A DNA stretch of 64,000 bases from Sipunculus nudus (lineage: Eukaryota > Annelida > Sipuncula > Golfingiida > Sipunculidae). Position numbers and translations under genes: made by a program. Location: positions 26,140,214 through 26,204,213 of the forward strand of contig CM049320.1 of assembly GCA_026874595.1 (NCBI GenBank). Direction: 5' to 3'. Below the pieces are notes generated by a model, which saw nothing but the letters and a program-made list of their open reading frames with translations, made no database searches and was not told the DNA's origin. The stretch's first letter is position 1; the number at the start of each line of letters is the position of its first letter. Below are positions 1-64,000 of this stretch, piece after piece.

Positions 1-580
1 CCCCCCGTCAGAGGGCGGGGGGGGGGGGGGGGGGGATGTCCAGGCCGCCAAAAACTTATCTGAAACCTGTAAGGGGCCCAATCACCTATAATGCATGTTG
101 AATTGTCATGTAAAATTTATTCTTCCCTTTAAAATAAATTTGTACCCGCCAAAAGATTGCCCTGAAACCGTTTGCTTACACCTATAAACAAGAGTTAAAA
201 ACAGTGGACAGGGCGCGAAATAAGATGTCAACATAAACACAGCGCGTGTATAGCCCGGTCACAACACGTCAATCAGGAGATATCCTGACTGACTTATCCT
301 ACAAAATGTTATACATGTTCCCGCTGGCTGAGACACCGCCTGTTATGGCTCACAATCGGACCTCTGATCACGCGGCTTTGTTATGGTAAACAGACACACG
401 TGGACTGTGTTTACCAACACGCAAACCCAAGACAGGGTGTTAAACAGCCATATGCGAGGTACTGAGACTGTGTGTTTGGGTGGTTTTCTTGGGAAACATT
501 TGTCTAAAGCAAAACTGAACTGATACTGTGAAAGATGTCCCTTTAAAAACAAGGGGGGGGGGGGGGGGTCCGCTTCTTTT
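1..580 (+). mobile_element. G-rich hAT-like MITE, split by another MITE
   Basis: The left part (1-72) holds a long G run and then GTCCAGGCCGCCAAAAAC; the right part (about 543-580) holds another G run and then GTCCGCTTCT. Both halves match the uninterrupted copy at 13423-13617. The intervening 73-542 is a separate TTAA-type MITE. The left end is cut by the window edge. The family has CAG.GGCG(G/A)ATCC-like ends, which resemble hAT termini; family placement is inference. Confidence 0.6.
73..542. mobile_element. TTAA-type MITE, copy A
   Basis: About 470 bp, aligned end to end with copy B (876-1360). Both start AGGGGCCCAATCAC and share blocks such as GCCCTGAAACCGTTTGCTT and GTCAATCAGGAGAT. The right end GTCCCT abuts TTAA; the left flank reads GTAA, a likely mutated TTAA. 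There is no coding capacity. TTAA duplication plus AGGGG...CCCCT ends point to piggyBac- or Kolobok-mobilised MITEs (inference). The small ORFs inside are chance. Confidence 0.7.
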
Positions 581-871
581 GGACGTGTTTATGCACACGT
601 TAAGAAAAGTTGCTGTTGCAAAAGCTGTTCGTAAACATGGTACATGGGCCTAATGTTGACAAGCAGAAACCCAGGGTAATCTAAATTGCTTGATGGCATA
701 TTTACAGCAGTTGAACGTTCGCTAGTTGCAAAACACCCTTTGTAAAACTCTGGTCCATACGACTTGCTGCCAGATTTCCTTATTGAATGTGTGTGGGTTA
801 TTTCTGCAGGCCTCCCATGGTGAGGGTCGGCGTTTTCTGGCCTATTTGTATAAAAGGTACCAGGGAATACA
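581..871. other. Unassigned spacer between the two MITE copies
   Basis: About 290 bp between the G-rich MITE and copy B. No splice-bounded exon, inverted repeat or homology was seen. Overlapping ORFs here lie on both strands in several frames and look like chance. Confidence 0.4.
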
Positions 872-875
872 TTAA

Positions 876-1360
876 AGGGGCCCAATCACATATAAAGCAT
901 GTTGAGTTAACACGAACAATAGCTTCTTCCAATAAAAATAAATATGTACCTGCCAAAATATTGCCCTGAAACCGTTTGCTTTCTCCTGTAAACAAATGTT
1001 AAAAACAGTGGAACGGGCGCGATGAAAGGTGTCAACATAAACATTGCGCATGGGGCCGTGTGCATTGCTGAGCCAAAACACGTGTCAATCAGGAGATGCC
1101 CTGTCTGACTTGGCCCAAAATTGTAATACATGTTTCTGCTGGCTGTTGCCCTTCTTTATCGGACCTCCGGTCACGCGGCCTTGTTACGGTAAACAGACTG
1201 TGTTTACCAACACGCAGAGCCATAACACGGTGTTAAACAGTCGAATGCGAAGAAATGAGACTGTGTGTTGGGATGGTTTTGCTTTAAAACATTTGTATAA
1301 AGCAAAACTGAACTGAAAGTGTAAAAAAATAGCCATAATTTAGCTCCTGATTATGTCCCC
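876..1360. mobile_element. TTAA-type MITE, copy B
   Basis: A 485-bp copy flanked by TTAA at 872-875 and 1361-1364. The left end is AGGGGCCCAATCACAT; the right end read in reverse is GGGGACATAATCAG, giving short imperfect terminal inverted repeats. It is a second, slightly longer relative of 73-542. It is non-autonomous. Confidence 0.75.
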
Positions 1361-1626
1361 TTAAGTTTATAAACGACAGATAACGGAATAGCCCCTTTTA
1401 ACTTATGGGAGTCGTGTTGCGGTGACCAAATCTGGTAGTGAGTGGTAAGAAAGCCTATATATGATAATGCATATTACAGACGTTACCACCTATGCCCTAA
1501 CACAAGCTAATTCAGTTCTCATTCTGTATAATGAACTATGGACGAATCTACTCACCTCCTTTGGTTCAGGGTAAATTAGATTTCTTTTCACAGTTCATGG
1601 ATAGACTTCCGAGCTGGTGAGGCTCA

Positions 1627-1803
1627 ATGCCACAGAGACTGCGGGAGAACATTTCAGTGCTCCTGATCAGACAGGCTGCCAGTGACAGCACAGCCTTGAG
1701 ACGGTTCTTAGCGTCTATTCATGACATTCCTCTACCCACACAGCCTCTCAGTACTGACACAGACCTTGTAACAGAACTTCTTGCATGGCTGTTACAGCTT
1801 TAA
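1627..1803 (+). CDS. Small ORF of coding-like composition, unrecognised
   Basis: A 58-codon ORF (MPQRLRENISVLL..., ending in AWLLQL and then TAA) with a balanced amino-acid mix and higher GC than its surroundings. A polypyrimidine tract and CAG at about 1576-1591 would serve as a splice acceptor just upstream, but the acceptor-joined frame meets a stop before this ATG. The protein is not recognised. It could be a last exon, a decayed exon or chance. Confidence 0.15.
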   Translation: MPQRLRENISVLLIRQAASDSTALRRFLASIHDIPLPTQPLSTDTDLVTELLAWLLQL

Positions 1804-3198
1804 AATATCCGGCCAATTCAGCGAGAAGCATCCGTTCATAGGAACTATTTGCATTAGTAGGGTCTATCAAAACATAAAGTTTAATGACCCCAATCCGAGG
1901 CGACGGTGGTATAAAGCCTTAATGACGTCATTTCTTATCCCTATTTACGGTGTCTCTTCCATTTATGACGTCAGCCATTGGAAATAAAAACGGTAAACGT
2001 ACTCGAAATAGAGACAAACTTTAGATTTAGTATGACTAGTTGGTAATATATGGTAAATTGTTTATAGTGGTGGTCACCAAACAATTACCTTAATTTTTTC
2101 TTTCATTATTAATCCAAGAGGGTTGCACGTTACATGGAAGTAAGAGCCCAGATTACGATTAGGTAATTAAATGCCGATCCCACGTTGCGTAGATGGCGCT
2201 GAATGGCTGAATGCGGATGAAGAAAACTTATGATCGCCAATGGTCAATACTTAATGCGCTTCGTTAACTACTTTTTGATGTTAAATAGGAAATAATTTAA
2301 GAGCGAAAAGCATTTATTAAGACAAATGCGGGAGTGGCAGTAGGAATTGAGAGCGTTTTCGGCTCATCCATGAATTATTTCCCTACAGCCGTTTTCCGAA
2401 ACTGCGAGCACACCATACTAATTTATGTGTTTATGAAAGACTTAAATGACAAGTTATTTGATTTTTGCTATGAATTATATAAATTGATGCTTATAATTTC
2501 ATGAAATATGATGTAATCCAGCTAGTTATCGTAATAAGGAAACTACCATATGGGATAATGAAAGGCCCATAACCATAAACGATGTCCACTTTACTATTTA
2601 AAAGCATTTAACAGATTTATTGATGCCAATGTGCTATAAATAAACAATTTAAGATGATCAATATTTGGCATTTAATTGCCGTCCCCAGGCCGATTAGTCA
2701 ATAAATTCCAAATCAGCCCCAGGACAGATAATAAAGCTAAAAAGCGCAAATCAATTTTGCAGCAGAAGTCTCCCAATATTGCTATTTACCAGCCTGCGAA
2801 TGAAAATAAGCCCGCCACTCGCTAGCTCATTCATGGGGACAGGATAACAGTTTTATGACGATGAGTCGAGGACGCTCGGCCGTCTAGATCATTTCCGACT
2901 GTTTGCGACGTCCAGTCGCTGATCCTGTCTCTCGAAGTATCGAGCGATTTTTTTCATGAAATGACAAAATATTGAACATGGGCACTTTTTGGTTAAATGC
3001 GGCATTTTTTTCTGTATGTCATGGAAAAGAATTACGTACTGGACGACGCACACTCTCAACACGCAAAGGATTTAAATTCATGTGCGTGTATAGGCACATT
3101 GCATAGATCCGTGTACACATTAAAAAAACAACACCTGCGTATATAACTGTCTTTATGAATATAACTGGTCCATGTTTGCATACAAAGCTCTCTCTCTG

Positions 3199-3231
<33 letters not shown>

Positions 3232-4136
3232 GGATTGGTCAATTGGTCTCAGGTTGGAGTCTCAGTTGAATTCTGAGTATATAATGCATGTGATCTTCAA
3301 TTTTCTCAGCACTTATCGATGTTGAAGATTTATTTATTGGCTGAAAATACACATGCTTTGCAAGACTATTCACATAACAGGGTATCAAAGAGGCAGAATT
3401 CAGGTGATACATTGGAAATGCATGCAAGTGATAGAGTAACGCACGATGTGAGGTTTGACTGCAGACAACGATAAACTGTTGTATACAACATCAGTGAAAT
3501 GTTTCAGGGTAAATCAAATAAACTAGTGACATGTGGTTTCGTCCTGTAATGGAGTATCCATTGTCATTAGATTGTTCCAGACCAAATGGCGTGGAATATC
3601 TCATGAAGAATTGTATCATTTATTAGCTTTGGGATTCTAAGATAGGAAAAATCACACCGCGAGCAATCACACTGTGAGCTATAGTTTAACCTATTTTTTT
3701 CTCTCTTAAGGTGTTAGTAGATGGATTTATTTACCATATAAAAAGACTCCATTTCTCGTGTTGGAATTTAATCGTAAGATATTGTTTTATTTTGTCCTGT
3801 TTCTCATGGTTTTATATTTTTTAACAAAATTTCAATACAAATATGTCACAGTTTAGCTATGCCGAGGCAATGGGCCCTGTTTGATGATAAAATTGTGGGG
3901 GAACAAACAACTGGACTACAGACAGAAGACATCCCCGAACCTCCCCCCCCCCCCCCCCCCATGTCCTGATGTGATCTTCTGCCACCATAAATTAAGCAAA
4001 TGTACTTTGATTAAAAAAATTAGTTTTTCTCACTTTTCAAGACTGTTTTTCATTATTTAAATTTGATTTAAACATTCACATTTACAAACATTTAATAGCA
4101 TTCTACGGATTAATCTTTATGGCGATTCAGCTGAGG
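1804..4136. other. Intergenic, no gene seen
   Basis: AT-rich unique-looking sequence. It holds a (CT)n stretch at 3187-3232 and a C run at about 3939-3960. No splice-bounded reading frame and no paired inverted termini were found. Confidence 0.5.
3187..3232. repeat. (CT)n microsatellite
   Basis: Near-perfect CT dinucleotides interrupted by two GT units. Confidence 0.9.
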
Positions 4137-4144
4137 CAACTGAC

Positions 4145-5505
4145 CAGAGTTGGGTCCAAAAGTAATTGTATTTGAAGTAACTGTAAATACAATTACTTTT
4201 GCAAGTAATTGTAATTGTAATCGATTACATTTTCCAATCCTTGAAAGTAATTGTTATTGTAATCGATTGATTTTGAAAAGTAATTGTTTGAACAGTTACT
4301 TTTTAATTACTTTTGGGTATTTTTGTCTTATATGAATAATTCCATCAAACTGTCAAATTTAATAAGCATACCTGGTTATTAACCAGTTTCCCATGGTTGT
4401 TCCTCATGTATATTTCAGAGGCATATATGCATTGTAAATAATATTTATATTTTCTCAGGCTACCAGTTTATTTTGACTGAATAAAAAAGTTCCCATCAAA
4501 CCTAGCCCAATGTAAAGGTTACTCCCGGTTATCTGAAATCACTTTCAAGTTATTTCTGGGGGTAGCCTGAACCCAATTTCAGGTTAACCCACACTGTTTC
4601 AAATTAACGTCTTTCTGATTAAATTAAATGATAAATTTTAATGCTTTTTACCAATGATATATTAGAGAAATAAACCCCATGGAAGACACAAAATCTAAAA
4701 GGTTGAATCAGTTTTATAAGAGTTGTCGCAAATTTTTAACAATGTTATAAAGTGTATTTTTATTTACTCGTAGCCTACACTTTGCCAAAGCGCATGACAA
4801 ATTACTTGCAAACAAAGGATATGCAAAGGTTCATATGAATATCATGTAATAAACATACAGAAACAGCTGTTTTGAAATGTCATGGTTTTTATCCGTTTAG
4901 TTGTAACCAAAAGCAGCATATATCCAAGTTTGTCTACATAATAATGTTAAACAAATTTTCTTTCCCTTCTTTTACCATATACCTTCATTGAAATGGCTCG
5001 GTTTATGTCCATGCATTTAGTGGTAACACAAAGCCAAATACACACGTTTGTGTCTTTATAATAATCTTTATTGATATGTTTTTTTTCCCCTTTTTTAAAC
5101 AAGCTTTATTGATATAACACAATCTGGGTCCATTTTGTGGCGACGATAAAATGTTAAATTTTAATATGACATTACCACTCAACAATGACTTTTTGTACAT
5201 ATTCTACTGCGATTCATGTTATAATATAGATTTGGTAGGTTGTGCCTTTATTAAATTTGTTACGACTGTTATAAATGTTAAGAGCTCAAACCAATCTCTA
5301 ACCCAGTTGCTGTTCGTGCATGAGGTGAATGGTCCTAAAACACAAAAGTAATTGCAAAAGTAATTGCGATTACTTTAAGAAGTAATTGTTGTTGTAATCG
5401 ATTACTTTTCTGAAAACACAAAAGTAATTGTAATTGTAATCAATTACTTTTGAAAGTAATTGTATTTGTAATCGATTACTTTAAAAGTAATTGGGCCCAA
5501 GTCTG
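4145..5505. mobile_element. Non-autonomous hAT-like transposon with intact 8-bp duplication
   Basis: A 1361-bp element flanked by a perfect 8-bp direct repeat CAACTGAC (4137-4144 and 5506-5513). The left end reads CAGAGTTGGGTCCAAAAGTA; the right end in reverse reads CAGACTTGGGCCCAATTACT. About 180 bp at each end is built from repeated AAAGTAATTG and TAATCGATTAC modules in both orientations, likely transposase-binding subterminal repeats. The interior is AT-rich with no transposase frame. The 8-bp duplication and CAG...CTG ends are hAT hallmarks (established); family name inferred. Confidence 0.9.
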
Positions 5506-5513
5506 CAACTGAC

Positions 5514-5742
5514 GCATACCATATCTTAAATGTTCTCAATATGAAATGTACAACTGACGGATTATTTAGATCAATATGAAGAAACTATAAACTGGCTTAC
5601 AGAAATATCTGAAAATAGCCATTTTATGCCTTTTTTTTATTTCCCTAAAAGAGTGAAGGGAACATTTCCTTCCCCCTCGGAACAAGGCCCATAGCTGAGC
5701 TGGTCGTTAAATTGATTCCCTGACACATGCGGGATAGTATAT

Positions 5743-5786
<44 letters not shown>

Positions 5787-6499
5787 TAGAGAGATAGCAG
5801 GGGTTGCCTCTGATCGCCATCAGACATTGGTACCTGTCCTGTCCAACAGATGGCTCTGTAATCTAGGTGAATACTGTTACGATATTTAAGAAAAACTAAG
5901 TGATCACTGGCACAAGGACGTGCACACACGAAAAAATCCATGCAAAAAAAAAAAAAAAAAAAACTTTTGCTGTTAGATGTTGAATTTAATCAAGCAAGGT
6001 CTGATCAAAACACTTTGCGGGGTTTGAGAAACAAGCTCTCAAATATACAATAAAAGAGAATCCTGTTTACCATAAGAAAACCAGGAAACGCCAACCCCAC
6101 TCACACAATAGCACAGTCCACCCCGGCAGAAGCAGATTAACGTCTCCAGAAAATGTCCAAAGAACCAAATATTTACTCCTTCGACCGATTATTGTATTGA
6201 TTTTATTAACAAACTCGGATTAACCTTGTCCAAATAAACATTTTGGTAAATTGCACCAAAAAAATAAACATTGCTCACACTTGAATGACACCATGCACTA
6301 CATAAACGTCAACGCCGTAGTAATGTTAATGCCATTGTCCGTTTTCAAATGAAATACAAAAAATTCGCTGTCTATCCGAGGTCACCACAGTACTAAATTT
6401 TTGTTTTTGTTAAAACATTAATACATAAAGAGACATAAATGTTATTGTCTTGTTTTGCTTTAAATCAGGCATATATTTAGCAAACGCATTAGGAGTACG
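5514..6499. other. Intergenic with (GA)n and A run
   Basis: Contains a (GA)n microsatellite at about 5746-5799 and a 19-A run near 5945. Unique-looking AT-rich sequence follows. The 5' part of the neighbouring Penelope-like element may be decayed in the right half, but it is not recognisable. Confidence 0.5.
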
Positions 6500-7115
6500 C
6501 TTGTACAGCTTCTTGACAAACGTTTCCCTCCTGACCACAGTTTACACAAAATCCTGAACCGTAACACCGTAAAAATCAGCTATAGCTGCATGCCTAACAT
6601 GAAGCAGGTCATTATAGCACACAACAAAGGACGACTTAACAATGAGAGAATTAAAGAAAAGAAAACAGAGAGCATATGCAAAAACTGCAACTGTAGAAAC
6701 CCGAAAGAATGCCCAATCAAAGAAGGATGCCTTACTCAAAGCATAATTTACCAGGCCACAGTTACCAGACAAGATAACTAACAAGTGGAAACATATATCG
6801 GACTGACAGAAAACGCATTTAAAACGAGATACTATGGACACATCAGTAGTTTCAGGAATGAAAAATACAGAAATAGCAAAACACTAAGCCAGTACGTGTG
6901 AACCCTGAAAGAAAAAAAAACATACCCTATTCGGTCAAATGGAAAATCATGGCTAAATGCAGAGCTTATCCCAACACGTCCAAAAAATGTAATTTATGCA
7001 CCACCGAGAAATACTACATAATTTGCCGACCTGATCTGAGTTCACTAAACAATAGGAACGAGCTGACAACATCATGCAAACATATAACTAAATACCTCCT
7101 TTGTAACCTTAAATA
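6500..7115 (+). mobile_element. Penelope-like element fragment, 3' end with GIY-YIG domain
   Basis: Conceptual translation from 6500 gives LVQLLDKRFPP, then KISYSCMPNM, a Cys-rich block (CKNCNCRNPKECP), TYIGLTENAFKTRYYGH, and KKCNLCTTEKYYI with a final NRNELTTSCKH. This is the linker plus GIY-YIG endonuclease arrangement of Penelope-like retroelements; the YIG, the Arg/His of RYYGH and the Cys-x-x-Cys are visible. The reading frame is broken at a few points, so the copy is dead. The reverse transcriptase upstream is missing or unrecognisable. A hammerhead ribozyme follows at 7425. Confidence 0.8.
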
Positions 7116-7424
7116 ATTTTAAGCCGATAATAAAGTTAAATATGCAGTCTCAAGATCCCAGCCAATGTATGCAGGAACAACCAACTGGACTACTAATCCA
7201 CTGATCCCCTGACCGAACCAACACCTGGGGTCTTGATCAACTTTAAGCAATCCAACAAATCCTCGAGCGCTTCATAATAGCCCTAATACAATACAATAAG
7301 CCAGGCACCCAGTAACCCTTATTCACCAACAAAACAAAACCTTTAAATACATGCCTCACCGAACCTAGTAACCCCAGATAAATCCTACCTATTACGACAA
7401 ACTTCACCCAATATCTGATCACTC

Positions 7425-7492
7425 CAGTTTGTACCTGAAGAGTGAGCCGGCTTGAATGCTGCTCTCACGAAACAGATCTGTAGCACAAACTG
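7425..7492 (+). ncRNA. Type I hammerhead ribozyme, Penelope-associated
   Basis: All core elements are present in order. Helix I 5' strand is CAGTTTGT (7425-7432). The core CTGAAGA (7435-7441) fits CUGANGA. Helix II is GTGAG (7442-7446) pairing perfectly with CTCAC (7464-7468). GAAA lies at 7469-7472, helix III is CAGATCTG (7473-7480), the UH site is TA (7481-7482), and the helix I 3' strand ACAAACTG (7485-7492) pairs perfectly with the first. Self-cleavage is expected after 7482. Helix III is a self-complementary 8-mer with almost no loop, the form known to work as dimers. Hammerheads are established in Penelope-like elements; assignment to the remnant ending about 310 bp upstream is inference. 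Confidence 0.87.
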
Positions 7493-7591
7493 ATGAAGTC
7501 AAACTAACCGTACTTTAGTTATTTATAAACGCTCCCATACGGTAGAGCACTATCACCGCGATGAATTGATTTCACGCTATGTGAACAATAC

Positions 7592-7594
<3 letters not shown>

Positions 7595-7633
<39 letters not shown>
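7595..7633. repeat. (TA)n microsatellite
   Basis: About 19 uninterrupted AT units. Confidence 0.9.
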
Positions 7634-7637
<4 letters not shown>

Positions 7638-10357
7638 TACCCAGGTATACCATAGGGCAGGTTTCGGAAACGTTACGTGTTCGTACATTCAATTTAAATA
7701 TCTCATTTAATAATGATGATATAATATATTTTATATAGTAGACCTAATGCTCCATTATGGAGCGTGTTTGTACAGGCGGCAGATCCGTAGTAGCAATTAT
7801 AATGGAGACACACCTCAGCTCATTTTATGTGACATAAGGTTCATAGAAAGCCACATTGAAGACAGCTGAAACGGGGTCCTTCTGCTTACATTCAATTTTC
7901 GTTCCCACTAAACTACCTCTTACCCTTATTATTAATGCATGCTATTTATAGAATATCTCTACAGAGACCTGTATGTGAGGTTCCTTTATTGGGCATTAAT
8001 AAGTATATAAGCCTTTCTTGCACTTGTATAGGTCCGCACGACTGTGCGAGTTCGGCCGGGGCGGAATTTCCACGGGCAGTGTGCGCCCGCTGGATATTCT
8101 GTATGATGGCTGCGATAGACTCTTCGCGTAATTCCCCAAAATAATGTCAAATTCTTCTGGATTAATGGGACAATACAGTAATTGACCCCCTTAGGACACA
8201 TTTGGCAATCGTTCCTGACACAAGAACAATAGCGGACATTTCTGTGGGATGGCTAGAGAGAGTTGTGTGGCAATGATTTAGTGCCACCGTCAATTATAAT
8301 ATAGATTACTTAAAATCTGGTCCAAATGGACCCCACCCCAATCTAATGTAATTTGGATTGACACAACTCTGGTGTTTCTATGGCCTATAACTAAAAATCT
8401 GCATTCCAGTGAATGCAAGCCTTCACAATGTTTGCAATCATTTTTTTGGCGCGTATTACCAGGTTCACTCGTACATTAGTGACTGTACATTAGTGAATAT
8501 TCCTGTAAGACATTCCTGAAACCGGATCATTAATCGGATCCACATCAAAATGTAATCGAATCGGCATTGGTCCACTCCCAAAATGCTTTGAAAAATGCAT
8601 GAGATTCTGTTCACGACTGCGTGAGTTATGATGTGAACAAACACAAACACACTCACACGTACACAAACGACGGGATGAACGCATACCCTCCAGGCCAAGG
8701 CAAATACAGCCGTACAGGTTTTTTTTTACCGTAAGTGCATTTATACCTGAACAAAATACTCTATTCGAAAATCCCAGTCCGTTGTGGGGAAAGCATTCTT
8801 TTACCTATGATATCACCTTGCGCATAAATTCATAATTTTACTCGCTGTTTAGGGCTTGGGGCGATGGAATATACGGCCCACAATGCACCGGGGGTTTCTA
8901 CATACAGAGATGACGAAGGTATAAATGTAGTGAAGGGGTAATGTAGTCCGTCAAAAACGTTGGATAAGAATTGTTTCAAAACAAATAACAAAAACATCGG
9001 TGTTAATGTGGTTAGGATTTCACAGAAAAAGGAATATATAGTTGTTTAAGCAAGGACGTGTGAAATGTTAACAGGTGTTTGCTTGAAATCTGAAAAATTT
9101 CTATTTTAAGGTATATTTAAAGAAGAGACGACCTGTGACGGGTGTACCTACAATTCATAACCATGAGAGTCATACTCTAGTGAGCGCGAGCATGCGCAGT
9201 GTGTTAACCCTAAGTCGATCATTACGTCATCATTCATTTAACATGTTAGGGTTGACATTCATGCCCTCAGTAATACCGAAACATACATACATCACCGATA
9301 ATAATGATTATTCGGTGTCTACCTGCAACAAAAAACCCAGGCCTGTCATCAGGTAAAACAATAAGGATCGGTGTTGTTATACTCATCTGTCTAAACTACA
9401 GCCTGTTGTCACTGTAACAGCCTGGCACGACCTGACAAAGTGAGCGATCAGGGACAGGGTGTATCAGAGAGACCTTTACAAAAAAAATAAAAAATGCTGT
9501 CCTTAGCAGGCTGGTACAGGCAGACGCTGTTCAGATCCAAATAGAGACTTGGGGTGGATTCCAGCACCTTTACTATAACATATATATGGGCGAAGACAGG
9601 ATTTGAGGTAGAAACACTGGAAAAAAACCCTTATTCAAAATCAACCAAAAAGGTCATTTAAAATTAATTTAAGACTCATAATTTATTTATAATTTTAACA
9701 TGGTATGGTGTTTGTGCCATTATACGCAATAATAGGGTGATATGGGGGGGGGGGGGGGGGCGGGGCGGGAGTAGTCTGTTACAATCGTGTACAGGAAAAT
9801 AAACTAAATTAACATTGAGGAATACTGGTACTCCTTAAATGTTTTCCCATCATATTAATTTTTTTTTTTTTTGGGGGGGGGGGGGGGGGGCAAACGTGCC
9901 ATTATGGTCTAAATACTGGAAAGTATTGGAAATAATAGGAGAAATTTTTCAATAGGAAAAGTTAGGAGTCGGGAGAGGCCTGGTTACCGCATCTGAAAAA
10001 AAACGGGTCAACAAGACCTGTAAAATATATCCATGATGATAAGTGAGAGGTAAATCATGAAATACATATAATTATATATAAATGTAAATAGCATGTAAAG
10101 GCAAACATGTTCACAGTGATAAATAACAACACCGTAGTTTCATTGACACTACACTTTAAAACGCTGAAAAATGTACCTTAAAACAATAAAATATACAATG
10201 CACTGAAGACATAAGATTTGAAATACAGCTATTCAAAGTCAATATGACAAGGCGAAAACGTCTTTTTTTCATTGGTAGGGAATTCCATAGCCGCCTTTGG
10301 AAGAAAAAAAGAAAAACCCCTCAACATGGATGTCGATGTTTAGCAACAGGAGGGTTC
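7634..10357. other. Intergenic, no gene seen
   Basis: Mixed AT-rich sequence with G runs at 9746-9760 and 9873-9890. A weak foldback near 8255-8372 (AGAGTTGTG...CACAACTCT) may be a decayed MITE. No exon-like frame with splice sites was recognised. Confidence 0.45.
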
Positions 10358-10540
10358 CAGGAGGTTCGGACCCCCCCCCCCCCCACCCCTTACAGCCGCC
10401 GTACCTTTTTTAAGGGTTTCAGGCCAATTTTTTAGCGGTCTGCCCCACTCCCCCTTTCCGCATCTTTCGACCTTTTAGGTGTTGTCATTAGTCCATCTGG
10501 GTTGGACCCCTCTTTTCCTAAATCCTTGATCCGCCCTTGC
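10358..10540 (-). mobile_element. G-rich hAT-like MITE, reverse copy
   Basis: The reverse complement reads CAAGGGCGGATCAAGGATTT, then GAGGGGTCCAACCCAG, a central part, a G run and GGTCCGAACCTCCTG. This parallels the copy at 13423-13617 in the opposite orientation. No convincing 8-bp duplication was found. Confidence 0.65.
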
Positions 10541-11179
10541 AAGTGCTTCTCGCATGACACATTTGAACACAACCACAAACACTTTATTGAATGGCCTAAA
10601 ATCTGCTGGTCATAAAATGCAACTTTTTGAGACTCTAAGTTTCATCGAAGTGTACATATTTATTTATAGTGGTCCAGGTGGTATTAGTTTACATCACTTG
10701 TAGCTGTAGAACGGCATATTCGAGGAAAATGACGCCCGATTTTGCATGGTCCCCATCGGAAAGCACAGCCTCAGCAGAGGGACAAGAAATATTGAGACAA
10801 TAATAGACCCATGCAATTGGTTGTTCACCGGCATTACTGGGGCAGTATACAAACATGGCGGACCACATAGACCCAAACGTCACCCAAGAACCACGCCCAT
10901 TTACCAACAACATGCTTAAACCGGGTGGCATGTTTTGGTATTGTTTGTATGCATTTACGCCACCATGTCACCACAATGGATATCATCGGGCTTTAAGAAA
11001 TTATTTTAAAGACAAAACATCTGTATAACCTCTATATTTGGAATAATGTTGTAAATGCAAGGTATAGGTCTATATTTACTCCATTGACTTAATAATTGTA
11101 ATTTTCAATTCTCTGGCGAAATAACTCCATTACATTACTTCATTGTAGTTATTTGACCCTTCATTATAAGAAAAAAAGA
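10541..11179. other. 3' flank of the UGT gene
   Basis: Downstream of the minus-strand UGT stop. TTTATT hexamers (AATAAA on the minus strand) near 10577 and 10660 are candidate polyadenylation signals, but they lie 500-600 bp from the stop. Two overlapping small minus-strand ORFs at 10689-10931 show no recognisable domain. Confidence 0.35.
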
Positions 11180-12742
11180 TCAATTCACTTTCTCCTTTAA
11201 AATTGAAGTAGAATTCTTCCATTGTTTAAGCAGGAATCTTATAATAACGTATACAACTGCGACAAATACAAATACTCCCGCGGATACAAAACCCAAAATA
11301 TCTAACATCAGGTACTGATACCAGGGGATGACCTGACCGTAAGACAGCAAATGTTCACCACCAAACTCTAACACGTGCTCTACCCAGTACACGGCACGGT
11401 CAGCGGGATGCTGTTGAGAATTCCGGAACATCCTGGACGCCTTCTTAACATTGACTTCATAAGTCGGATTGTTCATCATCTCCTCAATATTACGTGCCAG
11501 ATCTTCTGGTTTGAATGTTAACAAATCCATTTTCAATCCAAATACTTTATTTACTCCCCTTTGACTGTTATACGGTTGGTCGCCCCATACTGGCATGTGT
11601 AACATAGGTACACCATGGTAAACGGCTTCGAACTGACTATTAGCTCCGGCGTGGGTTATGAACAATCGGGTTTTGTTGTGACCCAATAAATCATTTTGAG
11701 GTATCCAATCCATCAGCTTAATACGAGTAGGAATTTCTTTGTTCCCCAGCTTCCTGCATCTCCATATGAACGTAAACTTCGTCTTCGTAAAGGCTGACAA
11801 AAGGCGGTGCAAAATATCGTCCGGAAATTCTGTTGAAAAAGAACCAAATGAAACCAGAATGACGCCATCTAGTGCCTCTTGAATGAACTGCTCCAAATCT
11901 TGAGGTACGGGTTTTGCAGGTTTCGTTGTTAAACCTCCAATCTCTTTCACGTTTGGCATAGTTGGTCTTGGGTAATCTAGTATGAGATCAGTGTCTAACA
12001 ACCACAGCCAGCTGCGTTGAGCCAGTTGGTTTATGCTCCGGAAAGGCTTATTCGGAGCGTAGATGCGGACCATATCGCTTGAAAGATACGGCATAAATTC
12101 GGTTCCAATAGTCCAGTCCATTAAATGCCACGTGTTGATAAGTCGCTCAATAAACGTCATCTTAACAGAGTAAGGCTGGCCCATTGGAAAGGGAACAAAA
12201 GATGGAATAGCTGGTGTACGGAACAACCAGGGTTCATACTGCGTTGTCAAGGAAACGTATGGAATATCGAGACTGTACGGTAAAATAAGGGAACACCTGT
12301 AAAGAGGAAAAGCATCCACGATAGCTAAATCTATTGCGAGACGTTTCAACTTAGTTCTCAGTTCTTTATCGCTCAGGAGATTGTTGCATCCTCCTCGCTG
12401 TCCATCAGCATTCAACCGGAAGTCCTCTATCGGCGTCATGCGCATCGCAGACTCCAGCATACCACTGGAAGCTTCTGGGTCAGCTACCATCAGCTGCTGC
12501 CAGTCTTTCTCTACAGTATGATGACTTAAAATATTGAATTTATACTTCTCTCCAAGCTCGCTGAATCCTTGGTAAGTTGGAGAAACTACCATGTATATCG
12601 TATGACCTCTAATTCTCAGCCCTTCTCCAATATGAGCTATCTCTGATATATGGCTTGGAAAACCGAATGGCAAGAGAACGATATTTTTTCCTTGGACTTT
12701 GTTAATGCAAAGCATAACCGCAAGCGACCAGACGAAAATCAT
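11180..12742 (-). CDS. UDP-glucuronosyltransferase, single exon
   Basis: A 520-residue type I membrane glycosyltransferase expected in the ER lumen, where it transfers glucuronate or a related sugar from a UDP-sugar to small lipophilic acceptors. Residues 1-18 form a signal peptide, followed by the family's PSHISEIAHIGEGLRIRGH block with the acceptor-side catalytic His region. Residues 345-394 hold the UGT donor-binding signature (DWIPQNDLLGH, FITHAGANSQFEAVYHGVP, WGDQPYNSQ). About 480-504 is a transmembrane helix with a short Lys-rich cytosolic tail (KQWKNS...LKEKVN) of ER-retention style. Length is that of animal UGTs (about 520-530). The first ATG opens directly into the signal peptide. 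Just 5' lies CAG/GTAAC-like sequence, so an upstream non-coding exon is possible. The signature has THAGAN where mammals have THGGMN. The subfamily cannot be told. Confidence 0.95.
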   Translation of the reverse strand: MIFVWSLAVMLCINKVQGKNIVLLPFGFPSHISEIAHIGEGLRIRGHTIYMVVSPTYQGFSELGEKYKFNILSHHTVEKDWQQLMVADPEASSGMLESAMRMTPIEDFRLNADGQRGGCNNLLSDKELRTKLKRLAIDLAIVDAFPLYRCSLILPYSLDIPYVSLTTQYEPWLFRTPAIPSFVPFPMGQPYSVKMTFIERLINTWHLMDWTIGTEFMPYLSSDMVRIYAPNKPFRSINQLAQRSWLWLLDTDLILDYPRPTMPNVKEIGGLTTKPAKPVPQDLEQFIQEALDGVILVSFGSFSTEFPDDILHRLLSAFTKTKFTFIWRCRKLGNKEIPTRIKLMDWIPQNDLLGHNKTRLFITHAGANSQFEAVYHGVPMLHMPVWGDQPYNSQRGVNKVFGLKMDLLTFKPEDLARNIEEMMNNPTYEVNVKKASRMFRNSQQHPADRAVYWVEHVLEFGGEHLLSYGQVIPWYQYLMLDILGFVSAGVFVFVAVVYVIIRFLLKQWKNSTSILKEKVN

Positions 12743-13422
12743 TTTAGATGTTACCTGCGACGCCGACGAGAAGAAAATGTTTCAAAGAAGCCCAAATTAA
12801 TGTCATCAATAGTTATTATATGTTCGCATACACTTCGATTCTCGTCAGCATTTGCTCTTCAAAAGTCTGAAAAAAAGAAAAAGAATCGTGATAAAACATG
12901 CAAAGTTTTGGATATACATCTAGTTTCAATTTTGAAGCATGATTTTACGTGAGAATATAGACTTTCCCTGAGCTGCATCTGTAACAAACGATTACATGAA
13001 TAAATGTCGAGCACCCCATATCAGTTTGTTTGCTGGTGTGTGTACTCGTTTAATCATGTTCCAACTAAATTATTATGCATGTATGTATTATCTTGAGTTG
13101 CATTAATTTTATTTCTTCACTAGACGTTACTCACTGACATTGATTTATATCTACAGAATGTCAAGCTCTCACATCTGCTGCCACTAGAATGTTAAATATA
13201 ACTAGTTTAAACGTGTTAGATATAAAATCTGGATTTTGGTACATCCAGCGATACATGTATTGGTACTATAAGGATGGATCGTATTTTATTTCCAGTTACA
13301 AAAAAAGTCACAGGAGGTTAGTCACTTGTTATGACATTGGAAAAAATCAGAAAGTCCTATATAACCGCTTAAGCTCAGCATAATTGAGTTAGCTTGAGTA
13401 TTTTAAACCAACTCATGTGTGT
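12743..13422. other. 5' flank of UGT, no other gene seen
   Basis: Upstream region of the minus-strand UGT. A plus-strand ORF overlapping its start (12650-12952) is antisense shadow and AT-rich. No clear TATA box or second gene was recognised. Confidence 0.4.
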
Positions 13423-13617
13423 CAGGGGCGAATCCAGGATTTAGGAAAAGGGGGGTCCAACCCAGGAGGAAAAATGAAAACCCTAAAAAAAAGGTCTTCA
13501 GGTCTGGAAAAAAGGGGGTCCAGGCGGCAAAATTTTGTCTGAAGCCCTTAAAAACGTTGTTTCTGATGAAAAAAAAAAAAGGGGGGGGGGGGGTCCCCCC
13601 CCCCCGATCCGCTTCTG
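13423..13617 (+). mobile_element. G-rich hAT-like MITE, uninterrupted reference copy
   Basis: Begins CAGGGGCGAATCCAGGATTT and ends GATCCGCTTCTG, imperfect inverted termini. The body has GGGGGTCCAACCC, GTCCAGGCGGCAAAATTTTG, an A run, a G run and a C run. TGTGTGT-like sequence flanks both ends and could hide an 8-bp duplication. The site CTTAAAAAC at 13547-13555 is the empty counterpart of the insertion seen at 73-542. Confidence 0.7.
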
Positions 13618-14001
13618 TGTGTGGTCCTGTTATAGCCGTGAGAACAGGACGTAGTAGGCACTTGTGTTGGACTGGTAAGCCTAACTTCAGTCGTGATACA
13701 AGCCATATTGGTAAATGCATTGCAGTTGTTTTCAAATATTTTGCATCCATATTGTCGTAAACAGCCCACAATCTTAACATTACGCTTCGAATGATGAAAT
13801 AACAGAAACGAATACATGTGAACTCACAACCAAAGCTGAAAATTAGTCTCTATGATGATGAGTCATTTCCTACATCGGGTACGGGTGGGCTGCCATCTCG
13901 TAACACGTGCAAGCCATGCTTGTATTCATGCAGTCAAACAATTCAACAAACATGCTCAGGGATTTATCAATATGCTGAGTTAAAGCGTATTTTTTCTCGC
14001 T

Positions 14002-14240
14002 CATGGTAGGTGTTGTTAGTACATATACTAAAATACCTAACGATTGGTCTGGTTAGTGTCAAGTGACAACGTACTCGCAGGCCATCAGGCGTTGTCGAAA
14101 ATGACGAAAATATTTGAATCCTCATATAGCCTTAAAGTGCGCGTTCCTCGCTGAAGGATGCACCGGCACCTTGACAGCCAGTACTTGGGTTGTAGACTCT
14201 CTAATGCTAGAGGGACGAAATGGCGCTACGGATTTAAGTC
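14002..14240 (+). repeat. Direct repeat, copy 1
   Basis: Diverged match to 14584-14815, offset about 582 bp: shared CATGGTAGGTGT, AAGTGACA, GGCGTTGTC, AAAATGAC and AAAATATTTG blocks in the same order. It probably represents a local duplication or two copies of one interspersed repeat. No coding content was seen. Confidence 0.6.
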
Positions 14241-14441
14241 GGTAACACTTTTACGTCTTTTCATGGTCTAAATTCCAGAAAAAAAATCTGTGTGTGCACT
14301 GAATCTGTGTAAAAATCTGTGTATAATCAATTCGATTGTCCATGGATTAACCAGTAGCCAGGTCTGCATGTGTGGAGATGAAACAGGGCAGGGTATATCA
14401 ATCAGTTATACTGGGGATGGTATGTAGGTAGCCGTGACAAG

Positions 14442-14474
14442 CACGACTCAGTTAGGACCCCCTACTGAGTCGTG
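14442..14474. repeat. Perfect 11-bp inverted repeat
   Basis: CACGACTCAGT (14442-14452) and its exact reverse complement ACTGAGTCGTG (14464-14474) with an 11-nt spacer. It lies between the two direct-repeat copies. Function unknown. Confidence 0.7.
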
Positions 14475-14583
14475 ACACAAGCCAAATTTAGAACCGCTCT
14501 GCAAGGCAGACCGCAGGCAGAAATCTCCCATACATGCAGAACAATATACGAATATATTGGGTAATAACGGAATATTTCATACA

Positions 14584-14815
14584 CATGGTAGGTGTCGTTG
14601 GAGAGATATGAAACTTATTAAAAGGTCCAGTGGGTTTATTTGAAGTGACACGATACTTGTAAGCAATGAGGCGTTGTCAAAAATGACAAAAATATTTGCA
14701 TCCTCATGGGGCCTTATAATGCGATCCTCAGAGTTAGATGTCAAGGCACTCTGGCAAGCCAGTAATCTTGCCATAATGTCAGAGGGCCGATCTGGCGCTA
14801 GTATGTAGGCTACCA
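14584..14815 (+). repeat. Direct repeat, copy 2
   Basis: Second copy of the unit at 14002-14240, about three quarters identical by eye. The minus-strand ORF across it has no recognisable domain. Confidence 0.6.
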
Positions 14816-15716
14816 TATTGAAATAATATTCTTTAAGCAGGGCTCCCACTAGGGTCCTAAGAAAATTTATGAATTTCATAACAGCACTTAAGGACTTAAT
14901 GCAGGGGTTTATAGGAATTTTTAGCCAGACATAAAGGAAAACATAGGAGTTTTCACTGCGCCATTGTGTTTATTCGATTAATTACCATGACTTTCAGTTC
15001 TTGCAGAAGCATATTAATGTTCGTTAAAAGGGTTCAGGTAGCTGTACTGCAACATTTAAATGCAGCTCCCTAAAGACCTGAATTTTTTTAATACGCGTGT
15101 CCAAACTTGAGAAGTATTATATATTGATGGCCCCATCATATACACACCCCTTAACAAACAGGAATACGATATCGATATTCATTTTAGTGGTAGGAATTGA
15201 TTGTAAAATCATGTTTGATCATAAAAAAATGGAGATGCTCGATTAGTAATCGATTTTTTAATTTACTTTCTATATTTCTGTAAAATATGTTGATATTAGG
15301 TCACATAGAGAATTCATAAATTATGTAGTCACAGTAAACACACATTGTGAGGTGTCTTTTGGTTTGTATGGGCTAAAACAACAGGACAGGTGGAAGGTTA
15401 AAAAAAGTGGAGGAGCTAATAAATGAATGCATGGTTATGGGTAACACATGCATGTTAACGGTCAAACGGTTTCCATATAAAAAATGAAGCAGCGGTCAGT
15501 TCGCTAATGATTGTCCGCTGCTCCAACTTTTGTTTTTGATGTTGGTCGATATTTTTTTCAGATAACAGAACTTCTTTTCATTTACATACATCTTTAATTA
15601 TATACACAGATGATAACAAATGAAATCGGTTATGAATGAAAAACCGACCAATCAGCATTTCTTCTGTTATTCGGCACACCACTAATACATCAGCCATATA
15701 TCCATATATTTATACA

Positions 15717-15780
<64 letters not shown>

Positions 15781-16839
15781 ATAAGATTTATCAGAGACAG
15801 ACAAACAGCTATAGACAGACATATGAAATACATCATGAAGTATACTTACCAAGGATAATTCCAGCACACGTTGCATTCCGTCAGGTACTGTGTCCCAAAC
15901 GTAGGCAAGTGACCGTGCAAGTGTATTCGCATGCCTGAGCATATATACAGACGGATGTAAAGGTCGTTAGGTTCATGGTTCAGCTGTCTGACTATCGTTG
16001 GCTCTGGGGCAGTGAATATATCTCGGGTCAGGACCCGTAGTCAAACAGATAAACATAAACAATGACTGCAGGTCTGGACTACACATTCACACAAAGGTCC
16101 GAACATGTTCTGTATATCTGCCGGATGGTAAATAAAATAAAATTAAGCAAGTATAGTTATACAACAGTTATGGGGAGGGAACGAGGGATATCCCTTTCCC
16201 ATTGAGCGGGTTTTTTTATATTAAATTTCCGCAGTAATGGTCCAATCTGCGTAGTTTATCATGCATCATGGTGCAAAACATAACATTTTTTTTATTCCAA
16301 AGATCGTTTAGGTCGACAACGCATGAGAGAGCCCTGCCCCTGTCCCAAACGCCCGCCACAAATGGCCGTGTTTTATAATTTTAGTAGACCGGCCAGACCA
16401 GTTTCCAGTTGTAGTGACAGACTAATGCTCGTATCACAGGTTGGTCGAACGAGAGCCTAAACCAATCCTGCCCCATAGGCACATGCAAATAACTCCATAT
16501 CGCGTTTGCAAAATCGTCACAATTGGTGTCAACCGGGTTTTTATGTGCGTATGACAAACACTTTTACGACAATGTATTCTCTTTGGCATCTATATACCAT
16601 ATAATCTTTGATAAAAGCAGAGAAAGACTGTTCGATTCACAAACAAATAAAGATTTAGAGTTCTCAGGCACCGCGCACGTCAATTTTAACCCCGCATCAA
16701 TTTTATAATTTTGATTTTTAATAGAATCTTACCAATTTTGAGCTCCAGCGGTACGGACATTTCTTACAAGAAGACAAAATAACATAATTTCGATAAGATT
16801 TCCTTTTTTGTTTAGTGTTTTTACTTGTTTAGGGAAACA
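14816..16839. other. Intergenic, no gene seen
   Basis: AT-rich sequence with a 60-bp (TA)n at 15718-15778 and no recognisable exon or paired inverted termini. Confidence 0.45.
15718..15778. repeat. (TA)n microsatellite
   Basis: About 30 uninterrupted AT units. The ORFs made of alternating Tyr-Ile across it are artefacts. Confidence 0.95.
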
Positions 16840-16849
16840 TTCCTTTATA

Positions 16850-16940
16850 ATTATTTTTTTCCCTGATCGTATGACATTTTTATCGAAACAAGCAAAAAAA
16901 AGATAAAAAAGTTTTTTTTTTGCCTTATAAAAGGTTTAAT
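16850..16940 (+). repeat. Dispersed repeat, copy 1 (partner 63207-63325)
   Basis: Shares CATTTTTATCGAAACA, an A-rich stretch and GCCTTATAAAA with the partner. The following 200 bp is rich in CGCGAA words (GCGAACATG, TCGCGAAAGG, TTCGCGAAATCC), a feature of short interspersed repeats in invertebrates. Confidence 0.5.
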
Positions 16941-17519
16941 TCCCAATACTGTGAAAAGGAGAAATTTCGCGAACATGACATTCTTGCAAATTCCGCGAGG
17001 ATGTCTTGATTGATGAAAAAAAACATATATTACCGTGATATATGCATTAATAAAAAGGGTGTGGTATGATAGCATATGGAAATTTAAAATTTCAATTTTG
17101 AGCAGAAAAAAAATCCCAAATACAAAAATAGCACGAAAATAAAATACTCGCGAAAGGTCGGTGCATATTGGTTCGCGAAATCCGGGTTCGTGAAAAGTGT
17201 TGCAGTTATGCAGTTCCTTGACCTCTTACTGGAGATTTTGATACCTTTAACTTCGTTCCATTTCAGACATGGGGTTCTGTGTGTACTAACAGAGAGTTTC
17301 GTCACGAATGGATAGTATGTGTGGCCGGCATAATTTTTACTTCGGGACTGTTGTGTTCCAACCGTATGATGTTGCCCTCTGGTGAGTACCAGATGAATTA
17401 AAAAGTATGCTTGCGTGACTCGGAGGTAAACAGGTCGAGTTATGGCGGTGGCCGGATGAAAGAGCTGTGATTATATATCCCCTTTATCACAAGCCCCCTT
17501 CTTCTGATGCATTTATTGA

Positions 17520-18180
17520 CACCTTTCAGATTTGACATGAAGGTCAAGGTATTCAATGTTTTCATACTCCTCCAAAAAACTGGTTGAAACAATTAGTGTA
17601 GAAAATTTGAAATACTTATGTCGTTAATGTCACAAATAACCATTATTTCAATAGATTAATTTGTCCTTGAAAATCAAGTCACCCAAGTTTTTTAAGAACT
17701 TCAAGAATTAGTGACGCAACTGGTATGTCAAGTTGGTGGGGAAATTATACATACTTGAAAGAAATAGGGTAAACACATATCCTATATTTCTGCATATTTA
17801 ATCTTGAAAATCCTTGACCTCTCACCTTGTTATCTTCAAATCAACAGGACTATTTCCCAATCGGTAGGTTATCTATCTGCAAAATATGAAAGAAGTCCAC
17901 AAGCTTTTTTTCAAGAAGTGGTACCTTTGAAGTTGACCTTGAACCTTGTGGCATCAAAATGAGTTCTTTCCCTAAAGGTGGGTGCTCTGTCTTTGAAAGA
18001 TGAAAGGTCTTAGATGAAAGGTTTGGCTAAAAATGCATCAACAATATCTAGCATGAAGGGGTTTCTGTGGCTTTGACCTCTGACCTCATAATCTACAAAG
18101 CTCTTTCCGTATTTGTAGGTGAGCCATCTGTAAAAGACTGACTGTTTGGGTTGAAAATTTTGGTCTTAAGTGTGCTCAGA
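17520..18180 (+). repeat. Degenerate tandem repeat with TGACCTTGACCT words
   Basis: At least four loosely spaced units contain a CCTTGACCT/TTGACCTCTGACCTC core followed by an (A/T)ATC-ACA.GG-like stretch (about 17545, 17810, 17925, 18070). Diverged relatives occur at 21465-21640 and around 21905. Probably an old non-coding interspersed repeat; no protein frame runs through it. Confidence 0.45.
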
Positions 18181-18960
18181 ACCTTTAGCCAAAAAAAAAC
18201 TATGTTTCCGGTAACATAGCAGAAATATCTTGGGTCGGTAGGTAGGAAAGTTTCTTTTTTTTACAGCCAGTTTCATTTCAAGACTAAATGCTGTCAATTC
18301 ACAGATAAAATACCTTAATTCTGTAATTACACACACAGGCACACATGTATCTTAAAAAAATATTTCGTCACGTACATGTTCAAACTTCAGACATTTTATA
18401 TCAAAGTCTGACATGTCCTAAAGTGTTGTAGCCTGATAATCAACTTCGCTCATCCGCAAATTTTAAGCAAAGACGACCGAGTTGCATTCAGGAAACTTGC
18501 CAATGTCCCAAGCGGTCAGAAAATGTCCGATTAATTTAGCTTTAAATTTGGAATGGAGACGCGGACTGGGGATAGGAAACAGGAATTTATTTACTTGGTC
18601 ATATTGTAATAGCGGGCCTAATTTGGACGATGTTATAATGGAAATATTAATGATGGCTAAGATTGTTGCAAGGCAAGTCAAATACACAAGAAGTATAAAT
18701 ACCTTAAAATGCATGTTTATATTGGTTATCAAAACTATTTATGCAATGCTATAAATTGTTTTTGATGTTTGCAAATTTCGTTTAGACATGAGATAAAATT
18801 TATTGTTATGATTTAATCGTGTCATCGGTATTGAGAAAATACTGTGTTAACTTCCAAACCATCCTGGGACTTAAAAAATTTAAAAGGGTCCAAAGGTTGT
18901 CTTTTGATTGTGAAAATTCAGTGTGCATCTGAAGGTTCCAGTGAAAATCGTGTGATCTGA

Positions 18961-19757
18961 TAAGATAAGATAAGATATAGTTTATTGCTATATATATGTA
19001 CTAAGATCATCACATACAATAGTATTTGGCTTGACTGGCTTGCTAAAACAAACACATTAAACAAGAAAAAAATATAATAAAATTGTGTATAGAAAAAAGA
19101 CGTATGACTAAGAATGTTTGACTAGACTATTGTGCTGCAAGTGATATATTTAATTCCCGAACGGCTGACGCATAAGTGCTGGTTTGAGTTCTTTTGGAAT
19201 TGCCTGATAGCGACCTGTAGCGAACCCCCGATTTCCTTTTTTTTAACAAATAGTGCGCCGGATGACTATAGTCTTCTATAATGTCGTTTGCTTTCTTCAA
19301 CAATCGTGTTTGAAATAAGGAGTCAACTGTGGGTAAAGGAACCCCAATGATCCTCTCAGCTGTTCTAGCTACCCTGAAAGACGGTTCCTTTCCTCGACCG
19401 TGATACTGCCTCCCCATACAGTGACTGACAACGTCAGGACTCCCTGAATTACCGCCGGATAAAACTTCAATAAAATCGGTTGACAGAGCCCGAAATCTTT
19501 TAGGTTCCTTAGAAAGAATAAACGTTGTTGTGCCTTCTTTACGCAGTAATTAACATTTTCGGCCCACTTCAAATCAGAAGAAATAAAAATTCCTAAAAAA
19601 TTAAAACAGTCTACGATTTCAGCCTCGGAGCCTTCAATTACTAAGGGTAATATTTCAGTTTTATTCCGTCTAAAATCAATTATCAACTCCTTGGTTTTCT
19701 TTACATTTAACTCCAGATTATTTTCAGAGCACCACTGATCTGCTGTAAGTTTTTATC
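18961..19757 (-). mobile_element. LINE fragment, 3' end of reverse transcriptase ORF
   Basis: Minus-strand translation from 19757: CSENNLELNVKKTKELIIDF, then CFNFLGIFISSDLKWAENV, KKAQQRLFFLRNLK, SVTVWGGS, RTAERIIGVPLP and DYSHPAHYLL. This is the post-palm and thumb region plus C-terminal tail of CR1/L2/Rex1-type LINEs. A frameshift near 19380 splits the frame. The 3' end has AATAAACTATA followed by a short (TTATC)n tail (18961-18980), typical of LINEs that end in a microsatellite. The 5' part is missing, as expected from truncated reverse transcription. Confidence 0.88.
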
Positions 19758-22700
19758 CTACAAGAGACTTATTGATAAGATTATCCCAGAAAAACAAACT
19801 CCCTTAATTCGTGGAATCCCCCCCAAAAAGTATTCCTTGGATTTATATTTGTCTTTAAGTAAGAACAGTTATCATACAATTCTCAATCTTTATCTGAGCT
19901 AGTAGTTTGTACTATCTGGAATTTTCAAGGAAAGATAAGAACATTTCATAAATTTCGCATCGATTACTTGTTGTCAAAATCGTCAATTAATCTATATGAC
20001 ACATAATCCATGTCCCCAGGTCACTTCCGTTTCCCAGGGCGCATTTAAAAATCTCGCCGGTTAACTGAACTGACTAGAAATACCCAGGTTACCATGTGGA
20101 CACGTGCCCGTTTTGGAGACTCGTAGCCTAAAAACAGAAGATTTTTGCGGGAAACTGGAGTGGATTTTTCGATCACTGATTTGCCAGAAAAGGCACTTGG
20201 CGCTCTGTTACCGTCAGCTGTCGAGAAGAGCTCACGCAAGGCAGCTTAGGTGTGGAAAAAAATATTGGCTGTTCCTTTTACCGTACACTGCGCACAACTG
20301 CTCAATTTAATATTCAAGAGAATGACGGGAGTGTACGCACAGGACGGCACAGCTTCCCGGAGTGCCACCGTGTGTTAGTTTAAGAGACTACATGCATGCC
20401 TTTTTGTGACAACGCATACAACCGCTTAGTTTCCACTGGCAATGTGGCTTTTTGGACGAGGGAATTTATCAAATAGTAGTAATATTACTGTTGAAATGAA
20501 ATATTTTATTATATTATATAATAAGAGGTGAAACAAGCACAATTGGTATCTCTGAATAACTTTTATTAGACCAGCTGACATGAAAATCAGTACCGCTGAC
20601 CATGTCCATTTTAAGCTGCTGATAGCAGTATCAAAGTTGAAAGAAAAGAAACTGCAGGGGAATTAGACTTGAGAAAGTGGTGACTTGTAACGCTGAAAGA
20701 AGAAATCCAGATATTTTTGCTGCAAGAAATTTCATACACATACATTTAGTCCTGGAAATTTTGGAGCGAAAGAGAAATCGTTTACGCAAAAAAACATTTT
20801 GCTTAACCTTTGCCGAATGAAATGATCCCCTCACAACTGGTCCGCGCAAGTTTTTTTCAGTAAACTCTGATAGTATAGTATTGATATATTAGCGCATTTG
20901 TCAACATAAATTCTACCTCGTTTAAGACCAGACCGTCGGATTTCATAAACTTGGACTTCACAATAGTCCGAAGGCAAACTTAGGTAGCCACAGTGGCACA
21001 TGTCAAGCCAAGATACACGGAGGTCGGCAACCGATAAGTTTGACCAACTGCGTCATAGACATGGCCTTTATTAGAATAGACTCTTCATATTATATAAGGC
21101 AACCCGACGTCAGCTGCCGTTAATTACAAACTGACATGTTAAGACTAAGAGAAGCTTCTAGATGCATGCGCCGTTTGGTGAACTTGTGAACTACAAATAG
21201 TGTCAATAAAATGTATCCCTGTACGGCGACTCTTAGCAAATGTCAGCCAGACGGGTGTCCGAGAGCACCTTTTCTAAAGTATATTATAGCAGAAATGTGC
21301 GCCAAAAAAGGTCTGGCTAGAAATTAGGTCCCTTTTTCTACGAAAGCATGTATTTATTGCTTATTTTGGCAAACAAATCACTCAAAAAGTTTTTGAGTCG
21401 GCTGGAAAAATTAGGGTCCGTCGGGTGACCTGAAACAAAGTTTTTTTTTTGGCCTTATCAAAAAGTAGGTCCTGTGACCTTGACTTTTGGACCTCAATAT
21501 TTAAATCCCCCCCCCCCCCCTTAATGACAAGTGAGCTATATGTGGAATGCAGAAAGTTTAGGATGAATGTTTGGCTTAAAATGCCTCCCTAGGCTTTTTA
21601 ATGAGGTTGGTCCTGTGACCTCGTAGCCTCAAGATCAACCAGGTTCTTCATCCTATTATCAGTATATATGTATGTCAATAAAATGTAGTCTGTCTGTTAC
21701 TTATTTAATTGTATTGGTAATACTTTTTCATGCAGCAATGATGGGGTATGTCACTGTGCACACCAAAGAAACAGGTGCATGGAGTCTCCCGCCTTCCGTA
21801 AAAGTCAATAATCCAAGATTTTACATCTACTTTATTTTTAAAACAATCCATGCAGCCTGTCTTTAGATATGTGAAGTTTTGTGTGATCGTCACCGAAAAT
21901 GGACCTAATGGGGTCAGGGTCATTTTCATAGTACTGGTCATAAATACATTTCGAATACTCTTCGTCCTTTCACCCATATCTACCAATTTACAGTGTTTGA
22001 AAAAGACCCATGAAATATTTCTCCAGTTATCATGTTCAGAATGTTTGTCTGTAGTGGCCCCTGCGTGACTGTAATGAAATGATATTATCCCCGCCTTCTC
22101 CGAGTCAGCTTAATTGAGGGCTACAATAATTGAGGAGGGAAAATGAATGATGTTCCATTACTAAAACCAAGAATGTCTGCCGAGTTAAAACAATATTATA
22201 TGCATTCAGACAACAAAAGTATCAAATTTATTTCATTTTCTTTAATTTTTTATGAATCATTAAATGACTCTGCGGGAAGTGTCATTACATAGTCTTCAGC
22301 ATAGGCAAAGTTCAGTATTCAATGAGCATCTCTTACACACTGCTAACAAATTATCCGTGCCACCGATGCCAAACATCAATATCTATGACAACATTAGTAT
22401 AGTAAAGTATAGCATGTCATAATGAAAGTAATGGGATACCTTTTATTCTAGCTAATTAACTTAATCTTAAATACCATCACACTTTGACTTTCCCCCTCTT
22501 TATTTTTTCAGATCCATTTATTGTTTGGTATACTTAGTATGTATGTATTGTCTGTTCCACAGAGGGCCGCACATTGAAATTTGATATATTTTTTTAAACT
22601 CACAGATAGTAAGCTGTGATTTGGAATAAGGCATAAGCCTAATTAACAAGTATGGTACCAAAACCATACCATGTAAAATATTTCAGTAATTCAGTAAAAT

Positions 22701-23087
22701 CGATCTATGAGAAAACAATATATTTTAAATCATCTAATCCAAGCTGATGAAAGCCAGGGTCACTGATCACATGCTCAAACAACAAAGTTTTAAAGCTGCT
22801 GATTGGTTGTTGTGTCATAATTATTCAAAAGAAATGTAATTGTGAAAGTGAGGCTGCTATATAACCTAATACATGTCCCTTTTCCCAAAGATTCAGAATG
22901 TTGCAAAATATAAATGTTGGCTTTTGTTATTTAGCTTTACATCTCATATTAGGCCTTTAGTGTCAATCTGTGTGATAACATTTATATTTAAGAGAATAAT
23001 TTATAAATTTCAATGGGCACCCTAAAGACTATGTCAAGAGAGTACACTAGTGTATTTAGTACTATTTACTCCACACTTTCCCTGCCA
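19758..23087. other. Intergenic, no gene seen
   Basis: AT-rich DNA with a C run at about 21509-21520 and diverged copies of the GACCTTGAC-type repeat at 21465-22000. Small ORFs on both strands show no domain. The left part of the FAAP20 3' untranslated region should lie near 22200-23087; a TTTATT hexamer occurs near 22215. Confidence 0.4.
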
Positions 23088-24709
23088 TCACCACGTGACG
23101 TCATCTCCGGTGTTCGAGAGACATAGTGCTATATGACCATCTATAGACATCTGGTCCATACTGGAAACAGAAAAAAAAAATAAAATGCTTATTAAAATAT
23201 ATTTTATTATTCCAAAGTAAGATATCCAATGTGACATACTGGTGTAACTTTCAAGAAGTAACTTTTGTTATATAAAAAATCGCATATTGGTGTAACTTTA
23301 AAAACTAAATTACACTATTGTATTTTAAATTATATAAAAAAAGGAAAACCTTTGGTTTCTAACTCACTGTAATACTTAAATCTGGTACACTTGGGACTAA
23401 AACATTGGATAATATTATGTAAGATTTTATTTATTTTAATTGTAATACTATGATTAACAGACATATTTTAAAAGAATGTATACTGAAAATGTTATGTATT
23501 ACCACTTTCTTAGTGAAAAATGCTTTATCTACCATTTTATGGTTAACACGTTCAATATGGCCATATAAGGGCCTCTGAAACATGTTGTACATATCATTTA
23601 ATTAAAATACATCATTAATTTATATGATACAATTAAACTGTACCTGTCTGTAAATACTGTCTGGCAGAGTGGGCAGCTCCCCAATGGTTCATCAGGTCTC
23701 TTGTCTGCATCTGTCCCGGGTCCTCTTCCATCCTCACCATGCACTCCACCCTGACTCTGTGGTGGTTTTACTCCTCTTCTTGTCATGTCTGCATCCATCT
23801 GAGTAACTTCTTCAGAACACACCTTGTTCAGCATCTTCTTGACACCTGTTGGTTCCACTTTGGGCTTGAAAAAGTTTGTTAATGCAATACTACTGCTATT
23901 CCTTGACTGTTCTTTTCTTGATTTAGATATTCCAGTCTCTCTGGTCTGAGATTCCTGAGAACGTTGAGTACTGCTCTTCTCTGAGTAAATTTTTGGAACT
24001 TCCTGGCTTTGTTTCACAGTTCTTTGTGACACAGAACCAGGTGAAATGGACGTACAAGGTTTTTCAATAAGATGTTCTGATGACTTAAGCTGTGCAGAGT
24101 TTATAAGTCTCTCCTCTATAGGCAATGTTCGTTTAGTGGATTTTTGTTGTTTATCACCTAAAAAAATGTTACTCTGTTTCTTATCTGTAACATCATACAA
24201 ATCAGCCCCATGTTTATAAATTCTATGATGGCTTCTGTTTCTTCCAATGTCTGGTATATCTGAATTCCACTGCATTTGGTCTTCCTCTTGGAGATTTTCC
24301 AACAGCTCATATGTGATTGGTTTTCTTCGCAGACATGCCATGCAAGGTTTTGGCAAAGGGGGCCAGGTATCCTTATCTTTACATTCATTAGCAACACTTG
24401 GCAGTGTATTATTTGGTAGCATGGGGGGTAGCTGGAAAACAGTAAAGGAAGTGTGAAAAAAAATGTACCTATAAGTCAACAAGTCAAATTTTCCAGGCCT
24501 GCCATAGGGAAATGACCAACAGAAAGTGTAAGTGCTCTAGTGAAAAAGAGTAGCCTTCTGTGAAATAAAGAGTGAAAAAGTAAAATTGTAAAAAAAAAAA
24601 AAACCAGTAAAATTAATAGTGATCCCCCATTTTCTTTAATCACAGACTGAATAAAAATGTGCTGCACATACTAGGCTTGTATTTGTGTGTGTATAATATA
24701 TATATATAA

Positions 24710-24782
<73 letters not shown>

Positions 24783-26414
24783 CTCTAAAAGTCAGGGTCA
24801 CATCCCCCTGCATGAAGATAAGGACATTTTCGACATGTTGTGACGCATGCTGGGCATTTGTGCATACAAAACTTGTGAATTGTCCAAATTTTGTTTCAAC
24901 TAGAGTGTTATAGCAATTAAGAAAATGTTATGTTTTGGAATTCTTTCACTGGAAAAAAAGAGTGAAAAAAGTGCTGCTACAAAAAAAAATGAAAAAACAA
25001 GTAATTAGGGTCATTTTCAGTAAATATTTAAAAAAAGTGACTCTTTAAAAAAAAGTGATTTGGCAGGCCTGTTCAATGGATTTTTCAACTAGATCTTGAT
25101 ACCAAGAAGAGCTGTATGAAGTTTGGACAAGATCTTGTTCTATAAGTGGTTATAGGTTAACTTTTCTGTTTCCACTTTTGACTGCGAGCAATTTAAACGG
25201 AATTGCTTCATGGGCTGATATCTGTGGGAGGAATCTGACAATACCAAGGGATGAAATACAAGAGACAAAGATACACTACGCATTTTACAGGTTCTGTTAT
25301 ACTTTCATATAATAAATTTATATAACTTGTACTGTCAGCCCCATATAATCTGAAGCCAATGCTGCTAGATCATTACTTCTTTAAGATAAGGATAGAGTTC
25401 AAGAAAACAACTCACACTTTCCTCTTTATTAAGCTCTGGCCATGGTGGGATATCATTCCAGTCTATTGGTTTTGTGATCCTTCTTAATGTCAAAACCAAA
25501 CCTTCAAGAGTTGACAGGTCTGTACCTTCATATATGGAATCCTGAGGGGCCCTAAAACATGCCATGTTTAATTTAATATACTGTATTTGAGGTGGAGGCT
25601 TGCATTCCTTAGAATGCAGATTTCTACTTTTGTTAGAAATTAGCTTTTTTGTTGAAAAGCTTCAAGAGGTTGGACCAGAGTTTGGGCTATTTTAAGAACA
25701 GCTGGGAAAAACAATATGGGATTTTTCATATTTTTATCAACTAGACAATTAACAACCAATCATTTTCAGATTAAATGACTATGCATAAATTAGTCACATA
25801 ATTCTCCCACTTCATATGAATAATTACCATAAATAAATTAATTAAATTCACATGAATACTATATATAATAGTTGAAAAATTATAAATTTAATTTGATGAA
25901 TAAATTATATTTGAAAGCAAAAAGAATGATACAAGTACAACGTGCCATTAATGGTAACCTGTGTTGGGAATATTCAGCAGACAATATATTAATAAAATTT
26001 ATGATTGAAACTAATATTTAAATTTATTATAAAACTCAACTGCACCCTTCAGGCTTCACAAAACAAAAAAAAAACTGTTAAGCATCAAAATGTGAAAAAA
26101 TTGACACTTAACTTTACTTTTTCTACATAAAATTATTTAACGTTTTATAATGATGTTCAGTCTATAATCCATTTTATCAGACATAGTTATTATATTTGTG
26201 CAAAACTGTCAAAAGTTAAGACATAAACAAACCCATAAGTTCTCTTATTATCGCTCACTGGCGGTAGTTCGCCTGTCATAGTGTGCGTTGGGTTCTCAAT
26301 GTCCGCGTGTGAGGGACGAATTCCTACGTTCTGTCGGCATTTCTTTGGGGTTGATGGATATTCTGTTGCGGACCTCTTCGCTTTCAAACTTAGTTTACAC
26401 TTCTTACTCGCCAT
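23088..26414 (-). CDS. FAAP20: FAAP20, Fanconi anaemia core complex-associated protein 20
   Basis: Four coding exons on the minus strand, all with GT/AG sites and matching phases: 26414-26233, 25551-25377, 24431-23644, 23160-23088, giving 405 residues. The identifying part is the C-terminal UBZ zinc finger: SCPLCQTVF from exon 3, joined to SIDGHIALCL from exon 4, with Zn ligands C372, C375, H391, C395 and the conserved Asp two residues before His. The protein then ends in DDVTW, as human FAAP20 ends in EDVTW, whose terminal Trp helps bind ubiquitin. FAAP20 binds FANCA, stabilises the core complex and reads ubiquitin at crosslinks in the nucleus (established). The start is the ATG of MASKK, with a strong Kozak context; another ATG lies directly before it. 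The protein is more than twice the human length (180), through a Ser/Lys-rich, probably disordered middle containing SIALTNFFKPK (300-310). Confidence 0.88.
24690..24781. repeat. (TA)n microsatellite in FAAP20 intron 2
   Basis: Interrupted TA tracts with TGTGTG interspersed. Confidence 0.9.
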
Positions 26415-26608
26415 CATGTAAGGCGGCAATTTCTGGAACATGTATGGTAATAGAAACTACCCCTGTATGTTGCGCCATCTGGTATTGATTAATATAACTG
26501 ACACATCTTTGATGGATTTTTTTTTTATGGAGTACAAAATAAAGGAGTGTGATTATTCCTTTATATTTAAAATGCCAAGTTTAATTTAAAATCTAAAACA
26601 AATGATAA

Positions 26609-26673
<65 letters not shown>

Positions 26674-27725
26674 TTATTAATCATTTGGTGTGGTCTAAAA
26701 AAAGTGTTATTCCGTCCTACACTAAACTTTACCAATACACGTCCTCTGTCCACAAAACTCTCTACATGTCTTCATGCAGAGTACTTTTGTGATGCATCCC
26801 CACGCACTTATCAAACCCTGACAGGTTTATTTTCTTGAAGTTTCAAGAAACTACTCATTAGGCTGCAAATTTGTGTCAACACACTAAAAGCGGATGTCAC
26901 AGGTCACATGTTTGAAATCATGGATAGACTGCTAGTTATAACAAAAATAAATTAATAATAATCATAATAAATATTATCATTATTATCATTGACATTAAAA
27001 AGATTTAATCACAAAAATAGTCAAACAAAATGAAGTATGACCTTTCTTTTTAATTATATTTCAGTATGTTGAACAAACTTGGGTGTGTAACACAAGAGCA
27101 AAAAATTGTAAGCCAGGAATACTGTGCATCATTGTTCACCTATTGCAAAATGGTCAGCTCTCCAGGTAGAACAATTGGCCCACTAAATACCAATGATCAA
27201 ATGCCATCACACTAAACCAGGCTAAAAAAAATAAATAAAATTCCATAACTTACAAGTTTCCTTTTGCAACATGCACATGTGCACATACAATAATACCGGG
27301 TAGTCCTTATCCTGATTGGCAAAAAGTGCCATTTCAGCTCTCTGACAATAGTCTTCAACAAATGTCAGAGTGCCTTATTATCTTGTATGGAGGGCGAACT
27401 ATATATGGCTTGATATGAGGATTTAAAGTATTTTCTTTCCTGTAGACAGCATCTCATGGCTTATAAGTACATTTCACTTATAAAAAAATAGACTAATCAT
27501 TATATGTTGTGTACTTTCTAGGAACACCTACCAAGAACGAGAAAATAGCATTTGAACTAAACAATTTGGTGAAATCCCTGGCATATTTTTTTATATATTT
27601 ATGACTGCTTGAACACAATCATGTCTTGCATGGGTAACTGGACCAAACAGCCAACCTGTAGGTGACACAGCAACTGATCTGTCACCATAGAGACGGATTT
27701 ACACTTTGGTCTAGCTGCGAGTTCA
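26415..27725. other. 5' flank of FAAP20, no other gene seen
   Basis: Upstream of the FAAP20 start. Holds a (TAA)n tract at 26604-26670 and AT-rich DNA up to the hAT-like element. No divergent partner gene was recognised. Confidence 0.4.
26604..26670. repeat. (TAA)n microsatellite
   Basis: Trinucleotide repeat with one early interruption. Confidence 0.95.
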
Positions 27726-28487
27726 CATGTATTCAGGGTTGGCAAGTTTTAGGCAGGAAGGTTTTAACCATAGGTTATAACCAGAATAACCTGGTTGAAA
27801 CTGCCCTGCCTAAAAGGTTTTAGGCACCAAAAGTACCTAAAACCTATATTTGTTTAAAATTTTGACTTAAAGATTTACGAAACTACCAAACTGGCCCGGA
27901 TGATCCAGTCACAAGGCTAATTTGCTTGGCTTCTGGAAGGTTGTATTAGAAATGTATGGTTTCCTGTTGGCTGGTATCATGCAGTTTTCAAGGAGCCTCT
28001 ATAGTATAGACTATAGGTTTCTTGAGTATTAGACCATGTTTGTGTGGCACATAGTTTCATTGGCCTAGGTAATTTCATTATCAGGACCCTTTGGGTTTCC
28101 TGCTACATGGAATGACGTAATACAGCCTCCAGTATGCCTCTTGTAAGGCAGGGTATCAGAAGGGGAGGACCTGCTTGATTAGACCAGTTAATTACTATTT
28201 ATCAGGGTGATGGGGTCATAAGACCCAATGGTCATAAATCCTACTGCTGTGCCCTAGTAGAGGTTCATGTGAACTTTCATACATGACTAGGATAATCAAA
28301 TCAAAGCCCTTGCCCTGAAAACTGTTCTTGGGTCAAGCTTTTACAGGAAGATGCAGTCATGCAGTGCCCCTGACCATGGCATGTAGGTTTCTCAGGCCCT
28401 TTAAGTTGAACATGGCCCAAAAGGGATTGGTTTGTAACATATTTACTGCAATATATATTCGCTTTTTCATTTTTATACTAATTATAG

Positions 28488-29354
<867 letters not shown>

Positions 29355-30179
29355 AATTGTTTCATGAGGGTTCCATTTTCACAATCTCATCATACAGTTA
29401 ACAGATTCCATTTCCATCATTAATAGACAATAAGTATGTGCACAAACTCTTAAAATCTGACAAGGGATGACCTAGGTAAGGGAATAAACAACTAATAGAA
29501 ATTCTTGTTAATTATCAGATAATGTAAAAGATATTATCATATTTTTAGTTTATGGCTAGCATAAAAGATCTGTTATAATTTTATAGAATCAATCCCTGGC
29601 TTTTGCCATTTGTTGTAGATACAGGCATATAAAACATACTGATATGTTAGTGCGACTACTCTACAGTATAAATAACTATTTAACAGTATAAATGGAACAA
29701 CTTTATAAACTCGGGGAAAACTTCATCGCATATATCACAAAATTTAATCCCTTGTGATCAGGAAGTCAGTCCAAGTATCTGGTTATAAGCTTACAGTATG
29801 AGCATTCTTTTATAAACTGGCAGTAATAGCATGTACAGGTTGGAGACCTAAGAACATGATTTAGGGATACTAGCCAAAACTGTCAGAGAACTGTGCTCAT
29901 ATGGAAAACCTGAAAAAGTGTTGTATTAATTTTTGTTATTTTTTTTGTGTCATGGTTAAATTTGTTTAGTTTGAATAAAGTGTTTTTAATTTGTTGAGCA
30001 TATTTCCTTAATGCATTTAGCCGTGTTACATAAAACATAGTTAAACTGCAAGTCATAGGTAAGGTTTTAGGCAGTTAAAGGCAGGTTATAACCTATTTTA
30101 GGCAGTTAAAGGCAGGTTTTAGGCTCTGCCCTGCTGAAAACAGGTTTTGGGCAGCCTAAAAGCCAACCCTGCATGTATT

Positions 30180-30916
30180 CTGTTGTGTTAATTCATTAGT
30201 CACAGCATAACATTACCAGCTGTGTACCATAGTTTTCAGGCAAAAAGATGGATGGCCGTTGCAGTGCTTTCAAAGGTATGATTGTTGTCAACAATTCCAG
30301 TACAGGCTTACCAACTAACTGACTCCCAGTATTGAGTTGTGTATGGTCAGCTTATGAACAAAGGGAGTGATGCCACTAACAAACAAAATAAGTTATTTTT
30401 AAACATTTATTTCTGACTGATATTTTGTCCTGAACAATACTAAACAAACAGAATAGCTAATGTCTCACTTCATATGTTTTATATATCATGAACACACTAG
30501 TTGATCATAGATCTTCAAAACCGTATGATAATCAAATTCCATGTTTTCTTTTACCGGACCCCCCCCCCCCCCCCGTTATTCTAGATCTTACCGGTAATTA
30601 CGTTTTTCCTTTCAGTGCTTATATTTCAACCGTCAAGATTCATAATTTCAAAATGATCTCTTTGGGCATACACACCCTGCAGCATTTTGGCATCCTTTTC
30701 ATACATTTAGTTATCCATGTGTTCAAAATTATCAAGGAAACATTTGAATCTGATGACAAAATCTCATAAAATTCACACCAATAGTGAAAGGAAACAATAG
30801 TTCAAAACAAAATATTTAATATTGAAATTAATAAGCATACATATTATTTATGTTGCTTCTTACAACCGTGCAATGTCTCTTTTTGCATTTAAATAACTGA
30901 TTCTCCAGCCTTCATA
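30180..30916. other. Intergenic spacer left of TUFM
   Basis: Includes a 19-C run at 30557-30575. A short ATG frame at 30247 ends at an AAG/GTATGA donor-like site but has no supporting partner exon. Confidence 0.35.
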
Positions 30917-30922
30917 TTTATT
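30917..30922 (-). terminator. Candidate polyadenylation signal of TUFM
   Basis: AATAAA on the minus strand, about 120 nt downstream of the TUFM stop codon; no nearer canonical hexamer was seen. Confidence 0.5.
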
Positions 30923-31043
30923 CCAATTCAAATCTCTGATTCTCGTAATTTTTTCAATTTTCTATTTCACAAAATGTACATATATAAAGGTAAGAAATAA
31001 TTCTTTAAATCAACATATTATAACAACATGGCGTTAATACACT

Positions 31044-34000
31044 CTAGCGCTTCTTCCTCTTTTTCATGACGACTGCAGAGTTGCCCATGATCTTGATTTT
31101 CTTGGGTTTGATATAATTAAAGCCTGATATTTTCAGGTCTGTAGGGGGTAACAGTTTCGTTATTACACCTGTGATTGTGGTCATAAAATTTTCTCGCACC
31201 ATGAATTGCTGACCCTCACGGACAGGCATTGCTTTCCGTAAAAGCATTGTAGCATCACATGTGTCACCAGGCATGATCATATCCACGTCTTCTGGTAAAC
31301 GCACACAGCACGCCAAGTCCCATGTATCAGTGTGCATTTGTTGTATGTAGTTTGTAAGAACTGGCTTAGTCCGTCCCCCTTCCTGCCTTGAACAGACGTA
31401 CAGTTTAACCTCAAACTGGTCATGCTGGCTTGTACTCTTAGGTTCGCACAACACCATACCCCGTTCAACGACTTCAGATTTTATTCCTCGCAAAAGGACA
31501 CCAACGTTTTCTCCAGCCTTTACCGAAGGCACAGACTTGTGAAAAACCTGCAACAAAAAAAAAAAAAAGAAAAATCAGAATTAAATCTCTCACAAAATAA
31601 CATTACAATTTCTCAAGCTTTTGACTTAAGATTTTGAAACTACAGACTGAAAAATTCACATATATATTAAAGGAGCATCTGATCTGTAACTGCATTTGTT
31701 GATTTGTTGAAAAAATTACACTCATAATCCAGAACGCTGGAATACGAGAAATACTGAAAACCCTGTCAGGAAATATTTCTGTTCCATCACACTTTTAAAT
31801 AAATAGGTATTTGTATTTTATTAACTGGGCACTTATCTGTTTAGTTGAATGTATTTTAAAAATATTTTGTAATACACCTTTTTTGTTACCCATTGTCTGG
31901 GTGATGACAATAGTCTATCCCCCCCACCTTAATATTAAAGAGGACAAAAGCACCCCCCCCCCCATAATCTTAAATTCAAGCATAAATAAATGAAAGATTA
32001 CCTTTAAAATTCTGTAAATTTATCTATCAGAAGTGAAACCTGCTAGACCTGTAATACTGTGTAGCAGTAAGAAACTGAATATATACATAATAAATGTGTC
32101 AATTTATATCAACAATATAAACATCAACAAAATATATACTGTACATCATTATTATCATGAATAATATTTAATCAAAATACAGATTATTGGTATTTTCATT
32201 GAACTGATTATTTGTACTTTCATAACTTTACTAGTGTAATTATGCAAGGTATATATTGATAAAATTGCTTTAATATATTCAACAAAAAAATATGAAATAT
32301 ACGGTAAAATTATATTTAGAGTGTTCTTGGATTAAGTAATATATATTTCATCTATATATTTGTCCTAGCAGGGTTTTTACCAGGTTGGCTGTTGTCCTAC
32401 ATTCCCCATTTGTCATGGCTTTGATGGACCATGCAGTGTTCATGTGTCTATTTGTTCAGCTTCGTGGTTAGGGAATTGAATACACTATAGATCATAACTT
32501 TGTAGTTTTGTACAGCCTGAAGTGAGTGAGCAGATGTTGAGTTCTTGGTGAGTAGCCAATGAGTATCTTAATTGAATGAGACCTACCTCTAAAGTCAAGA
32601 ATGTAAAAATAATTGCTTTCAGTTTTCAAATTTTCAGTTTAGCCATTTTTACCTCTGCTAGTTTTACACAGAACCATTCAGGCACACCCCTGCTCCCTTT
32701 TTCACATGCAGCCACCACTGGACTCCTTGGTATGATGGTATCTATTTAGATTTTGACTTTACTGACAAAATTTTATACTGCAAGGGATGGGTACCCTGGC
32801 CATGAATAACAATACTAATGACAATTGAAGCTGAGAAATGCATTGCATGCTGGCAGACGAGAACAAGGGCAAACAAGGGCAGTGCATGTACTACCAGTAC
32901 TAGTACTTACAAGAAATAAGTTTTTTTTGGTGATAAAAACAGGCCTGTTTAACCTACTTTATTCAATCATTAATGTGTTATTATCATTATACAACCTTTA
33001 TCAGGACTTGATTTTGCATAGATCAACGACCTCAAGTTTTATTTTTATAGTTTGCATAAGATTAGGGACGGCCTGCCACCCCAAACATCGATTTTTGCTG
33101 AACCAGCCTGAGGCCCATCAGTTTATTTTGGAGCCTGAATGTCATGTTGTCATGTCTAGTATATGATATGTCAGTAAAAAAGTTTAAATGTAAAAATTAC
33201 CAGTAAATAAAAAGTATGTAAGTAGTTTTTCATTCAAGCTGCTTTTAAACAATCATTCTGGGGTGGCCTGGATTTTTCACATGTTCAGAAAGAACTTAAT
33301 CAATTTATGAAGATGATTTACACCTGAATATAGTGAAAAAAATTAATTCAGTTTCTGCTGGGGAAACTGATGGAAAAAAACCCTTTGGTAAAAATGGCTA
33401 TTTCCCACATTTTACCTGTGGTTTTTACCAACCTTGGCAAAAACTTGCCAACCCTTGATTGAATTACTGCCACTTTTCACAAAACTTAACATGCCTGTGA
33501 CGTCTTTGTTCTCATCATTGTCATTTGTAATTGTGCTTTATAGATGAGCATCTAATCACTCGTAGTACAAAAACTCCTAACCCAAAAAATGCATATCTGA
33601 GGGATATTTATGCTGAGATTAACACAAATATGTAATGATTATGCAACTCTTTATCAAATTTCAATAAAATCTGTGAAGCAATTCTTACGATATCTTGCAG
33701 ATACACACAAACAGAAAAGTACCCCTTGCTTTGAGCAGTCACATAGCTTGAACATGTATTAAACACCATAAAAAGTATTGGTATGGTTTTCATTCTTGCA
33801 TAAAATATTGTATACAAACCTGCATATCAGTTAATGTGGTTTTGAAAGTTTTGCCATATCCCATCAATTCGGCCTCAGCTCCTTTACTCATAGTGCCTTG
33901 TGCGAGTGTTCCAATAACTACAGTGCCCCTGCCTGGCACAGAAACAGTGTTTTCAATTGGCAAGTAGAAAGGGCCACTCGTGTTTCGTTCAGGAAGTGGT

Positions 34001-34812
34001 ATGGCTTCATCAAGTGCTTCTACAAGCTGCATAATTGAGTCTTTTCCAATCTCAGGGTGTTTGTTCTCAACAGCGCACAGTGCTGATCCAGTTACCACTG
34101 GTGCTGTATCACCATTGAACCCATACTCGTCTAGAAGTTCCCGTATTTCCAATTCAACAAGTTCAAGCACATCATTATCGACAAGGTCAGCTTTGTTGAC
34201 ATAAACTACAATGTTTTTTACACCAATCTGTCGTGCAAGTTGCAAATGTTCTCGTGTTTGTGGCATTTGACCATCAGTAGCTGCAACAACAAGTATCGCA
34301 CCATCCATTTGCGAAGTACCGCAGATCATGTTTTTTATGTAATCAATATGACCTGGGCAATCTGTATGTGCATAGTACCTATTTTTTGTGGAATAGCCCA
34401 CATGTGCCACATTGATAGTAATTCCTCGAGCTTGCTCTTCCGGCGCCCGGTCAATGTCATCATAATTCATGACTTTTGCCAGTCCATCTTCAGCTAAAAC
34501 TTTAGTTATGGCTGCTGTGAGCGTGGTTTTACCATGATCTATATGTCCAATAGTCCCCACGTTGATATGTGGTTTATCAGACACTGGTTTTGCAGTCTGT
34601 TCACTCTTGACATTGACTTTGGCTGCCAGTGTAGCGGGGGTCAGTTTGGCATAATTTCGAGTTTGATAACAGTAGATATTAGATGTGGCTCGCTTCACAT
34701 AATTCCTGTTTTCTTTCTGTACCCTAAGTAATGGACAAAATACCTCACTTCGACTGGAAATCTTATGTGAAACCCGGCTTATCAGACACAGACGAGTCAC
34801 ATGTGTCGCCAT
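31044..34812 (-). CDS. TUFM: Mitochondrial elongation factor Tu
   Basis: Two coding exons: 34812-33820 and 31547-31044, joined in phase 0 across a 2272-bp intron (CAG/GTTTG donor, TTGTTGCAG acceptor; protein ...TDMQ then VFHKS...). The product is 498 residues. It delivers aminoacyl-tRNA to the mitochondrial ribosome with GTP. An Arg/Ser-rich targeting presequence covers about 1-70. G1 is GHIDHGKT (89-96), then RGITIN, DCPGH with the catalytic His at 155, NKAD (206-209) and GSAL (242-245); the beta-barrel domains II and III follow, with GGRTKP and TWDLAC. The start is the ATG of MATHV in a strong Kozak context; the frame extends a further ten codons upstream but only to a GTG. The C-terminus is longer than vertebrate TUFM by roughly 20 residues and ends in a basic cluster MKKRKKR. 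Few introns compared with the human gene may mean a retrocopy-derived paralogue. Confidence 0.95.
33330..33456. repeat. Solo hAT-like end in TUFM intron
   Basis: The right end in reverse reads CAAGGGTTGGCAAGTTTTTG, then GGTTGGTAAAAACCACAGG, sharing its first dozen bases with the 27734 element. A possible left partner near 32370 (CAGGGTTTTTACCAGGTTGG) lacks a matching 8-bp flank. Confidence 0.4.
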
Positions 34813-35403
34813 GTTTACATCTGAAACTTCCGGTGGTGTCACTTAATATAATCCCATCCTGCAAATACTACCCATGACAAATGACCCTGGGAGCTCGAGA
34901 CCCCTGGTGACAGGATAGTTTACCAATAGCTTGTCCTGTACCATGACTTGAGACGGGCCCCGACTCAGTCATGCACGCTACGTAACGAAAAGTATCTGCA
35001 GCGCGACCCCAAACCAGGGTCGCGCATAATGAAAGGAAAAAACCGAAAATTCTGAACCGTTCAGACTGGATAATTTACTGCGAAAGAGAGAATAAATGGT
35101 ATATGACATTTCGGCGGATAAAAACTCATTCATATAACACAGTATTTATAATAATTACCTAGAATACAAGACATGCCTAGCATATTATCGTGTCACTTAT
35201 TGTGCGAACTCCCCATACACGGCCACGGGTCCTACGTTTATGTGTACAATGATCCAGGATTCATGGGAGTTTCGAAGAAAACACTCAAGTAGTGTGTTTA
35301 TGATATTTATTAAAGCCATATTTGATCTTTTTTGTTTATTTCGTACACCTGATAAGACTTGTTTCTGGTCATTCCGCTCCTAGTTTGAGCGGGCGCCTGC
35401 AGA
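34813..35403. other. 5' flank of TUFM
   Basis: Upstream region of minus-strand TUFM. Contains a perfect 9-bp inverted repeat GCGCGACCC...GGGTCGCGC at 35001-35025 with a 7-nt loop. No divergent gene was recognised. Confidence 0.45.
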
Positions 35404-35405
35404 TA

Positions 35406-36517
35406 CAGTCGTGACTTGATAATCCGACACTAAATGTAATACGCTAATTTACGTCGGATTGCAAGGCTGTCGGACTGTCAAATCAATAAGGGTGACGGAG
35501 GGTAAAGATACAATGTGACCCAAATGTTTGGAAGACTTTTTATATTTCATTAAGTATTTTGTTATAATAAACTACGCATATGATATTGTTATGATTAATG
35601 TGAATTCGAAAATAAAAACATCCGTCATGGAGTACTGTTTTAATTTCTTAAATACGTGTCTATATATACACGCTCGTCAAGATTGACGACCTATGCAGAT
35701 TCTGCAATTATGAGATATGCTTATATATTAATGAACAAACATAAACTAGATGTATATATATGAACCAGCGGTCAATTGATCTACTAAGTTCATGTGCGTC
35801 TAAAGAATGCAAGCATATCTGTCTGGTGTCTTGTTCTTTTAATTTTTCATTTTCACGTGCTTTTCTAAGCGGTCGGCATCAACGTCCCCTGCAGCGAAGC
35901 CCTACTCCTCAATATACCGTAGCCCTGTTTCCATTCCCCCAATCGTTTTTCTGAGAGTTACTCGTTTAGGAGAACCATCTTCTCCATCAGACTCGCTGTC
36001 ACTGTCGCCTCCAGCTTCTTTGACACAATATCAGCGGCCGTCGGCATTAACTCCGTGGGCTTCATGTTGTCTAATACGAGGTATCGCTCCGCGGTCACGT
36101 GGTCCGCGCTGTTGCGTACCTGGAAAAGGTCCCCGACACCGTTCTCCACCTCCGCGTATTCCACACACCGAGAGGTTCATGTGTTCATGTGTGACTTAAT
36201 TAGTGAGCCAAATTGACTCAATAATTGGTTCTCGTGTACAGTTAGAACAATACGCATCGCTGCATTTCACGCCTAATTGGTCAGGGTGCTGTGTGCACGA
36301 GCCCGACGACTGACATCAAAGGACAATATACCGGTCGGATTGTCAAGAAAATACGTCGGTATCCTTGTTTGCGTCGGGAAATGTCATGTCGAAGTCGGAA
36401 TCCAAGGCTGACGGTTTGTCAAGGCTAATTTATATGGGTCCCCTTCGTTTATTGCAAAATACCGTCGGATTGCAAGGTTTCCGGATTGTTAAGGGTCGGA
36501 ATGTCAAGTCGCGACTG
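35406..36517. mobile_element. Pogo/Tigger-like DNA transposon
   Basis: An 1112-bp element with TA on both sides (35404-35405 and 36518-36519). The left end reads CAGTCGTGACTTGATAATCC; the right end in reverse reads CAGTCGCGACTTGACATTCC. The ends carry further CAATCCGAC/GTCGGATTG modules (about 35452, 36458). TA duplication with CAGTCG termini fits the pogo/Tigger branch of Tc1/mariner. No DDE transposase is present. A GC-rich, coding-like minus-strand segment lies inside (35958-36164). Confidence 0.82.
35958..36164 (-). CDS. GC-rich coding-like segment inside the pogo-like element
   Basis: A 68-codon frame beginning at a non-ATG codon (VEYAEVENGVGDLFQ..., later TAADIVSKKLEATVTASLMEK) and ending at TAA. 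It is markedly more GC-rich than the flanks. A consensus donor, TTCCAG/GTACGC, falls 15 codons in, and an ATG in another frame lies 18 bp upstream of the segment. The protein is not recognised. It could be a remnant of the element's own gene, a captured host exon or chance. Confidence 0.2.
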   Translation of the reverse strand: MEYAEVENGVGDLFQVRNSADHVTAERYLVLDNMKPTELMPTAADIVSKKLEATVTASLMEKMVLLNE

Positions 36518-36669
36518 TATATTGCTGGTTCACTCGTCCACGACGTTGTATGGATGTAACTTGTGAAAGGAATGTCAACTCGTGACCACGACAAACCAAT
36601 AGCATACATTTGTATGTAAAGCAAAAAGTGAATAAAAACACATTTTGGAAACATGCTTACGATTCTCCG

Positions 36670-36670
<1 letters not shown>

Positions 36671-36719
<49 letters not shown>
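36671..36719. repeat. (TA)n microsatellite
   Basis: About 24 uninterrupted AT units. Confidence 0.95.
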
Positions 36720-36721
<2 letters not shown>

Positions 36722-37439
36722 CCCGGTGGCTTGGAAAATGCGAGTATGAGAAAAAAATATATATATAAAATCCGTGATCCTGTGAAAAATATAATCTAAT
36801 GTCAGGTTTTATACATCACTTTCTGATAGTCTCATAGCAAAAGCTCAGGCAGTGAAAAGGAAGAAGTAAAACTTGGTTTACACACGCTCCTCTAATAGTT
36901 ATGAGACTTTGGAAATAAAGAGAAAAATAATAACTGTGTGGTCATTACCGAAATCCTATAGGCTTATTTGATTCAATTATGTGTTTCGTCATTCTTCCAG
37001 ACATCTTCTTGGCCACTTGACATTTCACAAAAAAAAACACCAGCAATAATAATTATAAATCAATTAAAAAAAACTAATAAATAATTGTCTATTGAATATT
37101 TATGAAACATAAATATATATCACTCGTCAGCCTATTGAATACACTTCATTAAATGCTCGTATGTGTCAAACAGCAAACATTATCAACACTTAAATTCATG
37201 CACTTATAAATACCTGGAACCTTATAGGTACAGAATATTTGTAATTCTCTGTGTGGTTTCCTACGCTGTTTGTTCACTTTGACGGTGTACAAAAGATTAA
37301 AAAAAAAAAAAAAAAAACATACCGTGATGCACTCTGACTATCATTATTTCCAGTTCACCCCCTTTCTACGTTGTTATATATAGTCCGAGTGTGTTTGTTT
37401 ACCATATATCACAAGAAAGCAAAATGGCTTAAAATCTGT

Positions 37440-40400
37440 TTATCAAAATCAAGACTTTCAAAAACTAATTAAAAATTATGATTTATTATTTTAACTGAGA
37501 CTTGGGCAAATCATGCTGATCAGTATTTAAATGATCTCTGCGGATATCATGGGTATTCTAATGTATGGTCTCAAATGAAATGTGGAGGAGTGCTTTTTTA
37601 CTTAAGAAATGCATTACTAAAATATGTCAAACAAGTTATAACTACTTACAGAGATATAATTATTGTTATTATGGATGGTCTAAAGCTGTTTTTTTAAAGA
37701 TATTGCAATAGTCGCTGTATATACATTGCTCCAGGAAACTCTGTATTTTATAATCATGTGGAAGAAAAAAATGGTATAACATTCTTAGAAAATGTGTTAG
37801 TAGAACTTCTGACAAGATATGATGATGTAAATTTTATTATTTTTGGGGATCTAAATGCTAGAATGGGTAACTTGAAGGACTATCTAGAAGATGACAATTT
37901 ATATTATATTGATGTTGATACATACAACAGTGATTGATTCAGTTTGCCTAGAAAATCGAGAGATAAGACAGATAAATAAATGGGGATTTGCATTGCATCA
38001 GTTATGTATAAGTTTAAATGTAAATATTTTGAATGGTAGAATTCAGCCAGATTACCATGGAAACTGAACTTACATGTCAGCACAAGGCACCTCTTTAATA
38101 GATTATATTATTGTAAGTTCAGAAATTTTTCATAAATTTAAGATGTTTGAAGTTTTAAATGAAGATCTGTCAGACCACTTTCTTGTAATAACTAAATTCG
38201 AAATTGGAACTAAAGTAAATTTGGATGGAAATATTGATAAATACGAAAACTGGATCCAGTACAGGAAAAAAAGGCTTGTGTATATGATGTCTTTAGTGAC
38301 AATGGGGTAACTAATAAAATAGTTAATTTAGAATACACTTTAATGACTGACATAGAAAGTAGAGCAGTACAGTTAAGAAACTTAATTCTCTATATAACAG
38401 AAAAAAAAAAAAACATTTGTCAAAATTGAGAAAGTGCATATTAAGAAGACATCTCAAACAGAATGGTGGAATATGTCATGTAGTAATTTAAAAAAGAAAA
38501 AGTATAAAGCTTTAAACAAATTTAGGTGTACAAATAATGATAATGATTTTATTGCATATAAACAAATGAAAGATAAAATTCAAGACAGAATGCAAAAGAT
38601 CTCAAATAGAGACAGTAAAAGGTAAAATTGAACAAATAACTTCTGTTCTACAACCAAGAAATTTTAGAAAAATTAAAACTCACAAAAGAAAGCAAGTTAA
38701 AAATAATATAACAGGGGAAGATTGGATAAAATTTTTGCACAAACCTTTAACAGATAATGCAATTAATATAAATGTTAATTATGTGAATGAGATTAATACA
38801 TATGAATATTGTGAACCAGTGGATATAAACTCCTATGACGTGGAAGTAAATTATGAAATAAGTCAAACTGATATATTTAGACAAATATCTAGGCTACAAA
38901 ATGGAAAAACACCTGGACCTGATGGCATCTCTGTGGAACTGTTAAAAGAAAATTAAGTCATTCTATTACCACTTTTAGAAACATTATTCAATCAAATTTT
39001 TGTGTGTGGGCAGTTTCCTACTGAATGGTCCAGAGCAATTTTATTCCCTTTATATAAGAATGGAAGTATAAATGATCCAAATAACTACAGAGGCATAGCT
39101 CTTTTAAATACAATTGTAAAATTATTTACCAAAATTTAAAATGAAAGATTATTATTGTGGGCTAAAAAAATCATAATAGATTTTATAGGAAAAAGCAGGT
39201 TATAGAAGAAATTATAGTACAGTTGATAATATGTTCACCCTAATGACATTAACTGAATCCTATTTATCAAAGAAAAAAGGCAGATTATATGCAATATTCA
39301 TTGACTTTTCCAAAGCTTTTGACGGTATACAACATCAGTTATTATTTCATATTCTTTATAAAATAGGGATTAGAGGGAAAATATACAATATCTTGAAATC
39401 CATGTATTCCAAATTAAAATCTTGTGTATTAACTGAAAAAGGTTTAACTGATTACTTTTCATGCACTGTAGGAACAAGGCAGGGCTGTATGATAAGTCCT
39501 TTATTGTTTACATTCTTTATGAATGAATTGTACTTTACACTGCATTCAGAAAGAGAAGGTATATATATTAGTCCAGAGGTAAAACCACTCTCCATGCTTA
39601 TGTTTGCAGATGACGTTGTATGTTTCGCTGATACAGTTGGTCGAATACAAACCCAAATCAACAAATTAGAATTTTTTGTGATTATATGGAATGAAAGTTA
39701 ATACGGACAAAACAAAAATAGTAGTATTCAGAAATGGTGGCGTTCTAAAAAGATGTGAAAATGGTACTATAAAGGAAAACAAGTTGAAATGGTTAGTAGT
39801 TATAAATATTTAGGGGGAATTTTTACAAGTTTTCTTAAATGGTCAAGAATGAAACAACATTTAGCAAATCAAGCCAATAAGGCTGTCATAATGATTAAAA
39901 ACAATTATTAGTAATATGTAAATATTTAACAGTGGATCAGTCCTTTTTTCTTTTTGACAGAATGGTGCTACCAATTTTATGTTATGGCAGTGAATTATGG
40001 GGCCATGATAACTTTGACACAATTGAATCAGTTCAGAACAAATTTTGCAAATACATTCTTAAAATCAATTCTTCATCGCCAACTGCTGCTGCACTTGGTG
40101 GATGTGGACAATGGCCTTTGAAAATTCATAAAGAATTCCGATGCATTAAGTGTTGGACTAAAATATTACGTATGACACCAAATAGGTATCCTAAACAGTT
40201 ATACGGTAAATTGTGTCACCTTGATGAACTGGGAAGGAAAACTTTGGCTACGAAAGTTAAAAATTTATCATTTATATTAGGTTTTGGTTACACTTGGATA
40301 TTGCAGGATTTAGGGGATACACAATTGTTTTTGTCAGAGCTACTCCAAAGATTAAAAGATATTTATTTGCAAGAATGGTCGAATAACATTTCAAATAATA

Positions 40401-41117
40401 AACGTTTAGAATCATACTCCGTGCTTAAATCACTCTTAACCAGGGAAATGTATTTAAATGTTGTGAAAAGTAATAATCATAAAACCAGTTTAGCTAGATT
40501 AAGATCACACAATTTGCAAATTGAAAAAGGAAGACATGATAAGATACACTGGACTGAGAGAAATTGTACCTATTGTTTAAAACATGGTGAAAATTTAGTT
40601 GAAACTGAATATCATTTCATAATGAAGTGTCCATTATATAATGATATCAGAGACCATTTTCTTTTAAAATTAGGTTAATTTTCTTTTTTAATTTTTCACT
40701 TATGTCAAATTAAAATCCTTCTGTCATTAATAATCTAGCAGCTTTTGTATATTATGCTTTCAAAAGAAGAAATGATCAGGTATAAGTCAATATTAAGGTA
40801 TTTAAAATGGTTCTTATTTAATATTGATGTTAATTTTACTGAAACCTATTTGGAAAAGGATTTATCATTTATAAAAATCGGAGCACTGAAATGTTAATTG
40901 CATAGAAATACATCTGTATATGAATTGTATACCATAGAAATTACCTCTTTGTGAAAAATATGTTGATATTATTGAATGCATGTACTTATAGTTTTATTTG
41001 TTAATATGTGTGTTTTTTTATATTTATCACCCATTGATATTGTATTATGCATGCACTTATGGAAAAATGGGCCTGAGGCCTTATATTTTCTGAATAAAAT
41101 ATTCATTCATTCATTCA
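37440..41117 (+). mobile_element. Degraded LINE (non-LTR retrotransposon), CR1/L2-like
   Basis: Parts in order: an AP-endonuclease with FIILTETWANHADQYLND at about 37476, GDLNARMG near 37848, SLIDYIIVSSEIF and LSDHFLV near 38090-38190; an RT entry segment QNGKTPGPDGISVELLKEN; RT fingers/palm IFIDFSKAFDGIQ, GTRQGCMISPLLFTFFMN and the catalytic FADD (39603-39614); then a 248-codon C-terminal frame (39932-40678) ending in a CxxC-type knuckle, CTYCLKHG...HFIMKCPLYNDIR. The 3' tail has TGAATAAAATATTC followed by (ATTC)n at 41099-41116. At least four frame breaks or stops interrupt the ORF, so it is inactive. The clade is judged by eye only. Confidence 0.9.
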
Positions 41118-41957
41118 AAGAAAAAAGAAGAGAAGAGGTCCGATCATAATTGAGCATCCGCGAAAAAACATCTGAAGTAAGCCTGAAAAATCTTCATTTG
41201 GGAAGTGTAAGTGTACGGCTGCCAGATGTAGTGCGCGCTAAGTTTGTGTTCGCGTCACGCGGATCCTTCCCGCTACAAGTTTGTATCTGCTTATACACAG
41301 AGATAAGAAAACGGTTACAGCATACTAGCAGATACCATATTATTTAAAGAGAAAACACTATACCTCATGTATTTCGAACATACCTGGTATGTGAATCAGT
41401 ATATAGCTCCCTTGTGTCGGAGTCTGGATGACTTAGACGAATATGTACCTGTAGAATGGTGGAATATCTTCTGTCAAACCCGGAGCATATGCATGATGAA
41501 AACCATGGCAATCCGTAATGTCCAGAGGAGATATACGGAAGACCACACAAATCGCGTTCCGCTATTAATATATAGATTCATTATATGCATGGTGTTATGC
41601 ATAAAACTAAATGAAGCCAAGCGATTGGCCGGAGAATTTTCGAAGAAGTGATAAATAAAGTCATTTTTATATGAAAATATATTATGCTGAACATCGCCAT
41701 TTAAAGTTGCCCTCCGACCCCGTCAATCCGCCAGTAAAGGAACCTGTTATCTTGCATGAGACGTGTTCTCGATAATTGCATTCCCGTTATCAGGCACAAA
41801 AACTGAGCACTCAAATGGTCGGGCAATTCCGCTGCGCAAAAGTTCGTGGTAGCATTATATTATATGGTACATATAAAGGCTGTAAATATTTTTTAAATAT
41901 CACGCACTTCCAAGGACCTTTCCTGTTTGAAAGCTAAGCCAATGTTTTCCAGTGAGA
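41118..41957. other. Intergenic with one dispersed-repeat copy
   Basis: Between the LINE and the hAT-like element. 41459-41575 repeats at 43268-43386 with about 80% identity, running from GTGGAATATCTTC to CTATTAATATATAG. Overlapping ORFs are not domain-bearing. Confidence 0.45.
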
Positions 41958-41965
41958 CAATCACT

Positions 41966-42945
41966 GCATTCAGGCAGTGTGTAAAACTCGGACCCCACGG
42001 ACTCCGGATCCCGGACCCCAAGAAAAAAATTGTAATTCTTAAACTTTCATGGTAATTTATCCAGATATTTTAGCATAAACGTATTAAAGACATATTTAAT
42101 ATTATGTTAGGATAAAAATTAGTAGAAGTCTGATTTGCACAAAAAAATTGATAATTAACACTTACGGACCCTGGCGCACGGACCTCACGGATTACACGGA
42201 CCCCGTTTACTCGTTGTATTACCATTTCTTTAGTACATATTTTCACATCACGTTTAACCATAAAACCCATGTGATTTATTATTGTGTTATTATTTGTATT
42301 TTTACATTTTTATGTCTCAGTTTTTATTCATAATTTTATATATGCTATTTATTACATTTGTGTAGCGTTTTAAAAAGTACAATAATTAAAAACATTTACA
42401 AAATCCTTATTTTGGAACCTATAGTTGCTTGAAATGCAAGTAATCAACATTTCCTTTCGGTATTTATATTATTGCCAACTTTAAATTGCATGGTTGGTAT
42501 GAATGGAACACGAAACCTTTTGTTATGTGGAACAGCTCGGAATTATCAGTCTCGGGTCCGCAACGACTGTTAGTGCACATCGAATAAATTTCCCCCAGTG
42601 TGCCCGCACTATTAAATTTTCATTTAAAATAAAACAAAAATTATATTTAGTGTGTGACATGAAAGCTATTTTATTCCCCTTTCAGTCAAAAATATGAGCG
42701 GTGGTTACTGTCCGTCAAAATGGAACAGTCAGCAAAGTCAAGTTAAATGAGGTCCATCTTCATCGAAATGTTTTTGTAAACTTCAATCTTTCAGTGAATC
42801 GGTCATTTTCAAAGCTGCAACATTTAGGGACTTTGCTCTGTTTTTCATCAGCAATAGTGGTTTTCTCGGTTTAAATGATGAAAAATGAGGAAATTGGTTT
42901 TCGGGGTCAGGGGACCGTGGGGTCCGGGTTTAACACACTGCCCTG
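41966..42945. mobile_element. hAT-like element with 8-bp duplication
   Basis: A 980-bp element flanked by CAATCACT (41958-41965 and 42946-42953). The right end in reverse reads CAGGGCAGTGTGTTAAACCC; the left has CAGGCAGTGTGTAAAACTCG preceded by five extra bases. Both continue into CGGACCCCACGG. It has no transposase frame. Confidence 0.8.
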
Positions 42946-43267
42946 CAATCACTACCGTTCGGAAAATTTTCATTCTTTAAAAGATCCCCTTTTTAAGCAT
43001 TCTCCTCTTGTGCACAATAGACCTTTTTGCTGCGCAGAGGTTGCCTTTTGAGAAGGGATCACGAATGGGGATTATTTCGGGCAGGTCACCTCGAAATAAG
43101 AAAATCCCAGATAGGGCCCCCGGGAGTAAAACTGTCCCGCCATCACACACTCTATGGCCATTGTGTTACCGTGCCCAAAGACACAAAGAAAAGAGGCACC
43201 CGCGGGAGAGCAAATATTAAAATTATAAATTATCCATGTAATACGCAAATATTGCAAATAAAAGTGG

Positions 43268-43386
43268 GTGGAATATCTTCGGACAAACCCAGAGCATATG
43301 TGTGTCGAAAATCACGGCAATCCGTACGGTGGTATCAGAGAAGATACGGAAAATTACAAAATTCGCCTTACGCTATTAATATATAG
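43268..43386 (+). repeat. Dispersed repeat, partner of 41459-41575
   Basis: The two copies align over about 117 bp and flank the hAT-like element on either side at unequal distances. They belong to an unidentified interspersed repeat or a local duplication. Confidence 0.6.
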
Positions 43387-43671
43387 ATAGTTATGAATGT
43401 ATTAGCTTATCTACTATGTTGTTGTATAAGGGGGATGTATCGGGTTGCTGGTTTAAATCAAATTTAAATGATCACAATTTGTTGAGCGATAAACGGTTTC
43501 GTATAAACAAAATGTTTAATCATGTTTATTAATTCTTGTGGGATTGAAGATAATTATTATATTCTGGGAAAGGAATTCTCCTTTTTGTCATATGGAGGTG
43601 ACTGTAAGTAGTGACTGGAGAGAAGAGAGGGGCGTTTTTTCATAGGGGAGGGGGTCTAATGCACATATATC
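43387..43671. other. Short unassigned spacer
   Basis: AT-rich sequence up to the terminal inverted repeat at 43674; nothing recognised. Confidence 0.4.
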
Positions 43672-43691
43672 TACACTCTAAGAAAAAAAAG

Positions 43692-44020
43692 GTTACATTT
43701 AGAACCCTTAAGGGTTCTTTAGAGTGGATCCAGTGGGGAACCCTTAAAGGTTCCAGGTAGAACCCTATGGTCAGGGTTCTTCATAGAACCCTCTCTAAGG
43801 GTTCTTCATGGAACCCTTGGGGTTCCATATATAACCCTAGCAATGGGTGCTTCCTAGAACCCTACTGAAAGGTTCGTCAGGGTTCTTCATAGAATCCTCT
43901 CCTATGGTTCTTCATGGAACCCCAAGGGTTCTTTGTATAACCCTAACAATGGGGGTTTCTTGTAACCCTACTAAAAGGTTCTTTCTGGAACCGATTCTTC
44001 AGATAAGGGTCCTTACAGGG
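43692..44020. repeat. Subterminal AGAACC/GGTTCT module array
   Basis: More than a dozen copies of AGAACCCT, GGGTTCTT, GGAACCCT and GGTTCC in alternating orientation, spaced 10-30 bp. The matching array at the other end is at about 47310-47465. Confidence 0.85.
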
Positions 44021-44943
44021 TCCTGGTATGACAGATTTATGGATGATTACTCCATTTTGTATTCATATTAATTTACGAAATATTCTTTAGGATATGGGTT
44101 CTATTCACTTAAACCAATCGGATCTCATACATTTAGGGTATAGCTTAAAGTTGTGATGTGATGATGACATTTGTGTTAAAGCAGCTGTATTGTAGAGAAG
44201 CACAGTTGGGCAATTCATGGAAAATATTTGGCAAAATATTTCTTAGGATCAATTTCATTTCATTGCTTAAATGTAAATTGCTGTTCTTGTGCTGTGTTTG
44301 TTGCGGTTAAAATATGCTTTAAATGATTGTTAACTGAAAAAAAACGTGCTCCATGTTAAAACATTTTAATTTGCATATCATAAACAACTGTAAAAAATTA
44401 TATAAAACATGACCATGCGGCATGGACTGATGATATTGCATATCTTAAAATCGCAAACGACTCTTTATAACAGTACGGATAATGTTCATTCTTCATACTC
44501 GGCAACTCGGTCAGTCCTAAGGTAAAATATATTGAATCTGATGTCCATACAATTAGAGTTGATTAATATAATCCACGACACATGCAACGGATCCATTTCA
44601 TGTAATTTAATTGCCTATTTACTGCCTTACAACAAGACCGGATTACATCAATTAAACACCTATAAATATGCTCATCACTTTCATCACTTACTGGCCTCGG
44701 TAACAAAAATAAATGAACTTGTATCCTAATTACCAATTACTGATCTTTCTAACAGTGTTGATTTTATGGTAATATTCAAGAGGTGTGATGAGCAATATTT
44801 CATTAAAATGATCCCTAAAACGTTCGATTTGAGGGGCTGATTTCAAACTTTTCCACACCGAGCATATCACACAGCCGCACCAGTTCAATCTTTTCTTTTG
44901 TCGCCTTTGATCTTTAATCACAATCCTAGGGCCCCACCGACCC

Positions 44944-45632
44944 TTACGACTGTTGGCCTTTATGTTTGGGTGGATCTGGCATGTTCATGACCTGTGCATG
45001 GAGAAATTCCAACGTGTTTGTCAGTCCCTTAAGATAAAATGTACTAAACAAAGTACAACCCAATGTCACAATATAAGGTTGTTGTCGCGTCCATAGTTGG
45101 ATGCTCGTCCATGACGTGACACGATCTACCAGGATTGATGGCCTCTTGGCAATCAATGGATTCCCTTCCTGACAATCCTTAAACAGTACACACGGCGTCA
45201 GTTTGGCATCAGCCTGCAAAAGAAAGAAGGAAACAATAAGTAATCAATCTGAACATGGAAATCTGTGGACATTGTCCTCTAACTCACTGTGACTAATGTC
45301 TCATCTTGTTAAAATATACAACACAGGTGGGATACAATGTATAATATGTACAATCTATGTATTACCTGGTAACACTGTTAAAACAAAATATAACAAAGCA
45401 ACAATAAATGAACTAATGCATGATCCAGATTAAACCTATTTCACTGTAAAACATGCCTGTGCTTGAAGTTTCAATTTTAATAAAAAAAGTTTAAATTTTG
45501 AAGGAATAATGAGACATATTCAATAATGCAGACCACTCCTGCACACACCTACCTTATTCAGGACTAACAGCTCTTCATCTTTCTCTTTAAACAGCCTTGG
45601 TAGTTATACTGCCGCAGCATTGATGGTCAGTT
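44944..45632 (-). pseudogene. Last two exons of an unrecognised multi-copy-type gene, one in-frame stop
   Basis: Exon A, 45632-45553, is bounded by TTCTTTTCAG and AAG/GTAGGT; exon B, 45213-44944, follows CTTCTTTCTTTTGCAG. They join in frame: LPRLFKEKDEELLVLNK then ADAKLTPCVLFKDCQ, with exon B coding for 89 residues (PSILVDRVTSWTS, FYLKGLTNTLEFLHAQV) and then TAG. Exon A has a TAA upstream of LPRLF in this frame and stops in the other two, so the unit is a pseudogene, an untranslated 5' stretch or a variant allele. A strong donor (ACGG/GTAAGTTG, ending at 46407) may mark a first exon. The C-terminal block resembles a multi-copy family I recall from fish and invertebrates near SAMD3-like proteins (low confidence). 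The unit lies wholly inside the inverted-repeat element. Confidence 0.5.
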
Positions 45633-45769
45633 CTGAAAAGAACAAATTTTTATATGCTTTATAAATTATGTCAACAACACTACATATTTCTGACTTTCTG
45701 AAAAAATGCTGACAAATATATTGCTTCTTTGACCATGCTATCTGGAAGAACGATAAGTTAATGTTATAA

Positions 45770-45808
<39 letters not shown>
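45770..45808. repeat. (TA)n microsatellite
   Basis: TA dinucleotides, about 18 units. Confidence 0.9.
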
Positions 45809-45811
<3 letters not shown>

Positions 45812-46127
45812 AAAATAAAGTCATAATCAGTTCTTTAATTCAAGATGGCGATAATTTATCATTGCAGAGGCAATTAAACTAATACTATTAATGTAAAAGA
45901 GATAAATACTATTTATAGTCGAATCTACAAATACACAGAAAGTAAAGAAAATTAATACGAATTATACACATATTATAATCCAATATGAATTATGGTCTAT
46001 ATCAATGCAATGCTACCCATAGTACTAATAAGGCAAAAAAAATCCACATACATATGTTAGTATACTCATTTGTGCGTTTATTGTATGTTAGTGTACTTAT
46101 ATACAAAACACACACGCACGCACACCC

Positions 46128-46138
46128 CATATATATAT

Positions 46139-46185
<47 letters not shown>

Positions 46186-46190
46186 TATAA
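46128..46190. repeat. (TA)n microsatellite
   Basis: TA units with ACAT interruptions. Confidence 0.9.
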
Positions 46191-46820
46191 ACACATCGCT
46201 GGCACTGTAAATTATTATACATGAACATGACCACTCTGCCAGGGCACCCATATACACAATACAATAACACGTGGTATTAACTGGCCTATTGCCTGGGCAG
46301 TGGTGAGGGCTGAATCTTGGCTTAATGCTGCATAAAAACACCCAGATTTTCTAAACATCAGACTGATAGCGGGCCTTTGTAAGCGATCCATCATACAGCA
46401 ACTTACCCGTACTCTTAGTCTTCTTTTTTCAGCAAATTTTCACTTTTCAAGAGGGACTGGTAAAGCATGTTCAAAATGGCCGTTGTGGATGTCTTAGTTC
46501 AAAGCTGTTAGACATTCGAAAAAGCCGCTGAGATGCTTCCAAGTGACAGTAGCCTGCGAATGCCAGCACACAGGAGTGACCAGATGCTACCAGGCGCCCC
46601 CCACTGTTCGCGCCCGACCAGGCAACTCGTCACCCGTAGCCCGCCTCCCGCTGCTTTGACTAACCCATCTGGCTGATGAGGGCTCTGACGGGATCACTTT
46701 CCGTTATTTCTGACGAGTTTAGGGGGAAAATTCCAGTTTATGTTGTCAGTGTAATGTTAGTCTTGCCTCGCACTATGAACAAAACCGATAACGCCATCAG
46801 GTGTAGTATATATATATATA

Positions 46821-46955
46821 AGAGGCGAATACTGGATTTTGGAAAGGGGAGGGTCAAACCCAGGAAGACTAAATGTAAACCTTAAACAAATGTTGCAAAT
46901 GTCGGGGTTTGATCCCCCCAGAAAAGGTTGTTTTGGCTCAAAAGGGGATCCGCCA

Positions 46956-46958
<3 letters not shown>
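46821..46958 (+). mobile_element. G-rich hAT-like MITE
   Basis: Begins AGAGGCGAATACTGGATTTT and ends GGGGATCCGCCACTG. It is flanked on both sides by TATATATA, consistent with an 8-bp duplication and insertion into a TA microsatellite. Same family as 13423-13617. Confidence 0.7.

Positions 46959-47000
<42 letters not shown>
46959..47000. repeat. (TA)n microsatellite
   Basis: About 20 TA units directly right of the MITE, with further imperfect TA/TG sequence to about 47090. Confidence 0.9.
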
Positions 47001-47007
<7 letters not shown>

Positions 47008-47481
47008 ATAAACATATACATATATGTATGTATATATATATTTATATATTTGTGGTGTGTATATATGTATATATATATGTTTTATAATATATAATATGCA
47101 ATATATATTTCTATATTTCTATTAGTTTTATTATTTACAAATATAATATAACATCAGGTAAGATAAAAAATGAAACTATAATACGATTTAATATAAAATA
47201 ATATGAGAAATGATGAGATAAGATAAGATAATGACATCATTTATCACACAAAGTTAGTGAATACTGATTCATAGTGCAGCTGGGGACTGTGACCCACACA
47301 CGTATTGGTACTGTAGGGTTCTATCAGGCACCCTCTCTTCGGGCAGAACACACGAAGAACCTTAAGTGGGCTATCTTGAACCCATTGATATCAAAAACGG
47401 TTCTAAGTTGAACCATGGTTCCAGCTGGAACCATACAGGTTCTGCATGGAACCCCCAAGAACCCTTTTTTCTTAGAGTGTA

Positions 47482-48001
47482 TGGACTGTTCTCCTCACAT
47501 TTCCTTAACAAACAAGGCCTATATGAGGCCTTTACATACATTGATAGTATAAATATCAGGCCTACAAATATTTAATTTGTACGTATAGTTATAAATCCCT
47601 GCAGAAAAAGATAAGTATTGTTAGTACACGTATCGGAAGATATTATATATGTATATGTAGTAACCTTTACGAGATATAGTAGTCACAAGGCTGACTTGTA
47701 TACGTATTGGTTGATAACACAGAGGTACCTTGACCGAACACTTTGTTTGTTCTAAACAAGAGTAATTATCTCTGGGTCAAAGTTCACGAGGACAAAGGCC
47801 AGTAAGCGAATTTTGAACGTAACATGCACGCGCACATGGCAAAGACATTCTTAGCCGATTCAGAGAGTACAAAGATACAGCAACAATGAACCCTACCCAC
47901 CAGACCCCCTCAGGTAAATAATTTCTTTGTTGCAGAAACGTTTACTGATAACAGGGCGTGAGCTCAGGTGCGCAAACCTATAAGCTGATAAAACATCAGA
48001 T

Positions 48002-48063
<62 letters not shown>

Positions 48064-48943
48064 ACTTTGTTAATATATCTTCACAAACTATGGCTTAGTT
48101 TCTTTCACTTTGGCATTGCTCTAACTAACTTAACTTTATTTCCGGCAAGCGCGCGACCTCTTGTCATAAAGTTTATTTAATAAGGCATAATCAGTCTGTG
48201 TTCAAAGATTAAAAGGTGGTAAATGGCGAATAAATGCCTCATGAGCAATCATCCACGTGTCACAAACTTCTTACACAAACACCGTTCGCAATTTCACAGT
48301 TTTTTTTTCTAAAATTACCAATGGGAAAAGCATGTTTTCGCCAATATATCTTAACATTTTACTTTTATCTGAAATTCCTGGGGGACAGCCCCCCCCCCCC
48401 CTCCCGACGTCGCGTTTAATATACACATATTATACGCTGAGCGTAAGTGTTAACAGCGTTATGGAAACCCTCCCTTTAAATATCTGCGGTTTGTCAGCGC
48501 CACACTAAAATAGTTCAGTAAAACGTAGCGTTATGCGTATACCCCAACATTTGCGAGTTTTCTTCTTGTCCTACATCCCTTGGGTCCGTGTCAGAATTTT
48601 TTCGTTATTAAAATATATATTGTCCCAACATTGATTATCCTCCCATGCCCGCAGAATCACACCTCCACCCCCCCCCCCCCCCCAAGATAAATCGACGCCA
48701 CTGTTCCAATCGGCAGACCCTCATATCATTTATGTGATCCTAAACACGTGATACAACGCGCCATATAAAAAGTTGATTTATAATGCGCTACGTCTGCGTT
48801 ACACATCTGCCAGTTTACGACGATATTTGTACGATTTTACAACACGATAAATATATATATAGAGTTCTGATTCTCGTCTGCCGCACGGCCGTTTGTCTGA
48901 ATCCCTGTTTTATCTGTATATGTATATAGGTATATAAGACAAA
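47482..48943. other. Upstream region of cytidine deaminase
   Basis: Holds a (TA)n tract at 48003-48060, C runs at 48390-48400 and 48667-48683, the second followed by a G-rich MITE-like end (GACGCCACTG). A TAAATATATATATAG stretch at about 48848 could serve as a TATA-like element some 90 bp before the ATG; this is speculative. No other gene was recognised. Confidence 0.4.
48003..48060. repeat. (TA)n microsatellite
   Basis: TA units with one ACA interruption. Confidence 0.95.
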
Positions 48944-51295
48944 ATGGCAGGACAAGGTACGTTCATAATTTAAAAGGTCAACTAAAAATGTTTATAAAAA
49001 TACAAAACACAGTAAAACGGCATGTTAATATTATTATTTAAGTGTATAGGAATAATTCATCACCCGGCTTGCTCAACTCTTACCTAAGGTCTGTTCGGAA
49101 GTATTTTTAGGAAAAAGGGGGAGGTCTTGTAAGCTGCATCCCACATGCACCCCCGATTGCACAACCTCCTCCCCTCCGTTGGTACAGTCTTCTGTAATCA
49201 GTTATCAGAACAATTGTCGCTAATACGAGTCACCGACAGGGGCGAGATCCAGGATTTTGAAAAGAGGAGGGTCTAACCCTGCTAAAAATAACTTAAAAAA
49301 AGTGATCTGGTCCTGGAAGGAGGGTTTCAAGTTTGCAACCCCCCCCCCACACCCACCCACCCCCGTTGATCTGCCACTAACCCATGAGACGCATAGAACG
49401 TTCGTTACACATTTAAATGGACTACTCGCGGAAGCAGATTCAAAATACAGTTTACCTGGCTAAAATAATGGACATGTAAATTTATATCAGAAGTTTACCA
49501 TTTAAAGTGGTCTCACTGCCCTATATTCTGGAAATCTGCAGCATTTTTCAAAATTTAGGCTGTTCCGGGTTTGAACCCCGTCAGTCACATTTTGATGGTC
49601 ACCCAGCACGGTTTGTATAACCGTCACATAGACCTGACAACCAACTAGATAGGACTGGCTTCCTTGGTCTCGTGGCAGAGCAAACGGATCAAAGCAGGGA
49701 GATCGTGAGTTCGAATCTCAGCCGAGGAGCGGTGAGAGTTTTCAAGGTCGGTCCCCGCCCAGGGTGAGCGCTCTGTGGGATTAACACCATGTTCGTGTTT
49801 CGCCACAAGTGAGTGCGCCTTTCGTGGGCCCACAGGTGCTGTACACAGAGCCAGGTGTTTCCGCCCTGCCACGTAGTCCGAGTTTTGCTGTTGTGAACAG
49901 TATTCCGTTAACTAATGGATAAAAAAAAAATCAAATCATTTGTGTGGAACTTCGCTTCATAGTGGCATCCAGAAATCTGACACCTCAATCACTGACAAAA
50001 ACAAAATACAAAATAGGACCATATAAACAATGTGAAATGAATGATACATAAAGCATACAAAGGAAAGGTTGTGATTTTGTTGAAAAAAGTTGTATTTTTG
50101 AGTTGTTCATATAATATATTTTTCAGTGATTAAAACTGCTGGTGTTATGTATACATTAAATTACAGAATTTCATTGCTTTATGCAAAACCTTCTTACTTA
50201 ATCACAGGAGTAGGATACATGTACTCCAAAACACGAAACGAACTAGAGAGAAAATGTATTCAAATATACACTCAAGAAAAATCTGAAGCAAACTCTCACA
50301 TATATATTTTTCGCGCCATCTCCAATCTGACCCATCTAAAGCCGGATCTTACCCGGTAACCGACATCGGACATTGGGTCGCCCATCTTAAGATGGGTCAG
50401 CTCCAATAACCGATCTTAAGGCGGGTCAGACACATTTATCAGTCACTATCGAAGCCTACATGTCGAGGCCCAGACCAGGACCGGTCTAGATTACAATCCC
50501 AATCTTGTCCAGCCATTTCTAAATCTTGATCAGCCCAGAATGAATTCCGGTGGTTGAGATCCTGCGGCCGCAAACTTTGCATAGTCATCGATCTTGGGTA
50601 GAATCCCCCGTACGCGAGACTGATGGCGCCCCTATTTGTAGAATACTTTCATTCATATATCTCAGGAGTGGTTAAATGTATCAGCCAGAAATTGTGCATG
50701 ACCATATATCTTAGGTTGCTTTATCTTATATAGAAGACTAGTGGCACCAAGACAACTGTTTTGCATGATGTCTATATCTGTGCATCTGTTTTTAGTGAAA
50801 TCACACATATCTCAGGAGTGGCTTGACGTGTCGGCCTGAGTTTTTGCGTGCCCATTCATCTTGGATTGTTTTCTCATACACACCACAGGTGGCGCCATGC
50901 ATGTAAATCTGGAACTGCATAGCGTTTTAATGTTGTTCACATTTATTAAAGTCTCTTACATGCTTTTAAAATGTAATGTAATGTTGCTGTTGTTTTTCAA
51001 GGGAAAAACAATGCACAACACAGAAATTTGAAATATGTATTTCTTTTTTTTTCTCATTTTCCCTTGAATGATTCTAAGAGGAGTCTTAAATGATCCAACC
51101 AGGTAATATTTCCTGCAGGCGAAGATCCAAAGATTACAGAATTGATGAAGGCAGCGGCCAGCGCCCGGGACCAGGCCTATTGTCCGTACAGCAACTTCAG
51201 GGTGGGCTCGGCGGTCCTGTGTGAGGACGGGACAATAATACATGGTGAGTAACACGCACACACAACCCGACCCCCTCCCATACACTCACCTCGAC

Positions 51296-51326
<31 letters not shown>

Positions 51327-51646
51327 ATACATCAAGCTTAGCTCGGCTGTGTTGCGTGAGGATATATGGCTGTTAATCAGGGTGAAAAACACACACAAAC
51401 CCACAAACACCCTCAACACAAACAAACACCCCCCCCCACGTACACACATCCCCTCCCCGGCCAACATACATACACACACACACACACTTGTACATCAGGA
51501 TGGGCGTCATGTGTTAGTCACGGACTGTCAGTGAAAGTCACATCTAAACATACAGACAGAAGCAAACAGACCTACACTCAGATATAAATATATATATATA
51601 TAACTCTGAAGAAAAACAACACTGTAACGCTACCTTATATATATAT

Positions 51647-51706
<60 letters not shown>

Positions 51707-54700
51707 GCATGCATAGACAGGCGAATATACATAAAAACAGATAATCAGAGATAAGCGAAAATTTTCCTCTTAACCCTAATATGGGTAAGAAATGTGAATA
51801 TATATATATATATCTTTACTCTCTGCCTGGATTTGATAACGACACCGCATGGTTGTTTCAGGGTGTAACGTAGAAAATGCATCATACGGACTTTCTGTCT
51901 GTGCTGAGAGGGTTGCCATCATGACGGCTGTGTCACGTGGCTACAGAAAGTTCAAGGCCTTAGCTGTGTGCTGGTAATTATTTTGTGTATTATTACATTT
52001 TCAAAACAAACCTAGAATGACTGAAAACCCATTAAACGTAAAATTACCGGTATTCACATTATTCTTCCGCCATTTCTGTTTTTTTATGAAACGATATTAT
52101 ACATCAGTTAATTATGTTTGTCCAGCGCACATACATAATAAATTTATACATTCAATTATACACACAAATATATCATTTATACCTGGATAATTCCATTCCG
52201 GTTTCGGACTAGGTGACAGGGCAGTATCACACGCTTCCTCTCATTTTATATCCTGGTGTAAACTGGCACGTGTGACTTCAGCACCTGTGAGTGAAACACG
52301 TTCATAAGGCACGGCCAGCCCATGAAGCCTGAAGAGCGCTCAACCTGGGTGGGGGCCTACCGTGAAAAATTTGAACCATACTTAGTTCAGCTATCATTAA
52401 AAATGGAGGCGGTTACTAAAATCAAAAGAAAATCAATATAATTAATTTAATATAAATTGGTTTAAAATTGGTATAAAATAAATATAAAATTATTTGAATA
52501 AACCTAATAAATTTGAAAGTTCAAGGAAAATATTTCATTACCTCTGATTCATTCTTTTAATGTACAAGCAATATACCAATAATTTCTACATGCGATCTAT
52601 GACATCCGAGTTTTAGTGTGTACGCAAAATGGCAGTTCCTATGAGCGGTTTCGAGAAACTTGGAGAAATAAACCGGTCATTGTTCGATAAATGCGTGCGG
52701 ATGCGACACGAAATAACTCCGATGACATGAGAGTTTGTGGCAAGAGGACGTACCCGCGCTACGCGTGTCGGCAAGGTTTAGAGTGGAATAATTCTGTTTA
52801 TAAACTCGTGTATATATATGTAGGTGATATTTATATACACAAATCTGACGGCTAGGAATCTGTTCTTATTAAGGTTATATAAAATTACTACTTTTGATTT
52901 ATAACTATTTCAATTCCTACGGATAGTCCATTTGTGACATAATCAACTGTACATGTATTTACCGTATCTTACCTAATAAGCGCCCTAGGTGATTCAACTC
53001 ATTGAGAGTTCGACATTTCCAATAAACGTGGAGCATCCCCTTCCCTTTTATCAATAGCCGATCCAAATACTATGGTTGATTTAATATTCGCGAGGTTAAA
53101 TCAACAGGAATTTATTTTATCAATGTTTCACGAGGATTTCATTCTTGCATTTCTTATTTCATTTCAAACTTATTTCAATTGTGAAGAGGAGCAAGCAAAT
53201 TGTGTTAAGATGTGTTTCCATGTGCGCTAGTAGGCGTATGTGCGAATATGCGTGAAAATATAGGCGTGTTTCCATGTGCGCGTATATGCGTATATGCGTG
53301 AACTGGCAGACTAATATATAAGTACAGTGGATAGAGCAGGCCTTCTACAAAAGGTGCTGAAGTGACGTCATTTTACCCTGAATCCTTAACTGAGTTCACG
53401 CAGACCCTATGCGTGAAAATCGCTCCTCTGGTGATTTGCACACATATACGCATATACGCTGACGTACACATGAAAACACCCCAGTTACAAAATCATATGA
53501 AGTATACGCATATACGTGCATATGGAAGCATCCCTTGTTAGCGAACCTGTGAGCTTATGCGATGGTGCGGCGTCGTGCGTCGTGCGTCGTCTGTACGTTA
53601 ACCATAGCTATCTCCAAAACGGAGAAGCTAGCATCACCAATTTTTTTGCAGTCATCTGAAAAACTCTATCGGATTTTGTTTATTTTTCTTAGTTTTTATA
53701 GGGAAAAACTGTCCAGCCAAATTGTCCAATATTTCACAGAAATGATCCCTGGAACAATCTTTCTCAAGTTTGTTCGAATGGTTCCAGTTGGGAGATTTTT
53801 GGCCGAGTTACAGGAGGTTGAACTTAGTCATCTGTCCAAAAAAGCACACTAAAATTGAAATCTCAGAAAAGGCTAGAGCTATAATCACAAACTTTTATAC
53901 CAATGTTTGTCACATATGTCATATCTGTAATTGAGGTATTGGTGGCGCCACCTACATTGATGTGTTTTTGTACAAGCGAAAATGTAATTTTAAACTCTTC
54001 TAGCTTATACACTGATTTATGATGAATCTGTTAAGCTGATCGGGTTTAAACTTTACAAGAATTATTTTATGGTAGGGTTATGCCAGTTTTATAAGAATAA
54101 ATTGGGTAAATACAGCTTTAAAAAAGCATTGTAGCCAACTGAAAAAGGCTTTCTGTGTTTGAAAACAAATTTGACAACATGCTGAGTTTCAGCAGCCAAG
54201 TCAAGAGGTCACTCATTACAAACAGGTGGGGTCCAGACATCACCATGGCAACTGAACTGGCTCTGGCGGGTGTATAGACAATGTGTCTAGACGTCTAGAC
54301 ACAGTTTCTAGATGCAGAATTCCCAGATTATTGGAACTATATCTTTCAACTGTTTGAAAAAACTTGGTTTGCATTTTAAGCGAATCGGGTTTATCATCAG
54401 GCCACATGTGAACTGCTGCGCCCTCATTTTTGGTTGACCTCTGACCTTTTCTCGCTGCTCAGCGTCCATTTGTGCGTCTGTTTCCACACATAAACCCACA
54501 TATCTCGGGAACCGTTTGACCGATCAGGCTAAAAATTTTGCACAAATGTAGCCCTTTGATAGCTTTATAACATACAATAAAAATGGTGCCGCCACCCGCA
54601 ATCATTTTTGCACACGTCCATCTGTTCCTCTGCCTTGGGATAAAATCACTCATATCTCAGCAGTGGTTTGACTTTTCCACCTGAAATTTTGCAGGTTAAT

Positions 54701-57700
54701 ACATCCTGGGCAGCTTTCTCGATATTATGACAGGTGGCGCCACCTACATTTACGTTTACGCTGCAGACATCCAAGCTAATATTTCGGGAATCATTTGACC
54801 GATTGAGCCAAAATTTTGCTTGTGTATAGATCTCAAATAGCTCTTCATCATAGGCAAAACTGGTGGCACCACCTGCAACCACTTATGCACAGCGTCCATC
54901 TGTTCATCTGCCTTGGGATAAAATCACTCATATCTCAGAAATGATTTGACTTATCCACCTGAAACTTTACAGGTTTATACTTCCTGGACAATTTTCTCGA
55001 TTTTATGACAGGTGGCGCCACCTACATTCACGTTAACGTTGCAGACATCCAAGCTCATATATTGGGAACCGTTTGACCGATTGGGCCAAAATTTTGCTTG
55101 TGTATAGAACTCAAATAGCTCTTCATCATAGGCAAAACTGGTGGCGCCACCTGCAACCACTTATTCACAGCGTCCATCTGTTCATCTGCCTTGGGATAAA
55201 ATCATTCATATCTCAGAAGTGGTTTGACTTATCCACCTGAAACTTTCCAGGTTTATACTTCCTGGACAATTTTCTCGATTTTATGACAGGTGGTGCCACC
55301 TACATTCACGTTAACGCTGCAGACATCCAAGCTCATATTTTGGGAACCGTTTGACCGATTGGGCCAAAATTTTGCTTGTGTATAGAACTCAAATAGCTCT
55401 TCATCATAAGCAAAACTGGTGGCGCCACCTGCAACCACTTATTCACAGCGTCCATCTGTTCATCTGCCTTGGGATTAAATCATTCATAATTAAGAAGTGG
55501 TTTGACTTATCCACCTGAAACTTTCCAGGTTTATACTTCCTTGACAATTTTCTCGATTTTATGACAGGTGGCGCCACCTACATTCACGTTTACGCTGCAG
55601 ACATCCAAGCTCATATTTCGGTAACCGTTTGACCGATTGAGCCAAAATTTTGCTTGTGTATAGATCTAAAATAGCTCTTCATCATAGGCAAAACTGGTGG
55701 CGCCACTTGCAACCACTTATGCACAGTGTCCATCTGTTCATCTGCCTTAGGATGAAATCACTCATATCTCAGCAATGGTTTGACTTATCCACCTGAAACG
55801 TTACAGGTTTATACATCCTGGACAATTTTCTCGATTTAATGACAGGTGGCGCCACCTACATTCACGTTTACGCTGCAGACATCCATGCTTATATGCAACA
55901 CACCTAACTCTATTCCCCTTTCCCCTATAATCCATGCCTCACTTCACCCATCCCACTCTGATTTCTGCGGATACACACATCGCTTGTCGACAACACATAT
56001 TCTAGTTTTAAAATTTCCTAGTCTGAAACTTGCAGGTCCGAAACGTCCATTTTGCTGAAATCATAATGACTAAGGTAGATATGCAGGACTTTAAAGGATC
56101 AGTATTAAATTTTAAAAATAAACCTCCATTCATACTCCCAAACTTTGCACAGGTTCGCATTAGGCCCGTAGGCCTTGTTTATATCCCTGACAGAATAAGA
56201 ATATTTTATTTGAAAAATATGACTTCCTTGATCTGCATACATACTTGTAATTGTTTATGATCGATTATGGGAAAATGTAAGTGACTTTATTATTAAATCA
56301 ATTATGAAAGAAAATGACCAATCATCTATATAATCAATCAATTTGCACACCACAAATGATATAAGCCATGCATCAATCATGTCTAGTTCATGATGCTTGC
56401 AAAGTTTAAACAATGGTATATAACTAAAGTAGAGCCTTGAATTTCCATATCTCGTTTTTTCTGAAAATTCATTTTTCTGAAATTTTGAGGAATTGAAATT
56501 TACCTCTGCCACTGTTAACCAAAAAGCAGAAATATTACATTCAGGAAATAAATTTTGCCATATTACCGAATGTGATTCAGAGGATGACTGGCTAAGTGGT
56601 GTTCACTGGGATGTTGTAACATCATTGAGTAGTTGCCTTGCTATTAATTTCAGTTTCATTTTCGTAAATGTTGTGTTTGGGTCATTTTTATCTCTGGATA
56701 TCATGGAAGATGTCTGGGTAAAGTCAGAATATAGGCCAAATAAACATACAGAATGTTATGAATACATGTACATCTGTTTGTAAGGTAAATATTAAAATAA
56801 TGTGATACCTATTGAATGTCGTCCAAATCTAACACAAGCCTTGTTTGTGTGGGGACCATCCAAAGGGTAACCAAAAAAAGACCCTCAAAATAAACATTTT
56901 TCTGACAGCTCATTCTCCAAATTACAAACAGAAAAAAGTCTTCCCCAAAAAAAAATCCCTTCACCCACAAAACCATATAACGACCTATTATAAATAAAAG
57001 TAGTTTTTGCTCAATTTCTAATCTCAATTATTCATATTTTAAATTTTGTTTAAAATTCAATAACGTTTAGGCAAACATATGGGACAATTCAGTTGACACA
57101 TGCATTATATTAATTTGATCTTTGATGATATGCATAATTGAAGTAATACTTAGGAAAACTCAAACTATAAACTGATTAACGGATTTATCATAAATATTAA
57201 ATAATGTGTTTTATTCCCTTTAAAGGTAATAGATCCATCGCTAAAAAGCGTGGGGGTAATGTGTCTTGCTTTTCAACTCGCTGACCCCGGAAACTTTTCT
57301 CCCGTGAAATTAAACAATTTATATTGATTTTTATTATCGGATAGATATATCGCCCATCCCCAAAATGCACCTTTTTGTATGTCAAAGGCAGCAAACATGC
57401 CGGTATATTTTGAAACTATTAACTATGGGCTTATATTATTTTTTTTCAGTGACATCAAAGGAAGCTTCAAGGCATCATGCGGTGCCTGTAGGCAATTTCT
57501 GGCTGAGGTGAGATAACTTGTTTGCAATATTAATATTCTATAAAAAAAATACTGTTTTTTACTTTTGACAGCGAGGGTTTTGAATTCGCTATTTTCACAA
57601 AAGGGCAGTTATCGCAAAAATAAAATCTTCGTATATAAAGTGCCCATATACAAAAGTGAATATATTTTATATTGTATTAACTTTTGCATTTCCAGAACGT

Positions 57701-58294
57701 TATCCAATTATGTAGCATCAAAGGTTAGAGACATATTATAAATGATAACATATCTTTTATATTACCTGTAGATCAAAACTTGCCATTGTAAACATTAAAA
57801 GTTTTTTTTATATTATTTGCCAATAATTTGCCAATAATGAATAATTACTTGTTCGATGTTCTCTTTGTTTCACGTCAAATTGTTATATTTTATGAGCATA
57901 ATAAATAATTCATATAAAAATAGATATATACCATGTGTACGTTACTGTATGGTGAGATGGCGAACACGAAAACCCCGCGAAACAATGAAAAGTGAAAATC
58001 GCGAAAATTTAACCAAAATTATATGGATTACCATCGTCGCCCCCCCCCCCCTTCCCTCCCCGGGTACAGCTTTTCTGGCTTAGTTTCACAATATAATCAA
58101 AATATTATCTTCATTTAATACACGTTAAATTATCGGTATAGGCCTCTTTAACTTTTTTTCGTTCTATTTGACAGTTTGGTCTTGATATACCGGTATATAT
58201 GGTGAAGCCTAGCGGAGAGTGGAAATCAATCGTTCTCAAGGATGTCCTGCCGATGGCCTTCACCCCGGCCAGTCTAGAAGAGGAACGTGTGTAA
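48944..58294 (+). CDS. CDA: Cytidine deaminase, five exons, complete
   Basis: Exons 48944-48956, 51119-51244, 51862-51973, 57450-57507 and 58175-58294 join in perfect phase with GT/AG introns to a 142-residue protein (human CDA is 146). It hydrolyses cytidine and deoxycytidine to uridine and deoxyuridine in pyrimidine salvage, as a cytosolic homotetramer. Exon 2 gives [15 protein letters not shown]; exon 3 gives the substrate-binding [10 protein letters not shown] and the catalytic CAE (Zn ligand C60, proton shuttle E62); exon 4 gives SCGACRQF with Zn ligands C94 and C97. The ATG sits in AAAATGG, a good context, and only 13 coding bases precede intron 1. Intron 3 (5476 bp) carries a 278-bp tandem array; introns 1 and 2 hold a SINE, a MITE and microsatellites. 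No defects were seen, so the gene should be functional. ATTAAA right after the stop is a weak polyadenylation candidate. Confidence 0.97.
49237..49379 (+). mobile_element. G-rich hAT-like MITE in CDA intron 1
   Basis: Begins CAGGGGCGAGATCCAGGATT and ends GTTGATCTGCCACTA with a C run before the end. Same family as 13423-13617; no clear duplication. Confidence 0.65.
49655..49932 (+). mobile_element. tRNA-derived SINE in CDA intron 1
   Basis: The head has an A-box-like TGGCAGAGCAAACGG (about 49673-49687) and a B-box-like AGTTCGAATC (49708-49717), preceded by GGCTTCCTTGGTCTCG. It is followed by a GC-rich body (GGTCGGTCCCCGCCCAGGG, CTGTGGGATTAACACC, GTGTTTCCGCCCTGCCACG) and an A-rich tail at 49920-49930. 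This is the head-body-tail plan of a SINE transcribed by RNA polymerase III. The body may be one of the conserved SINE central domains; I cannot assign it. Folding as a true tRNA fails because the acceptor and anticodon arms are poor. Confidence 0.75.
50620..50905 (+). repeat. Diverged relative of the 278-bp repeat, CDA intron 1
   Basis: Two units with CATATATCTCAGGAGTGG, a GCATGACC.ATATCTTAGG-like stretch and TGGCGCC/GGTGGCGCCA, the same word order as in the array at 54430-55890. This indicates an older dispersed copy. Confidence 0.6.
51590..51702. repeat. (TA)n microsatellite in CDA intron 2
   Basis: Two TA tracts separated by a short unique stretch; a poly-C/(CA)n block precedes at about 51296-51330. 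Confidence 0.95.
53215..53534. mobile_element. Foldback MITE in CDA intron 3
   Basis: The left end reads GATGTGTTTCCATGTGCGC; the right end in reverse reads GGGATGCTTCCATATGCACG. Both are followed by repeated GCGTATATGCG words that also pair between arms. It has a short unpaired centre and no coding content. TTAA lies at the left boundary but not at the right. Confidence 0.6.
54430..55890. repeat. 278-bp tandem repeat array in CDA intron 3
   Basis: About five head-to-tail units. The marker GGTGGCGCCACC occurs at 54733, 55011, 55289 (one change), 55567 and 55845, exactly 278 bp apart; a second series lies at 54862, 55140, 55418 and 55696, also 278 bp apart, with one changed base in the first and last. 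The palindromes thus alternate at 129 and 149 bp. Each unit also has CATATCTCAG, TTTGACTTATCCACCTGAAA and CCGTTTGACCGATTG. Left units are more diverged, and a loose relative begins near 53560. The minus-strand ORFs repeated in each unit are a by-product. Confidence 0.92.
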
Positions 58295-58591
58295 AATTAA
58301 ACAAGTGGACACACCAAGCAATGAAACTCAGAATTTTATCTACATTTATGCTTTTAATCTGATTTTGTTCTATTGCTTCATTGAGGTGACCGCTTTCGGA
58401 CGGGCTGTGAAATTTGTATGAAAGATTTATTCGTTTGCAAAATATGATAAAATACTTGCTGAATTCACTTTTTTTTCAAAGACCTTCTTAGTATCACACC
58501 CAATACCAACACCAAACCCCTACCTCTCTTACCCCAACACATATACAACAACGGTAACACAAAAACATTATATATATATGTGTGTGTGTAT

Positions 58592-58594
<3 letters not shown>

Positions 58595-58645
<51 letters not shown>
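58595..58645. repeat. (TA)n microsatellite
   Basis: About 25 TA units followed by GCGCGTGTGTG. Confidence 0.95.
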
Positions 58646-58651
<6 letters not shown>

Positions 58652-58989
58652 GTGTGTGTATCCATAGGTGAACTTGAGGTAATGCCTAGAAATATTTTAA
58701 TTTTCCCATTTCCCCGATATAAATTTCCACCACCAGGGGCGGATTGGACAATAAGGAGAATGGGGAGTTTCCTTGTTGGCTATGTCGCAAAGGTTTGCCA
58801 CCCTAATTTTAATATTTATGTTCTCTAGACGCTGTTCTCGGGCCCATCAGTTGACCCGTGAGTCATATATTTATATCTTTACTCGATTGGCTGATGGTAA
58901 AAGCACGGACAAAGCTGGGCGCTTGTGTGGCTGAGTGAAGAATGAACATGACTCATTATCTGCATACTTGTCACAATAAATCATATTAC

Positions 58990-58994
<5 letters not shown>

Positions 58995-59050
<56 letters not shown>

Positions 59051-59062
59051 ACAAACAACAAC

Positions 59063-59112
<50 letters not shown>

Positions 59113-59142
59113 AAAAATAATAATAATAACAAAAAAAATAAA

Positions 59143-59186
<44 letters not shown>

Positions 59187-59520
59187 CAATAATTATAATA
59201 ATAATATTAATAATAATAATTATAATAATTAAAATAATAATAATTATAATAATAATCACAAAAATCAACGATAATTATAATAATTGTAATAATACGAACA
59301 ATAATAATTATAATATTAATAAAAATAACAATTATTATAATAAAAAATAATAATAATAACATCAATAAAAATAATAGTAATAACAACAATAACAATAATA
59401 ATAATCACAATAACAACTATATATATACATATATATAAATAACAATAACAAAAATATTAATAATAATTATAAATATAACAACAACAATGTTAATTCAATA
59501 ATAATTATAATAATACTACC
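58995..59520. repeat. Large degenerate (TAA)n tract
   Basis: Some 500 bp composed almost entirely of TAA/AAT triplets with AAC and AAA interruptions, more regular at the left. Confidence 0.95.
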
Positions 59521-60369
59521 TTTAAAATTAAACATTTTTTTGCACAGTCTAAGACTAATTCACTGTTCGTTATTAAGATGCCGCTATATATTACTGGTAC
59601 GTCGGTTATCTTGACCAAAGCTCTTTTATAATCATTTTTGATTGTTCCAAACTTTATTGTGATCAAAATAAGAAATGTTATGTTAAATAATTAAAGTAAT
59701 GAAATTTCATAATCTGACTGATATTTTCAGTTCCATTTTCGAGAATCACTGCCATTGGTCGCTTTATCTCAAATGTACCTCGTATCAGCCCGCTCCGCCC
59801 CTCGTCAACATTGCTATCGTTTACATTTCTTTTCCATGACGTGTGGTGGGTTTGGGACTCTCTCCCTGGTGTGTTCATTCACCCATGACCGACGGTCACC
59901 TGACCCATAGTAGCGGGTGACCTATATACCATAATATACATGTACATATATACAAGAGCTCGTGCACTCACAGGGATATTTCAGAGTATTACCGCACAGT
60001 GCGCGGATCGGGTGGTTAAGAACTATAAACAGCGCATTGGAAATTAAGGCGCATTGCGTTTCTACTTCTGCTGCGCAAAATTACAGATGTTAAAATGTTG
60101 TTTTATGTATGACGAACATTTGTACCCCTAGCTTTCAGTACTCAACGGTGACTATATATACATGTCATGGTCGTACATGGGAATTTATAGCAGGGGTAAA
60201 CACTGAACAGGATCTTATACGCAGCTGACCGCATCCGGGAATGGACCACAACCCTGTCTGCGATGGATATTTTATATGGATGTGACAAGGAAATAAGATG
60301 TGTTTATTAAGGTCCAGGTGATCTCGTAGATTTAGTTTTTGTATAACAGTCGGTGATTCGAGGATAAGA

Positions 60370-61376
60370 ATGGCCGGGTTACGTGTAGGGGTGTTGTTTT
60401 TTACTGCGGTCATGCAAGTACAGACCTGGGCCCAGGAAGGTACGTAGGTCCTACATACATACATATATGCATACATACATACATACATACCTAATACATA
60501 ACCCGTCAACCCATATCCTTACGTAAGTCCCCCCCCCCCTCTGTGCAGCTGTCTCTCTCACACAAACAAACGCACACAGAGATATATACCTTTAGGACTG
60601 TTAACATTTATCTCTCTCATTTACACATACACATCCATACACACAGCCGCTTTTATATAGAGGTGTAAAAAAATTTTGATATTTTATTAAAATGAGATTT
60701 AAGTACATGTTATACCCCCCATCTCTCTCTCTCTCTCTCTCTCTGTTACCCGTTCGTCGTTTCTTGTACATACCCACTCATCATATATAGACACACCCAT
60801 ACACTGCCGTCTCTCTTTCCATCTGTCTCTCACACATGCACACTGACTAACATATCTGTCTTGTACTTGCTGTATGTATGTAATGCAAGAGCCATGCACT
60901 CTCAATGTCTGTTTCTTCCTTGCCAACATACAAACAACATTGACTGAATTATTCAACATTGACATACAAACCGTCCATTGATTGAAATGTTATATATACC
61001 CCTTTGGCGTCTTTACGTCTGTATTTAAAGAAATTTCCGAATATTATAGTTGCTGTTATAGGGTATTTGGGTGATTTTCAGTTAAATCTAAGATTCCATG
61101 AAATAGGACAAAGAAAAAAATGTAAATTTCCCAAATAAGAATACCGAAAGTCATATATATATGTAGTTATGTCTTTTGATTCTGCATTTACGTTTCGCCT
61201 GAACCTTGCTTGTGTTTTCCACTTCTAAACTATATATGTATATATATAATCAATATAATACATTAAGGTTCAATATATCACAGTGAAAGTGCGCTACCGT
61301 ACGGGGAGCATTAATAATAATAGTACGAAACAGTACTGTAGTACATCATGAAATCAAGCTTACTATACACATAGTA

Positions 61377-61428
<52 letters not shown>

Positions 61429-63793
61429 CCAGTTACAACGATTATCTTATTGTAGCCCCCCCCCCCCCGCGCTAAAAATCATGGATTCGCCCCTGACCAC
61501 AGTATCACCCTCCTTCCTCTCTCCCCCCCTCTCTTTCTCTCTCCCCGCCCCTCCCTCCTCTCATTCCCTTTCACTCCCATATGAAACAGAAATAAATATG
61601 TCTTGGCTTAACACACATCATAACAAATATACAAGTCATGACTTGGGTGTTCGTTGATTAAGGGTCATTTGGAATCTACTTAACGACCACTGGCATTGAA
61701 TTAATGAAAGCTAGCTTATACAGCCAGGTATTGTCCATGGTACGTAACGACATGCTGGAACAGTTGAAACGTGATGTACTAAAATACCTGAATATATTTA
61801 TTTACTTTTACCTGTATACTTTGTTTTGGTTTGTATAAAAGCACGTGATTTTTTACCGCCACAGCTAACAAAATTCGTTTCAAATAGTGATATAGTTAAA
61901 TGCTATTTTGAGCACTATCCTTAGTTACACTTGACTTCACTAAATAATATCCCACTATCTGTCTCACTTTTTACTACAACCTTCCGATCCCCGCTCCCTC
62001 TGTCATTCCCTCTCTCGCAGTGTGAATGAAAGTATATACGAAACTTGCCGTTACATAATTGTTTGTTTTGCTTCACCTAAACTAACTACCCATCTAAGCT
62101 CCTATGTGAATTACACAAGGATAGAAAGCATTCATGGAGCGCATGCATGCACCTCCGCCAATGTCTGTATTAAATAACCTTTATGAAGGTTTTGTCGGAG
62201 AGTAGCCCGCGGGCCAAAAAATACGTAAGTGGTTAAATTCTGGGTCGGATCATTAGGCTCTATTTTTTTATTCTAAGAGAAATAAGGGACATATAATTGG
62301 TTAACTCCAGGTCCATGTTTTAATTATATCTACCCATTCCAATCAAATATATTTTGTCTTCTGTTGTCGGGGCCCGTCTATCTGCAATATTCACCCGACA
62401 CTCACCGAGTCCTTTTAGATATCCCTCAGACACACACACACACACACACAGTTACACACCCATAGACGCAATAACACACACACACACACAACACGACTGA
62501 GCAAGATTGGCCTACGAGACGAACGTCCATTCGTTGGCGGGATTAAACGTTTAGTGCATTACGTAAAGTTGATAATAATGACCATGCCAGCCAGGCATAT
62601 ATCGTTCCAAATCAATAAAATCCGCACGTTCTTGTGTATAACTACAGACGTCATAATCATGGCACGTTAAGAACTAATTTACTCACTTGGGTCAGGCCGA
62701 GTTCCAGATTATGATAAAGCTATAAATATGGCACTTTTATCACGACTCTCAGTATTTCATGACGGAGCGTACAACGAGTCACGACAGCGGATATATTTAA
62801 CAATTATTTTTAGCTGACATTTACATTTTCCTTCTGAATTGCCTATTAACCATTTAGAATATGGTTGAATATATATATATATATAAGCCCTATATCTCTT
62901 ATGATTCATTCCCTTGGCCTTCAGCTTCTAAGCTTTATACAGGGGGGGCCGTATACGCCGCATTCTATGCTGACGTAGAACGTTTGATTACATGCTTATG
63001 CAGTTCTTCAACTTCCTTAAAATATACCCTGAAATGATAATATTGGTTCCTGTATTCATCTACTATTCGGGCATTATATCATACATCATCTAATGTCTAC
63101 CGCTCGGACATTTATTTCAAGAAGATAAAATAATTTAATTTTTATCCAACATTTCCTTTGTGATGTAATGATTTTCCTGTTCAGCAAAACAATTTTGTTA
63201 TTATCATTCTTTTCTCTGACCATATGGCATTTTTATCGAAACATACAAAATAAAGAAAAAAAAAAAAAAGAAAACAAAAAAATTCCCGCGCACACTGATT
63301 TCTGGAAAAAGTGCCTTATAAAACCAACCTTATTTTGGCCTAAACCCTGTTTATGATATTTTGATTTAGAGTAATCGCCAATTGAAAAAGGACATCCACT
63401 GGTGGGACGTATTTTTTTTTTAAATGACGATATCCAATTTATATAGCAGTAGTATCACCAGCCCTGTAATGCTTGACGAGTTAATAAATACACAATGCAC
63501 CGATAAAAGAAACAGACGACACAACGTCAAAGAACAAGACGCCCATTGCTTCACTTTCCGTATGTAAAATATGAAAAAAATAGTATCGCATCCAAATACA
63601 GGGGGCAGCACAGTCTGACCGAGTACAATCGGATACAATAACATGTCTCTCAGTATTTTAGCCCATTGCTGGTGAAGTACATTTGTAATTTTGTAGGACG
63701 GGAAGACTTATAGTGATTGATGAATTAATTTCTATTTTCAAATTTTTCTATTTTCAAATTTAGGTAAACAAAAATGTGGGCGGACCTACACAG
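60370..63793 (+). CDS. 5' exons of a secreted protein, gene continues beyond the window
   Basis: Exon 1 (60370-60439) codes for MAGLRVGVLFFTAVMQVQTW then AQE: a short basic start, a hydrophobic core and a likely cut after TWA, i.e. a signal peptide. It ends at the consensus donor AAG/GTACGT in phase 1. A compatible small exon at 63764-63793 (ATTTAG acceptor, ACACAG/GTATAG donor) would add GKQKCGRTYT and again ends in phase 1. C-G-x-T-Y-T resembles the first strand of a CUB domain, but ten residues cannot prove it. The rest lies right of the window. Exon 1 is fairly secure; exon 2 is tentative. Confidence 0.5.
61376..61418. repeat. (TA)n microsatellite
   Basis: About 21 AT units. Confidence 0.95.
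61455..61495 (-). mobile_element. Truncated end of a G-rich hAT-like MITE
   Basis: The reverse complement reads CAGGGGCGAATCCATGATTT followed by a G run, matching the left end of 13423-13617 but lacking the body. Confidence 0.55.
61496..63763. other. Intron of the secreted-protein gene or intergenic
   Basis: Pyrimidine-rich CT stretches near 61520-61560, a (CA)n at about 62430-62485, and the second copy of the 16850 repeat at 63207-63325 (CATTTTTATCGAAACA ... GCCTTATAAAA). No other exon was recognised. Confidence 0.4.
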
Positions 63794-64000
63794 GTATAGT
63801 GTAAAAACAGTGGCGCTTGAATCCCTAATTATAACAAAGTCTTCATATCTCCAATGTTCTTAAAGATACTACGATGAAATCAGGTCAAACGACCCAATAA
63901 TAAAATGGTTATACCGTGTTATCACTTGCAATATGACAAGGTAGGCAAATCAGCCAAAACCTTTCGTGCGATAATGAGGGAGGTTACGTTCTCGACCCGC

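Follow-up and report, generated by a model that had tools for sequence, protein, structure and literature searches.

Positions 7425-7492 (+) of the window, by which is meant the whole stretch of 64,000 nucleotides of Sipunculus nudus DNA analysed here, carry all the conserved positions of a type I hammerhead ribozyme, and comparison with other sequences confirms the segment as a genuine type I hammerhead motif for which self-cutting is predicted. The motif lies in the pseudo-LTR (pLTR) of a Penelope-like element (PLE), a membership that a first-pass annotation of this DNA had not recognised. Hammerheads in PLEs are already known; what is added here is a map of insertion junctions, which bears on what the ribozyme does for a PLE. 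With ~120 insertions mapped, the role of the ribozyme becomes a counting question, because the junctions record both the 5' ends of templates and the starts of reverse transcription; they point to uncleaved templates beginning at the ribozyme and to an asymmetry of the insertion's two sides. With a probability of about 0.85, a single explanation accounts for the observations: the motif is the hammerhead of the pLTR of an endonuclease-bearing PLE, including dimer cleavage and reverse transcription that starts at two sites.

The hammerhead motif and its host element

The features on which the argument depends are as follows, each with its basis.

6504..7116 (+), 3' end of a Penelope-like ORF (reverse transcriptase end/linker and GIY-YIG-like domain), a 5'-truncated remnant; blastn, translation of L032
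7117..7594 (+), 3' pseudo-LTR/UTR; comparison with L031
7419..7425 (+), initiator-like TCACTCC, A7421 being the probable RNA start; 5' ends of cDNA pieces, L052, L104
7425..7492 (+), putative type I hammerhead ribozyme; sequence, genomic copies, relatives, descriptor, covariation
7425..7432 (+), helix I 5' strand CAGTTTGT; eight pairs with ACAAACTG at 7485-7492, covaries
7435..7441 (+), core CUGANGA, as CTGAAGA; sequence
7442..7468 (+), helix II with inner helix and loop; sequence, covariation
7469..7472 (+), core GAAA; sequence
7472..7481 (+), helix III ACAGATCTGT, a perfect palindrome of 10 nt; sequence, pairs 4 and 5 covary in relatives
7482..7483 (+), predicted cleavage site, after A7482; H17 is A7482, C in 12 of 90 same-length copies
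7527 (+), candidate internal reverse-transcription start a, outer end of one piece in most head-to-head insertions; junctions
7594 (+), candidate internal reverse-transcription start b, outer end of the other piece and 3' end of the window copy; junctions
7595..7636 (no strand), (TA)n target microsatellite; sequence, A+T flanks of other copies

The first-pass annotation had described a complete core, and the sequence agrees: CUGANGA, GAAA and UH follow one another in order and helix I is open, as both the sequence and the descriptor indicate. (The hammerhead core consensus and the predicted cut position, 7482/7483, follow the general hammerhead literature.) Helix I has the eight pairs plus one that had been claimed, since the eight are followed, next to the core, by an A7433.C7484 mismatch and then by the pair C7434-G7483. 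The five perfect pairs of helix II are likewise present as an outer stem (GTGAG 7442-7446 with CTCAC 7464-7468), within which lies an inner stem (CGGC/GCTG, 7448-7451/7458-7461, with loop 7452-7457) that was absent from the annotation. Helix III is indeed self-complementary, but the statement that it is too tight for a monomer was a little strong, because a monomer form with three pairs around a GAUC loop can be drawn. The best predicted monomer fold is not a hammerhead (-20.1 kcal/mol, vs -16.9 kcal/mol for the hammerhead); when two strands are folded together, a 10-bp intermolecular helix III is predicted (-51.6 kcal/mol for both).

A strict descriptor of the motif matched a single place on both strands of the 64-kb window, 7425-7492, and nothing in 150 dinucleotide-shuffled windows, in keeping with the annotation's judgement that a chance origin is very unlikely. 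A looser descriptor gave 9 matches in the 150 shuffles, and in the window it matched 7425-7492 alone, twice, with different 3' arms. The window motif was missed by a descriptor that permits no mismatch in helix I, because it has one there. A search of the window against Rfam yielded no family at threshold and no hammerhead model even at an E-value of 10; this covariance-model check had been named beforehand as one that could refute the motif, and it went against the annotation. We read the missing match as a gap of the public models for short-helix-III forms, because 244 near-identical core modules and covarying relatives exist despite it.

We take the host element to be Penelope-like, with GIY-YIG-like C-terminal motifs, because of its reverse transcriptase and C-terminal motifs, its homologues and telomerase-like fold, its pLTRs and its head-to-head copies. 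The blastn matches of the window copy to L031, L032, L033, L034 and L035 all begin at 6504, and in the frame of L032 a stop codon, TAA, can be seen by eye at 7114-7116. The window copy (6504-7594) is 5'-truncated, with most of the ORF absent, and adjoins (TA)n; the hammerhead is continuous with PLE ORF sequence here and in L031-L036. In L031 a pLTR stands both before and after the ORF: 7242-7599 of the window is repeated upstream of the ORF (3334-3692), and two hammerhead matches lie 3,324 bases apart. Copies of the element have a common 3' end, a variable 5' end and, in many cases, an inverted piece in front. The PLE features of pLTRs, tandem or inverted head-to-head copies, 5' truncation and a tail are all present.

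Translations of the longer copies contain the reverse transcriptase motifs GFDICEFYPSI and YRDDGL and a C-terminal IIY...YIG stretch. Among 7,995 candidates scored, 4,502 proteins are homologues at E <= 0.001, and 32 long ones were aligned: YRDDGL and FYPSI are invariant, and so are key C-terminal residues (Y586, Y601, G603, R612, H616, E671) and the cysteines that precede these residues, 565, 567, 573 and 579. The fold modelled for the homologue P0001 (mean pLDDT 83.2) appears to be that of a telomerase-like reverse transcriptase, as is characteristic of PLEs: telomerases occupy ranks 1 and 2 of the fold search, at low TM-scores of 0.30-0.36, with retrons, other reverse transcriptases and viral polymerases close behind. 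A Pfam search of the ORF pieces and of 6 homologues recognised no RVT and no GIY-YIG domain, and a PDB sequence search with the element protein gave no meaningful match.

Genomic copies, related hammerheads and covariation

The genome used for comparison was the 1.43-Gb S. nudus assembly that contains the window. A core module of 39 nt, allowing up to 3 mismatches, has 244 matches genome-wide; the same module read backwards, as a control, has 0. The window's form is the commonest one, since 40 of 94 fetched places are identical to it over 7425-7500. Among 90 copies of the same length the sole position that varies frequently is H17 (7482), which is A in 78, C in 12 and G in none. Within the window's own family, L031 carries a compensatory change of A-U to G-C in helix I (7426/7491). 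Four copies of a piece of the element lie ~6,420 bases apart at C12 8537884-8557283 (L028-L030, L037), two neighbouring units being 100% identical over the 3,382 bases compared; this array is evidently a recent segmental amplification.

A more general pattern, CTGATGAGN{10,30}CGAAACN{4,8}GTH, has 172+164 = 336 matches genome-wide, which fall into several families, vs 9+6 = 15 for the reversed pattern. Twenty relatives were fetched with their flanks, and the printed pairs, judged by eye, indicate that helix I is also paired beside the core in 14 of them, beginning with the first pair in 12 and after one mismatch in two (L129, L146); in the other six (L131, L133, L134, L141, L142, L147) helix I next to the core is hardly paired or not paired. 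The annotation had proposed covariation of helices I and II as a check, and relatives in the same genome do covary. In a structure-fitted alignment of 18 distinct rows, including two antisense self-matches (window, L034), 91.2% of the cells are paired, vs 77.2% when shuffled and 21.7-47.0% when slid, and 34 cells have changed on both sides, vs 7.7 in the shuffles. (The sources were 17 of the 20 fetched loci, to which the window, L034 and L124 were added; of the resulting 20 sources, 17 gave a match.)

Individual pairs were compared with 2000 shuffles, using 68 distinct strings from the 100 matches listed (of the 336) plus the window, with obvious chance strings kept. Pairs 2, 4 and 5 of helix II and pairs 3-5 of helix III exceed all 2000 shuffles, which overstate significance and give no true probability because the strings are related within families; helix II pair 3 has no clear excess (84 of 2000). 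For helix III pairs 4 and 5, scored on the 56 strings with a 10-nt helix III, 43 strings form each pair, vs 26.3 and 23.9 in the shuffles, none of the 2000 being as high. These two pairs cannot form in one molecule with a 4-nt loop and would need a dimer, and their covariation supports the dimer-style helix III of the annotation, though some relatives lack it: among the nearest kin (L129-L134) only L131 and L133 (2 of 6) have both inner pairs, and several relatives are without the full palindrome. The ten-mers of four groups are self-complementary (ACAGATCTGT, ACTACGTAGT, ACCTGCGGGT and ACTGATTAGT), two of them by way of a G-U pair. Taken together, these comparisons demonstrate, at the level of sequence, that helices I and II and, less strongly, the palindromic helix III have been kept through compensatory changes.

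At least three further groups of hammerheads, with helix III ACTACGTAGT, ACCTGCGGGT or ACTGATTAGT or near variants, are found in the genome (e.g. L135-L149). Each accounts for >15 of the 100 matches listed, and several of these matches, as in the window family, come in neighbouring minus-then-plus pairs; one group lies in a Penelope array on C3 with a spacing of ~2.4 kb. One of these groups belongs to a second Penelope family, which has an open frame of 718 codons from stop to stop, a protein 55% identical over 399 residues to that of the window's family, and a hammerhead in the same place before the ORF; counted from the sequence, 165 nt separate its hammerhead cut from the ATG, vs 153 nt in L031. 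The additional hammerhead families of the genome, of which at least one belongs to a PLE, are material for comparative work.

What the insertion junctions record

The junction map comprises 121 match clusters, 110 complete and 11 cut by the end of a stretch; three are ~20 nt long and perhaps due to chance, and three identical tandem copies from C12 were kept. A pattern for copies ending at 7527 has 160 matches; from the 100 listed, 90 were fetched, 3 were already included and 7, with two mismatches, were omitted. In 57 of the 66 two-ended insertions the outer 3' ends are 7527 and 7594, on opposite sides, and in the remaining 9 one of these positions is paired with another. No insertion among the 66 has the same outer end twice; the absence of 7594/7594 rests on the other locus sample, because the 7527-end pattern selects copies that end there, and in that sample of 12 two-ended loci 7 are 7527/7594, 3 pair 7594 with another position and 2 pair 7527 with another. 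(It should be noted that 7527 is uncertain by ~5 nt, because it adjoins (TA)n.) The target is A+T-rich: in 54 of the 57 insertions of the 7527/7594 type, A and T make up at least 14 of the 16 bases beside each end, and in 53 of the 57 the left flank has four TA or AT units.

The 5' ends of the pieces were counted in clusters made of one piece, or of one a-piece (ending at 7527) and one b-piece (ending at 7594), giving 71 a-pieces, 67 b-pieces and 50 pairs; L099, a likely duplicate of L057, was omitted. Within 7300-7509, 22 of 56 a-pieces have their 5' end at 7416-7432, vs 4.5 on a uniform expectation, which is crude; the corresponding figures for b-pieces are 9 of 48 and 2.9, and the 5' ends of unpartnered b-pieces say little because the query favoured long copies. 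L052 and L104 each have a piece that starts exactly at A7421, within TCACTCC, a sequence that resembles the general initiator (Inr) consensus. Of the 50 simple pairs, 13 have pieces whose ends lie no more than 6 nt apart, vs 4.6 on re-pairing (P 0.0002); these ends fall at 7421-7431 in six pairs, at 7483-7491, close to the ribozyme cut, in three, and at 7472-7479 and 7494-7499 in two each. In our reading, the 7421-7431 group results from reverse transcription running off the 5' end of the RNA, which would lie at the start of transcription. Snap-back through the arms of helix I was considered as the cause of the 7416-7432 cluster and rejected, since the partners that it predicts, at ~7485-7493, are rare: a- and b-pieces of this kind are confined to L057 (7418/7486; L099 is its likely duplicate) and L088 (7426/7485).

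The interval around the cut, 7480-7487, contains 4 of 56 a-ends (expectation 2.1, P 0.16) and 4 of 48 b-ends (expectation 1.4, P 0.048), an excess so small that cleavage leaves little or no trace. Pieces that stop exactly at G7483 occur in L027 and L092. The junction signal at the cut is striking in L027/L034 (one place, piece 7483-7527), and it is not claimed here because the enrichment across the sample is weak. Because template 5' ends are commoner at the probable start than at the cut, the junctions suggest that mostly uncleaved RNA served as the template for reverse transcription. Two loci contain additional hammerhead units: L108 (~130-370) has three of 69 nt, in which 7485 is joined to ~7417, and L021, on the reverse strand, has one extra unit, in which 7485 and two further bases are followed by ~7401. 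These units perhaps arose when reverse transcriptase jumped from the RNA 5' end to a point 3 nt past the ribozyme cut.

Proposed mechanism, known systems and rival readings

In the mechanism that we favour, transcription would start at about A7421, in the initiator-like sequence that shortly precedes helix I and to which the insertions point, and the ribozyme would therefore be the first structure of the RNA. Two ribozymes, carried by two RNAs or by the two pLTRs of a tandem transcript, would come together by pairing of the palindromic helix III, with cleavage after 7482, which would trim tandem transcripts to unit length or take off the leader. On the evidence of the junctions, the protein would nick both strands of the (TA)n tract, reverse transcription would have internal starts on the RNA, 7594 for one strand and 7527 for the other, and both cDNAs would run towards the RNA 5' end before being joined head to head. 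As a rule, the template seems to be RNA that has not been cleaved.

Cervera and de la Pena in 2014 and Lunse, Weinberg and Breaker in 2017 reportedly described PLE hammerhead variants and their dimeric cleavage. The motif resembles the published dimer-cleaving PLE hammerheads in being of type I, with a weak helix III, a place in a PLE pLTR and a dimer architecture, and it differs from the published PLE forms in two respects: the palindrome takes up all 10 nt of helix III, three pairs of which could also form in a monomer, and helix II continues beyond an internal loop into a second stem. According to passages of a 2020 review, PLE hammerheads are usually without non-conserved helix III nucleotides, and their role in PLEs is called a mystery (PMC7761336).

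The account of Poseidon of Anolis (PAc), as far as its relevant passages go, offers a close parallel: PAc is a PLE with a hammerhead at the pLTR/ORF side and an AT-rich target, it has two internal starts of reverse transcription (the 'tail'), and both strands are cleaved and extended (PMC11167929). The PAc hammerhead cut lies 26 bp inside the ORF, whereas in L031 it lies before the ORF (153 nt), and PAc showed no difference in start between the strands in vitro, whereas here there is one start on each side in 57 of 66 insertions (PMC11167929). The same passages report no reads starting or ending at the hammerhead cut of this lizard PLE (PMC11167929). Penelope families of Adineta vaga, in the portions of their description that bear on this, similarly have head-to-head inverted pLTRs with an optional tail on one and an Inr-like TCACT in the pLTR; the word hammerhead is absent from the main text, and a putative TATA box is named, whereas none is seen by eye here (PMC3846280). 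Metazoan retrozymes also have type I hammerheads, with dimeric action proposed for some; in contrast to them the present family bears an ORF, and its short-unit arrays occur only in L108 and L021 (PMC7229834, in part). Passages of the same paper mention atypical type I hammerheads in PLEs of mussels and other invertebrates (PMC7229834).

Could the motif then belong to a metazoan non-LTR retrozyme, i.e. a non-autonomous repeat of ~170-400 nt with circularised RNA, which has only the ribozyme in common with PLEs? Many insertions are short (~100-175 nt per piece), with little beyond the hammerhead, and retrozymes are known in mussels, as parts of PMC7229834 relate; but the hammerhead runs on into PLE ORF sequence in the window copy and L031-L036, the short pieces have the 3' ends and the A+T target of the long copies, and tandem hammerhead units among the mapped insertions are confined to L108 (three of 69 nt) and L021 (one extra), which makes this reading highly improbable. 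The tandem, ORF-less hammerhead units of ~150-400 bp that typify a retrozyme were not what the family displayed. A somewhat different possibility is that of an inherited relic that once cleaved and now has no function, its pattern persisting only through the youth of the copies. The window copy has indeed lost its 5' part and most of its ORF, templates seem for the most part to be uncleaved RNA, and mutants of the lizard PLE hammerhead were without effect on insertion in vitro, according to passages of PMC11167929. However, different PLE families of this genome keep the fold with different letters, whereas a decayed relic would show no compensatory change, and at H17 none of the 90 same-length copies has G, all having A or C there; we consider a relic improbable. 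As for a chance resemblance in repetitive DNA, the missing Rfam match is consistent with it, but the strict descriptor found 0 matches in 150 shuffled windows and the hammerhead pattern has 336 matches genome-wide vs 15 for its reverse; its probability is negligible, and in our view the covariation refutes it.

A further reading retains the paired ribozyme and makes linkage of the dimer its main function, with cleavage secondary, so that two templates reach the two cut strands. In its fullest form, uncleaved RNAs paired through helix III would come to (TA)n, the cut strands would prime at 7594 and 7527, and cleavage would act later or on tandem transcripts. In its favour, the helix III pairs that require a dimer tend to stay complementary, two overlapping cDNAs are often present in a head-to-head insertion, and the templates seem mostly uncleaved. 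In 6 of the 50 simple pairs both pieces extend to about the same 5' end, at 7421-7431, and a common end of this kind requires two templates or two passes. However, two passes over one RNA would suffice, the RNA dimers are putative, dimeric cleavage alone accounts for the palindrome, and several relatives lack the full palindrome. We consider this reading unlikely, in its general as in its fullest form; if it were true, dimer linkage with two fixed priming sites would yield asymmetric head-to-head insertions. The preferred reading remains that of a pLTR hammerhead that would cleave as a dimer.

Other repeats were seen in the window and beside one of the copies. Five copies of a tandem repeat, ~90% alike and with a spacing of 278 bases, occupy 54615-55894 of the window, and two ORF pieces at 39231-40678 resemble, by eye, a non-LTR reverse transcriptase. 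Beside the Penelope copy of L035, at 1211-2469, ORF pieces look by eye like the endonuclease and the next part of an L1-type element. Finally, 4183-5482 of the window holds two copies, 1,177 bases apart, of a repeat in which short inverted units (CAATTACTTTTG.AAGTAATTG) abound, which could be a small palindromic element.
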